Assembly (NCBI GenBank): GCA_900095095.1 | Contig: FMBT01000328.1 | Location: forward strand, 124,001-188,000 | DNA: 64,000 nt | Source: Fragilariopsis cylindrus CCMP1102 | Taxonomy: Eukaryota > Bacillariophyta > Bacillariophyceae > Bacillariales > Bacillariaceae | Direction of reading: 5' to 3' | Shown here: positions 1-64,000 of the stretch, in pieces | How positions within the stretch are numbered: the stretch's first letter is position 1 | Layout of the letters: the number at the start of each line of letters is the position of its first letter | Made by a program: the position numbers and the translations under genes | Notes under the pieces: model-generated | Databases searched by the model: none | The model's input: the letters and a program-made list of their open reading frames with translations, nothing else | What the model was told of the DNA's origin: nothing

Positions 1-1
1 C

Positions 2-268
2 AGCAAACCCAAAGGTGTCGATAAATCTCAGAAGTACGCAGGAAATGTAAAGAGATATATGAACGAACTGAAAGGGAATATGCCAGGAAAGAAAAATAAA
101 GATGGTAGTAAGACATTAAAAAGAAAGGGTAGAGATGGTGCTGACGGAATGAAAGGCGTTGGCGGAAGTGGAAGCTTAAAGATTGCTTCTAAATTACTAT
201 CAAAATCGAAGGAAAGACGCCCACAAGGGTCTGACAAACAGAAAGGAAAGAAGGGGAAAAAACGATAA
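2..268 (+). CDS. 3' end of a lysine/glycine-rich basic protein (5' truncated)
   Basis: The frame is open from base 2 to the stop at 268, so only the last 88 residues are in the window. The tail is very basic, with Lys, Gly, Ser and Arg dominating, and ends in a GKKGKKR cluster. No domain is recognisable. Similar Lys/Gly-rich tracts occur in the giant gene near 58 kb and in diatom secreted or silica-associated proteins, but the rest of this protein is off the window and no function can be given. The internal ATG at 59 is only the first Met in the fragment, not a supported start. Confidence 0.5.
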   Translation, partial: SKPKGVDKSQKYAGNVKRYMNELKGNMPGKKNKDGSKTLKRKGRDGADGMKGVGGSGSLKIASKLLSKSKERRPQGSDKQKGKKGKKR

Positions 269-757
269 ATTGCATGTACTATATTTCTTTCTTTCAAAAT
301 CGAATTTACTTATTTATTTTATGAATTACAAAATATTATTGATTAACAACAACACAGCACCACTGTCACTTGTATGTGCAATAATTTGTTTACTGATTGC
401 CTTTTCCATCGTTCTTCACCACTTTTGGAGAAGAAATAGGAATTTCTTTCTATACTTTTATCTTATGAATTATTAAATTTATACTTTCCATCGTTCTTTA
501 CCACCTTTGGAGATGAAGCGAGGACTTGTTTCTTTACTTTTTTACCTTATGAATTGTTAAATCTGTACTTTTCCAACGTTCTTTGTTCACCACTTTTGGA
601 GAAGAAGCGAAGATTTCTTTCTTTACTTTTTATCTTATGAATTATTAAATTTATACTTTTCCGGTACAATAATTTTGTTAGCGTCAATTACAACTTCACT
701 TTTCTGGGGATTTGTTTAACCACGATCCAATCCCTTCAGAATATGTAACCATCCTCA
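269..757. other. intergenic region between the partial gene and the first M14 gene
   Basis: No credible gene. It holds the 3' flanks of two convergent genes and a three-copy tandem repeat (separate entry). Confidence 0.6.
402..656. repeat. three-copy tandem repeat, period about 84-88 bp
   Basis: Units at 402-484, 485-568 and 569-656 each start with TTTCCA(T/A)CGTTCTT, carry CCAC(T/C)TTTGGAGA(A/T)GAA in the middle, and end with CTTATGAATT(A/G)TTAAAT. A fourth copy begins after 656 and breaks off after TTTTCC. Small indels account for the unit lengths of 83, 84 and 88 bp. It lies in the 3' flank of the next gene. Confidence 0.9.
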
Positions 758-3234
758 TTATGCCCATCGGACTGACTCTTGACTTCTAGCCAAATGCAAA
801 TCAACATCGTCCAAACTACCATTGTCATCCACATCCATATCCATATCCGATGATTTTATTTCTTGGACATTATAAGTAGTAATAGGCAGTCCACTATTAT
901 CGGTCGGCGTAGTCTTGAACATACCATCGCCATCGCCATCGATTGCTACTTGTCTACTCTTGCGTCGACGACGTGTCCGTCTGGCCAAGATGAAAAAAGT
1001 AATACAGCTGATGGCAACCAAGAAAAATCCAATTGAGACACCCAAACTAACCCAAACTACATTTTTTGACGAGTCTCCGTTATCGTTGTCAGAATTAAAG
1101 ATGCTAATGGGACGGCTAACAGGTTTTGCATATCCATTATCTGGATCGAATCTTTTATACATTTCGATGCCACCGACAAGCTTATCGATATCCTCAACAA
1201 CGACTGTCACAGGAATGGAAAACCAGCGCATACGACCTTCCACTTCCTTTCCATCTTTTGTTGTGTATTTATAATTTGGATTAGTCCGCATGTTGGCTAA
1301 GTGACTTTGTGGAGGAACCGATGGCTAAAATTTGATATCGACAGAGAATGATTTGATGTTAGGAGGAAAGAAAAAAAGAGTATGCAAGACGAAGTTTCTG
1401 CCATATTTATTTATCATGTAAGTCTCTCTTACCTGATGATATTCCACCGGGGATTCCTTCCAGTTCTGATCGACAGTAGCACCAGCAACCAAGATAAGTC
1501 TATCGCCTACTTCATAGTCCCGTAGGTCTATTTCAGTCCGGAAAACAGGTCCCAATAGACTGGCGGATCTGGTGCCATAATTGTCATCATTACTATTCTT
1601 TATAATATTCCTGTGGCCACCCATAGAGTTAGTGTCTATGAGAGTTACTGAATTGTGCCTAGAATTCAAGATACTGAATGGCTTTGTAACTGAGTCCATA
1701 GGAGATGGATTTGGACCAGTTTTCGAGAAAAATCCTTTACCATTTGTTCTATGGGTAGGATATTTTTTGAAAGACTCTTCAATTTTTCCAAAACTGTCGT
1801 AGAGATTATCTTCAGAACAAGCTGACGAATCGTCGGGGATATCTTCTTCCCTGACACCCATAGATCAGTATCTCCTATGTTCAAACCACCTCCAACAGTC
1901 CATTCAACAATGACGGTTTTAAGCGAATGGGGAACGGCCACTATTCGACTTTTATCACAAATATTTTCAGGGTTTCGTGTTAAAGGTACTATATCCTCAG
2001 AAATAGAAACACTATTTATGCCAAATATTGATACATATGGTTCGACGAGATCTGCCGATACAAGTGCAAGTCGCATGTTTCGTGCAATATCAAGGTTATC
2101 CACATCATCCTTTGCGTGAAAAACATCTCGCATACTTCCAAGATCTTCCATCGTGACATCACTCGATACCGTCAATGAGACTGCTCGATTAGATTTTGCA
2201 GTATACTTTGTCTTACTAGAGTCGTACCCTCCAAAGCTTTCTGGATTACACTGCTTAGTGCGAGGATTTTCCCATGATGCAGCATAAGCCCAGTCCTGGA
2301 AGGCCATTTTGGGATCTGTGTTTTGAAAATACAAATCCAAAATTTTGCTGTTGCTAGGGGCAAATGGGTATACTTCCTCACCACCAACGGTTCTACTAAG
2401 GGATTCTGCGATGTCATGTAAAGTCACATGGTCTGGAGCCGAATATAGTTGAGAACCCCAGCTATAACTGATTTTATTTTCTTCTCCCTCCGTAAACGAA
2501 AGAGCAATCTGGAAAACATGGTCACGAAAGATCTCATTCATAGTTCTAGCAGTAATTGTTCTCATACAAGATTGTGATTCGTCGTTATTGTATGGGAAGT
2601 CCTCCAGTGGATCAACGGTCCCTTCTAAATGCGTCTGCCGATACTGTCCAAGAGCATTAGGATTCGGTACAACGACAATCTTTCGTGTTACAACCAACCG
2701 AGCAAGCCATTGACGATAAGCATCATCAATTCCTTGTGATCTGAGCTCTGATCGACATGATTGAGCTTCAATTATTTCTTGCTGCCAATTCTTTGCTTCC
2801 AGATTAGGTTTCGCCTCACACGCCGCCGCATTCAGCAATATAGATGCTGCTTCCATCACTACAGAAGGACCGAACTGCTGATCTCCGTGCATACTTCCCG
2901 TCCATAGAATCTCGGGTAGGGAGGCAGCAGAATTGGAACCTATTGGGTGGGCGACATAATCCTGGATCGTAAAGAAATGATTCAAACAACCAGAATGATG
3001 CACATCGTATGGGCAGTCTTCACTCGTTCCAGCTTGGTCCAATCCATATTCCTGTTGAGATGTTGAGACTTTTACAAGATTAGGGTATTGTTTTTTCCAA
3101 GCAGATAACGTCTCAACAATTTCGTTCGGTTCCCATAGATGAAAAGAATCTATTGCAGAAGTTGATGATGCAACGAAGTAGACAAGTGAAAGAAAGGAAG
3201 GTATAATAATACGTCTAGCCATGATGATGTACAT
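758..3234 (-). CDS. M14 carboxypeptidase-like membrane protein, catalytically degenerate
   Basis: Exon 1 is 3234-1433 and exon 2 is 1324-758, joined by a 108-bp GT-AG intron (1325-1432). An N-terminal signal peptide (MARRIIIPSFLSLVYF) leads into an M14 zinc-carboxypeptidase fold. A C-terminal beta domain, one membrane span (VSLGVSIGFFLVAISCITFF), an Arg-rich stop-transfer and an acidic tail follow, giving a type I membrane layout of about 789 aa. Against its neighbour at 6681-9581 the catalytic residues are gone: HGDE is HGDQ, the second zinc His (SFHxG) is Thr in SFTEG, and the general-base Glu of VETS is Ser in VSSD. It is therefore probably a pseudoenzyme. One base seems missing near 1850, between DTDLW and GVREED; the frame resumes with full similarity to the paralogue. 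MYIIMARR or the second Met could be the start. Confidence 0.85.
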
Positions 3235-3592
3235 GTGCTTTATCTTCTAGTTGGCTTGTAATGAACGAAGAATTGTAATCGACTACGAGAATTTGTTTAT
3301 TTATATTCTATTATTTGTTGGCATCATACTTGTGAGCGAGGATAATTGTGTTTTGATCATAAGCAATTAGCGATCAAGCGATACAGTCGTACATGCAAGA
3401 GGTTAATTTGGGGAGGTGGAGTGCTTGGTTAATTAAAAAGGAGGGAGGTGTTTAAAACCCTAACCTTAATAATCCGAGACTAACACTCGTGACCGAAACA
3501 ACAGGATTGTTCGATGACGATCGAGTTTTTCTCATAAAAAGATACGATCAATCAACAACAACAACAACAACAATAACAACTTCACTGCTTCG
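3235..3592. promoter_or_regulatory. divergent intergenic promoter region
   Basis: These 358 bp separate the starts of the minus-strand M14-like gene and the plus-strand kinase/PP2C gene, so they should carry both promoters. A CAACAA run (about 3553-3572) lies just before the plus-strand ATG. No clear TATA box or operator was identified. Confidence 0.5.
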
Positions 3593-6381
3593 ATGCTAGT
3601 AACTAGATGGATAAATGACATCTGTAACAGACCAAGGGATTCAATGATGGTGGCGATATTTGCTTTGGGTTGGCTGTTGCTCACGCAATTCCCTACTGCT
3701 GAATCTTTTATATTGCCGAAAACAACATATCCGCCGCCTCCGACTGATACTATTTCTCACCTACAAAGAAGACGACAAACACTGCGAATTCGTACTGAGC
3801 TCTTTGCGGTAGAACAAAAGGACCATATATCAACAGAAAACGTATCAAACAAAGAAGCAAAAGAAAGTTTCGTAGCAGCAAAAGATGACCTTTCTATAGG
3901 GAAGAACATTGGATCTGGATCTTATGGTACGGTCCATTTACTTCAGTCTACAACAAAACAATCTACAAGTAATTTTGTCGGCAAACGTCCATGGCGATAC
4001 GAAGAATTATTGCTTAGAAAGCGGGAGAAGGCGCCGGCGGAGGAGGAAAACGTCGACGTTGTAGCAATGAAAGAACGTGCGGAACGTTGTATGTACTACT
4101 GGAGGGTTGAACAGCACTGCTTTACAAAGTTAGAACCCCATCCACAATTGCCACTCTTTCTGGGAACATCAACTACTAAAAAGATAAGGAAAATGATGGT
4201 AACGAATGGATGATGTTTGGATTTGTGGGAGAAATCCAACAAGAACCATCCGGAGATGATACAATGATAGAAACTCCAGTTCCTGCACCTACTATGCAAG
4301 ATCTGATGAAATTGGACATCAAAGAATCAACCCTCGCTAAGCACGAATTACGAAATATCGCTAAAGCATTAGGTACAGCATCATACGAGGAGACCTTAGA
4401 CACGATCTTACCATCTTTATTGGTCGTTTTACAACATGTCCATAAGAATAAAATTGTCCACAGAGACATTAAGCCTGCAAATCTATTGGTACATGATAAT
4501 AACCTATTATTAATGGATTTTGGTAGTGCCGCAGATCTAGAACCATCCTCGTCGTCATTGACACGTGGTAGTGGATTAATGAGTTCCCTCTTATCCTCAA
4601 AAAAACAGCGTGTGGGTCTCGAAAGTGGGAATCGCGTCGCTGTATCACCCGTTTATACGGCACCGGAAATTTTCATCGATATAAATGATGCACCGACTTC
4701 ATTCGATATCTTTTCGTCTGGACTTATTTTCTGTCAGCTTTTATTTGGTTATCTAGAGGACCGAGTCGATGCGGGATTTCGACAGCAACTCGTAGATGAT
4801 GCCGATTGCGATCTGAATTTATGGCTAAACAACTTATTATCATCGAAGTTACGTCCTGCAGGACTCGGCCAAGCCCTTGATTATTTAGTAGAACGACCTG
4901 GACTTTGGGATTTGTTAGCAGAGATGCTCTCAAAGGAACCAAGGAAGCGTCCGAGTGCCCGAAAGGCATTGCAGCGATGGCAGGATATACAATCTTATCG
5001 GGATGGAGAAAATGACGAGAATGAGAACATCAACGCTAACAATGACCATTCTTATTTCTCTCTTGTGGTCGAGGCATTAGAAACATGCGAAATTCCTTCC
5101 ATCAGTCGCCCGCTGCATTTTGTTGCGACTTTTTCGAGAGCGAGGTCACTTGGACTAGTTTTATCAGAAAAAGACGAAGAAGCAGATGATAGCGATAGCG
5201 ATAACGATAACGATAACGAAGAAAATCAGTTTCTATGGAAGGCAGCTACCAAAGATTCCTTCCCAGGAGAAGTGTTTGTCAAGGATATCGTGACTGACGG
5301 TCAGGCAGATGAGCTTGGTATCTTTGAGATAGGCGACCGATTATCTGGTATTGGAGAGCTTCCCTTCATTGATGGAGGATTCGAAAAGGCAGTTGGAATG
5401 TTACAGGATCAACCGAAGGCAACCAAGAATGTTCGACTACATTTCGATCGGACATCAGTCCGCTTCAATGAGGCTATAGACATGAAACCCCCTCAAGCTA
5501 GTATCCAAATAGCCGACCGTGGAGCCTGGTCTTCGAAGGGTCGGAGGAAAGCACAAGAGGATACCTTCATCTTACACGAGATTCATGATGCAACTGATCG
5601 ATCTGTATTGGTGGGTGGGGTTATGGATGGCCATGGTGGAACGAGTGCATCCCAAGTTGTATCAGAAGTCCTTCCAAGTTTGCTTTCTAATCAGCTTGTG
5701 ATTAAAGATAGATCGCGATCGGTCTGTGATGCGCTAGAAGACTCTTGGATTTATATCTGCAAAACTTACCAGCAAAATTGCCTGGACGATGGAGAATGCA
5801 TTGCGGACTATGATGCTATGGAAGGGATTCTCCAAGCCGACACGGGCAGCAAAGATCTGAAGGCCGGAACGACTTGCTCTCTGATGGCTTTAGACGAAAC
5901 CTCAAGTGAGTTGACTTTGTTAAACTGTGGAGATTCGCGGAGTCTTGTTGTTAGAGAGGACGGTAAGGTGAAGTTTGCTACACTAGATCATACGCCACAA
6001 TCTGAAGAAGAGCGATTATTACAGGGTATACAACAAGGCCTTGACTACTCGTTACCGAAATGTCGATTATCTCGCTGGTCACTCAAAGTAGGTGATTATG
6101 AATACGCAGTGGGCAGATCACTCGAGGGCGTCTTTGCGACTTCCAAGGGGATTGTTAGTGATCCAGACTTATCAACTTTGACAGTCCAAGCTGGTGAACT
6201 TTTGGTGAGCGCCACGGATGGCTTATGGAATGTCATGGATTCCAACGAGGTTGCAATGCATCTATACAAGATGCGAACAAAAAATGGAATGTCAGCCCAT
6301 GATGCTGCTAGTACACTTTGTTCAATGGCTATACGGAAAGGATCCTCAGACAATGTCAGTGCCGTTGTAGTATATTTGTAG
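3593..6381 (+). CDS. plastid-type protein kinase - PDZ-like - PP2C phosphatase fusion
   Basis: One gene of about 929 aa. The N terminus has a hydrophobic signal ending in a Phe-containing site (PTAESFILP), like diatom plastid presequences. A kinase domain follows: Gly loop IGSGSYGTV (about residue 105), VVAMK lysine, HRDIKPANLL (about 289), DFGSA, and YTAPEIF. A PDZ-like segment (about 555-622, with VFVKDIVTDGQADELG and IGDRLSGIG) precedes a full PP2C domain (about 639-929) with QEDTF, DGHGG, GDSR, SATDGLW and SSDN metal and core motifs. Kinase and phosphatase thus sit in one chain. The frame breaks in the run of five A's at 4178-4182; one missing base restores it and joins two halves of one kinase domain. 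It lies between the two M14 genes on the opposite strand. Substrate unknown. Confidence 0.85.
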
Positions 6382-6680
6382 GGCTAAACTCCTTACGTGT
6401 AGCGAACATTGTAGTAAAAATATAAAGATGACTATACTAAAAATATTGGTCTAGTAGCACATGAGTACAATTTTTGATGTAATCCGTGGCTAAACTAGGA
6501 TCTAATATTTATTCATATCTGACATTTCAAGCATTATTGCATATATACGATTGGATCAAATTAATCTACACGATGAAAATCTGATCCTACGGTTCTATAT
6601 TGGAACACATTTAGAAAAATCAAGATATATTAAGTAAATAGAGGTACAATTGACAAAAAGAAATACAGAAAATAGTTTGA

Positions 6681-9581
6681 CTAATTGATACTGGGAATTT
6701 CTATGCCATCGTAACTTTCATCGTCACCATATTCGTCATTAGTTCGGTCAGAGTACGGTTCAGGATCAAAAGAAAGATCGTCCAGGCTGGCATCGTAGCT
6801 ATCTCCTTGTTTGAGTTTAATTCCAGAATGACGGCAACAAAAGCACCTTATACAACAAATTGAAAATGCCACAAATAGTAAAATTCCAACTAGATACTGC
6901 CACAAGGCTACCGGAAACCACAATTGATCTTTTTGTGCAACCTTCGAAGGTTTGACTCCACCATCTTTTTGCGCAGGCTGTGATGGTTTGACTCCACCCT
7001 TGTTGATACTACTTTCACTAAATCTTGGATACAACTCAATGGTATTTACAGAATGTTCGTTCCGTGTCCCAACATTATCGTCAAAGTCGCCGATTACAAC
7101 AGTAACTGGAACCGAGAACCAGTCTATTCTGCCTCGAATGTGTTTACCGTTACTCTCGTGGTGATAATTTGGATCGGTACGGGCGTTGACAATGTGACTT
7201 TGAGGAGGCACATTAGGAAGTATGTTGGGCGGTTGGTTCTTCCAAGATTGGTCAACCCTTGCGGATGCCATCACCATAATCTTATCTCCTTCCTTCATGT
7301 TTCCTAGGGGAATGCTCGTGCGGAAAATGGGTCCATTGGTCATTTTAATACCAGTTACGCTTTCTTCCGGACGTGGATAAGAACCTTGTACCGAGAAGAA
7401 ACCAGTTCCGTTCGTTGCTCCTCCTACTCTTTGCAATTTGTCGGTACTCGAGGGTTGCATCCAACATCCTACCTCTCCGGCCACATCGTCCCACTTCGCA
7501 TACCAAAGCTCTGTAGAATCAATCGTCATTGCACCTCCTACCGACCATTCAATATCTACCATTTTTGCATTTTTGGCGACCATAACCGCTTTGGTGTCCA
7601 AACAGCTATTCGATTTCCTTTCTGTCATTGAAACTATATCATCAGTCAATGCCAGCTTGTTGACACCCACGACAGTCACGTAGGGCTCAACCATGTCAGC
7701 TGCTAATAATGCTAAACGAATATTACGAGAAACGTGTCCATTGCCTTTAGTATCACGACTCAAAATGTCCGCGGAGTTACCAAGATCGCTCTTTGGTTCC
7801 TTACTATTACTAGTTTCTACTAGTACGTTGAAGACTCGTAAGGTGGAATTATTGTATATAGTCTTTTCTTTGGGATAACCTCCAAACTGCGTGGGTGTGC
7901 AGGGAGTAACTTTATCTGGAGTCCATGAGCCAGCGTAAGCCCCTGTGTATTCAATTTAAGAAAATTATTATAGGAGTACGATACACCCAATTTTGGAATG
8001 AAATGAAATGAAATGAAATGAAATGAAATGAAATGAAATGAAATGAAATAAAATGAAATAAAATACAAGATAAATCAAATGAGACAAAAATTGCTACTGC
8101 AAATTTGCTTATTGAATAGACTGGCAGTGAAAGTTTTAGAAAAATGACAGAGAGACAATCAGTTACAGATAGTATTGTGTATGCAACTTACAATCTTCCA
8201 TACCACCTCTAACGAAGTATACTTCGTCATTCATGGTCCCGTATTCGTATGGTTTACTATTACTCCAACCAGCTCCATAACGGCTGTACGCACCACCGAT
8301 AGCTGCCTGTGCTTCATCGTCAGGAGAAAGATGATCTAACCATGAGGGGGAACCCCATTCGTACGCAACAACTTCCATACCAGCATGGAATGTTAGTGCT
8401 AACTGGAACATATGTTCTCTGTAGATTTCGTTCGCAGTTCGTCCAGCGATCGTTTGCATACATTTACTAGAATCGGTTAAATCATATGGAAAATCTCGAT
8501 TAGGATCAATCGTACCTTCCGTACGTTTATTCCGATAATATCCGAGAGCTGCAAAGAAGAAGAAAAAAAAAGCAGGGGTGATTAAGTACAAGCAAAAATT
8601 GAGTCTTCGTAACGTCTTAGATAAGTTATGTATACAACTCTCCCAGATCTAGATATCAGATTACATAGTAATAACATTGGTTACGCATGAAATTATTTGG
8701 GATGGGAAGTTCTTGTGACTAACAAAAAGAAGAATATAAAAAAGAAAGGGTCAAATCTTACCGTTCGTGGTAGGAGCGACAACGATACGTCGGGTAGTAA
8801 CCAACCTCGCTAACCATTTACGATGAACGTCGTCGATTCCTTTGTTTTTAAGTGTTTGTCGACATTTTTTTGCTTCCTTTAATTCCAAATCTAAAGAAGA
8901 TGCCGATAATGATAATGATGATCGACGTGGTAATCCTTCACAATGTGCCGACTCCAATAATAATGATGTTGCCTCCATAACACTTGTCGGTCCGACACGT
9001 TCATCACCATGAAGGCAACCACTCAAAAAAACTTCAGGTAGGTAGGAAGAAGTAATACTATCTATTGGATGTGCAGTATAATCTTGTAGTGTAAAGAAAT
9101 AATTAGGACAACCATCAGATTCTGTATAGAATGGACAATCTTCTTTATTTCCTGCTGCTGGTAACCCATATGCTTCCTGAGCAGTTGTAACTTGAATCAA
9201 ATGTGGATACTTCTTCTGCCATTCATCTAATATTTCAGAAATCTTTGATGACTTCCAGAGTTCGTATTCTATCACGTTGTTATTGTCTTGTTGTTCTTCT
9301 TCCGCTAGATTACGTGGTTGTTGTTGTTGTTGCTGCTGTTGTTTGTCAATTATTTCTGGTTCATTATTATTATTAATATTATTATTATTACTATGCGATT
9401 GTTGATTGTTTCGTAACTGATGATTCATGATAGGATCAGTTGATTCGGTCACAGTGGAAGAAGAAGATCCACCAACATCGTCGATAAGTAGCAATGAAAA
9501 TAATAATAATAGTAGTACATATCCGGCGGGGAAAACAGTCCTTCGCAAAAGATAATCGAGACGGTAGCAATCCTTTAACAT
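6681..9581 (-). CDS. M14 zinc carboxypeptidase-like type I membrane protein, active-site residues intact
   Basis: Three exons: 9581-8762, 8548-8192 and 7942-6681, giving 812 aa; introns are 213 and 249 bp with GTAAG donors. An N-terminal hydrophobic signal is followed by a low-complexity Asn/Gln stretch with a Q8 run. The M14 fold keeps its zinc ligands (HGDE, about residue 189; His in TFHAG), the GGMED|WAYAGSW segment that spans intron 2, and the catalytic Glu in LVETS. A C-terminal beta domain, one membrane span (LVGILLFVAFSICCIRCFCC) and a short acidic tail complete a surface-exposed peptidase. It removes C-terminal residues in the well-studied members; the substrate here is unknown. It is the active paralogue of the gene at 758-3234, about 3.4 kb away on the same strand. 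No frame breaks. Confidence 0.88.
7996..8064. repeat. (AAATG)n microsatellite inside intron 2 of the M14 gene
   Basis: About a dozen AAATG units, decaying to AAATA at the right end. It lies wholly inside the 249-bp intron 7943-8191 and probably varies in length between strains. Confidence 0.95.
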
Positions 9582-10125
9582 TATTACAGCAGCGGATAGT
9601 AATAAACTCTAGCTAGCTAGATATGAGCAACTCAAGTCACAGTACACAATTTGTTAACGTGGTAGTATCTTGCATACCAATACCGTAGTACAGATTTTTA
9701 TATGTTGTGAATTTTGTTGTTGTAAAATAAAACAGAGTATGAAATAATGCCTCCAGTATAAATCTCAAATTGAAAATCCAAGGAAGAGCGAAACAGCAGG
9801 CCGGCCCTTCTAGGATTTTACATGATTTAGTTCTTTAAAAGTGTAGACTGATTTGAAGATGGCCTAAGAAATCCTAAAGTAAAGGATAGCTATTTGCTAG
9901 TTAATCACAGGACCCTTCAGCAGCGCAAGAATATCTAAACAGAATGCTTTTACACGCGGCGATATGAAAATTGAACATCAACGACACAAATCAACGAAGA
10001 ATCATCAGCAACACATCACAAATCTAACGTTCTTTTTTAACCTTGAAGGAAACTTTTAAACTTGTACTCGGACGAGCATCATAATAAAACATATACCATC
10101 ATACAAAACAAAACAAAAATCAATC
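9582..10125. promoter_or_regulatory. divergent promoter region
   Basis: It lies between the start of the minus-strand M14 gene and the start of the plus-strand plastid TPR protein. Several A-rich AAAACA stretches lie just before the plus-strand ATG. No gene and no confident motif. Confidence 0.45.
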
Positions 10126-11328
10126 ATGATGATTGGTTACAATTGCTCGTTCTTCGTTCTATTGATATTATTATCACTGACTTTCTTTGATATTATAATA
10201 ACTGAAATTGTCGCTTTCGTTCCATCGACGTCGTTATCGTCGTCGCCAGCGTCGTTATCGTTATCGTTATCAGCAAGAAGAAGACCAAAATCAAAAATAA
10301 CAACGAGATCATGCTGTTTTATTATACCTGTTCACAATCGAATAACAGCCACAGCAAGTACGAAGACGACAACGATATTGTACGGTGTCACTGGTGGTGA
10401 AGATGCAACAAACAAGAATAGTAATAATAATGATGACGATGACGACGACGACAGCACCGGAGACGGAAATCGTCAGTCGTCGCTTGAGAATGTTGAAAAC
10501 ACTCGTCAACGACTTGAGAACTTACTAAATATTGAAACCGATAATGATATCATCGAATCTAATGATGATGGTAAAAGTACGACGATGACGTTTTCGTTTT
10601 CAGAACTACTTTCTGCTTATAGTAATGATGGTATTGATTTTTCATTATCTGCCTTACCAAAACCACCACCTCTTTCTACCATTGAACGTGATCGTAGAAA
10701 TGTTGAAATCAAATTATTAAAATCATTAGATGTTGGTGATGACGGATTAGCATTTTTATGGGACCATTGGTATTCTGAACGTGGTATAAAAGCAAAATCA
10801 CTTTTAAAAGAAACTGATAATATGTTTACTGATCCAACATCATGGGTACAATGTGAACAAAATTTAATTCAATTAATTGATGAATATGGGATATATTTTG
10901 TTGAACCTGTAAATCGTCTTGCAACCCTTTACTACTTACAAGGGAAACTACCTGTATCATACAAATTATGTCAATTAATATTATCTATTAAACCATATCA
11001 TATAGGTGCCTTATCAGGTATCGTTCAAGTATGCGTAAATTTACAAGATCCGATTGAAGCCATTGAATGGGCAAAAAAGAGATTGCCGAGTTTGGGAGCG
11101 GTAGACCAACAACAACAAGAACTCGAAAGTCCTAGACGTATCGAATGGGTTGAATGGGCAGTTGTTACTGCAAAAGAGCAACTAGATGAAGCAGAACAAA
11201 GGACTCAAGATTTCTTTGAAAAACCGGATACCAATTACGACAATCGCAATAACAGCAACAACAACGACGGCAGCAATAACAACGATAATAGTACCAACAA
11301 TAATGAGACGTTGGATGCCTGGCAATAA
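10126..11328 (+). CDS. plastid-targeted TPR-like protein
   Basis: A single uninterrupted 400-aa ORF. The N terminus is a signal peptide ending in EIVAFVPS, matching the diatom plastid motif in which cleavage precedes Phe, followed by a Ser/Arg-rich transit-like stretch. After an Asn/Asp linker comes a conserved helical region (about 190-330) with FLWDHWYSERG, VEPVNRLATLYYLQGK and IKPYHIGALSGIV, typical of TPR-like proteins shared by algae and plant chloroplasts. The C-terminal tail is Asn-rich. No enzyme motif; a scaffolding role in the plastid is an inference from targeting and fold. Confidence 0.75.
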   Translation: MMIGYNCSFFVLLILLSLTFFDIIITEIVAFVPSTSLSSSPASLSLSLSARRRPKSKITTRSCCFIIPVHNRITATASTKTTTILYGVTGGEDATNKNSNNNDDDDDDDSTGDGNRQSSLENVENTRQRLENLLNIETDNDIIESNDDGKSTTMTFSFSELLSAYSNDGIDFSLSALPKPPPLSTIERDRRNVEIKLLKSLDVGDDGLAFLWDHWYSERGIKAKSLLKETDNMFTDPTSWVQCEQNLIQLIDEYGIYFVEPVNRLATLYYLQGKLPVSYKLCQLILSIKPYHIGALSGIVQVCVNLQDPIEAIEWAKKRLPSLGAVDQQQQELESPRRIEWVEWAVVTAKEQLDEAEQRTQDFFEKPDTNYDNRNNSNNNDGSNNNDNSTNNNETLDAWQ

Positions 11329-11829
11329 TCGTTACAGTTTTTTCTTCTTCTTCTTTGCAAGAATTTAATTTGTATCTGCTGTAACAGTATAATTAATCAA
11401 TAACGAACATGCTTTATTGATTATAACATGTATTATTCTATAATAGTTCTAAAAGTTAGATGTTATACACACTATCTTTCTTTAGTTATTTCACACTCAC
11501 CATTTTTTCTTGGAAGGGTTATTTTTTATCAGAAATAAAAAATCATTTCTGTCTCCTCTCCCTTGACTAAAGTAACACCCAAAGCTTGTCTCTCTATCAC
11601 TCACTCAAACTGGCCCAAGTTCTCTTAGAGCAGAAGCCAATATAACACTGCCAGTATGTTAAGATGTCTGGGAGATAAAATACACAGATTATAATATTAT
11701 ATACATAATGTATTACATTTTACATACAGAACACATTATCTCACATCACATACAATGAAAAACGTCATAGACAAATTGTGTCAGCAAATCTTAAATAGAC
11801 GCATACATCTTTATCTGTATACATACATA

Positions 11830-11860
<31 letters not shown>

Positions 11861-12828
11861 GGGGGGGAGGGAGAGAGTTCTCCTATATACAATATATGAT
11901 ACTTACTCTTGGAGCTCATGCATAGGTTGTCGCATGTCATGATCGAGGTACTGAATCATTGCGAGGAGAAGAAACAGATACAGTAGTCAGTAGTGTGGGT
12001 TCCCTCCTGTGATGGATCCAGAATACTAGTAAGCCTTTTGCCATAATGGTATGTCACTATATTTTAATTAAGGCTACGGCTGTCACCCCCTTATTGTGCA
12101 GCTGTTGTGTAGAACTTAGATTGAGGATCAGTAGAATAATGAAAGATATGCTAACCTACCTCAAAACTACACGAAGAGTAGGAATGTAGTAGTATTCTAT
12201 AAACTCAACAAAGGGGCATTTGTATCTGTCATGGTTTATATATAAATGATGGCTTCTTACCTTGTAAGCTTTCTGTATAAATGACTCCTACATTCTGTCA
12301 CTTCTTCCTAGTTTCTAATGGGTATTTTTTGCTAGTAAAAATAATCTGTGTCGTGACGTCATAGCTGCTGATACTGTTGTTCGCGCGGAGTTCGATGTGC
12401 TCGTAGATAGAGACGTTGAGAAAGGAAAAGAACTGGAAAAAAGTTTTCTCTCATTTTATTTTTTATCACGTGCTACTGTATCCATTGAATTTCACAGGCA
12501 TCATTATAAAGCAAGCGAACTAAAAACACGTGCATTCGTGCTTATTTCTTTGTTTAACATAACATATCCTACGACTACCTCAATAGTTATCCTATCATCG
12601 CTCACCTGCTGTGTGGGCCCGAGAACGTCGTAACACAATAGTCGCCAGACGGAACAAATCAACAACAGCATAATTACTCCCACCCACGGAACGAGATCAA
12701 AAAGTAAGAAGAGGAGTATAGATAAAATAAGACTCGTGCCGTAACAACTAAAATAGATAATCCAATAAAAATAATTTATTGAGAAACGAGATCCGCACAA
12801 GTACAAAAAACAAACGACAATTTTCACC
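11329..12828. other. 1.5-kb intergenic region, no gene seen
   Basis: AT-rich spacer between two plus-strand genes. It contains a (TA)12 tract at 11837-11860 followed by a run of seven G. Short ORFs here have no protein-like composition. The right half should carry the promoter and 5' leader of the UBR ligase. Confidence 0.5.
11837..11860. repeat. (TA)12 dinucleotide repeat
   Basis: A perfect TA run directly followed by GGGGGGGAGGGAGAGAG. Confidence 0.95.
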
Positions 12829-15800
12829 ATGGATGATGCCAATATTGACTCTGAGATATCCAGGCCGAATGTGGTAAACGTTGGTGCTGCTGCGACCCTC
12901 TCCTCTGTTTCCAGCCCACTACCTACGACGACTGCTACGACAAATACTACTACTGCGGTTCTTCCAACCTATCCCATACCAGCCTATCTCAAGTTTGCAC
13001 CTGGCGGAGTAAGTTTTTCAAAAACGAACAGCATCAAAGGTACGAAATCGCTTGGAACAGCATCACAAATAGACAATCCCGGTACCGACGACGAAGCTAA
13101 TGCAGACACATACTTGTTGGCAGCATTTTCGGAATATTCGGAACGATCGTCGTCGTCGTCAGGTGGAACTACACCACGATCCAATCGACGAAGCAGTGAC
13201 AGTTTAGTGAACTTTTCTGTCAATGACGAAAATAATACCAGCAGTAGTATCAGCATACGAAATACCGACTCGTTGGTCCATAAGGCTAAATTGGCAGATG
13301 ATCGGTTGCAGTCGTATATTCGTCTTTTCGTGGGAGCAGCAGCAGCAGCAGCAGCAACAACAGACGAAAAAGATGGACAAAAGATGGACGCTCCTATATT
13401 TTTACCTTCCTTATCTGTTTTGGCCAATGCAACATTTGGAAGATTAACGGGAGTCCCCCCAGCGAGCGCAAAAACTTGGGCAGATGCAATGGTCCTGCAA
13501 TATCACATCAGTAAAGAGGAAGAAAGTCGTATCTCTTGGCCTCGAACGGAAGAGGAGGTTGCACAGGAAAAACCGGCTGCTGTGAAATATGTAACAAAAA
13601 GTGGTGAAACCACCGTTGCTCTATTAAAGCGTCTTTTGGAGGAGGAACATGCATCAGAAATGGATGGAACGGGAACTCGTCATCGTCGGCCCTGCGGATA
13701 CGTATTTAAAAGAGGTGACATTGCATGGAATTGTCGAACCTGCCAAACCGATTCCACATGCGTTATTTGTGACACTTGTTTTCGAAATTCAAATCATGAC
13801 AACCACGAAGTTTACTTTCATCGTACAACGCCGGGAGGATGCTGCGATTGTGGAGATGCTGAAGCCTGGAAGGTCGAAGGATGCTGCGATGCACACAAAC
13901 CGATGACGTCCTCTTCGCCTGCTGGTGATGACTCCACAAAGAACGATTCAGTCGGTGGTGTCGGAGAAGCTGATCCAGAAGAAGCGGTCCGGATGGCCCT
14001 TCAGGGGAGGAAAGATGGAATTGAAACATTGCAAAAGTCACCGACTAAACTCCCACCTCGATTAGCGGCGGCATTAGGGGTAGTTATTGGAGCTGCCGTC
14101 CGATGTCTCGTAGATAGTGTTGACGGTGCTGGTGTTGGAGCAGATCCTGTTCAATGGAAACTGCGTTGGGCCGATGAGGTATGTCGGATTTGGAATGGAG
14201 CGGCACAAACGGAAGATTATCGTCATCCTTCGAACAATAATATCGATGTCTCTCACGGAGAAGATGCGCAGCCACAACGACCTTGGAAAACACCCAGCGA
14301 CTTTCTCTCCGAAACGAAGATTAGTCCAAGTTTTCCTGGTAATTATCGTTTGCAACTGCGACTTCATAATGACGATGTTCATACTTTCGATGAGGTAATT
14401 GAAGCACTGCGTAGTACAAATACTCATCGAAACAATAACAGTACCGACGAATCGCAATCGCAACAATCTTTAGTTCCGCGTCGAGAGGCTGCAACCGAAA
14501 TGACGCATCACGTCGATGCCGATGGACAAGTTCCCGTTAAGACATACTCTTCAATTCAATCGGCCATGAGAGGATACAGAAGACTCAAGTCGCGGGGATT
14601 ACATTGCTCGGTTGTCAGTTCTGCACAAATCGATATGGAATTACGAGCTCGTCACTTGTCGTCGTGGTTGGCAGAAATTAGTGCTGCGCATCCTTCCGCG
14701 GCCGTTTTGGTCGTTCATGCGTTACTTCAAATCAAATCAACCCAAGATTTGGGTGGTATTGCTATTTGGCAAGAAGCTAGAACCATTCCTCCCTGGGTAA
14801 CACCCGATGAAACTGATGAAATCCAAGCTTGCCGGAGACGCTTTCAATCTTTCCCTCCACACCTAGCATCAAGTTACGTTACAAGTGACGAGGCAGAAAA
14901 GCTCCATCAAATAGCTATGAAAATGAATGCCAATGCGTTTTTGGAGATGACGGGTAAGGTTCCTTCTCTCTATGTATCAATGTTTTCGTTCAGTCGTATG
15001 TTTCATTCTTCTTGTTTTTGGGTCAAGAAATAATGTCCACACTGTAATCCGCTTCTAAACCCGTTTCTATCTGTATTTTGTTTTTTTTAATTGTCCGTTT
15101 GTTTCTGGAAGGTGCCGAGCCGAGATTTTATACCAACGTTCCATATAGACTTCCATCCGAGAAATACCGAAAGTCGCCTCATTCACTTTGGGGGACACTC
15201 CCATCCATGTATACTGATCCAGTGCCGATTGCAAAAAAGCACCCTTTGCTAACTTTGTTGACATCTAGACAATGGGATATGGAAACGCTATCGATCAAAA
15301 ATGATCTAACGGAAACTGTGTATGTGGTTGATACCGATTTAAGAAAACAGCAGGAGGCTGATCGAATAACATCCAGTGTCTTCCCGCATAAGCTACCAGG
15401 CCTTTATTTGATAAGCGGCGTTGGGATGATACGAACCGAGGACATTACTGTCAATCGTCCACCTCCGCCAAATCCGATGGAATATAGACATTTACTTGCA
15501 GCTTCTTCTTTTCGAGCTCCCATGTCACCAGCTATTTTACTACTCCTTCTTGATCCCTACCCAACAAAACAATTGCGAGGAGCAATTCACGCCCTCTTTT
15601 TGTCGCTTTTAACTGATGCAAGATTTAAATGTCGATTTGCGGCAGCCCTTGGAATTGCATACCGGCCCTTGAGTACTCTATTTTGTGCCGGAGTAGGAAC
15701 CGAAGCCGACACGCCTCTTGGTTTTACAGTACAAATATTTACAGCTGGTAGCTTAGTTCGAGCTCTTGGAAGTGCCCCAGCAGCAGCCAAGCTCTTGCTT

Positions 15801-18800
15801 TCCGACGATGAACGCGATGCTGCATACCAAGAGTCATCAATAGGAGTTTTTACTGTGCCAATAGCCTTAACTGTGGTACGATGTATCCACACCAATCTAC
15901 TCGGTGCGACGAAGGAGGTACATATGATTTTGAACAACACAGCATCTGGCAACGACAATGACAGTCATGAAAATGTACAAGGAGCTAACGATAGCCTTCT
16001 ACCTGCCTTGACGTACGTGGCCGGTGAACATCCTATTATGACCTTGCTTCCAACTGCTTCTGACGACGGATTTCTTGATTCTAGATCAACTAGGCATAAG
16101 CGACTTCCGCATTTGCTACGTGACTTGGAGTATGTTATTGAAACGCCTGGGACTGCTATGCGAATTCTTCTACCGAAACAATTTCCACCTTACCAAGGAA
16201 TTTCTTTCTCGTCGCGTGGAGAGGAGATCTTGACCTTTTGTACCGTATGGGCTCGTTTGCTGAGATTAGCACAGGGAATGGATCCACAAAAAAGGAAAAT
16301 TTCAGGTGGTCACGTGGAGTATGAACAGAACAGATGGCTCGAAGCGTTTGGGTTAAGTTTGAATTTTGCAGGTACAAGAGATGCACTTGCCGAAAGTCCG
16401 ACTAACAGCAGCAGTGCTGCTCTCGCTCCTGTTTCAGAAGATGGATCTCATCTCATAAGTATTCGAGAAGCTATGGGTAGTATTATGGCAGCGCTTTTGA
16501 AAGAAATGAAGCAATGGCTCTACAGAGAAGGAATGCTAGAGACGGGACTTCCTGTTCCACCTGGAGGTGCCCATGGTGCATCTGACTTATCTCAAGTTGA
16601 AGCACTGCAACGTAGTACTTTGCACGTCGCAGCGTCGCAACTTGCCTCTTCATCATTGCCGGAAGGTCAAACAGCTTCTCCGACCAGTGGCAGCGTCAGT
16701 ACTGTTGCTTTATCCTGTGCAACATCCGTTAAGATGACAGAATCACAATTGAATCTCATCGAAAATTCATTAAAGCTCGAAGGTGCTCATCGACAATACA
16801 AATCATCAGGAGGCGCTAGGAAGGACGGAATGCCAATTTCTAACACAGTATCGTCAAGTTCAAATTCAACTAGTGGAGCAGTGATGGGTGATTGGCTACG
16901 TGTTCCTCATTCACCCCTTGCGGGAGACTCGCTATCTTTCCATTTGCCCTTACATAGAGCATTAGCAAAAACGATCAAAAGTCTTTGTGCCGTCGTGGTG
17001 CCCGAATCGATTCGAAATAGCGACACCCTAGGCTGGTGGAAATTACCAGTGTTGGATACAGAGAATGGTGTAATAGATTCAAACGGAAGTAACTTGCAGC
17101 ACCCACTAGTACCACTCATTCGACCCATCCTAAAGTCATCGAATTGCAGAGTAGTGTGGTCTGCTGGTCCTGACTGCAATTCGCAAGAAGCCCAACGTCG
17201 ACGTGCTCGTTCTAGGACAGTATCTGCGAACATCGCTGTCGCAAAAATTATTCATTCCTTGGCGGACCATCCCATCAGATGCCTTGCTGCAGCGCAACAA
17301 ATAGAACGCCATCTCTGGGCACGTAATGGGAGTTCAGTCGCAGGAATGGCATTGAACTATTCAAATGCACCACTTTGTCGTTCATTTCGAGATCTCGATT
17401 TGGCATTGGTGCAACTATCAGCTTCTGGCATGAGTGTTGGTCTTGGTGCTGGCCGAGTTTTGTCGTTGCTTATCAATCGTTTTAGCTTGGACGGTTACCT
17501 ATGCGATCCGGAACGACGATCGGCTGCTAGTGCTGGCGGAAATGGATCATATGTAACCGGACTTGGTGCATGGGTCAATCCTCCTAGACTTCAAGACACT
17601 GAACATGCGACTATACTTTCAGAATCTCTGTTTTCAACTTTATGTATTTTGGTCACAGAGTTACCACCACCTCCTCCAATTTCATCATCCGATGAGACAT
17701 GGCTCAGACAAAGCATTCGAAGAGAACTCATACATGCATTAGCAGCTGAACCTAGGTCACATAGCGCAGCTATGACCGCCGCGTCGTGTGCTGTTGGTCG
17801 TCGTGATGAGAGTGACGGAAGTGCTGGAACAAGTGGTGGTGGTGGTCTATTTAGAGACGTCTTCGCTAAAGTTCTTAAAGAAGTAGGGAAACAAAAGAGC
17901 CAAGGATCTCGAGCAAGCTCTGGTCCTGCCTCATTTGAATTGTCTCCACTATGTTGTGACGAGTACGATCCGACATTCTTCCACTTGCGTCGTCAAGAAC
18001 ATCAACATGCGATGGATGTTATTGCTGGTTTGCGCAAACAAAAATTGAACAAGAAGAGAAACAAAAGTCTTGGATCGGATGCATATTGCTATCCACTGGT
18101 TTGCCAACCCCCAAAAGCTCATCCACGTTTTATTGCATGCCGTTTGATGCTACATCTACCACCAATGGATGCTGCACTGCGCAGAGCTTTGTTATTTGCG
18201 CTTTGCGGTGGCTCTTGGTTACCCCCATCTGAGCCAATGGAAAAAACTGATAAATTAAAAGATGAAATAACGTCCTCCTTAGACTCTGACACCAAAGGGG
18301 CGCCTACTGCTTCTCTATCCAGCGACCAATCTGGTGGAGATGTTCCAGTCATGACTTATAGTAGAAGATCCGGAAGCTCGATTTCCAACCCCTTCCAGAA
18401 GCGGAGCGTTTCTATCAATGAATGTGACTCAAATCCTCCATTTTCTGCAGAGACTGTTTCAGGATCATCTGTTTCGTTTTTGGAGGAACTTCAGCTTCTG
18501 ACACTCCAAGTTCACACACTTGAAGAATGTGCTTCTCTCCATCGGTTGCAACCAGATTTAGATGAAGAAGCCAGGTCACTTTCTGCTGGTCTGTCAATCA
18601 ACTCCTACCTTGGTCGGCTTGTGCAAGTTCCGGACAGTCTTCTTGATGTATGGGCATTACGCCCTCATCCCGATGGTCCTTTGAAGTCGGAGGGCAGTGG
18701 CGAACGACGAGGATCCATATTAGGCCTTCTGATTGCACTTTATGAATATAGGGCAGACCACAATGCAGGTGCAAACGGAAGTCAAGATGAAACTGGAGAT

Positions 18801-21800
18801 GGACACGGAGGTGCTAGAGCACTAACTGGTAACGGACTGAAATGGCTGTTACGATTTGTTAATGCTCTGGTTGATGGAGCTCCTAGCGTTGCTGCAGCTG
18901 TAAAGAGTGCCACAAATGGTATTCCAATGAAGCCATCAACTATATCTGCTGGGGAATCGAGCGGTATGACGATTTGGACAATAGATGATACCGTGCGACT
19001 GACTATCAGTGGGATGTTGTCGGATCTTTCGGATTTATGGCCAAAAGCAGCGGATAGTTCGTTATACAAGGAATCATCTGCCAACGAAGAGAAAAAAGAG
19101 CGTGGAAAAGTTGCACAACAGCGGATGCTTGATATGATGAAAAAGAAACAAAGTGCTTTCGTAGCAACAATGGGAACACCCGAAAGTGGAGGGAAAGACA
19201 AAGTGAACCAACAGGAAGAAGAAGACGATTTGTGTATTATTTGCCGATGCGATGATGCCGACGGAGAAAATAACGGGCCACTAGGATTCCTTGGACACGT
19301 ACAGCGATCAAGAGTGGCACAGATGCGTGCTTGCAGCGAAGCAGTAGGCAAGGCCAATGAAGGAATTGATTCTCGTTCGTTGTTTCAACGATATCGTATC
19401 GTAGGCCACATGGGCTGCCAGGTCCGCGAGACTGAGGCAATGGATTCTAAGCCAATTTTCTGTCTCAAACGAGGAACTATTGTGTCCGTTCTGAAGAATA
19501 CCGTTTCAGACAAGTACGATATTATGTCGAGACGTGTTCTTGTGAACCACGTTTCCGAAGAAAGTGGAAAAGTTACGAAGGGTTGGGCTAGCATACAATC
19601 ATCACAGGGCTACGTGATCCTTAGTCCACTTGTATCATTATGCTACGAGAATACTAGATGGGGGAGCACAAGACCGATTATTCGACAATGTGGTCATGCT
19701 GCTCATCTTAAGTGGTAGAAACTCACACGTTATCACTACACCAACGTGCCGCTGGTGATCAACCATATGATGGAAGATTTGCAGCCAACATCGATGATGG
19801 AGAATTTCTTTGCCCATTTGTAAACAACTTTCCAATATTTTGATTCCCCGTGATGGATGCGCAATAATTAAAGAAGCCAGTGAGTAGTTAAGAGGAATCA
19901 AGTACAAAATCGATGCATCCAAATCCAAAATGCATCGAGGATAAATTTCAGAACTTACTAACCAGGGGTACATTCTTGGGTAAGAAAGAGGCAGACTCGT
20001 ATAGCGACATGGGACAGAAAGCATTGGCAGACTTTGGGGCTCACTTGCTACAAGCGATGGACGTTCCTTGGGAACGTGCGGGATCAAAGAAAAGAAAAAA
20101 TAGAAGATGGCACCATGCAATACAGCGATGGGATTACGAGGAAGACGATGATGACGATGACGATGATGACGATGAGTCACCTGAGACTCATACGACAGTT
20201 AAAAAATCCTGCGTCTTTTCCGGCAGCAACATATAGCATGGGCCGCCATTGGTCATAGTGCTGCAGCTGCAGAGGCTGCCGTACGGGGTGTTGAAGAAGT
20301 CCTTCCATTTGGTAGCTTTTCAAAAATTGACGAACCTTGGTCTGGCTACAAGACCGATAAAGAAAATAATCCTATGCTTCTAGAATTGACTAGAACTATG
20401 ACCGGAACAGCGGGACTTCTTGAAGTGTTAATGTTTGAAATGACTGTGCAGCTCGGTGACGAAAACAAAGGATTCGATGGGACTAAACCTTCTGTTATAG
20501 GCAAGTGTCTAGCTGATATAGTATGTGGATACAGTTGGACTCAATGTATGAAAAACGTCCAGAATGGTACCATCGATGTCAAAGAGCGCGAGAGATTAGC
20601 GTTGTGGTCTGAACTTACAGCGTTGATGTCAGCCATGCCATGCCATGTAGCACGAGACGGAATGCTCTCACAACGCCATGAGGCTCGTGCTACAGCTGCG
20701 CAAATGTGGGTATCAAAAGGTATGGGATCTAATTCCGATACTGTCGGGTGTCCTCCAACACCATTGGCTATAGGTAAATGTTTGAAAAACGCTGCTTCGC
20801 CTCAACCTCCGGTTATGGAACGCAATTGGGGAAGTCTATCACCAACTGCGAATGAAGAATCCCCGTCGATGATCCCTTTCAGACCTGCTGTGGCTACAGC
20901 ATTCCTTTATACTCCTTTGTTAGCCTGGGATTTAATGTATTGGCTGGAGCTATCTTTTCTTCAATACTTGTTGATACGAATAGTGCTATACCAAGCAGCG
21001 ATGAAATAATGGACTGTGGTAGGCTGCTAATTACCGGGCGTATGATCCAAACTCTGATTACACCTAGTGGTTTTGACTCCATAGATGGAATGGAAATCGA
21101 TGAGGAAGATGAAGAGGGTAGATGGAATCCCAGTGAGATGCAGATAGAAGGAGAGGCTTTGGCCAAGCTCTATGCGCATTGTAAGACAAGAGTGTTATCA
21201 GGTTCTGTAGAACTTGACTCAACATTGAAGCATAGAATAGAAGTTTCATCACAAAGTAATCTCTTTGGAAATGTTGGACGAGCAATCCTTCCTTTTGCTC
21301 GTTCGGTTATTCTCATGATGCGAGCTTGTAATGCAGCTGCGACGAGTCGCAATCGCAATCGTAGGAAGGGATCAACCGGAGAGAACTCTAACAGCAAACA
21401 ATCCGAAGTATTTGAATCTGTTCTAGACGGCACGGAGACAATGACTACGAGCGATGGAATGTTTATACTGAAAGAGATGGGAGCTCCAATGCCATCAGCA
21501 CTCGTCGATGAATCTAATGCATGTTGGGGAATGATCAATAGGTGGTTGGTTGCTGTGATTGAGTTAGAAAAACACCACGGGTCTTCGGGAAAATCAGCCC
21601 TATCGGAGTTGTATTCCTCCGCTGACTTTCCACAAAATAATGGCGCGGATAAAATGCTAGTAGATTCGCACGAGGATAGCTCTACCATTGAGAGACGCAT
21701 TAAAGTCGCAGCAGAAGAATCAACAGAACCCGATAATTCTACTAAAGAACAGGAGCCCTCAATTCCCGTTGGAGGACACTCGCCAGCCTCTTCATCTGGC

Positions 21801-22722
21801 TTCGAGAGCAACAATCTATCAATTGAAGATGTAGGGCAAAATGGAATGCCCGCAGTGGGACAATTCTATAGCGATGGTCTAGGTGAAGATTCCGACGAAG
21901 AATTAATCGAAGATATGGATATGGACGACGCAGAAGAATTGATTGATTTCGTAGATCAAGTTGGTGGAGTGGCATCTTCCTCGGGAGGTATTGATGGCGA
22001 GGATTCCGGTGACGAGCCTAGTAGCTCTGGCTCGGATGAAGGTGAAAATCAGGATACATCTCATCTCTTTGCGGGCTTAGAACAGTCTCCAATCATTTCT
22101 TATCAACCTAGCTTGCTAGCACAAGCATGTATTGGACCTGGGAAACAAGGATCGATGCTTGAAGCCGCAGCTGCCAGCTCTGTCATGTCCGACTTAAGTC
22201 ATCTTGGCCTTATACATCGCAAAGATACGCCGACTTTTAGTCTGATACGTCTACCGAAATCGTTCGTGGAGCTTTATGGAATAGTCAGCAAGGTGAAAGG
22301 CGAGAAGAATCCACAGCATTGGATGATTCAGACGACGTAGGTAACTCCGAGACTGCCATTTGCCTTTTGACGGGAACAGTAATGAGATCGGGATCGACCC
22401 GTCGACCTTACCATAGATCCCAACGCCCTCCTGGAGCTTGCACTCTCCATGCAAGAAAAACCGGTTCAGGGATTGGCATATTTTTCTTGGTACAAAAGTG
22501 CACAGTACTGCTGATGCACAACAACAAGTCGGCATATTCTGCTAGTCTTTATGTTGATGAACATGGGAAGAAGATCCAAGCCTTCGACGCGGTCGACCTC
22601 TATTTTTAAACGACGCTCGCCTCCGTGCTCTGGAACAACTGTGGAGACAACAAGGAATCCCTCGCGAAGTTGCTCAAATTCGATCCACTTCGGATCGGGT
22701 TATTAGAGACAACTGGTACTAG
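12829..22722 (+). CDS. UBR1-type E3 ubiquitin ligase (N-recognin), about 3219 aa
   Basis: Three exons: 12829-14953, 15112-19883 and 19966-22722. Acidic and Ser-rich start; UBR box at about residues 289-357 (starts CGYVFKRGDIAWNCRTC, with GGCCDCGD); ClpS-like domain near 505-600 (LRLHNDDVHTFDEVIEAL); a long helical UBR region; a RING with DLCIICRC and CGHAAHLK ending in CP(L/F)C near 2250; and the C-terminal UBR cap ending VIRDNWY. These are the classic parts of ligases that bind destabilising N-terminal residues and ubiquitinate the substrate. It is much longer than yeast or animal UBR1 (about 1750-1950 aa), with Ser/Gly-rich inserts. Six single bases appear missing, near 19713, 19822, 20205, 20933, 22294 and 22566. 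The second intron is inferred from frame and a CTAAC-like branch site before its AG; a GTGAGT donor four bases upstream is the alternative. Confidence 0.88.
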
Positions 22723-23362
22723 ATGATTGACTATGTATCTTTATAGCAAAAAGTAAAATAAATATCGAGTTTCACAATAATACAATTACTACTCGTAATT
22801 AAAATTTAATCGAAACGAGTGGATTTATATTAATAGTTCGACGATTCTTCATCTTATATATATACATATTTATATATATATATCCTATATATTTGCTTAT
22901 CTTACGTTCAACGCTCATTAGGAGTAGCTGACGAAAACCTGTTATGGAGCGATAAAAGAAACCAGTCTACCATAATTTCGCAAAATATACGGCAAGGGTA
23001 GATGTGTTTCTTATAGCATCCTATGATTTGTGGAAAGAATACAAGGAATAATACATCTTGTTGGATGGATTCGATTCATATAATGATAAACACACACATA
23101 CATACACACAGGACCACCCCCTCCCTATACCTGCTGTAGATAGCCTCTTAACCTATACTAAAATATGAAACACTAAGTAATAGCATTAATTTAGTCCGTC
23201 CGCCACTGACGAAACACGCGCCTCTTCTTCACATATGTAATGTCGCAACAAGAAAAGAATTGAAATAGAAAATAATTGTCTATCGGTACATAACAATGGG
23301 AAAAGGATATAAAACTTATCAACTCTTTATGTGAACCAAAAGACAAAAGGCAGCTCAACATT
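22723..23362. other. intergenic region
   Basis: AT-rich spacer with ATATAT runs around 22855-22892 and a short CACACATA stretch near 23090. No gene seen. It contains the 3' flank of the UBR ligase and the promoter side of the next gene. Confidence 0.5.
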
Positions 23363-24103
23363 ATGTATCATCCATGGTCATCGTCGTCATTTTTCAAACC
23401 GATGACTTCTTTCTTCCAAGAGCACACTGGCATTATATTGTCTCGTCCGGTTATCGGCGACATCTGGCAAGCCGAGGAGGCTGCCGACGCATTCGATGAC
23501 GGCAAGATCCGTTCTCTCTCGTTTGGTTTGTTAGACAAAGATGATGGTGAGGAGGAAGACGTGAAATACAAAGACGACGACGACAATGATGATGATAATG
23601 CTGTTGATGAGGATAATAGCTCCAGTAGTAGTAGTAGTAGTAGTAGCAACGGGAATGAAATGTTGGGTATCTTATTTCGAAATGACTCTCCAGTTAACAC
23701 GTTATTGTTGTGTTGGGTATCGGAAAATGGAGATCTCCATCATTTTTATCGCCTTCCACCGTCAACCACTGCTGTTAAAGATTACACTATCATTGATATT
23801 GGCAACGGCCACATGGAATATACTAATCACGGTGATGCTTTCTGTGTTGCCTATGTCGAAAACGAAGAAGATATTAAAGAAATCCAGAAATCGAAATCAT
23901 TATTTGGTCACGACAACAAGGTACCCGTCACCGTTATTGCCGGTTATCGTTCTTTTGCACGATCGTCATCGTCATCAGGAAAAGATAGAGACCGACAACA
24001 ATTCCAAATGGTAACAATTTCACACCGACAACCGTTGAGGCGTTCCCTTCGACCACCACGATGGTGTTTAGGAAAACGACGGAAAGCACCTCACAAAGAC
24101 AGC

Positions 24104-24141
<38 letters not shown>

Positions 24142-24951
24142 CGACAACGACGGTAACGGCTGTGATGGTGAACGGCTATTAGATCCGAAAGGATGGAGTT
24201 TGACTGCTAGATGCGTACGATTTGATTCAACTCCCATAGATACTACCACAAAGATTTATGATGACCGATTAATAAGTGGATGGCCTTGTCGAGTAGAACC
24301 CACCTGTTTTGATGATGGTAAAATATCGGAACAGAAATTGGAACGTGATATTGCTGCTGCTGCTATACTGTTACCACCACATGCACGAAAGTATTTAAAA
24401 AGTCATTGTAAGATATGGGTCAACAAATCTTTATCGTGGGGTCCAAAATCGTGTCCCGTTAAGGGCCGTGGGTGTTGTTATCATCCCAGTAAAGAATGGT
24501 TACTACAGAATGGTTTATGTGGAGATAAACACAAATGTGTAGAAATTAATGATGCTCCCTTTTATCGTACCGATTGTGATTTATGGGGTGTAGGTGGTGT
24601 AATGCTGCATGAATTAAGCCATGCGTATCATCATGGAATGTTACAAGATGGATATTCCAATAAGGAGATACAACATTGTTATGATCTAGCAATGAAGGAA
24701 AGATTATATGATTGTGTTAGAGTACATGGATCCCAAGGACCGGAAGCCGAGGCATACGCTTGTACGAATAGTATGGAATACTTTGCGGAATTATCAACGG
24801 CGTTTTTGGGAGGAACAGATGATGGAAGGATGAATACAATAAATGGTTTCCATTCAATCGAAAAGACTTGGCCAAACATGACCCTCGTGCACATGCGCTA
24901 TTGTCACGACTTTGGAAGGTTGATGTAGGAATGAGCCCAAACATGAAATGA
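23363..24951 (+). CDS. zinc metallopeptidase (HExxH) with an N-terminal VHL-like beta domain
   Basis: About 529 aa. Residues about 100-185 look like a VHL-type beta sandwich (GILFRNDSP, LLCWVSENGDLHHFYRLPP, then a Gly/His turn). Low-complexity Asp and Ser runs follow. The C-terminal half is a zincin with MLHELSHAYHH as zinc and catalytic motif and a downstream EYFAELSTAFLG helix that would supply the third ligand. Conserved Cys pairs surround the motif. Near 24845 a single missing base shifts the frame; restoring it gives the family-like ending NTIKWFPFNR...HDPRAHALLSRLWKV and a stop at 24951. There is no clear signal peptide, so it is probably intracellular. The VHL-like call rests on pattern only. 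Confidence 0.72.
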
Positions 24952-25021
24952 GGAGTAGTTCTAGCTTCAGTAATAATAATATTATAATTTATTCTTTCAT
25001 TTCGTGATGAATTAAACATTA

Positions 25022-26844
25022 CTATTGTTCTCTTTCATTCTTTAGTGCAACTACAAATGATTCCCATATATACGACGCAGCATCGCCAAATTCTTCTGAT
25101 GAAACGGGATCTCCGTACCCATAAATAAACCCGGAATGAACTTTTTCCATAATAGAACGCAACTGTTTCTTTTTATTGTCATCGTAAATTCCAAACAATG
25201 TTTCTAAATCCGATGGTTTGCTACTGCCGATGACGTCCCCGTCGACATCATAAGAACTCCTACTATCACCACCCCATCATTGGTGTTGCTGTTGTTGTTG
25301 TTGTTGTCGTTCATAAGCAGTAATGCCTTTCATCAATTTCTGGAAAAAAATCATATGGAATTATATCTCCATATGGTAAATGAGGATACTTAGGTCCGCT
25401 TATAGTCCAACCGTAACCTTCGTGGCAAGGTGGATCACATAATCCCCTTAATCGTGAACCGATCTGAATCGGTATACATCCTTCAACAATAGCAGATGAT
25501 AAACTTCGTGAAGAAGGAGTATCACCACACAAAATAAACAATAATCACTAGTTCTCATCCGCATATTGTACAATGTTTGATTTAATCGATCTTTTTTGTG
25601 AACCAAACGAACATCTATATTATTGTAATTGTTGTTACTATTATTGTCAGTACTATTGTCATTATTGTCATTTCGCTGGTGATGCCGTAATAGAGCTTGT
25701 GTTAGATTGGATCGAAAGCAACCCGCCCATTTACCAGCATTCCGACGATAATCTCCCGCGTAGAAGACAAAGTTTTTCTTTCGAGTGGTGTTTGTAGTAG
25801 AAGAATCGGTAGAAGAAAGTAGCGATGGTAATTGTTGAGGTTTTTGTAGTCGTTGTAGTTGCAGTTGTTGTTGTTGTTGAGTACGTTTAGTACTAGTCAC
25901 AACGTAAGGTATCGGAATAATATGAGATATATGAGAGATCGGTTGCCAATGTAAATTTCGTTCGAATCCTAATGACCAAATATTCGAATCCGATACACCC
26001 GATGATCGAAGTGTTTTAACGAGTGAATATAGTCCAATCCGACGACTAACATTTGGATTCCATGTTGGTATTAATATCAAATGAGGTTTTGTTGAATCGA
26101 TAACTATATTCCGATATAGTGTCGAAACCATTACGTCCCATGATGTAGATACAGAAGAAGAAGATTCAGTACGGTTATTACCGTCGTCGTCGTCGTCGTC
26201 GTCAATATTATTTTCTTTCTCCTTTTTTTCCCTTTTCTCGACGGTTTATTCGGATGCATCATAATCATACCACTACTATAAAGATGGAAGTATCCTCCAA
26301 CGATATATACGTCTGCTTCTTTTGAATTGTAGGTACGATTCGCTTTCAATAGTTGTTTGAATCCTCTATGTAACCACATTTCGGCACTTTCTTCATTGAT
26401 ATTATTTCTATAATATTCAGACGCTACTGATAATGCCTCTACCGTTCGATTTGTATGATTATTTTTCCCACCATGTACACGTTGTTGTAGATTTAAAATG
26501 GTGGCTATATCAGGTGTGTTCAACATATAAAATTTGACTGTATTATTTTCTTGTTGATGATACGCTGTCTTGTCAGTGCTATATTTCTTCTGTTGCGAAA
26601 TCAATTCCTCTGATTGTTTTACTTTTACTGTGAGACTATCACTGTGACTGTCACTGTCAAAATTATTATCGAATATAATCTTATTACTTGTCTGGACAAT
26701 CGATTTCCAATAATTAGCATACAGTATAACAAAGAAGCAAACTGTAAGAAAAATCCGGTAACATTTTTTCGGTCGTCGTCGAACGACGATGTTATCGCAA
26801 TTCCTCCTCCACCATCGACGCCATGATGACGATGCCACCGTCAT
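25022..26844 (-). CDS. exostosin-family glycosyltransferase (GT47), type II membrane protein
   Basis: About 608 aa, no intron seen. A short basic cytosolic end and a single signal anchor (IFLTVCFFVILYANYW) give a Golgi type II layout. The lumenal part begins FYMLNTPD and continues through ADVYIVGGYFHLYSSG, HLILIPTWNPN, NFVFYAGDYRRNAG and TSDYCLFCGDTPSSRS to SAIVEGCIPIQI, the exostosin pattern for transfer of a sugar from a nucleotide sugar to a glycan. Asn- and Gln-rich inserts occur. Four single bases seem to be missing, near 26215 (in an A7 run), 25530, 25320 and 25265; with them restored the frame is open to the TAG at 25022. Donor sugar unknown. Confidence 0.8.
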
Positions 26845-27100
26845 GCAATACTATTTCGTTTGGCGTTGTGATTCTTGGGAATTTTGACAGATATTGCTAC
26901 TCTTTACTTGTGTTCTTGTGTTATCCTAATTATTGTCATCCGTCATATCGTCCAATAAAATAAACTAGTTTGAAAAGAGAAGAAATCTTCTAATTGCGCG
27001 GAGGTTCCGCAAAGACGAGGAGCTGTGAAAATTCTAATTTTTCTACATTTTTTCGCTTGATTTTCGAAGTACGAAACACAAATTAAATAAATATTTGACG

Positions 27101-27115
27101 ATGGCGGATGCATTA

Positions 27116-27155
<40 letters not shown>

Positions 27156-28390
27156 ACAAGGAAACGAAACAAAACATGACGAACGACGATAATAACAATA
27201 ATAATGAAGGCTCATGGACACCTTTATTGTGTATCTCTATATTTATACTGCTATGGTGGATTTCTTACAGTCAATCGACGAAAGCGATTCGAGTACGACG
27301 ATGGTACAGCATGAAGGTACGCAACGTGGTCTTGGGCAATGCTGTTTTCTAACTTTTTCCTTTTCTTCTCTATAATATATCCAGTCTCATTTATTCGAAC
27401 ATTTTTTCCTTTCCTATTGGCGTATCTGTGCTTTCCTTTGAATTGGTCTGATTTGATTCGATTTGATTTGATCTATTTTTCCTATATACGTTTATATTTA
27501 TATACATAAATTGTATTCGTTAATCGTTCGTCGGTGTTTATTGGTATATAATTTGGGGGGGATGATGAAATATGTGCGTTGAAAAAAATCTTATAATAAT
27601 GATTGTGCTACGATATATTTATAAAACGTGATAATATTAATTATTTCAATATAGAAAGTGCAACTGAAAAAGAAATTTGGTCTACGAGATGAGAGTATTT
27701 ATAGGGATGGTGCCGCAGGTGATGGAGCCAATCAAAAACACAAACGTCAAGGTTGATGTTGTTGATGATGATGATTATATCATATATACGATGAGCTAGA
27801 GACTTTATTGTCGTCGTTGTCGTCGTCGCCGACGATATATTTATCACCTGCACTATGCTACATACATCATTTAAATTACACATCGGACTTAATTCCGAAT
27901 TGAATGACAGTAATGTACTGTGTATATTAAATATAGTAGTTCGAGGAAGATGTTCTAATTTACCTTTTGGGGAGATACAAGAAAGCCATTCATCCTTCGT
28001 TACAATTCAATAATAATAATAATATTGAGAGTAGGAAAAGATTTTTAAAATCATTATCGTAAAAAAATGATACTGACATCGTTCTTCGCCCAAAGTAGTT
28101 CTGTAAAATCTATTACTGAATAATCCAACTTCATGACTCCCTAGATTTTATTCTATGTAATCAAGATTTCTCAACAGGTATTATTGCTGGCTAAGAATGG
28201 TTTTCATTCCAATCAGATGATTTTGACTATGTTCGTTGGAGATAAAATTAGACGATTCATCAGTCGTCGCTCTGTTTTAGAAAATACTATAGAAGAACGG
28301 TGGGCTGTCCCTAGTATACTACTGGAAAAAAAGTATCAGCATTTCAACAGACGAATAAGATCAATCGTTTCGTGCCCGTTGTCATTATGA
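27101..28390 (+). CDS. possible small single-span membrane protein with a poly-Lys start (two-exon model)
   Basis: Exon 1 (27101-27316) begins MADALQ and then reads a 35-A homopolymer as eleven Lys. An Asn-rich linker follows, then a membrane span (WTPLLCISIFILLWW) and a basic segment ending at a good donor (AAG|GTACGC). A second exon from 28178, after TCAACAG, stays in frame to a stop at 28390 and gives about 142 aa. The implied 861-bp intron is far longer than others here, so exon 2 is uncertain and the gene may be spurious or have a different end. No family recognised. Confidence 0.33.
27117..27151. repeat. 35-nt poly(A) tract
   Basis: An uninterrupted A run on the plus strand, 16 bases downstream of an ATG. 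It may be a real homopolymer, a retroposed poly(A) tail, or of misjudged length. Confidence 0.95.
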
Positions 28391-29325
28391 CGATGTACTA
28401 AACCCGAACAAATTAATATAGCAGAACGAAAGCAGCCAAAACAATAAAGATGTGTGTGTGTGTAAGAGAGGCTTTTTAAATTCTGCATTATCCTTTACAC
28501 TGACTAACATAGAGATAAAATGAACTGTCTGCCCCGTAACTGTCTCGATCACGATTTTTCTTACTCGGGCCAGGCAATATAAGAGCAGTATATAAGATAA
28601 CCTTATATTTGTTATTGGAATATATATATTATATTATATTATATACATCGAAGAAAAAAATAATACACCGATGTCATCTCCAGAACAGCAAAATCAATCA
28701 TATATTTATTAGCCCTACCCTACATACTATTTTACATAGTATGGTATATTCAGACTAAAATTTACTGCCCTTTCGTCGTTATTCCACACAACATCACAAA
28801 GCACACGACAACACAACACAACACAACACAACACAACAAGAGCGATGAACGAAGAACGAAAAGAATAAGAATATAACTTACTCCCCTCTGCTCTCTCCTA
28901 TACGAACTTCTACGATACGGGAACCTATATCGTCATTGTATCTATGGATTGCTATCCTTTCTCTTTTTTCCGCATTTGCCTTAGATGAGATAGGCGGATG
29001 TTAGCATGGCATCGTGTGCATTCATGCATGCATGGTCGTTTATGTGATAATTTCTGGTACTAACTTAGTATATTTTTTATCTACTGCTGTAGCGCGTAAT
29101 GCATTTTTACAGGAACATCCTCGATTTGAAAAATAATCGAAAATCAGTGAAATTGAAAATTCACATCCCCCAGCGGGCGCGCGCGATTAAAAATTGAATC
29201 GAACTAGTCAACCATTCGACTCAACCCTCCATGAAGATTATTAGGTCTCGTGTGCCGGATTCCAGAAAGCAAATAATGGTTTTTACATTACAATCCACGT
29301 GTATCATTGATTCCCTCTGAGAATT
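28391..29325. other. intergenic region upstream of the Crypton-like relic
   Basis: No gene seen. It holds a (CAACA)n repeat at 28808-28839 and ATTAT runs near 28627. The ORFs are short and of random composition. Confidence 0.5.
28808..28839. repeat. (CAACA)n pentanucleotide repeat
   Basis: Six tandem ACAAC units in non-coding DNA. Confidence 0.9.
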
Positions 29326-30192
29326 TGCAGAAACAAATATTTCCATGGCTTGATGAGGCAAAGGAGAAGTTTTACAGCAATCCTATACATAAATAGAAAC
29401 CAACAGCACAGCAATTTTTGGATTTTCTGTCAAAGTTACGGATCATTATTTTACAGGATGCAGCAGCAATGATAGCTGAAAAATCAGAACGTGCTGATCA
29501 TCCAATATCTCAGTTTGCTGTTTTCAATACACGTGAATTTGCAGACTTCTTTCAAGATATGAAAAATTATTTATCCGAAAGTGTATCTCCGATTGATACT
29601 TCTTTAGAGATTATTCTTCCAGGAGTTAACAGTTGTCTGACTGATATTCACTCTATTGGTAACAGGAACAGCACCATGTTAGCTGATCTTCAACAGCAAA
29701 CATGCAATCTTCAAAAAAAAATCTGAAATTCCTGGAACCGTTCGTGATCAAACTAAAAGCAGTCTTAGAATGGTGATGGGTGAATTGTTTTCCTATGGTT
29801 CTACTTTTTACCAGCCAGATGCCGGTTATTCCTTTGCCGTCACACCATGAACCTTCACCTTCTCAAGATTCTCAGGAGCATGCAGTTTCTATATTGGATC
29901 TAAAGACAACTGACACAAGGCACATCAACACACCAGCATTAGTTCTTGGTAGTAACTATAAACTAGCAGCTAGACCAAAATCAGCACCAGAGGTATGGAA
30001 TCAATGGCATGGCATAGGAATTTACAGTGATATTCCAGTAGAGGGTGGTATATCAGAAATGGAAAAGCAACATGAAACAAGTTGGAGAGGAGGGTATTAA
30101 AGTCCAGAAAAGAGACAATTCTCCCGTTGGAAGTTGACTATAGCGACAATGAGAAAGGCAAAGGAAGGAAATCCGACGATGCTGCATTTTTT
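29326..30192 (+). mobile_element. Crypton-like (Ndc10/GCR1_C) element relic
   Basis: Fragments in shifting frames carry two recognisable segments. About 29330-29720 reads QIFPWLDEAKEKF, then FLDFLSKLRIIILQDAAAM, HPISQFAVF and SPIDTSLEIILPGVN, like the recombinase-side (NDC10-type) part of algal Cryptons. About 29980-30180 reads VWNQWHGIGIYSDIPVEGG, MEKQHETSWRGGY and QFSRWKLTIATMRKAKEG, matching the GCR1_C-type DNA-binding domain often found with it. There are internal stops (TAG near 29393, TAA after GGY) and frame breaks. Because the assembly drops bases elsewhere, some breaks may not be biological. The tyrosine-recombinase core itself is not seen, so this is a 5'-truncated or eroded copy. 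Confidence 0.5.
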
Positions 30193-30565
30193 AAATAAAT
30201 AAATAAATTGTTTGCAATCAATCCAAAACTAACTCCCTTTTTGAATACATTAAGGGGGAAAGAAGGTAGTAATAATTAGTTTAGAAGATAGATCACCAGA
30301 TTTTGATGTTGTATCAATTTGAACAACTGTATTGTCTTACCCACATTCGAATTAAATACATAACAAAACATGAATTATTACTGACAACAAAAGCATGATG
30401 AGCATATTTTATTGTTCGACTGTCGGCACCCCCTTCTCGTGGTCCGTTAACGATACGATTCAAGCTTGTGTCTTATTCCTCCGTTTTCTTACGCATCTTT
30501 CTCCTCAATTTCAGCCGACGACTTCACATCCATTCCAGGATTCGACAACCCTTCCGACATCTTCA
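30193..30565. other. short intergenic region
   Basis: Spacer between the Crypton-like relic and the 3' end of the purine permease. No feature recognised. Confidence 0.5.
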
Positions 30566-32266
30566 TCAAAGAAGTTTCGGAGGGGGGGTCGTATCTTCTT
30601 CGTCTTTCGTCAACTTTCCTGATTCGTTTCCTTCCACTTGCCCGTTATCATCGCCGCTAATATCCCCATTCATGTTAGGCTCCGGGGATGCCTCGCCGCC
30701 ATTGTCATCGCCTTCAATTGCGGAACGCTGGATGCCCAATTTGGAAAGTATCCAAAATGCCGCTTGAAGGGAAACCCAAACCATGAGTCCTCCAATAATA
30801 CCGTAGGCAATCGAGTACGTGAGTGGCATGAGAATGACGGTAACAAACGCCGTGAGTGCGTGATCGAATTGATTCCATTTCACTTTGGATAAATTTTGAA
30901 ACATCATGCTGCCCACCACAATCAATGCCCCTCCAGTGGCCCACGGAGGAATGCTGGCAAATATGGGGGCAAAAAAGATGGAGAGAAGAAAATAAAACGC
31001 CACCGCCAAGGCGGTCAAACCGGTGCGTCCTCCCGCGGCCACACCGGCGGCCGATTCAATGTACGACGTGACGGGAGACAATCCGAACACGGATCCGAAA
31101 ATAGTGGCAATAGCGTCGACGGAAAAGGCCATGCGGCTGCGAGCAAAATCGCCGTTGGGTTGCACCACCCCGGGAATGGGATCCACCACGGCCAACAAGG
31201 TACCGGTGGTATCCAAAAAATCCACAACGAAAAAGGTTATGAGCGCCAAAATCGCTCCTTTTAGATCGCCCGAATAGTTGGCCAGAACCATGTTCAGAGG
31301 TTCAATATTCACCACTTGCTTGAAGTAGTCGAACCGCTCATCCCCCTTGTCTGTGTCGGGAAAGAACGAGACGGCCGTATTACGAAACCACGAAATAAAG
31401 GTAACAAATAAAATACCACAAACAATGGAAGAATTTTTGGTTTTGGAGTACGCCATCAAGACGCCCATGAGTAACATCCCGACCAATCCAAGCCACATCG
31501 TGGCACTTTCCATCCGATGTCCCAGAACATCGCACGTGTAGGCGTCCGAAAGGACACAAATACCTTCGTTGCGACACGCATCATCGTATGCTACTAGCGG
31601 AGTGCGATATTGTTCCGGACACGCTCCCAAGGTAACGGTCGTTGCAATATCGGCCACCACAATGCCCAATCCTTCGGCACTCTGCAACCCCAAATGTGCC
31701 AAAAAGGCACCAATTCCAGGTGCAATGGCGTGTCGCAAGGGTTCCGGAATCAGTTTCGCCAGGGCAAATCTGGCTCCCGAAACGCTTAGAATCAAAAATA
31801 AAATCCCTTCAATGAGAATCGCCGTCAAGGCGGCCGAGTATGACACATTGCCCGTACCACGAAATCCTACCACCGTGTAGGTAAAGTACGCATTCATACC
31901 CATCCCGGGTGCCAACGCAATGGGCAAATTAGCAAGCAATCCCATGAGCAAACAACCAAAGAAACTCCCCAGTGCCGTGGCCGTAACGTACTGCCGTTGT
32001 AGTTCTAACAAGCACGATTCGTACCCCGCAGAAAAAATTCCACCCTCCTCTTCAAAGTCACTGGCGTCGCAATTGCCACCGGATTCTGCCATGATGCGGG
32101 GGTTGACGGCTAAAATGTACGCCATGGTTAGAAAGGTCGCCGTGCCGGCTTGGAATTCTTTCGTCACAGTGCTTCCGCGTTCTTCCAAGGCAAAGAATGT
32201 ACCAAACTTGCTGGCATTGACAGTGGCGTTCCACTCATCGATGCGGCGTTTAAAGTCATCAAACAT
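30566..32266 (-). CDS. AzgA-type purine (adenine/guanine/hypoxanthine) permease
   Basis: An uninterrupted 566-aa ORF without introns. The NCS2 subfamily pattern is clear: FFALEERGSTVTKEFQAGT, FLTMAYILAVNPRIM, LPIALAPGMGMNAYFTYTVV, VDFLDTTGTLLAVVD, and LSPVTSYIESAAGVAAGGRTG, with a dozen or more hydrophobic spans. Plant Azg1 and fungal AzgA proteins of this family take up purines with protons at the plasma membrane. An insert with paired Cys (about 230-265) lies between membrane segments and is probably exposed outside. The tail is acidic. Codons are visibly more GC-ending than in neighbours, and there are no frame breaks, unlike most long genes here. Confidence 0.93.
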   Translation of the reverse strand: MFDDFKRRIDEWNATVNASKFGTFFALEERGSTVTKEFQAGTATFLTMAYILAVNPRIMAESGGNCDASDFEEEGGIFSAGYESCLLELQRQYVTATALGSFFGCLLMGLLANLPIALAPGMGMNAYFTYTVVGFRGTGNVSYSAALTAILIEGILFLILSVSGARFALAKLIPEPLRHAIAPGIGAFLAHLGLQSAEGLGIVVADIATTVTLGACPEQYRTPLVAYDDACRNEGICVLSDAYTCDVLGHRMESATMWLGLVGMLLMGVLMAYSKTKNSSIVCGILFVTFISWFRNTAVSFFPDTDKGDERFDYFKQVVNIEPLNMVLANYSGDLKGAILALITFFVVDFLDTTGTLLAVVDPIPGVVQPNGDFARSRMAFSVDAIATIFGSVFGLSPVTSYIESAAGVAAGGRTGLTALAVAFYFLLSIFFAPIFASIPPWATGGALIVVGSMMFQNLSKVKWNQFDHALTAFVTVILMPLTYSIAYGIIGGLMVWVSLQAAFWILSKLGIQRSAIEGDDNGGEASPEPNMNGDISGDDNGQVEGNESGKLTKDEEDTTPPPKLL

Positions 32267-33162
32267 TGCGTTACAATAGTTGTATGATCTTGCGTGGACG
32301 TTGTATTGCTATCTGCTAATTGCTGCTTTGTGGATTTAGTAGTACGATGACAGTTTGTATCGTTGTTTGCTAGTGAAACTGATTGGAAAATTCAGAAAGA
32401 GAATGATTAACGGAAGCTTGCGATTTTGGTGGTTTGTAAGTTAAAACACGTTTTTACAGTATGAAGAATGGCCAATAATAAATACAAGCAGAAGAAGAAT
32501 ATTTGTGATGACAAAGATAATGTGCGAAGAAAGAAATTCTGATTACAAAGTACCAGTTATATAAGGAGCAGCGGGGCCGCGCGTATAACTGCGGGAATAA
32601 TGAGACACCTAACAACAGTGTGTTTAATGTATTGAAGAAGACTGTATATTTGGATTTCGTCTAATTCAATAATTATATATTTAAAGTGAATCAACACACT
32701 ATGGCATCCAAATATGTCAATGCGTGGCCCGCTGTTATATTATTAACTGGTAACGATGCGTTACGGAAATTCTTAGCGCGAATACGGTAGTAGAGCAATC
32801 ATTACACTTGTAGGCGGAGCTTGGATTAAATTACATAAAGCCACTTGCACGACTGAAAAAAAGATTCGCCGACAATCAACCCACAATTTAAAATGTCAAA
32901 ACCCATACCAAAACCGTTGTGGTACGAGGACTTGCCGTTGAGAACTTTCTCACAAAAATCTCAAATAAATCTTAATTAAATTCCGATACAAGTACACCTT
33001 AATACTAAATTACTTGAGATGCTATTATTATATCAACTTTTTACAATGTATGTAGTATCAGCTCTATTCACCGAGATTTTGTATGAAAAGTCAAGTTGCA
33101 CTGTAATGGCTATCATTCGATTGCGGCCACTCTTATCATAGTACAACCTAGTTTATGTAAGA
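32267..33162. promoter_or_regulatory. divergent intergenic region, 896 bp
   Basis: It lies between the starts of the permease (minus) and the TPR protein (plus) and must hold both promoters. No ORF with protein-like composition and no repeat. A GC-rich patch (GGGGCCGCGCG, about 32572) stands out from the AT-rich surroundings. Confidence 0.4.
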
Positions 33163-34754
33163 ATGAATATACCACCTAAGATTGCTAATAACAACGACCA
33201 TGAACGTTACAGGCGAGTAGCAGGACGTAGTACCAGCAAAGTTGTTGCCGATAAGTTTAAGCACAATAATAAATGCCATCAAACGAAGAGCAGGATTACG
33301 ATGACGTCAACATCAACACCAACACCAACAACGACGACGACGACAACAACAATAGCTCCATATCAAGTTATACATTCACATTCAGTAGCATCGACAGTGG
33401 AAGATGAAACTCAAATGTCTGGAGGTGGTTGTAGTGCACAAACACAACAAGCGGGGACAACATCGGCTCATTTACTCATCCTTGAAGGTATCGGGTATCA
33501 TAAGAATAAGCAGTACGCAAAGGCATTACAATTATTCAATACAGTTTTGAAATCTCAAATGTTACATACGGATGGTGATCATCCCTTTTTGGCAATTACT
33601 TTAGCTAATATTGGTTCGGTTTATTTACGACAAGGACGATATCAGTATGCTGAAGAATCTCTTAGAATGGCATTGGTTATGATACGACGTTTGCGAATTT
33701 TATTTGACAAACGATGTTGTGATGAAGAAGAAGAAGAGGAAGGTATGATGATAGTCCCAAAAGTTCCATCATTGGCAGGAGTTTTAAATAATCTAGGTAC
33801 TGTAAAAGTTTACAAGGAAACCATCGGGATAGTCTTGAGTACTATTGGGGAGCACTTAAAGATGGGGAAAACCATGGTGATTCGACTAGAAGGGAAATAT
33901 CAAATTCATTGTATAATATTGGAAGGATAAGTTTCCTATTAAAGAATTATCCAGTCGCCTTACGAATGTTGAATGCATCACTTAGATTGGAGAAGCAATT
34001 ACACGGAGAAGGAAGTGTAAAGGTTGTAGATACACTTGATTTGATCGGATTTGTATGTTTGTCGTCGTCATCGTCCACCAACGATAATAATAAGTTACTG
34101 GGTGCTGCTATGATTATATTGACGGAAGCGTTATTGATCACGAGTACCCATTATGGGTCAGTCCATGAGAAAGTTGCAATATCACTACTCAATGTGGGAA
34201 TGGTATTAGAGAAACAAGGACGTCTTGATGATGCTCTTCGTAGTTTTAATACTGCACATGACATTTTTACGAAATTGGGTCTTACAGAGTACAGCAATCG
34301 CGGTATGAGTACAGTAATAAGGAGTGTGAATGATATCCAAGAATTGATGCTTTCGCGTGAAGATAATAATAACGACAACAATGATGGTAATAATAATAAT
34401 GAGAACCACCAAGAAGATAATATTAACACCATCGAATCATCATCATTATCATCTATTCTTTCATCGAACAGAAACAGTAAAATATCAGCAGTAGCGGAGA
34501 CAACGCCAATGACGACGACGGCGGCGATGTCAACAGCAGCCTCAGTATGTTCTAATGTTACACCTACATACGATGATGATAACATTGATAACATTTATAA
34601 CAACTGCACCATCTATAAGGATTTGAACATAGATTCACAGTCTTATTCGGGAGGATTTGGCTGCAATGCCGAATACAGGGAAGATTCGTATATGGAATTT
34701 GATTATGACGACTCTTCTATTTCCTCTATCGTGGAAAGTAGAGATGATGCATGA
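33163..34754 (+). CDS. TPR (kinesin light chain-like) repeat protein
   Basis: About 530 aa. After a low-complexity Thr/Asn start come TPR units: LEGIGYHKNKQYAKALQLF, then LANIGSVYLRQGRYQYAEES, LNNLGTVKVYKGNHRDSLEY, LYNIGRISFLLKNYPVAL and LLNVGMVLEKQGRLDDALR. Consecutive 40-residue spacing and the N-I/L-G core resemble kinesin-light-chain-type TPRs. The tail is rich in Asn, Ser and Asp. A base seems missing near 33815, inside the third TPR; restoring it connects two halves of the repeat exactly. A protein-binding scaffold role is implied by the fold; partners unknown. Confidence 0.75.
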
Positions 34755-34963
34755 TTGGATCGTAAGACAACGATGATAAGAATATATTATATATATATTC
34801 GGGGCGCGCGATAACGTAGATTAATAATAGTAATTACTGTATAGTAACATTGTATTGCATTGATTACTGTAGTCCTAGTAGCATATATCCAAATATTGCA
34901 CATACATATTTCACATAATATAATACAATATTATATAGGTATTCAGTATTATTATTCGTTATT

Positions 34964-35542
34964 TTATTTGTTGATTTTACTATCATCATCAGTATCTACT
35001 TCTTCGTCATTGTTGTTGTTGTTGTTATAACTTTCATACACTCCTTGTTGTAACCAAGCTTCTTCTTCTGTCTTTTTTATATTCATTCTTTCAGTTTTAC
35101 CTTTTGTATCTTCTAATGTTCTTGATTTTCTTTTTGTAACTCGTCCTTCCATTTCTTTCCACATAGGTTGTAAATCTTCCTCATTTTCAATAGTAAGTGG
35201 CGTGTCTTCTGTATTATTAAATTTATTTTCAATCTTAGTAAGTTGTTGTTTACGCCAATGTGGTATTTTTTTCGGTGAAGACGATGCTGATGACGGTGAC
35301 GAAGAAGAATCTTCATTATCATCGACCGACGAGTTATCATCGTCCGACGAGGAAGTTGTTATTGTTGAGGAGTCACCGACGATTCCCCGATTAAGAACAA
35401 TATTAGTCGTGGGTCTGTTGTTCCATGTGTTGTGTCGAAGAAGACCTATTGTTTCATCACGGAAAATTATATTACGATGTTGTGGTGACACAATCGTTTT
35501 CGATATCAGCACTCGAAAAATCCTCGTCGTCATGATAGTCAA
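34964..35542 (-). CDS. small hypothetical protein with a possible mitochondrial presequence
   Basis: 192 aa in one exon. The N terminus (MTIMTTRIFRVLISKTIV) is basic and hydroxylated without acidic residues, as in mitochondrial presequences. A Ser/Asp-rich linker follows. The conserved-looking part is about residues 90-175: IPHWRKQQLTKIENKF, LQPMWKEMEGRVTKRKSRT and KTEEEAWLQQGVYE. It looks like a small conserved protein, but I do not recognise a named domain. It is divergent from the M13 gene with 362 bp between starts. Confidence 0.55.
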   Translation of the reverse strand: MTIMTTRIFRVLISKTIVSPQHRNIIFRDETIGLLRHNTWNNRPTTNIVLNRGIVGDSSTITTSSSDDDNSSVDDNEDSSSSPSSASSSPKKIPHWRKQQLTKIENKFNNTEDTPLTIENEEDLQPMWKEMEGRVTKRKSRTLEDTKGKTERMNIKKTEEEAWLQQGVYESYNNNNNNDEEVDTDDDSKINK

Positions 35543-35904
35543 TTATTGGGTGTCAGCAATCGTATGCCGCCAAGAAGAATAAAGGTGCAAAGGCGACGAC
35601 AATATTCAAAAGTGAAATGCTGATGTTCGTATTACAAGTACAAGTAGTTCATTCACATACTACTTCGAAGTAAGAAGGCAGAAGGCAAAAGATCGAATAT
35701 ATCGAATGATGAATGAAAATCAAATCATTCATCACGGGACTAACTTTTTTCTAAGTGATGATCGTATCACTCACTGTGGATACAGTGGAGTTTTACAGTG
35801 GAGTGAGTCATAATTTTCACATGTTTTGTAAGAAGTAGGAGGAAACAAGCAGTTTTATTTATTTATTTATAAAGTATTCTACTGAATTAAACAAAAACGA
35901 CGAA
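35543..35904. promoter_or_regulatory. divergent promoter region
   Basis: Shared upstream region of the small minus-strand gene and the M13 peptidase. It contains a local direct repeat (GTGGATACAGTGGAGTTTTACAGTGGAG, described here by position about 35776-35803) and a TTTATTTATTTATAAAG stretch about 45 bp before the M13 ATG that could serve as an AT-rich core element. Confidence 0.4.
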
Positions 35905-38213
35905 ATGACATCCTCTACTCACGTTCCTGGTGCCGGTGGTGGTTCACCCTTTGCTGATAGTACCGACTGTGTATGCTGCAATAATCCTTGGTCACGACAG
36001 GCATCGAATAAGTTTGCATTGTTGTGCGGAGTTTGTGAACCGATCGAAGTCAAAACTGATCAATCATTAGATCCAACTAATTTTGATCTTTCTATTTCAC
36101 CTGCAGATAATTTCTTTAGTTATTGTAACGGGGGATGGCAGGCACGGAATCCTATCCCACCCGAGTATCCAAATTGGAATACATTCCTTGAACTTCATAC
36201 ACAAAATCAAGAACGTATTAAACTGTTACTTGATGGCGATGGCAAGGCTGATGATACTGATGAAAGTAAGGACAATCTTCCACTCGAAGGTGAGGCAAAG
36301 ATGGTATCCATTTATTACAATGCAGCATTAGATGAAGATGCTATTGAGAAGGCGGGACATGTTATACCCCTTGCGTCACTTATGGATCACTGTGAAAGTG
36401 CCGCTTCGTCAAAGGATCGTGCACGTATACTCGGTGAATTTTTATCTAAATTTGGTTTAGATTTTTTTTTCGGTGTTGGAGCATCTCCCGATAAGAAAGA
36501 TAGTAATCATTGTATTGCACAAATTGGTCAATCTGGTCTTGGTTTACCTGATCGTGATTATTACTTTGATGAAGATAAAGCAGAAAAACGTGAAGAATAT
36601 AAAAAGCATATAGCAAATATGTTGGTTTTATTGGACCCGGCTACGTACAAATCGGATGATGATGATGACGTTGCTACACGAGTTGCTTTGACGATTTATA
36701 ATATCGAATTACAAATTGCTCAATCGCATATGACCAAAACGGAGTCTAGAGATCCATTAGTAACGTATAATAAAATGTCTATGTCGGAATTGACGGAATT
36801 ATGTGGTAGCGTATTTGACTTTGCTACGTACTTTATGTCAATGGGAAAGGATTCCATCGATGACGTTGGTGATATCAATGTACGAAATATTGAGGCAATT
36901 AAAAAATTGCTAACGTTATTATGGATTTGAAGGACGAGGATATCGTTCATTATTAAAATTCCATACGGTTGGTACATTAGCTTCATACTTGCCCAAAGCA
37001 TTTGTCCTTGAAGATTTTCACTTTTATCAAACAATCTTGTCCGGTACGAAAGAATTAAAACCAAGATGGAAACGTGCAATGTCATACACCGAAAATGCTT
37101 TAGGTGATGCTTTGGGGAAGATGTACTGTGAAAAGTACTTTGATGAAAATTGTAAATCAAGAGCATTTGCTATGGTAGAAAGTGTCCGGGCTGCATTAGA
37201 GGAACGTTTAAAAGAAGTCACATGGATGACGGCAGACGATACAAGAAAGGCTGCACTGCAAAAAATGTCCAACTTTAAGATTAAAATTGGTTACCCAGAC
37301 GAATGGATCGATTATTCGACTATGTCGATCGAGGAAGGTTACCATTTGTTTCTCTTGTAATTTCTTCGAAGAAATTTGATCACAAACGTGAAATGAAAGA
37401 AATGAATGCACCCACCAATCGTATCAAGTGGGAGATGACACCGCAAACGATCAATGCGTACTACCATCCTAGTTTGAATGAAATTGTTTCCCAGCGGCGA
37501 TATTGCAACCACCATTTTTTAACATGGATGCAGACGATGCTGTCAATTATGGTGCAATTGGTGCTATTGTCGGTCACGAGATGACTCACGGATTCGACGA
37601 TCAAGGATGTAAATATGATTTTGAAGGTAACATGAAAGACTGGTGGACTGAAAGGACAAGACAGAATACGAGAAAAGAGTAAGACAAGAATCATTGCGCA
37701 TTTGATGATACTAGAAGCTTCTTCACTGTTATTATGCTGCTGCTGCTTTTTGCCAAGGAATATTGTTCTCTCCACGTTAATCCCTTACTTTTTTTTGACA
37801 TCCTTCTTCTTTTTACAACGCATTTATAGGTGCAAGTGATGGTAGACCAAGCGAACGAATTTGAAGTTGAAGGACAAAAGGTTCAAGGGAAACTAACATG
37901 TGGTGAAAATATCGCAGATTTAGGTGGATTACGACTTTCGTACCGTGCCCTGTTGGCTACTAAATTTGATGATACTAAGCTTATTGGTGGATTCACACCC
38001 ACTCAACGTTTTTTCTTGGCATGGGGTACTGGATGGAGACAAAATATTGGTAAAGAAAGAGCACTTCAATTATTAACTTTGGACCCTCATGGCCCGAATG
38101 AGATGAGGGCCAATTCACCATTATCCAATATTAGTGAATTCCACCAGGCTTTTGGGATAAAGAAAGGTGATCCGATGTACAAAGAATTAGAAACACGTGT
38201 CGATATTTGGTAG
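35905..38213 (+). CDS. M13 (neprilysin-like) zinc endopeptidase
   Basis: Exons 35905-37678 and 37830-38213, with a 151-bp intron, encode about 720 aa, the normal M13 length. N-terminal [18 protein letters not shown] corresponds to the family's start of the peptidase fold. The C-terminal half shows the substrate-binding [21 protein letters not shown], zinc motif [13 protein letters not shown], and third ligand [14 protein letters not shown], so it should be an active peptidase that cuts small peptides. Unlike most M13 enzymes it has no signal peptide or anchor; the first 40 residues contain a Cys cluster ([14 protein letters not shown]). Five single bases appear missing, near 36905, 36953, 37352, 37487 and 37650. 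All correct to one frame, and the corrected length is divisible by three. Confidence 0.87.
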
Positions 38214-38739
38214 AGTGATAGAGTTGTTTTCATATCGATCATTGAAATTAATGATTATCCACCATATCACCATAAAATCATTTAGGTTACAAGTTTGAAT
38301 TACTTTTCACGTAGGATATTACTACTAGGAATATACCCTCAGCTTACAGATTTAAATTTCTCCCATTCTTTTGAAACTAGAAGTAATTAGTACCGTATAT
38401 GGTACAATACAGTTTTAATTCAGTATCTTGCTTTACTATATGTTTTACAAACCAACCACACTCTTAAAGTCCATCCTCTGTATTGAAAATCTTATATACA
38501 TATCAAATAGCAAAGGGATTTTTTTAGAAAGAAATCCATTGAATATGTAATTCTCTACTATATGTTTGGTCATACAAGCATTTGCTTCTCCCCCCATCTC
38601 GAGTAACGAATCCAACACAATATCAAGAAATCCATTCTCAAACCCAGAATCAACATTTAAAAAGTACTCTTTTTTAATATGTATTGCATACAGGTCGTTG
38701 TCGTCATCATTATTTCGTCTTCTTCGTTCAATTCCTGTC
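38214..38739. other. intergenic region between convergent genes
   Basis: 3' flanks of the M13 peptidase and POLD2. An ORF on the minus strand (38445-38792) overlaps POLD2's end but lacks support. Confidence 0.5.
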
Positions 38740-40523
38740 TCATTTGTCATTATTTTTTCGTTCATCATCATCATTGACGTCGTTATTATCATTTTCGTTT
38801 GTTTTGAATCTCAATACCTCAACGTCTAAAGTTTGTAAATTGACCAATACAGCTTCTCCCGTTTCACTAAACTTCGGAATACAAACCAATCGTGTTTTCG
38901 GTTTTTCAATTTCGGAAGCATCATCACCATCACTTCCCGTTGTACCGCATCGTCATCGTCGTAAGTGAGTAGTTTCGTTGCAAAGCCTTCTTCGCAATTT
39001 CCACAGAAATATATATTCGGAGTTGCTCGGTTCAATACCATTGGATCACCCGATGGTACCATCCCCAAACTAGAACTACTTGGACCTGTTGGACATATAT
39101 GAGACCATCGCAATGTCTGTTCCAAAGCTTCTAATTCGGTTAAGAGTTGTGGTGACGACGATGTTGAGTTGTTGTTGTCGTCCTCATCGTCTTCTTTCTT
39201 CTGTCCGTCATTATCATCGTCGGATGGTAGTGCCTGTGGTTTGAGAATATGTTTCTGCAAATCCCGTACATTTAAACCGTCTGTACCTAGAACAAGTTGA
39301 TTCCCATGCATCGCTTCGTATGGATTAGGCGTCATATGAGCCATCGATGCAGCACTACCAGTTGTATCACGTAGAGTGTGAGGTAATAAACTAGAATGGA
39401 ACGGCCGTTGAGGCCAGTTCCGTGAGGTTGGATCGGTCGCCGATGGTAATATATCCAAGGGGATACTGGCAGTACGTGTCACCTGAAGTCCCCATAGATC
39501 TAATTCTCGTAGTCCCATTGTCGGTTCGACTGCACCCGGTCCAGATCCAGCAACGACGATCCGAGCGACCCTGGCAGCGCTGTCTGGATCGAAATGTCCC
39601 TGTAGGTACGAAACAAGCATTTCTCGTGGCAATGAACTAACATCAGGATCACCGCAAAGCAAGGAAGAAACTAACAACAAATGTGGTGCTAAGTTACTTG
39701 GTTCGGATCCTGATAAAGCGTTTTTGTTGTCGTTGCCATTTTCGCAACACACAGCTGGAGGAGCCACCAAAGCAGGATTCACAATGTACTGAACATGCAT
39801 CATTCCCTTCTCATCAACTAAACCTCGTACTCCCACAACAGTACCAGTACAATATTGATATACATAACTTGGACTACTGTGCTCGCCATCATCATTGTCG
39901 TAGTCGCAATTAGCAGTATCAACAAAACGGATTGCGACACGACCTGATTCATCTTCTAAAAAGAGTTGATCACCAGAACGACAGATCGATTCCGGGTGTA
40001 GCTGTCGATCTTCTCCCGCTGCTCCATCTTGATAATAGTTATCATCACTATTACTGTTTAATCTTTCCACGATCAACGTCCCAACAACATTACTAAGACG
40101 ATTTTCTTGTAATTCCAAAATACGATCAACGTTCTTACTACTCGTAGTATTCATATCGGTGACTTTCCCGTTCCCCTCTATGTTGTTCGGTAATTTCTTC
40201 AATTGATTCCAACATTTATCCTTCAAAGCCGATAAACGGTAGGAATAAACATGAGAATACTGACGTTGGTATGGTATGATTTCATTCTCCGACGATTTCA
40301 CACTACTAGTACTAGCAGACTTAGTAGTAGAAGTTCCATTTTTTTTGTTTTCCTTGTTGTCTTTATTGGTTCCATTCTTACCCGCTGCTCCTGATGTCGA
40401 TGCTGATGTCATGCGGTTTTGAAAACGTTGCCATTTCGGTTTGTGAGATGCATAAGCTCGGACAGGGGGTTGTGTTACGCCGATCGAGGAATTGGTAGGT
40501 GAGGTCGTCATAATTTTTATCAA
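38740..40523 (-). CDS. POLD2: DNA polymerase delta small regulatory subunit
   Basis: About 594 aa, one exon. After a Ser/Thr/Asn-rich start it has YSHVYSYRLSALKDKC, an OB-fold segment (NVVGTLIVE, GDQLFLEDESGRVAIRF), then the inactive calcineurin-like phosphoesterase half: HLLLVSSLLCGDPD, TASIPLDILPSATDPTSRNW, PFHSSLLPH, TPNPYEA, LGTDGLNVRD, LRWSHICPTGP and NIYFCGN. These are POLD2 signatures; the protein holds the polymerase delta catalytic subunit together at replication forks. One base is missing near 38965; correction replaces a random tail by the conserved ending VCIPKFSETGEAVLVNLQTL and a TGA at 38740. It is longer than human POLD2 (469 aa) because of low-complexity inserts. Confidence 0.88.
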
Positions 40524-41199
40524 GATACTGCCTACTAAATACTAACAGAAAACTCTACCAAACCAATTGCAATCTACTCAAATATGATAAGGTATACTGA
40601 TACACTTAGAATTGCAAACAATTTTGTGTTCGATGTTATTTACTCTGTACTTGTATCCGTTCTAATATTACTGTGCTCCAATTATCACAATGTATGATGG
40701 ATGCTTTTGCTACGTTACCGCAATAAAGCGCGCCAATAATATAATGTCATTTTTTTCGCGGACCTAGGTTGATACGATATGATTGTAGCTATAATATTAG
40801 AGGGTATGTTCATAAAGTATGACTGACTAAATCGACTAAGATAATCTGTATATCTTGCTTCTTGACTCATCATCAAAAATCATCGCAATCACGTAAATCG
40901 TAAATAATATAGGAACATTGCTTGAACACTGAACACTCAACACTCAACACTCTACACTCATCACTTTGACAACGACATCAATTAATAGCACATCAATACC
41001 GGCATCATAGTCCTACTTGAAGTACTCGTACACAATAACAGCATAGCGATATTAGTAGCAAGATTCGTTCCTCTATTCACGAGGACGAAAGATCAGGAAG
41101 AAGAAGAAGAAAAGAGACGTTTGGGCAACTGAAGCAGCCACGCAGATAGATCCATTCCAGAAACGAGACAAAGACACAACACACTGACGCAACACCGAC
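40524..41199. promoter_or_regulatory. divergent promoter region
   Basis: 676 bp between the starts of POLD2 (minus) and the histidine phosphatase gene (plus). It contains imperfect AACACTCAACACTC repeats around 40925-40960 and an AGAAGAAGAAGA run before the plus-strand ATG. No gene seen. Confidence 0.45.
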
Positions 41200-42995
41200 A
41201 TGTCTCGACGAGATCAATCAAAACCAAATAATGTCGCCGCCGTTAAACCATCAGTAGCTTTTCATATGATTCGTCATGCTGAAAGTAACAACAATAAGGT
41301 ATATTATGATGCCAAAAATCTATTTCGATTCGGTGCATCGGACCATGACGAGGAAGGTTTTCAGCAATACGTTGATGCACATCGGAAGGCCGACCCCCTC
41401 TGAGTCCACTTGGACTGTCTCAAGCGGAATGTTTAGCTGAGAATTACTTGGTAACTGCACTGTTAAAGCATCAGGCATCGCTCCCTCTGCGTATATTATG
41501 CAGTCCCATGTTACGAACAATATTAACGATCCGACCAACAATAGAACGATTGATTTTGTCTTCATTGAGGGAAGAAGGTAGCAATGGAACATCATCGTCT
41601 TCTTCTGCTTCCTGCAATAATGGCTATAATCATAAACGCCGACCACTCCGTCACAAAATTCATATAATCATTGTTTCTTTTTACCATGAAATCGAAGGTT
41701 GTCACACAAAGGGACGACCAGAGCCAGGAATGTCTCCCAACGAAATACGTAAATGTATGTTCCAGAATATTTTCGGCACAAATAATGATGATGATGATGT
41801 TGATGAGGAAAAAATAAAAATCGATCAGTCTGACATCGATGATATTGTTACCTTTGAATTTGTTGGTTTTGGAGACCAACCCACTGATGGTTGGTATGCT
41901 CACGGATCTGGACACGAATCACGAATAGATGCCGAAGCAAGATCTGCTAAATATTGCCTATGGCTTTCTGAATACCTCGACAATCTCATGTTCTCACCTT
42001 CCATCAACAAAAACGATGATGACGATTTGTTCGATGTGGGTTGTCTAGTACCTGGAGAGGAGAAAGAAGACCAACATGATAAATTTCTTCCAATATTACG
42101 TCGTAGACGAACCGTATTAGCGATCGGACATGGAGATTTTATGTCGGTTGTTTTGAAAAGATTGGTTGGAGGATATGTTGGTGACGGAGGACGCGTAGTT
42201 GAACGGTTAGGGCTTCCGCATCGAACAGCCTTCGCGCATTATAACACGGGAGTTACGGAACTTGAATATTTCGGTCACAGTCGCTTTATCGTGATGACAA
42301 CGAACGTCACACCGCATATTCCACCTGAAAAATATAGGGAGCTACGTAGTGGAGGAACACTTCGTGATGGTTGGGCTTTCACTGTGTAAGTCAAAATGTA
42401 CTGTGTATTGTAAAAAAAGCTTAGGGTATTCATTTTCATCTTAGATAATTCGTTCACTCTATTTGTTGTTGTCGTTGTTTATGCCTTTTAAAGACCTCCC
42501 ATACCTGATATCACAGTAGAAATAGAAGTGATCAACGACAATAACGACGATAACGATATACATAATCACATCCAAGAACAAAGAACTGCATTGAAGGCAT
42601 TGTATCTGTCATCATCATTGTTGAGTGAAGAAATTATGGGTACAAGTGATAAATGTATTGTCGGAGGAAATAGCGATTCACGGCGGTTCGTTGTTAAACG
42701 GGGATTTCAAATTTTGGCGGTGTCGACGTATTCAGAAAGAACAGGGCAAATGACCGACGTTGCTATTCGACCAACGGCGGCAACCGTGCCTGAAACGCTG
42801 CTTGGGGCTATTCGTGGCTTTGCACGTTCCCGTACAAGTAGCATGACTGGCAACGAATGTCATATGTATCTCTCGGTGCGTCCTCGAACAGCGAAAGACA
42901 TAAACATTTTTAAACAGATGGGCTTTTCTAAGTCCCAACAGGATGACAAAAGAACTAATGGAAGCAATCAAGCGATCATGACTACCGCACTGTGA
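41200..42995 (+). CDS. histidine phosphatase (phosphoglycerate mutase-like) with a C-terminal GNAT-like region
   Basis: Exons 41200-42385 and 42494-42995, 562 aa. The phosphatase part shows FHMIRHAESNNN (catalytic RHAE/S motif), the DPPLSPLGLSQAE segment, ILCSPMLRTI, EIEGCHTKGRPEPGMSP and the second catalytic His in VLAIGHGDFMSVV, so phosphohydrolase activity is likely. One base is missing in the C run near 41397 (ADP-PLSPLG). Exon 2 adds a domain with GFQILAVSTY, MTDVAIRPTAATVPETLLGAIRGFAR, YLSVRPRT and MGFSKS, which follows the strand-helix order of GNAT acetyltransferases. That second assignment is weaker; acetyl-CoA P-loop residues are not obvious. Substrates unknown. Confidence 0.72.
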
Positions 42996-43138
42996 AGGTT
43001 TTGAATTAGTAGGTAGGCAAATAACAATGAAAGATTCATCTGTATAAACTATTTATTTTATTTTATGTATACTACTGCCCAATGTTGTCAGCTATATTAT
43101 CTATGTATATGAATGTAGAGCGATTTTTGCTATAGGTT

Positions 43139-46100
43139 CTATGATTCGTGATCAGAGAATGAAGAGTCGTTGTCATATCCTTCCTCCTCGTCTCCACTGT
43201 CGCTGTGAATATCAGCATGTGCGTCTACCATGTCACTATCGCTGTCGCTTTGACTTTCCGCATCGTCCAATTCCCCTGCGTTTGCTCTTTGATGATTACT
43301 AGTAGATCCAAAAACTACTTGTTCTGTGTCGGAATCCATGTCCTCATCATCAGTATCCTCTCCGCGGGCCGAAATAATGCCATCGCTATCGGATCCATTG
43401 TTTAGACGAACACACTTCAAATTTGGCAAACCACTTTGGAGACGATCCAACATATCATTTCTCGTCTCTTTCATACCCTGACAACCATAAAGTGCCAACG
43501 ACTTTAGATTCATCAAGTCCTGAAATGGATCAAAGCCCCAGAATTCACTCGCGTGTTGCTTAGATTTAAGGCCTTTAGGTTGGATAGGGCAGCCAAGGCG
43601 GCCGCTCCACGATTTGTTATTCGTTCATTTTGAGAGAGGTTGAGAGAGATCTTAAAAAAGGATTGAAACAAAGTAAATGGATAATCATGAGACACGGTTG
43701 GTCTGGAAGTGAATCATTCAAACCATTATTCACAGTGTACCATATGAACTCACCAAATTTTCGAGAGCGGCCAAAATTGAACAACCGGTATCAGTGACTC
43801 CACCACCACAAAGCTCTAATGATTCCAAGGATTTTATCTGAGCAATATGGCAGCATCCGGTATCAGTGACTCGACCGGAGAAAATGTCTAACGATTTGAG
43901 ATTTTGGAGAGATCGTAGATGCCATAGACCATTGTCGCCTATCTCTCGACTATCAAGATTCAGTACTTCCAAATTAGATAGTGATGTTAAATGCCGTAGA
44001 GAAGCATTCGTAAGATTACAGTAGAAGAGAGAAAGACGTTTCAACTTTTTGAACTTGGCAAGATGAACCATACCCAGATCCGATAGATCTGTATCAGCCA
44101 AATCCAATGAAACAAGGTTTGGAACAACTGTATTATCAGCCAAATGCGATATGGTCCAGTCACCAATAGGACAACTATCAAGATTGATTTCCTCTAGGGC
44201 AGACAAGTCAGTTAATCGAGATATGTGTGAATCTCTCACTGCAGAGTAACATGCATCCAACGTTTTTAATGATTTGATCTTTCCTTGCCACGATGATCGT
44301 CTATATTGAATAGAAAAAATAAAGAAGATCGTGAGAATACTAATTGAAAATAAGAATAGAATATAATCACCTTATGCCAATCAAATATGTTATTCGAGAT
44401 TCATTCGATTTAGAACATTCAGTTTGCTTACAATATACCAGGACAATAAGAAACATCCAAGCGCTCCAATTTTGTCAACTTGGCCAACGTATTTCCTAAT
44501 GAGGAGCTGCCAATATTGGAACAACCATTCAAATCCAATTCTTCAAGAGCCGATAACAAACTAAGATGTTTGATTCCCGTGTCGGTAATTGGAATTCTTG
44601 CTACGCTCAATATCCTCATATTTTTAGATCGTCCGAGCTGATTTGCTAATAATTCTATTCCATCGTCAGTAATGGACCTACACCATCCCAATGAAAGCTC
44701 TTCAATATTTTGGATGTGCTCTAATTCTTGTAGTCCAGTATCGGTAATCAAGTCACACTGTGATAAGTCCAACTTCTTGATCCGAATCAAATTCCCGATG
44801 GCAGCTAAACTTCGATCGGTCAAGCAGCGACAACCATCGAGAGACAATGCCTCCAGAGATATCAATGTGAAATATTAATAATAGCTTCATCGCTAAGACG
44901 ACGACAATTAGCCAACGAAAGCGTGTGAAGATGGTGCGAACGTGAGAACGCTACTAGTCCCTACCTTGAATAGAGTGACAGTTGTCTAGCTTCGCAATTT
45001 TGAGTGACGATAGTCGGATAGTTGCAGAAGTCCTTTATCAGTAAGACGCTGGGACCCTCTTAGATCGAGTAGTTTGATATGGGATGTATTACCAATGCCA
45101 CGATGATTGTTCATTTCTGATTGCGGAAAGAGGATAGGTGGCAACTTTGAGTTGTTGTTCTCGGTGCAGTTACTTTGTTACTACCATGATCCATAATAAA
45201 GGGCACGAAAGCAGTATCGTGTTGGTCGTTATTGTGGTGTTTAGAAGAAGCCGACGCAAAGCTCGACGTAGAATTACTATCATGACTTGATGTTTCGTGT
45301 TCCCTAAATTTAGCGTTATAAAAGACTTCGGGTGAATGATGTTCTAACGCTGCATCTAGATCCATTGCCTGCATGTTGTCAACGTCTTTTTTCCGATTAT
45401 CATCGTTTTTGATATATGACATTGGGCCTAGGGGTGGCGATGGCAAAAGAGGAGGACTGGCACAACTGGAGCTACCGTTGGTGGTTGGCGTAGAAGACGA
45501 ACAACTTAATGGTTCTAGCCATGAATCGGTGACTCCGCGACAACCTGATAATGTAAGTGATCCCAATTCGCAGTTCCTTAATACTCGGAGCGTAGTCGCG
45601 TTTAGCGCCGAGTGTTTGACTAATGAGGCGGTAACATCATCGACTATATCTTGTGGTAATCCTGGTGGTAAAGCACCATCCAGATAAGGGAGTGATCGAC
45701 ATAGTATGTCTGTGCACAGATCGGCCAATGGTTTGGGTGATCTCCAGCCGTTATCTTCCAGAACATAGTTATCGCCAGAGGGTACAAGTTAGAGATAAAA
45801 TCATCTGGTACCTTTGTCGATCAATGAGGAAATATCATGTGTTACCAAAAAACAGTATGTAAACAAGGTAGCTGTTAGAGAATATTGTACAAGCTGTGAA
45901 ATTATGAACACAATCGTTTCTATCACTATACCGACCACAATTACCAGGAGGAGTCGAATTACAACAACATACCGCAGAGACTACCGAATGGCGTGAGCAT
46001 AATCGCTTAGGAGATTTGGAGCAAGTTGAATTAGAGCCATCACTCGGAAGCTGTAGTAGAGAAAATCAAAGTCAGTGGGTAGCACGTATACGCACAAAAC

Positions 46101-46348
46101 CGGAGAGAGGGGGGACGAAGAATATGGATAATGTAGGTGAGAGAAGTCAGCAGTCAGTCAACAAAAACAGGTAGTCCAACTAGGATACAAGCATGGATAC
46201 AATCGAAAACCGTATCAACATCATAACTAAAACTTACACATCGATTTCTATCGTTACGAGATGAAGAATTGCCTCGATCATGCCTCTGCGTTGAACAAGC
46301 ACTTCCCATTGTGTCATCCATTCCTCTGTTGATGTATATTTCTTTCAA
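43139..46348 (-). CDS. leucine-rich-repeat protein (AMN1/F-box LRR type), possibly N-myristoylated
   Basis: Five exons: start to 46238, then 46050-45973, 45811-44432, 44300-43754 and 43650-43139; about 864 aa if the start is MGSACSTQRH at 46309. That start fits an N-myristoylation/palmitoylation site; upstream in-frame ATGs at 46321 and 46348 would remove it. The body holds cysteine-containing LRRs (LTLSGCRGVTD, LSLDGCRCLTD, LDLSQCDLITD, LSLGWCRSITDDG, LDLNGCSNIG, LELCGGGVTD), the pattern of AMN1 and F-box LRR proteins; no clear F-box is seen. The C terminus is a highly acidic Ser/Asp tail. Six missing bases are inferred, near 45800, 45140, 44985, 44960, 44875 and 43525. Likely a protein-interaction scaffold or ubiquitin-ligase adaptor. 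Confidence 0.8.
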
Positions 46349-47481
46349 AAGTGAGTCTGGGCTAAGAAGCGAAAATGGGTTTGGTATTGAACTCCTACAG
46401 ATTGAGGATTATGTACTAGTAATAGGGGCTGTGATTGCATTTATTCTTTTCTTTCGAAGAAAACATCAACATAATAATTCTGTAGGAATCAATAATATCA
46501 TTTCTGAGATTTCTGTCGATCATGATGTGTGACGCCGCCTATCAAAGATTCTTCTTGAAGAGGTGAAGTAGAGTTAGGGATCGTGAGTGAGTCGATTCAG
46601 TCCCGCTGGAAGGATCAATGTCAAAACAATTCGAGGCATGTTAAAATCTAGAATCTACATAACGTACGAATGAACCATGATATGAATGATCATGTATGCA
46701 TGTACCGGTATGAGTTCAGTAATTGCAGCACAATACTATATCTAGCATCATAGTTAACGATGTTCGCATTCTTAAAAATATTCAATAGAACAGATATGAG
46801 ATGATTTTTGACTTCAATGAAAAAGTTTGAAGTAACGATATTCACTACTATTCTGATGTACAGTAGTATTCCTAGTATATGAGAACGAGATATATGTATT
46901 TATACTCCTGCATTCCGATTTGCTAGTGGAATAATGCTTTTACCGACGATAATTTTCTTAAATATACTCTGCAAACCAAACCAAACGATTCGATTCGAAG
47001 CGCAATGATAATACAATTATAGTAATAATATTGTAACTCTGTGAAGATGATGATGTACAAGTACCTACCCCATCCTATTCATCATTATTCAACCGACTTT
47101 TTGACACATTTTCACACAAAGAAACCAATAGTAAAGAAGAGAGAGTCTGTTCAATATACAGAAATACTCCGTTGAAATATACTAGAAACCTACCATATTT
47201 TTACCTACCCATTTGTGTATACTATTATTACAATTTTTTTCTAAGTTTCCAAAATCTAGTCTCCAATTGTAGCGCATTCTATTCTCGACTGCACGGGAAA
47301 ATGGGGAGAATCGGATCAATGTAAGACGATATTGGTTCTTTCCTACCCGTGCTGTACTTATCCGAGAATGTTGAAGAGCATGGGTCGTCATTTATTGCTG
47401 ATTGGTAAGTCTCTCTTGGTTGCGTGTTGTTGTTAGCATATTATTAGGAAAGAAGATCTTGTTTTCATTTTGTTTTCATTT
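46349..47481. other. 1.1-kb intergenic region
   Basis: AT-rich spacer between the LRR gene start and the SmD3 stop. No protein-like ORF, RNA gene or repeat was recognised. The left end should contain the LRR gene promoter. Confidence 0.5.
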
Positions 47482-48223
47482 TCATCGTTGCCCGTATCCA
47501 CCACGACCACCACCACCATACGATCCCTGAGGAGGGCCTCCTCGACCACCACCGAATCCACCACCACCGCCTCCAAATCCTCTACCACCACCACGACCTC
47601 CGTCTCTACCACCACGACCACCATCTCTGCCACCACCACGACCACCAAAGCGTCCACCACCACGTCCAGCGAAATCTCTTCTCTCATTAGCTTTTCGGAT
47701 AATAGCTGCTGCTTGACCTACCGCTTGACCTACCCCTTCGGGTGGCGCACCTCCGTGCTTTCTCCAATGTTTGATTCTGATAAAAAAAGAATACAATAAG
47801 ATAAAATCGACAAAATCAATCAACCGAAAACAAGAAGAAGAAAAAAAAATGGAATGTGAGATGCTACTTGCTACTTACTTGTTACTTTTACTATGAGTCG
47901 GGTCGAATCGAGTCAATTCGGATTCCGATGCTTTGAAAAGATTTTTCTTACCTATTAAACATTGGCGCATGCTTAAGCATATCAGGTAATATAATAAAAA
48001 GAATTTCTGTACCTCGTACATAGACTTGTTTACTTTTTCTTTTGACACCATTAATATCACGAATAATACAATTCTTAAGATATAAATTCATTTGATCTTC
48101 AGCTTCAAATAATAATCCACGTATTAATTCACCATTCTTTGTTTCAATTTCAATCACAGCACCCTCGCAATCATGTAGAACAACGATAGGGATACCAACA
48201 CGATTATTACCAACAACGGACAT
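47482..48223 (-). CDS. SNRPD3: small nuclear ribonucleoprotein Sm D3
   Basis: Exons 48223-47952 and 47776-47482 with a 175-bp intron; 188 aa. The Sm fold is complete: VGIPIVVLHDCEGAVIEIET, GELIRGLLFEAEDQMNLYL (Sm1) and VYVRGTEILFIILPDMLKHAP (Sm2), which is diagnostic of SmD3. The C terminus is a long RGG/GRGG tail, the target of symmetric arginine methylation in other Sm proteins. It forms the heptameric ring on spliceosomal snRNAs with the other Sm proteins. No frame breaks. Confidence 0.93.
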
Positions 48224-48709
48224 ATTATTATATTATTATGCTATTGTCTCTATAATAATATTGAAGGTGTAGTTAGATTTGAACAACTGCAGTACATCTA
48301 CAGTATGTATTGTTGTTGATGAAGTTGTTTATTGTGTGTGTGCCTTTGTGTTGAATGAATCCGATGATGAGAGTAAATACAGTACGTACGGCAGACATAC
48401 CGTAATGTCATACCATAATGTCATACCTACATACAGTATGATCATAGAGCAAGTTAGATCCTTCGCCAATAACACCGGAAGATTTACTGGTATGTGTATA
48501 TTTAAGGTGATTGGAAAGAAACGCTCGACTATTATTAGAGTAAGGCCAATTATAGATAGAAGCTCAAATGAAGTTTTCTTTGTATGACAACAAACACACA
48601 ACAAAACAAAACAAGTAGCATTCTATTTATATCTTGGAGTTATGGCAATGGATAGTCTGCTATCTTAAAGGAGTCCGGTGTCAAAATAAGATAGTAAAGT
48701 AATAGCAAT
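48224..48709. promoter_or_regulatory. divergent promoter region
   Basis: 486 bp between SmD3 (minus) and the nucleotidase-like gene (plus). It contains a small direct repeat, CATACCGTAATGT/CATACCATAATGT, at about 48398-48424. A 102-aa ORF inside is not supported as a gene. Confidence 0.4.
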
Positions 48710-49265
48710 ATGCCGGCGGTTTCTAGTACTTCTTCTACTTTCTTGACACGTCTTCGAATTGTTTCTATTAATGATGTATACGAGTTAGCGAATCTACCAA
48801 GACTACAAACATATTTGACTAAGTTATCACCAAAGCCATCTGCTGTTGTCCTTGCTGGAGATTTTCTTTCTCCATCAACATTATCATCGATCGATGGTGG
48901 TCGGGGGATGGTTGCAACTCTTCGTGCTGTTGGTTTGACACATGTATCTTTAGGAAATCATGAACAAGATCTTCGATTAGATTCCTTACGACAACGTTTA
49001 GAAGATCTTTCAAGAACGACGAGCAGTAGTAGTACTACGAACAAATCAAATTCAAGATCAAATAGGATGACGACGACGACGACGGTCGTCCTGAATAGTA
49101 ACATGCAAAAAGATCTTCCACCAAAAGCCGAATGGATGCGATCAGTTACAAAGCCGTATTCGTTGGTAGAGTCACCCTGTGGAAATGTTAAGGTACGTGT
49201 GTACGTACGTTGTGTGCGTGTATAATACATGTTGTCGCTGGGGTTTTTCTTTCTATTGCTAATAT

Positions 49266-49297
<32 letters not shown>

Positions 49298-49997
49298 ATG
49301 ATTATATCAATGATGAAATTAATTTTGCAGATCGCTTTGTTGGGATTATTATCAGACGAAAGTGGTGTTTTTCGTGATAATACTTTCAAGTCGGTACCTA
49401 TACAAAATGTATTAGAAACCTATACGGAAATGTATAATCAGCTGGTGACGGTACCACATCAACAACGACAACAGCAACAACAAAATGATAATAATATCAA
49501 TAATAATAATAATTGTATTGACGATGATTGTCCAGAAGCTATCGATTTATTGGTACCTATAACTCATGAATCAATTGTTCGGGATAAGGAACTGGCACAA
49601 CATATGCTGTCATTACATGATGGTCTTGGATTGATTATTGGAGGCCATGAACATGATCCCTACGAAATTTTTGTAACAAAATCTCTTCAACAACAACAGC
49701 AACAGCAACAACGAGAGGATGACACCGATGACGACGATGTTGACAATGATATTAACACACAACGTGATGAGATTGATAAGAATGAAAGCGACGGTGATAA
49801 TAACGCCATCCATATTCTCAAGAGTGGCATGGAAGCTAGAAATGCATATTTAATGGACTTAGTTTTTGAGGTACCAGCTATAGCTGCTGCTGATAACGAT
49901 AATAATAATAATAATAATATTAGTAATAATAATGATAATAATAATAATAACAATAACAATAACAATAACAATAACAATAACAATAACAGTAGTAATA

Positions 49998-50030
<33 letters not shown>

Positions 50031-51025
50031 GAAGTAAAACGCCACGTCTAGTGGGAATAGAAACTGAATTGATAAATTTGATCGATTATGAACCATCTTC
50101 CTTTGCCCAACAGCTTGTTGATAAACACATGTCCGTCGTCCAAGCACTGGAAGATGAAATTATCGTGAATGAAGATTCTATTGTATCACTTCCGAACGAT
50201 TTTACTTTTTCCTCTAAAAGGTCACGTTTCCAACAAACAACAGTGGGAGCATTATTCTGTCAAATGATGAAGGAAGAGCTAGAAGATTGTGACGTAGCAA
50301 TGGTTAACGGTGCTACTATTAAGGGTGATATTTCCTATGAAAATGTTCAAATGAGTTATGCGGAATTGAAAAATGAACTACCGTTCCCAACAAAAATGTG
50401 TTTGGTTGAAATGACACGACGTGAACTTTATAAGGCTATTCAATATTCTCGAACGGCCGTGGAAGATGGAATTGATCTTGATGCAGAAGAAGTTCCTCGA
50501 CGAGGATATTTGCAAGTAGACTATGATTTCGATCAGCGTTGGATGAAGGAGTCACTCGCGGACGTAGATTTCGGCGATGACGACGGTGATGAAACCAACG
50601 ACGACGACAGCACAATCCTTAGGATAGCATTGCCAAGAAATTTGCTTTCGGGGTTTTGCAAGATAAAACCATTGGTGGATGTAGGAAATCGTCTAAAGCA
50701 GGAAGGGGGATTTCCAGGAGAAGATGACTTTGTTCCCGCAATCGACTTGATTGTACGACATGCTTGTAAGAATCGATGGCTGCATCTTTTGGCTAGCAAA
50801 AGAAATTTTGATCAGTTTGATTTAAACAATGATGGACTGCTAGATAGATATGAAATTAAAATCATGATGACAGATGCTCTAGGGTACGAGCCAGCTAATT
50901 TCGTCGTAGATGATATGATTAGTTCTATCGACTTGGATGAAAATGGAGTTATCGATCATGATGAATTTGATATTTTGTTGGCCCAAATGCAACGAGATAA
51001 TAATGAAACTAAAAAAATGGAATGA
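48710..51025 (+). CDS. 5'-nucleotidase/metallophosphoesterase with C-terminal EF-hands
   Basis: Exons 48710-49192 and 49331-51025, 725 aa. The metallophosphoesterase half starts LRIVSINDVYEL (usually D-x-H; here N-D), then VVLAGDFLSPS, HVSLGNHEQDL, PITHES and GLIIGGHEHDPY, all metal-site motifs of the UshA/5'-nucleotidase family. The C-terminal nucleotidase domain has VGALFCQMMKEEL, CDVAMVNGATIKG and FPTKMCLVEMTRREL. Two EF-hands close the protein (loops DLNNDGLLDRYE and DLDENGVIDHDE), so calcium control is likely. There is no signal peptide. A poly-Asn insert of about 45 residues (AAT repeats, 49897-50032) separates the metal-binding half from the rest. The intron contains a TTTC repeat. Confidence 0.85.
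49266..49297. repeat. (TTTC)n microsatellite in an intron
   Basis: Eight tandem CTTT units within intron 49193-49330 of the nucleotidase-like gene, upstream of the acceptor. Confidence 0.95.
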
Positions 51026-51149
51026 AGTATTGAGTACTATTTGTTCCTAGTTTGCAAGATAATCGTACGTCATGACAGGGGCTATATTTTGTATTTTTAA
51101 TATGTATGATTATTAAGTTTATGATTTTTTTCTGGACTTTTTCTCAAAT

Positions 51150-51740
51150 TCAAGCTAAAATTTCATCTTGTTCAGATTTTCCCTTTCCTGCATCCTTGCC
51201 GCTGGATCCTCCTTTTCCTGATCCTTCCCCTTCAGATTTGCTTCCTCCTTTTCCTGATCCTTTCCCTTCAGGTTTGTTTCCTCCTTTTCCTTCAGATTTG
51301 CTTCCTCCTTTTCCTGATCCTTTCCCTTCTGATTTACTTCCTCCTTTTCCTGATGATTTCCCTTCAGATTTGCTTCCTCCTTTTCCTGATCCTTTCCCTT
51401 CAGATTTACTTCCTCCTTTTCCTGATCCTTTCTTTTCAGATTTGCTTCCTCCTTTTCCTGATCCTTTCCCTTCTGATTTCTTTCCTCCTTTTCCTGCTGA
51501 TTTGCTTCCTTTTTCCTTACCACATCCCTTACCCCCACATACTGTCGGAGAAAAGGTGGTCGGTGCTGATGTTTGTGCATAAGTTGGATCATATGAAGGA
51601 GTAATGCTTGGTGATGCTGTTGGTGATGCAGTTGGTGAAACACTTGTCGAACTTGAAGTAAAATTCCTACAAGATTTCCTGCAGACGGACGGACAAAAGG
51701 ATTTGACCGTGTATGATGAATTTGATATTAGCCCAAATGC
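51150..51740 (-). pseudogene. 5'-truncated Gly-Lys-Ser repeat protein, paralogue of the giant gene's N-terminal part
   Basis: The minus frame ends at a TGA (51152-51150). Reading upstream it has SFCPSVCRKSC (the end of a six-Cys module), a short SPTASPTASPS linker, CGGKGCGKEKGSKS, and then about nine copies of an 11- to 12-residue unit, GGSKSEGKGSGK, ending DAGKGKSEQDEILA. This is the same set of parts (Cys module, Pro/Ser linker, Gly-Lys tract) as the neighbouring giant gene. No start codon, signal or first half of the Cys module is present; the similarity stops at about 51740, where a copy of the adjacent EF-hand gene tail begins. It is best read as a truncated relic, though an unseen 5' exon is possible. 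Confidence 0.6.
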
Positions 51741-51775
51741 AACGAGATTATATATATATTTTTGAAACTAAAAAT
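51713..51775 (+). pseudogene. duplicated fragment of the EF-hand gene's 3' end
   Basis: ATGATGAATTTGATATT and GCCCAAATGCAACGAGAT, followed by TGAAACTAAAAA, repeat the last coding bases of the nucleotidase/EF-hand gene (50957-51017). The copy is in the same orientation about 756 bp downstream and lacks about five bases, so its frame is broken. It marks a duplication breakpoint against the truncated Gly-Lys-Ser gene. Confidence 0.8.
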
Positions 51776-51822
51776 TTCTTTACAATGATTATTAAATATG
51801 TATTTAGCAATCTTAATTTATC

Positions 51823-54800
51823 TCAACGATTCTCCTTTCTCTGTAGTTGCAAATGCCAAGGAATTTCTTTTCCTCTGGATTTCCACCAGTTGCGTGCATA
51901 ATTTCTATTAGATGATTCACGTTGTTGATTTACTTTAGGATCAGTACTTGGTGGTTTACGGTTTCCATGGACATGGTTGTTCATATTAAATTTCGAGGTC
52001 GTACTATCAGTATTATACTTCTTCACCTCCACGACTGATGGTGGCACATCGACATCTACTACATTTACAACGTTATCATCCTTTTCACGACTTGGATTTA
52101 CTACAGGATCAGTACTTGAGGGTTTCTTGGAGTTCTTGCGCATTTTAGCTGCTTCGATTCTTGTGGTAGCATAATCCTCTTCCTTATCCTCTGCATCTTG
52201 CAGAAAATCCGCCAAATCTTTTCCGTGAAGTTTCTTCATCGTATGATCGTGGATTCCATTCAACATACAATGTACGGCGAATTGCAATTTACTGTAAGAT
52301 GGGAAGAAGTAAGCTAAGGCGGCATGTACAAGCAAGTGCAATCCTGGTTGTAATCGTACATAATTAGAGGGATCGTGAACCGACCCCCGCATACATAGAG
52401 GAACAAGATGATGCCATTCTGCATAGATATTGATATCATAGCAACCCTCCATGCAAACTCGCAATATAATTTTTGCCCACTTTTCATCGTCTCCTGTGGC
52501 GTCTAGTAGAACGGCTTTTGCAAAGCAATACCAATTTACTATAAAGCGGCCATCTATGGGTGACAAAGTAAAGAAATCGCGAACGTAGTTCTTCTCTCTG
52601 CAAATTGAGTCGCATGAATTATGACAAACATAAAGAGTAAGTTAATAAAGTGTTAAACATAGGAGGACAATTGGAGATGTTTGCGTTGGACGTACCGTTC
52701 TGAAGTCACCATGTCGACTAGGGTCTCTACACTGATTGGATCATATTTCTTTTTTTTAACTCGATATACACTATTGCTGACACTTGTCAGATAAGTTTTT
52801 CTTATGTTATTGTTGTTGCTGCCGACTTCAACTTCGTCGTCGTTGAAGTCGTCGTCGTCGTATTCTCCTTCAACATAGCCGTTGTAAACACTAGCAGCAT
52901 CAGCATCAGCAGCAGCATCAGCATCAGCAGCATCAGCAGTATCAGCAGCATCAGCAGCAACAGCAGCAGCAGCAGCTGCTGCAACAGTAACAAATCCAGC
53001 ATAAAATTCAGCAGCAGCAGCAATATTATCAGCAATCATATAACCATTGTCGTCGTATTCGTATTCTTCGTATTCGTTGTTGTCATCAATGACACATTCC
53101 GCTGACAAATTATCTTTGTCTGATAGGTGTTGACTATTCATTGCAATGCGAGGAAAAAGATCTGGTTGGTGTTGACTATTTATTGCGATGCAAGGAAAAG
53201 GAACCGAATCGGGTTGATGATTTCGACCGTAGTCCGTATTCTTTCTTTTTCTTGGAAACGTATGAATGATTTCATATTTAGAATGCTTTTTATTATCTGA
53301 CAGTAGTTTGAAGGTGATGGGGGTTCCGGTCGTACCACCGCAAAGTCTTCCTGATGCGATGCAAGGAAAAGGAACCGAATCGGGTTGAATGATTTCATAT
53401 TTAGAATGCTTTTTATTATCTGACAGTAGTTTGAAGGTGATGGGGGTTCCGGTCGTACCACCGCAAAGTCTTCCTGACAGAAACAAAGTTGAATGCGTCT
53501 GTATGTTATAATCAATCAGCCTCTTATTATCTGATAGTCGTTTGCCAGCAAAGATTATATACTGATTGTCCATCACATCACTACCAATCCTATCACCAAT
53601 CTGTTGTTTGAGCTTTGCTACAGTAGCATTTTTATCAACAACATAAGGGGTTTTATCTTGGTGAATAAATATGCATGCGGACTTCAATTCGTGTAGTTTG
53701 CTGGACCGCCATATATATGTAGAGTAAAAAAAACCTACAAAACATAACATCGCAAGTACAACCAGACCGGCAAACTGAAAAGAAAACGAATCATCAACAA
53801 TATTTGTATTTTCGGCAGCCACCCAATCGCAGTCCTTTTCGGAGTCGCCCTCAAATCGAAAGGAAGGATCGTCTTCGCAGCCTCCTCCCTCGTTGATAGG
53901 AAAGTCTGTGGGTGCTGTTGTAGGTGTAGGAGCAACTGTAGGAGCATGTAACGAAGGAGGACATGATGTAGGTAAAAATGTTGTAGGGGAAAATGTAGGA
54001 GCAACTGTATCTATAGAAGGTGCTACAGTAGGTGCTGCAGTAGGTGCCGCGGTAGGTGCTACAGTAGGTGATTCAGTAGGTGCTGCAGTTGGTGCTGCAG
54101 TTGGTGCTACAGTAGGTGCTACAGTAGGTGCTGCAGTAGGTGCCGCGGTAGGTGCTACAGTAGGTGCTGCGGTAGGTGCTGCAGTAGGTGCTGCAGTTGG
54201 TACTACAGTAGGTGCTGCAGTAGGTGCTGCAGTAGGTGCCGCGGTAGGTGCTACAGTAGGTAGTTCAGTAGGTGCTGCAGTAGGTGCCGCGGTAGGTGCT
54301 ACAGTAGGTGCTTCAGTAGGTGCTGCAGTTGGTGCTACAGTAGGTGCTGCAGTAGGTGCTGCAGTAGGTGCCGCGGTAGGTGCTACAGTAGGTGCTGCGG
54401 TAGGTGCTGCAGTAGGTGCTTCAGTAGGTGCTGCAGTTGGTGCTACAGTAGGTGCTGCAGTAGGTGCTGCAGTAGGTGCTACAGTAGGTGCTTCAGTAGG
54501 TGCTGCAGTTGGTGCTTCAGTAGGTGCTGCAGTAGGTGCTGCAGTAGGTGCCGCGGTAGGTGCTTCAGTAGGTGCTGCGGTAGGTGCTACAGTAGGTGCT
54601 TCAGTAGGTGCTGCGCTTGGAACTGAGCTTGGAATAGCGCTTGGATCAGAACTGGGCTCTGAGCTAGGGATAGAGCTGGGAGTACCACTTGGTAGAGAGC
54701 TTGGATCAAGACTGGGAACGGCACTTAGCTCAACACTCGGCTCAACACTTGGCTCAACACTTGGCTCAACACTTGGCTCAACACTTGGCTCAACACTTGG

Positions 54801-57800
54801 CTCAACACTTGGTGATCCACTTGGTGAACCACTTGGTGAACCACTTGGTGAACCACTTGGTGAACCACTTGGTGATCCACTTGGTGAACCACTTGGTGAT
54901 CCACTTGGTGAACCACTTGGAACAAAGCTTGGAATAGAACTGGGAGTAGAACTGGGAGTACCACTTGGTAGAGTGCTTGGATCAAAACTAGGAACAGAGC
55001 TAGGAACGGCACTTGGCTCAACACTTGGCCCAACACTTGGTGATCCGCTTGGACCAAGACTTGGAACAAAACTTGGAATAGAACTGGGCTCTGAGCTAGG
55101 GATAGAGCTAGGAGTACCACTTGGAAGACTGCTTGGGACAAAACTTGGTAGAGTGCTCGGATCAAGACTAGGAACAGAGCTAGGAACAGCACTTGGCTCA
55201 ACGCTTGGTGATCCACTAGGTGAGGCACTTGGACTTCCACTTGGACTTGCTGATGGCGAGGCACTTGGACCTCCACTTGGACTTGCTGAAGGAGAGGCAC
55301 TTGGACCTCCACTTGGGCTTGTTGATGGTGAGGCACTGGGGCCGCCACTTGGTTCACCACTAGGTGCAGAACTTGGACTAGAACTAGGGGAGGAACTTGG
55401 AGCACCACTTGGTCTGCGACTAGGGGATGCGCTTGGACTTCCACTTGGAGCCGAACTTGGACTTCCACTTGGTTCACCACTAGGTGGAGCACTTGGACTT
55501 CCACTTGGACTTGCTGATGGCGAGGCACTTGGACCACCACTTGGACTTGCTGATGGCGAGGCACTTGGACCTCCACTTGGACTTGCTGATGGTGAGGCAC
55601 TAGGACTTCCACTTGGACTTGCTGATGGGGTAGCACTGGGAATGCCACTTGGGCTTGCTGATGGGGCAGCACTTGGACCACCACTTGGACCTGCTGAAGG
55701 CGAGGCACTTGGACCACCACTTGGACTTGCTGATGGCGAGGCACTTGGACCTCCACTTGGACTTGCTGATGGTGAGGCACTAGGACTTCCACTCGGACTT
55801 GCTGATGGGGTAGCACTGGGAATGCCACTTGGGCTTGCTGATGGGGCAGCACTTGGACCACCACTTGGACTTGCTGAAGGCGAGGCACTTGGACCTCCGC
55901 TTGGACTTGCTGATGGCGAGGCACTTGGACTTCCACTTGGTCCACCACTTGGTGCAGAACTTGGACTCAAACTAGGAGAGGAACTTGGTGCAGAACTAGG
56001 AGAGGAACTTGGTGACTCACTAGGATTAGCACTAGGAGAGGCACTTGGAGCATGACTTAGTGTTGGTGTATCACTAGGAGCCGAACTAGGGAAAAATGAT
56101 CCACTGGGGGATTCACTAGGTGATCCACTCGGCGCTGAGCTTGGTGATGATGAAGGCTTGCTGCTTGGTGACTCAGAAGGACTGCTAGATGGTGAACCAC
56201 TAGGAGACTCACTTGGACCTCCACTTGGACTTGCTGAAGGCAAGGCACTTGGACCTCCACTTGGGCTTGCTGATGGTGAGGCACTAGGGCCGCCACTTGG
56301 ACTTGCTGATGGGGCAGCACTTGGACCACCACTTGGACTTGCTGACGGTGAGGCACTTGGACCGCCACTAGGTGATGCGCTTGGACTAGAACTTTGAGCT
56401 GAACTTGGACTTCCACTTGGTTCACCACTAGGTGGAGGACTTGGACCAACTGGTACACCAACTGGAGCCAAACTAGGGAGAAATGGTCCACTGGGTGCTT
56501 CCCTTGGTGATCCACTCGGCGCAGCGCTTGGGTTAAAACTTGGAACGGCTGATGACACATCACTTAGATCGCTGGATGGAATGTCGCTTGGAGTATTGCT
56601 ACGAATTAAATATGGAATGGCTGACGGGACTGTAGATGGAGAAATATTTGGATTCGTTCTCGGTTGGAGACTTGGCTTGGAACTTAGATCTCCGGATGAA
56701 TCCGTGCTAGGAATGGTAGCTGGAGCTCCACTCCGAATAGAACTTGGAATGATACTTGGAGTCACAGAAGGTATAGCGCTTGGTTCTCCTACAACGGTTG
56801 GTCTTGGTGTAGCTTCGGCATTTCCATCGAATACTGTAGGAGATACAGTTGTTGGAAAATCTGTAGGTGATAATGTGGGCTCCTTTGTGGGAGATTCCGT
56901 AGGTGATGCAGCTGTTGAAGAGTCCGTAGTTGATACAGATGTTGGAGACTCACTGGGAGAAAATGTCGTTTCTGCTGCTGTTGATATATCAGTAGGAGAG
57001 TCCGTAGGAGATGAAGTGATTGAAGAGTCAGTAGGAAATTCTGTAGGCGATACTGTTGTTGGAGATTTAGTAGAAGATTCTGTAGACGATGCTGTTGTTG
57101 GAGAATCCGTAGTCGGCGCTGAAGTCAGAGAAACTGTAGGATCGTTAGTCTTACATTCCTCTTTGCACACGAGAGGACAGAAAAATTGTACCTTATTTTC
57201 GGTTACTGGATCGACTTTATCACACCGTTTGTTAGGCTTCTTGGTCACCCAGCTTTCACAGTCTTTTCCTTTATCATTATCAAAACGGAAAGTATCACTG
57301 TTCTCGCAATCCTCACGGGAATTGTTTGATGTTGAGGTTGGTTCGTTTGTAAGAGTCGGCTGAGGCGTAGGTCGAGGAGTAGGCTTGGAAATTAAATTAC
57401 ATTCCTTTTTTCGTTCCTGAGAGGAAGAAGAAGAAATAGAATTAGAAGAAGAAGAAGATGTTCACAAAGGGAGGGAATGTAAAAATGAGATTGTTTCGTA
57501 CCGTTGATGAAGAGATAATCAATGTGGGTGCGGTGTGATGGCATTATTTATTTGCCGATGTATCTCGTTCTATCACGATAGAAAAAAACTTACCTCAATT
57601 TCTTTGTCTATTATTTCCTTGCGACAGTCACTGATACCACCACCCGATTTTCCCTTCCCTGATTTGCTAGATTTGCTACCCGACTTTCCATTAGAGCTCT
57701 TTCCGTGGTTAGGACACTCAAAAAATAGATCGAAACATTTGTGCACCTGTTAATAATATAGTCGATAGAGAGATATTTTATTTTATCTGTGAGTGGGACG

Positions 57801-58966
57801 GAAAGAGATTACGAATAAATAGAGCGATGGATGTACAATGAAATGATAGACAACGGTTCCTTGGTACGTTTTCGTACAACAAGGTAGTGTGATTTTACGT
57901 ACGTGATCGTTTCGGTCCTCTACTTCATTAAGATTCAATAACATACGTCGATCCTTCCCGCTCTTGCCCGTTCCGCTCTTTCCGTGAGTCTTGCCAGTTC
58001 CGTTCTTTCCCCTGTTCTTTCCTCCTTTTCTTTTCTTGGTCTTCTTTCCGTTCTTACCACCGCCACCGCCACCTGATTTGGATTTCTCGCTCTTCTCTTT
58101 ACCACCATTCTTGCTCTTTCCGCCGTAGTGACTACTGCTCTTGCCTTTACCAGCACCACCACCTGATTTCGATTTCTTGGACTTCTTCGCTGATTCCGCT
58201 CCCGATTTGTCGCCACTACCACCTTTGCTTTTCTCACTCTTATTCGATGACTTTGTTCCATCCTTTCCACTGTCACCCTTCCCGTTTCCCTTTCCACCAA
58301 TATCTTTGTTCGATTTGTTACTTTTACTCTTGCTACCGTTAACCTTTCCTTTCTTGTTACCCTTTCCTTTCCCACCTGGTAAACATTCTTTTGAGGGAGG
58401 TAGAGCAACATCGAGACACAGATATAGCTATATATAACATTAATAATGTACGTCATGGCGAAAAAAGAAGATGAAAATAATGATGAAATAGAAATAAAAA
58501 GTTAGAAAATAAAAGGATGAGTTTCGAAACGTATGTGTAAGATCTGAGGTAGCGAAGTGACGATGCATATTATTACCATTACTTTTTGGAATGGAATAAG
58601 ATACACGATTACTTCTTCACTTACCTTTGTATCGTAATCGTTTGCTTTCAAGAATCTAGTACGTGAGGTTTTCGACGTCATAGCAGCTTGAATATCATCA
58701 CTCTTAATATCATCGTCGTTGTCGTTATTAGCTTCCTTGATCGTAGACTGACTGAACTTTCTGTCGAGTCCTCCTCCTCCTCCTCGTAAAGAAATGAATG
58801 ATGGATCGTCGTTAACGCTAGTGGGAATCATCATGCCGGAAGTAGCACGAGGAGCAGAAGCACTACCACTGCTGACACTGATACTGAACAACGAAGCGAT
58901 CGCAACCAGTAGTAATAAAACAATCGATACACCCACATATGATTTGATCGAAACGGAAGACACCAT
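51823..58966 (-). CDS. giant Ser/Pro-stalk membrane protein with ubiquitin-like and HNH-nuclease-like domains
   Basis: Five exons: 58966-58625, 58427-57903, 57746-57594, 57416-52696, 52597-51823; 2171 aa, frame intact, all introns GT-AG. Order: hydrophobic signal (1-35); Gly-Lys-Ser-rich basic region (about 130-340); six-Cys module (Cys 377, 393, 405, 420, 424, 428); Pro-Thr and Pro-Ser repeat stalk (about 430-1510); half of a second Cys module ([19 protein letters not shown], about 1519); one membrane span (about 1555-1578); ubiquitin-like fold (about 1587-1659, with [20 protein letters not shown] and RLCGG); an internal repeat of the Gly-Gly tail plus a basic RKRKN cluster; an Ala/Asp-rich run; and an HNH-like domain (about 1955-2025) with [20 protein letters not shown] and LHLLVH. 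The last exon joins in frame (GAA CG|A GAG). Expected topology: stalk outside, ubiquitin-like and HNH parts inside. Function unknown. Confidence 0.8.
53185..53477. repeat. in-frame tandem duplication of the ubiquitin-like tail
   Basis: Segment 53185-53354 is repeated at 53356-53477. The right-hand copy lacks 48 bp. The shared 91-bp block (53264-53354 and 53387-53477) is identical, so the event is recent or converted. Each copy encodes [20 protein letters not shown]. The extra 48 bp in the left copy encodes the basic stretch TFPRKRKN. Confidence 0.92.
53890..56800 (-). repeat. Pro-Thr-Ala / Pro-Ser stalk repeat array within the giant gene
   Basis: In coding order: mixed Pro-Ser units, then long ASPSGGPS blocks (about 56400-55210), [12 protein letters not shown] and VEPSVEPS runs (about 55200-54610), then [15 protein letters not shown] runs (about 54610-53930). 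The unit is four residues, P-(S/T)-x-x, or 12 bp. Larger blocks such as 55500-55690 and 55690-55870 are near copies of each other. Such stalks are typical of heavily O-glycosylated cell-wall or surface proteins. Confidence 0.9.
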
Positions 58967-61900
58967 GATTATTTTTGTTTTTTTGTTGATTTAGGACGTC
59001 ACTAATGGTACTCTTTTATATATCTTCAAGATGCTACTATGAATAATGGAACAGTAATGATAATAATGAATATATAGAGTATAATGATGTGCTTTGATTG
59101 TGCGTTTTTAAGTCAAGGTATTTTTGACTTGTGATCGATTGAATTTGGAAGGGAGATCGATGATGAATATTCTACGGGATTTCTCAGTTTGAGGCTTCTC
59201 ATTGACATTACTGAATTTTGATGCAGATACTTGACTGGCCGAGGTTCCCCAATCACGACCATAATTTTGTATTATGGTCGCAACCAAGATACCTTGTCTT
59301 GGACAACATTAGGAGTGAGATGCTTCTCATTTTATTTACATAACGCAGAGCACACTATTTGAGCGGCAAAAAATCTTGACATGTGTCTTGCTGAGGTGGA
59401 TACATATGCCATCGCGTCAAAATGAAAATTGAGATCGATGATGTGTGATTCGAATTGTTGCATGCTGTATTTTTTACGTGCTACAAAATAAAAAATAGAA
59501 CATATCGAGCAATCGTGCGACCGTTCTCAAAGACAAACAAAAAGACAAACACGAAACTCGACGATTATAACTTCAAGTACGCGTCTGGTGCTTGACTCGA
59601 GTAAAGTGTAATAATATATTCTACAAAGGAGCACAGATAGTATCTAGTGGTACATATGGAACAGAGATACCTCTATGTGTTTTACTAAATACAAGGGTAA
59701 TGGGGAAATCCATGTGATGGTTCTATCTGGTCCAGTTAGTACAGTACTCTATGTTTGAATATAGGGAAAGATTTTACACACACTAGTACCATCATCATCA
59801 GATGTGCATAACCAGAGAGATGAAATATGAATTGAAGAGTAGAATATGACTGATGTGATTGAGATTGAATCCACAGGTCTAACAATGGTGCTTTGCTGGG
59901 TTTCCACCTCCTGTTGTCATCGTATCTTCATCATTTCATCATGGTCTCCATCATTTGGGGATTTGGATCTGTTGTTGTTGCTGTGGCATATACATGTGCC
60001 GGAGATGGTGGTGGACTGGCTGCTGCTGCTGTTAGTGCTGCTATTTGTGCCATAAGAGTTCTGATAAAATTGTTCTATTTGATGAAGTTTGCTCCTGTTC
60101 AGATTTGCTGGTCCTCTTGATTGGTTTCAACCTGTTCTTGTGTTGCAGCATTAGCCAGTCCAATTTCTTTGAATGTCCACTTTCTGGTCCTATTCCTCTT
60201 GATTTCTTTACTGGAATGTGCTTTGAAATTCAACCATGTTTTCTGGTCCATTGCTTTTTCTTTTTAATGATGATATGTCCCCTGTCACTTTGTCAAGTTA
60301 GGCCATACCATATTCTGTTTTGGTTGTTCCTATCATTGCCTTTTGTTGTATGGATGCAGTTTTGCTTATAGCTGTTTTTTCTTCAGTTTTTGTTGAATTA
60401 TAATACCACACTCTTGCTATTTTGAGTCACTACTTGTTCTTTGCTATGATATTGTTAAGTCCTGAAAAATTTAATTGCTTTATTATATTAGATTTGCTTA
60501 TACGTCTCTTTGAAAATAGGTCTATGAATAAGTATGAGCAAATTGATGAACAAACGCAATTGACACAAAGTAGTTTTTGCTTTGCTATTTCGAATTTTTG
60601 CTGCACATCACCACTAAAAATGGCATGTAAGTTACCCATGTTCAGCACAACATAGACAAAATCCAGCTGCACATCTCAAAGAACAACAGCATTACCGTTT
60701 CTTTCCTCAAGATGGCACGCTTTCAAAATTGCTAGCCTTGCTGATATTACTAGACTTGATTGATTAGAATAAAGCAACCCAATGGATTAGATCCCAGGGA
60801 CTCAATTAGATTGATTCCCAACAGTTTTGTATTGGTGGGATGATACAGTTCTTATTGATTTGGTGATATATTGTATCGTTTATTGTATACCTATTCAAGT
60901 CGACAATATTGTTATTTGTTGTTAAGGATTGCTCTACTAAACAACTCATGAGGCTGTGGGCTATTGCTCTTATTCTAGCTGGTGCAGCTGGTGTTACAGG
61001 TTGTTCTGGGTTTTTGTTTCAGTCCATTCATTCTAGTATATTGTGAGCAAAGATTGCATCTCCATAGATTGGTCTGCTCACTAGTTCAACAGGGCTATTG
61101 TATGTGGGCCTCAGTAGTGGCACGCATTGGTTGGGTTTCAGCATTAGTAGTATGAGATATTTCAATGTGGATCAAGTAGGACTACAAGATAAGGAAAATG
61201 ACCTGTGGGACCATCAAAAATGGGGTATAATATATAGCAAAAATATTCTTCCTGAGAGCTGCTAAAAAACAGGCCCAATGTGGTGCAGGATATATGACAT
61301 TAGGATAGGATGTGGTCTGGTAGAATCTTCCACACAACAGCACACTAGATATCACAGCTCTTCCTTCTCCAAACACACGTACAGTCACATATGAAAGGCT
61401 AAGACATTAGACAGTATTAAATCTTGGCTAGGAGGGATACATACAATTGTGCATCCGCATCTTCATGATATCAAAACATCATCTATATCCAAGATAAAAA
61501 TAGAGGAACTTTGGAAATCTCCATTTTGTTGATGGTGTCTTTTTCTTGGGATGTACCTAATTAGTGTTCTGAGGATAGAATTGTTGACATGGAAGTAATT
61601 ATCCATGGAGGAAGGCTCCATCACTCATAAAAATTACTAATCTTGTCTCTTCTTATGTGTGTATCAATTATGTCCTCCACCACTGTTTGTTGGAGCTATG
61701 CTATTATAGTATACTGAACCAATGTGTGACCCCTAACCGTCCGAAATGCATACACTTTCTTCACGTATTCTTCCTCTATCAGAGGATTACTACCAAAGAC
61801 AGAATTCTATGCTAGCTTGTTATTCAATATATACAACTTTTCCTAGACAAACCCCCAATTTATATGACTACAAGAAGACTGTGAAGAATCCCAGTCCTTT

Positions 61901-62596
61901 TACAACACAGCAATGCATCATTTTTTTGTCACTGACTAGCCACATAGAAATTCTTCATGTAATAAATGTACTGTAGAAAAGGCGTAAATCTTGTGATATC
62001 AGGAATTTTGCCAGTCTAATTAGTATCAGCCTTCTGAATTGGCACAGTTAACTACATAGTTGATATCTCAGGTTGCACTGCCTTGTATTTGAGATGAGAT
62101 GTGCTTGGCAGAAATTACATGCACACATACATATACATGCAAATTCATGGCAAATAATTTGTATTGGTTGAAAGTGATAGTCAACCCAGTAACTTATATG
62201 TCCATCCATTGAACTAGGAATATTGTAGTTCAAGAAGAGTGAGCTGATATGTTTGTAAGTGTAAAGATCTTCAGGAACAAGCACAAACATTTTTGTGCAG
62301 AAGGAACCTATTAGCCATGAATTCAAATGGAAATATTTATCTTTTCTTTATAATATATGTATGATTGTTAGAATCAACACGAATCATGAACTAAAGTCAA
62401 AGGCAGACAACGCGACTAAATCGTTTTGGGAGGATTGAAACAATCAAATCTCAGCATTACTTGCTTTGTAGGAAAAAAGAAGTTGGAATGAGATGGAAGG
62501 AAAAGACGCATGATTAAAATAACGAAATAACAAATAGAATAATCTTATATCAGCATTTTACAATTAGCATTTCTAGCTAGGCTATTATTTCATCCA
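58967..62596. other. 3.6-kb gene-poor region with a probable retrotransposon relic
   Basis: No intact gene was seen. The first part is the upstream region of the giant gene. About 59840-60835 carries an LTR-retrotransposon-like relic (separate entry). The remainder, 60850-62596, has only short ORFs of random composition. Confidence 0.5.
59840..60835 (-). mobile_element. degenerate copia-like LTR/gag relic
   Basis: Read on the minus strand, about 60070-59840 gives a gag-like end: LMAQIAALTAAASPPPSP, then a Gly-rich turn and KHHC-stop-TCGFNLNH, resembling a CCHC zinc knuckle in which Trp became a stop. Upstream, near 60835, is TGTTGGGA, a common LTR start, and near 60396 TGGTATTATA, which resembles a primer-binding site. 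Frames are broken throughout and no polymerase is present. The gag reading is a pattern judgement. Confidence 0.33.
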
Positions 62597-63846
62597 TTAT
62601 ACGCTGATATTGGTGCACTCAGCTGTCTTTGAAAATCGCTTCAAAATCCCCGACACAACTTTGCCTGGACCAAGCTCATAAGCCTTTTCAAAATCTTTCG
62701 ATAGCATCAAATCCATTGTATTTTCCCACAAGACGGGTGATGTTACTTGTGTAGCCAGTAATTTTTTGATAGTTTCAGGATCAGAGTGGGGCTTAGCGTC
62801 AACGTTGCTGATGACAGGAATGCGAGGCTTTTTGATTTCCACCTCTTTTAAAACATCCTCTAGCGACGAAACGGCAGGGGCCATGAAATCTACGTATCAA
62901 ATTGAACATTGCCGATTGAAATTGAAATTGGGGGAGTTGAAATTTGATTCATTTGGTAAGATGTTTGTATCAATATGATTGATACGCATCAAAAAACATT
63001 ACTTTCGTTGTTAAAGACAACAACATAAACAAAAATCGGTGAAAAAAAGAGATTTTAGATTTTCCACTTACCAGTATGGAAGGCACCCGCAACAGCCAAT
63101 CTGACAGTCATTCGGGCTTTGAATTCAGGCTTTGCAATTTCGGCAAGTGTATCACACGCCGCACTGGCCCCACTGACAGCATAATTACCTTTGCACAAAA
63201 AGTTCGCAATCTGAACTTTTTCACCACTCTTTTCACTCGCGGCTTCGCAAAGTTCTGCGACTTTGCCGCTATCTAGACCGATCACAGATACCATACCCGA
63301 ATCAACGGCATCTGAAGCGGCTTGCATCGCTTCTCCGCGTGCCTTAGTAATTTTGACGCCATCTGCAAAGGAAAGAGCACCGGCAAAGCACAAGGCTGAG
63401 TATTCACCCAAACTTAATCCCATTGCACATGTGGCTTCATCGACGGCTTCTGGACCAGAATCTTGCTTGAGTTTTTCTACAGCGGCCATACTGGCTACGA
63501 AAATAGCTGGTTGCGAAACAACCGTTGAATCTAACTTTTCTTTTGGTCCTTCGGTGCAAACTTCTAACAAATCGTAGCCCAAAATCTCACTGGCTTCGTC
63601 AAATAGGGCCTTCGCAGCTGGAACATCCTTCACGACCTCACTACACATACCCACAAATTGGGCACCTTGTCCAGGAAACATCACAGCGCACTTGGCAGAA
63701 AAATCATCAAAGTCGTTATCGCTAGCGGCAACCTTCGTCAAACTACGACGACTGAATGATTTTGTGGTAGGTACAAAAGCAGACGACAATCGGGACGTTA
63801 AAGCCAGTAGGATCATTGCGGAAGAAGAAACGAGTAGCTTGACCAT
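62597..63846 (-). CDS. fabD: plastid malonyl-CoA:ACP transacylase
   Basis: Exons 63846-63072 and 62889-62597 with a 182-bp intron; 355 aa. The N terminus is a bipartite plastid presequence: a signal peptide ending LSSAFVPTTKSFSRRS, where cleavage before Phe is the diatom rule, then a basic transit segment. The enzyme has VMFPGQGAQFVGM, the nucleophile Ser in MGLSLGEYSAL, the conserved Arg in KITKARGEAMQ, the catalytic His in VAGAFHTDFM (split by the intron), and the family ending YELGPGKVVSGILKR. It loads malonyl groups onto acyl carrier protein for plastid fatty-acid synthesis. GLSLGE replaces the usual GHSLGE. No frame breaks. Confidence 0.93.
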
Positions 63847-64000
63847 ATTATTACTTGTTATTTAATTTTGTTGATTAAGTCGTTGTTGTGAAGCTTGTTG
63901 AATTAAAAATGAGCCCTTTAATATACAGCACCCTTTTCGATAGATTACAAATAACAAATACGGTACGATAATAAGTTGTCAATAGATAGCATTTATTTGT
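63847..64000. promoter_or_regulatory. upstream region of fabD
   Basis: 154 bp at the window edge, AT-rich, with TTTAATATACAGC about 80 bp before the fabD ATG as a possible TATA-like element. Confidence 0.3.

Follow-up and report, generated by a model that had tools for sequence, protein, structure and literature searches.

Several ubiquitin and FUBI fusion precursors (Ub-L40, Ub-S27a, FUBI-eS30, Ub-SDE2 and Ub-NiSOD) carry a ubiquitin-like domain (UBL) with a Gly-Gly end ahead of a partner protein. The identity between FUBI and ubiquitin is 36%, and FUBI-eS30 is cut by USP36, for which the diglycine is required (excerpts of PMC8354635). According to the excerpted survey of algal ubiquitin fusions by Sibbald et al. 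(2019, PMC6332867), ubiquitin may be amino-terminal, internal or carboxyl-terminal in these proteins, Ub-NiSOD has a wide but patchy distribution that is almost exclusively among phototrophs, and in Guillardia theta ubiquitin is fused with a 'Tryptophan-associated transmembrane protein'. The main text of that survey has no word beginning with 'transpos' or 'nuclease', a match that does not cover 'endonuclease'. Ub-L40, Ub-SDE2 and Ub-NiSOD fusions are also present in the Fragilariopsis cylindrus genome studied here. A further arrangement is found in the baits of the split-ubiquitin membrane two-hybrid system, where a membrane protein, a part of ubiquitin and a DNA-acting protein are joined and the last is freed by deubiquitinases (DUBs). 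We know of no natural protein in which a nuclease is stored at a membrane and released by a ubiquitin-type cut. Among the titles listed by our literature searches, there is no natural protein with the order membrane span, UBL-Gly-Gly, DNA enzyme.

Here we describe a gene on the minus strand of the window, i.e., the whole 64,000-nucleotide stretch of DNA analysed, which is part of contig C99 in a genome of 67.9 Mb and 818 contigs. Its features are collected in Table 1. Like the ubiquitin and FUBI precursors, the encoded protein has a UBL that ends in Gly-Gly (residues 1659-1660) with further protein downstream, as in fusions processed by DUBs. However, those precursors start with the UBL, whereas here it is preceded by a predicted signal, a stalk and a predicted membrane span, and its partner, beyond a long spacer, is an HNH domain. 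The split-ubiquitin baits are engineered and split, whereas the window protein is natural and its UBL is whole. Phage HNH homing endonucleases (phrog_655, with Pfam HNH and NUMOD3 among relatives) share the core motif, the invariant residues and the modelled strand-strand-helix, but the window gene is spliced and eukaryotic and places the HNH domain behind membrane and UBL parts. Genes for DDE_Tnp_4 transposases at other loci (C158 and C88/C164) contain the same piece of transmembrane span (TM), UBL and Gly-Gly, about 83% identical in DNA over 235-249 nt, but they differ in the DDE partner and in a short ectodomain without a stalk. The parts and the principle of fusion are already known. What appears to be new is the order of membrane span, UBL-Gly-Gly and DNA enzyme, recurring with unrelated enzymes.

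Table 1. Features of the composite gene (positions in the window; exons are those of the 2171-residue model)
Feature	Position	Strand	Basis or remark
Exon 1, N-terminal hydrophobic signal/anchor (residues 11-29)	58625..58966	-	splice scan and hydropathy
Exon 2, region rich in Gly-Lys-Ser	57903..58427	-	splice scan
Exon 3	57594..57746	-	splice scan
Exon 4: Cys module, stalk, TM, UBL, spacer; single open frame	52696..57416	-	open frame and splice scan
Six-Cys module (residues 377-428)	57153..57308	-	family very large in genome
Pro-Ser / Pro-Thr stalk	53880..57140	-	Pfam PT 7.2e-63
Apparent second Cys module, first half only ([17 protein letters not shown]), interrupted ahead of TM	53829..53879	-	by reading
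Transmembrane span, residues about 1551-1573	53718..53786	-	hydropathy averages 2.15 across 19 residues; basic residues follow
DNA block common to window and C158 TM-UBL-transposase gene	53456..53704	-	83% identical; DNA comparison
DNA block common to window and C88	53456..53690	-	83% identical; DNA comparison
UBL with RLCGG end, residues 1586-1660	53457..53681	-	Pfam, PDB profile, alignment to ubiquitin
Second copy of perfect repeat, with second RLCGG but no UBL	53263..53354	-	first copy 53386-53477
Acidic/Ala/Asn spacer	52805..53087	-	parts resemble low-complexity stretch of C278 gene
DNA block common to window and C307 HNH paralog, last intron included	51840..52785	-	DNA similarity, splice sites conserved
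Last intron, 98 nt	52598..52695	-	donor GGTACGT, acceptor TTTGCAG, both conserved in C307 paralog
Exon 5, HNH homing-endonuclease-like part	51823..52597	-	phrog_655, tblastn vs phage, alignment
HNH core, 45 aa (IYAEWHH ... PSY)	52294..52428	-	alignment, predicted structure, constraint test

We suggest that the product of this composite gene is a type I membrane protein, in which the signal, a Gly-Lys region, the Cys module and the long stalk would lie outside and be followed by one membrane span. Since basic residues follow the span, the UBL with its Gly-Gly end, the spacer and the HNH domain of phage homing-endonuclease kind should face the cytosol. Hydropathy peaks at residues 11-29 and 1551-1569; further, lower peaks fall on Ala-rich sequence at 1805-1831. 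The UBL would fold and a deubiquitinase would cut after the Gly-Gly, as in ubiquitin and FUBI fusions. After the cut, the UBL would stay at the membrane and the putative nuclease would be freed toward DNA. We give this reading, an anchored precursor from which a DUB releases a nuclease, a probability of roughly 0.4. The first-pass annotation had named the same domains in the same order and proposed release by cleavage after Gly-Gly; order and identities are upheld by the Pfam ubiquitin match, the phrog_655 match and the 2171-residue model. The release idea is partly supported, as the TM-UBL-Gly-Gly piece occurs repeatedly, loses its DNA homology at the Gly-Gly and has unrelated DNA enzymes for partners. 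Counted against release are the loss of four ubiquitin residues (L8, V70, L71 and R74) from the UBL, the low constraint on the HNH protein outside its core, and the patchwork of the chain with its perfect repeat.

The TM-UBL piece occurs at two further full loci in the genome, C158 and C88. C88 has a near-identical counterpart at C164 (98% over 3.9 kb), and C670 has a 5'-truncated UBL-DDE copy without the membrane span. Behind the UBL there are DDE_Tnp_4-type transposases, recognised in protein scans by Pfam at 4.2e-8 (C158) and 1.3e-10 (C88), and for C670 by 81% identity to C158. A six-frame DDE_Tnp_4 search of the genome returned C88, C164 and three other places, with C158 and C670 absent; scanned as a protein, C158 is above the Pfam cut-off. 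The C158 protein itself finds 38 places, and by our own count 23 of these are further transposase-like ones for which the UBL search lists no UBL. The one such place that was read, C648 (51% identical to the C158 protein), differs at its N-terminus, where no span is present. The cassette stands before two diverged DDE lines and one HNH protein, and the DNA similarity of the window to C158, C88 and C670 ends no more than one base from the Gly-Gly codons. This homology border coincides with the end of a folded domain, which speaks for cleavage but is no proof of it, as plain domain shuffling would fit too. When C158 is compared with C88, DNA identity is 79.5% for the UBL (83 codons) and 73% for the wider TM-UBL block (556 columns), as against 56% for the DDE parts (168 codons), where dS is saturated. 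Because of the contrast between UBL and DDE parts, the cassette was either exchanged or conserved more strictly than the downstream enzyme. No TM-UBL was confirmed in the scans of viral and prokaryote contigs; one eukaryote genome was examined. We propose, tentatively and with doubt, that this is a portable anchor and UBL-Gly-Gly cassette which stands before mobile-element-derived nucleases, holds them at a membrane and lets DUBs free them. It would then be the natural equivalent of the membrane split-ubiquitin reporter, which is engineered. Should the cassette function in the way that its domain layout implies, the access of a nuclease to the genome would be controlled by membrane storage and a ubiquitin-type cut. 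Deubiquitinases would then be directly involved in controlling the enzymes of mobile elements, and a natural membrane-release switch would be at hand for study.

The last exon is predicted to be a phage-type HNH homing-endonuclease domain. It matches phrog_655 (homing endonuclease) at 5.6e-16. By tblastn it finds 436 phage records at E<=0.01, and among the matches listed the best E is 8e-6 and the identity 26-37%. In viral contigs, 52 of 69 candidate loci were confirmed by alignment with phage proteins. The HNH alignment has 36 rows, 2 from this genome and 34 viral, in all of which Y4, E60, H62, H63, P66, C68, N78, V80, L82, P84, H87, H91 and L94 are invariant. The His-His, Asn and His positions of the motif (H62, H63, N78, H87, H91) are among these, so that the earlier observation of an HNH-like motif with all three core residues holds. 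The window copy has no match to Pfam HNH (PF01844) at E<=1 or at 0.01, nor to NUMOD3 in the Pfam scan of the 36 aligned members, of which 15 match HNH (0.01 or better) and 12 match NUMOD3. A first AlphaFold prediction from a two-sequence alignment was poor. The second, from a deeper alignment (mean pLDDT 71.3, pTM 0.56), has a strand at 60-63, a strand at 79-82 and a helix at 84-97. With the whole model, Foldseek gave no match at E<=0.001, and in the fold comparison the best Z for an HNH chain was 2.8 among the matches listed. Thus, of the metal fold anticipated for this region, the strand-strand-helix appears at the motif, while a significant fold match does not.

There is a single HNH paralog in the genome, C307, which is 69-70% identical; the phrog_655 profile search of the genome returned only C99, C374 and C307. 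The paralog's own upstream exon is short, and reading finds no UBL and no stalk in it. Since neither C307 exon read has a 19-residue stretch with hydropathy >=1.5 (best 0.85 and 1.45), the HNH part seems to work untethered elsewhere. Over the whole HNH protein, the comparison of window and C307 gives dN 0.206 and dS 0.268, and over the 45-residue core dN 0.029 and dS 0.267. Of the 45 core residues 2 differ, and of the 208 others 74 (Fisher 8.7e-6; a permutation scanning for the best 45-residue stretch gives 0.0002). The HNH tail (dN 0.207, dS 0.13) looks unconstrained, and there seems to be little constraint outside the core. For the UBL, dN is 0.108 and dS 0.685 against C158, and 0.148 and 0.326 against C88. 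These values indicate that UBL and HNH core have been constrained since the paralogs split, a comparison that gives neither the copy under constraint nor the date of the fusion.

Taken together, the chain is on its sequence a mosaic, and it could be a rearrangement chimera that is no working device. The TM-UBL would have been copied from a transposase gene and landed, with an HNH fragment, in a stalk gene whose frame has not yet decayed. We regard this as a credible alternative, although one that is on balance not expected. It would account for the sharp block borders, the short pieces from several loci, the spacer pieces that resemble those of another gene, the second Cys module that is apparently cut off, the perfect 92-nt repeat and the weakly constrained HNH tail. 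In addition, a 158-nt piece of exon 2 recurs inverted at C670, 91% identical and about 0.7 kb from the 5'-truncated UBL-transposase copy, so that one locus has both. However, there is a 1602-residue open frame around exon 4 and the 2171-residue model is open, the last intron is conserved, and HNH core and UBL are constrained between paralogs, though the partner copies may be the source of that constraint.

Released-precursor or not, the UBL is by its similarity a genuine ubiquitin-like domain. It scores 51.6 bits against Pfam ubiquitin PF00240 (curated cut-off 25.4; E 8.2e-14), and shares 33 of 73 residues with the genome's own ubiquitin (score 98; the highest score among 2000 shuffles is 15). 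When the three full UBL copies are combined in a profile, it aligns with PDB ubiquitin up to residue 76, the last Gly. The domain had been placed at 1587-1659 in the first-pass annotation; its presence stands and its limits are corrected to 1586-1660, and the Gly-Gly end that had been described aligns with the last Gly of ubiquitin. Owing to the perfect repeat, whose copies are 123 nt apart, GRLCGG is present twice (from 1655 and from 1696), and only the first is preceded by a UBL. The ubiquitin positions I44, K48, R72, L73, G75 and G76 are kept, whereas L8 is absent, V70 is S, L71 is G and R74 is C. L8, I44, V70 and L71-R74 are hydrophobic-patch and tail residues that many DUBs use, so that DUBs may or may not recognise this UBL, although FUBI, with its 36% identity, is cut. 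The UBL might instead remain uncut and serve as a cytosolic docking or turnover tag, with the HNH domain staying membrane-bound. The same changed positions would fit this, and a UBL adjoins a membrane span in TMUB1 and HERP. We nevertheless consider it improbable: all four UBL copies that were read, those of the window, C158 and C88 and the truncated one at C670, retain the Gly-Gly, the homology ends there, and a membrane-fixed nuclease would have no evident DNA to cut.

With exon 1, the exon-2 start (58427) and the last intron fixed, and with donors GTA/GTG (exon 2) and GTAA (exon 3) allowed, our splice scan gave 26 in-frame combinations. The one with donors GTACGT and GTAAGT reproduces the five exons and the 2171-residue chain reported previously, with one stop and no frame break; that model is one good splice choice, and other open choices exist. 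Since exon 4 lies within one 1602-residue open frame (57461-52653), the order stalk-TM-UBL is independent of any splice. The last intron is required to join the HNH exon; its donor and acceptor are conserved in C307, and its end, formerly put at 52694, is moved to 52695. On these grounds, the gene very probably encodes a single chain. It is highly improbable that there are two genes, with stalk-UBL transcripts ending in the spacer and an HNH protein starting inside exon 4, as C307 does in its own short upstream exon, for the upstream exon end and intron shared with C307 lie in the UBL's open frame with no intervening stop.

Over the 4.3 kb compared, a second copy of the gene at C374 differs by a single in-frame stalk unit of 12 nt and is otherwise identical. 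As this copy may represent the other haplotype or a duplication in the assembly, it is silent on selection. The six-Cys module belongs to a family with at least 150 matching places in the genome, several per gene, a lower bound from 150 scored places among 218 candidates. The C278 gene, with its spacer-like low-complexity stretch, has a weak RING match.

At the C670 locus, the truncated copy of the UBL-transposase gene (UBL, ubiquitin-like domain) matches the window at 97% identity over the final 73 bases of the UBL, and an inverted 158-nt piece of exon 2 of the window gene lies about 0.7 kb from this copy. The open frame that follows exon 5 of the window gene may have belonged to the stalk gene in its original form, as a C-terminal part that was later severed. 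A 73-nt linker is common to the tail of the HNH protein and the DDE_1-like frame of C297, with 86% identity.

In the transposase genes of C158 and C88, the first parts are a signal-like stretch, then a membrane span, then a UBL with a Gly-Gly end, which makes these genes unusual independently of the window gene. By eye, their apparent D-D-E residues seem intact. In the locus of the HNH paralog, reading of the frames gave a similar leader region (YTLTKL..IQTQTHIQTI) in the paralog and in the adjoining secreted-protein-like frame. Ubiquitin fusions to nickel superoxide dismutase, SDE2 and ribosomal L40 are all present in the one genome from which the window gene comes.

Coordinates of the features discussed
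Feature	Stretch (contig)	Positions	Remark
TM-UBL transposase gene	L023 (C158)	4584-6350	
TM-UBL transposase gene	L024 (C88)	6852-8578	
HNH paralog and neighbouring secreted-protein-like frame	L020 (C307)	2040-2747 and 4835-5518	
Ubiquitin-nickel superoxide dismutase fusion	L013 (C80)	1459-2223	spans two exons
Ubiquitin-SDE2 fusion	L012 (C90)	1420-3120	with SPRY and SDE2 C-terminal domains
Ubiquitin-ribosomal L40 fusion	L015 (C117)	1357-1785	
Open frame containing repeats (SPTASPT, Gly-Lys-Ser)	window	51150-51767	minus strand; directly downstream of exon 5
Inverted exon-2 piece and truncated UBL-transposase copy	L027 (C670)	2387-2544 and 3246-4430	
DDE_1 transposase-like frame	L022 (C297)	5868-9884	1339 aa
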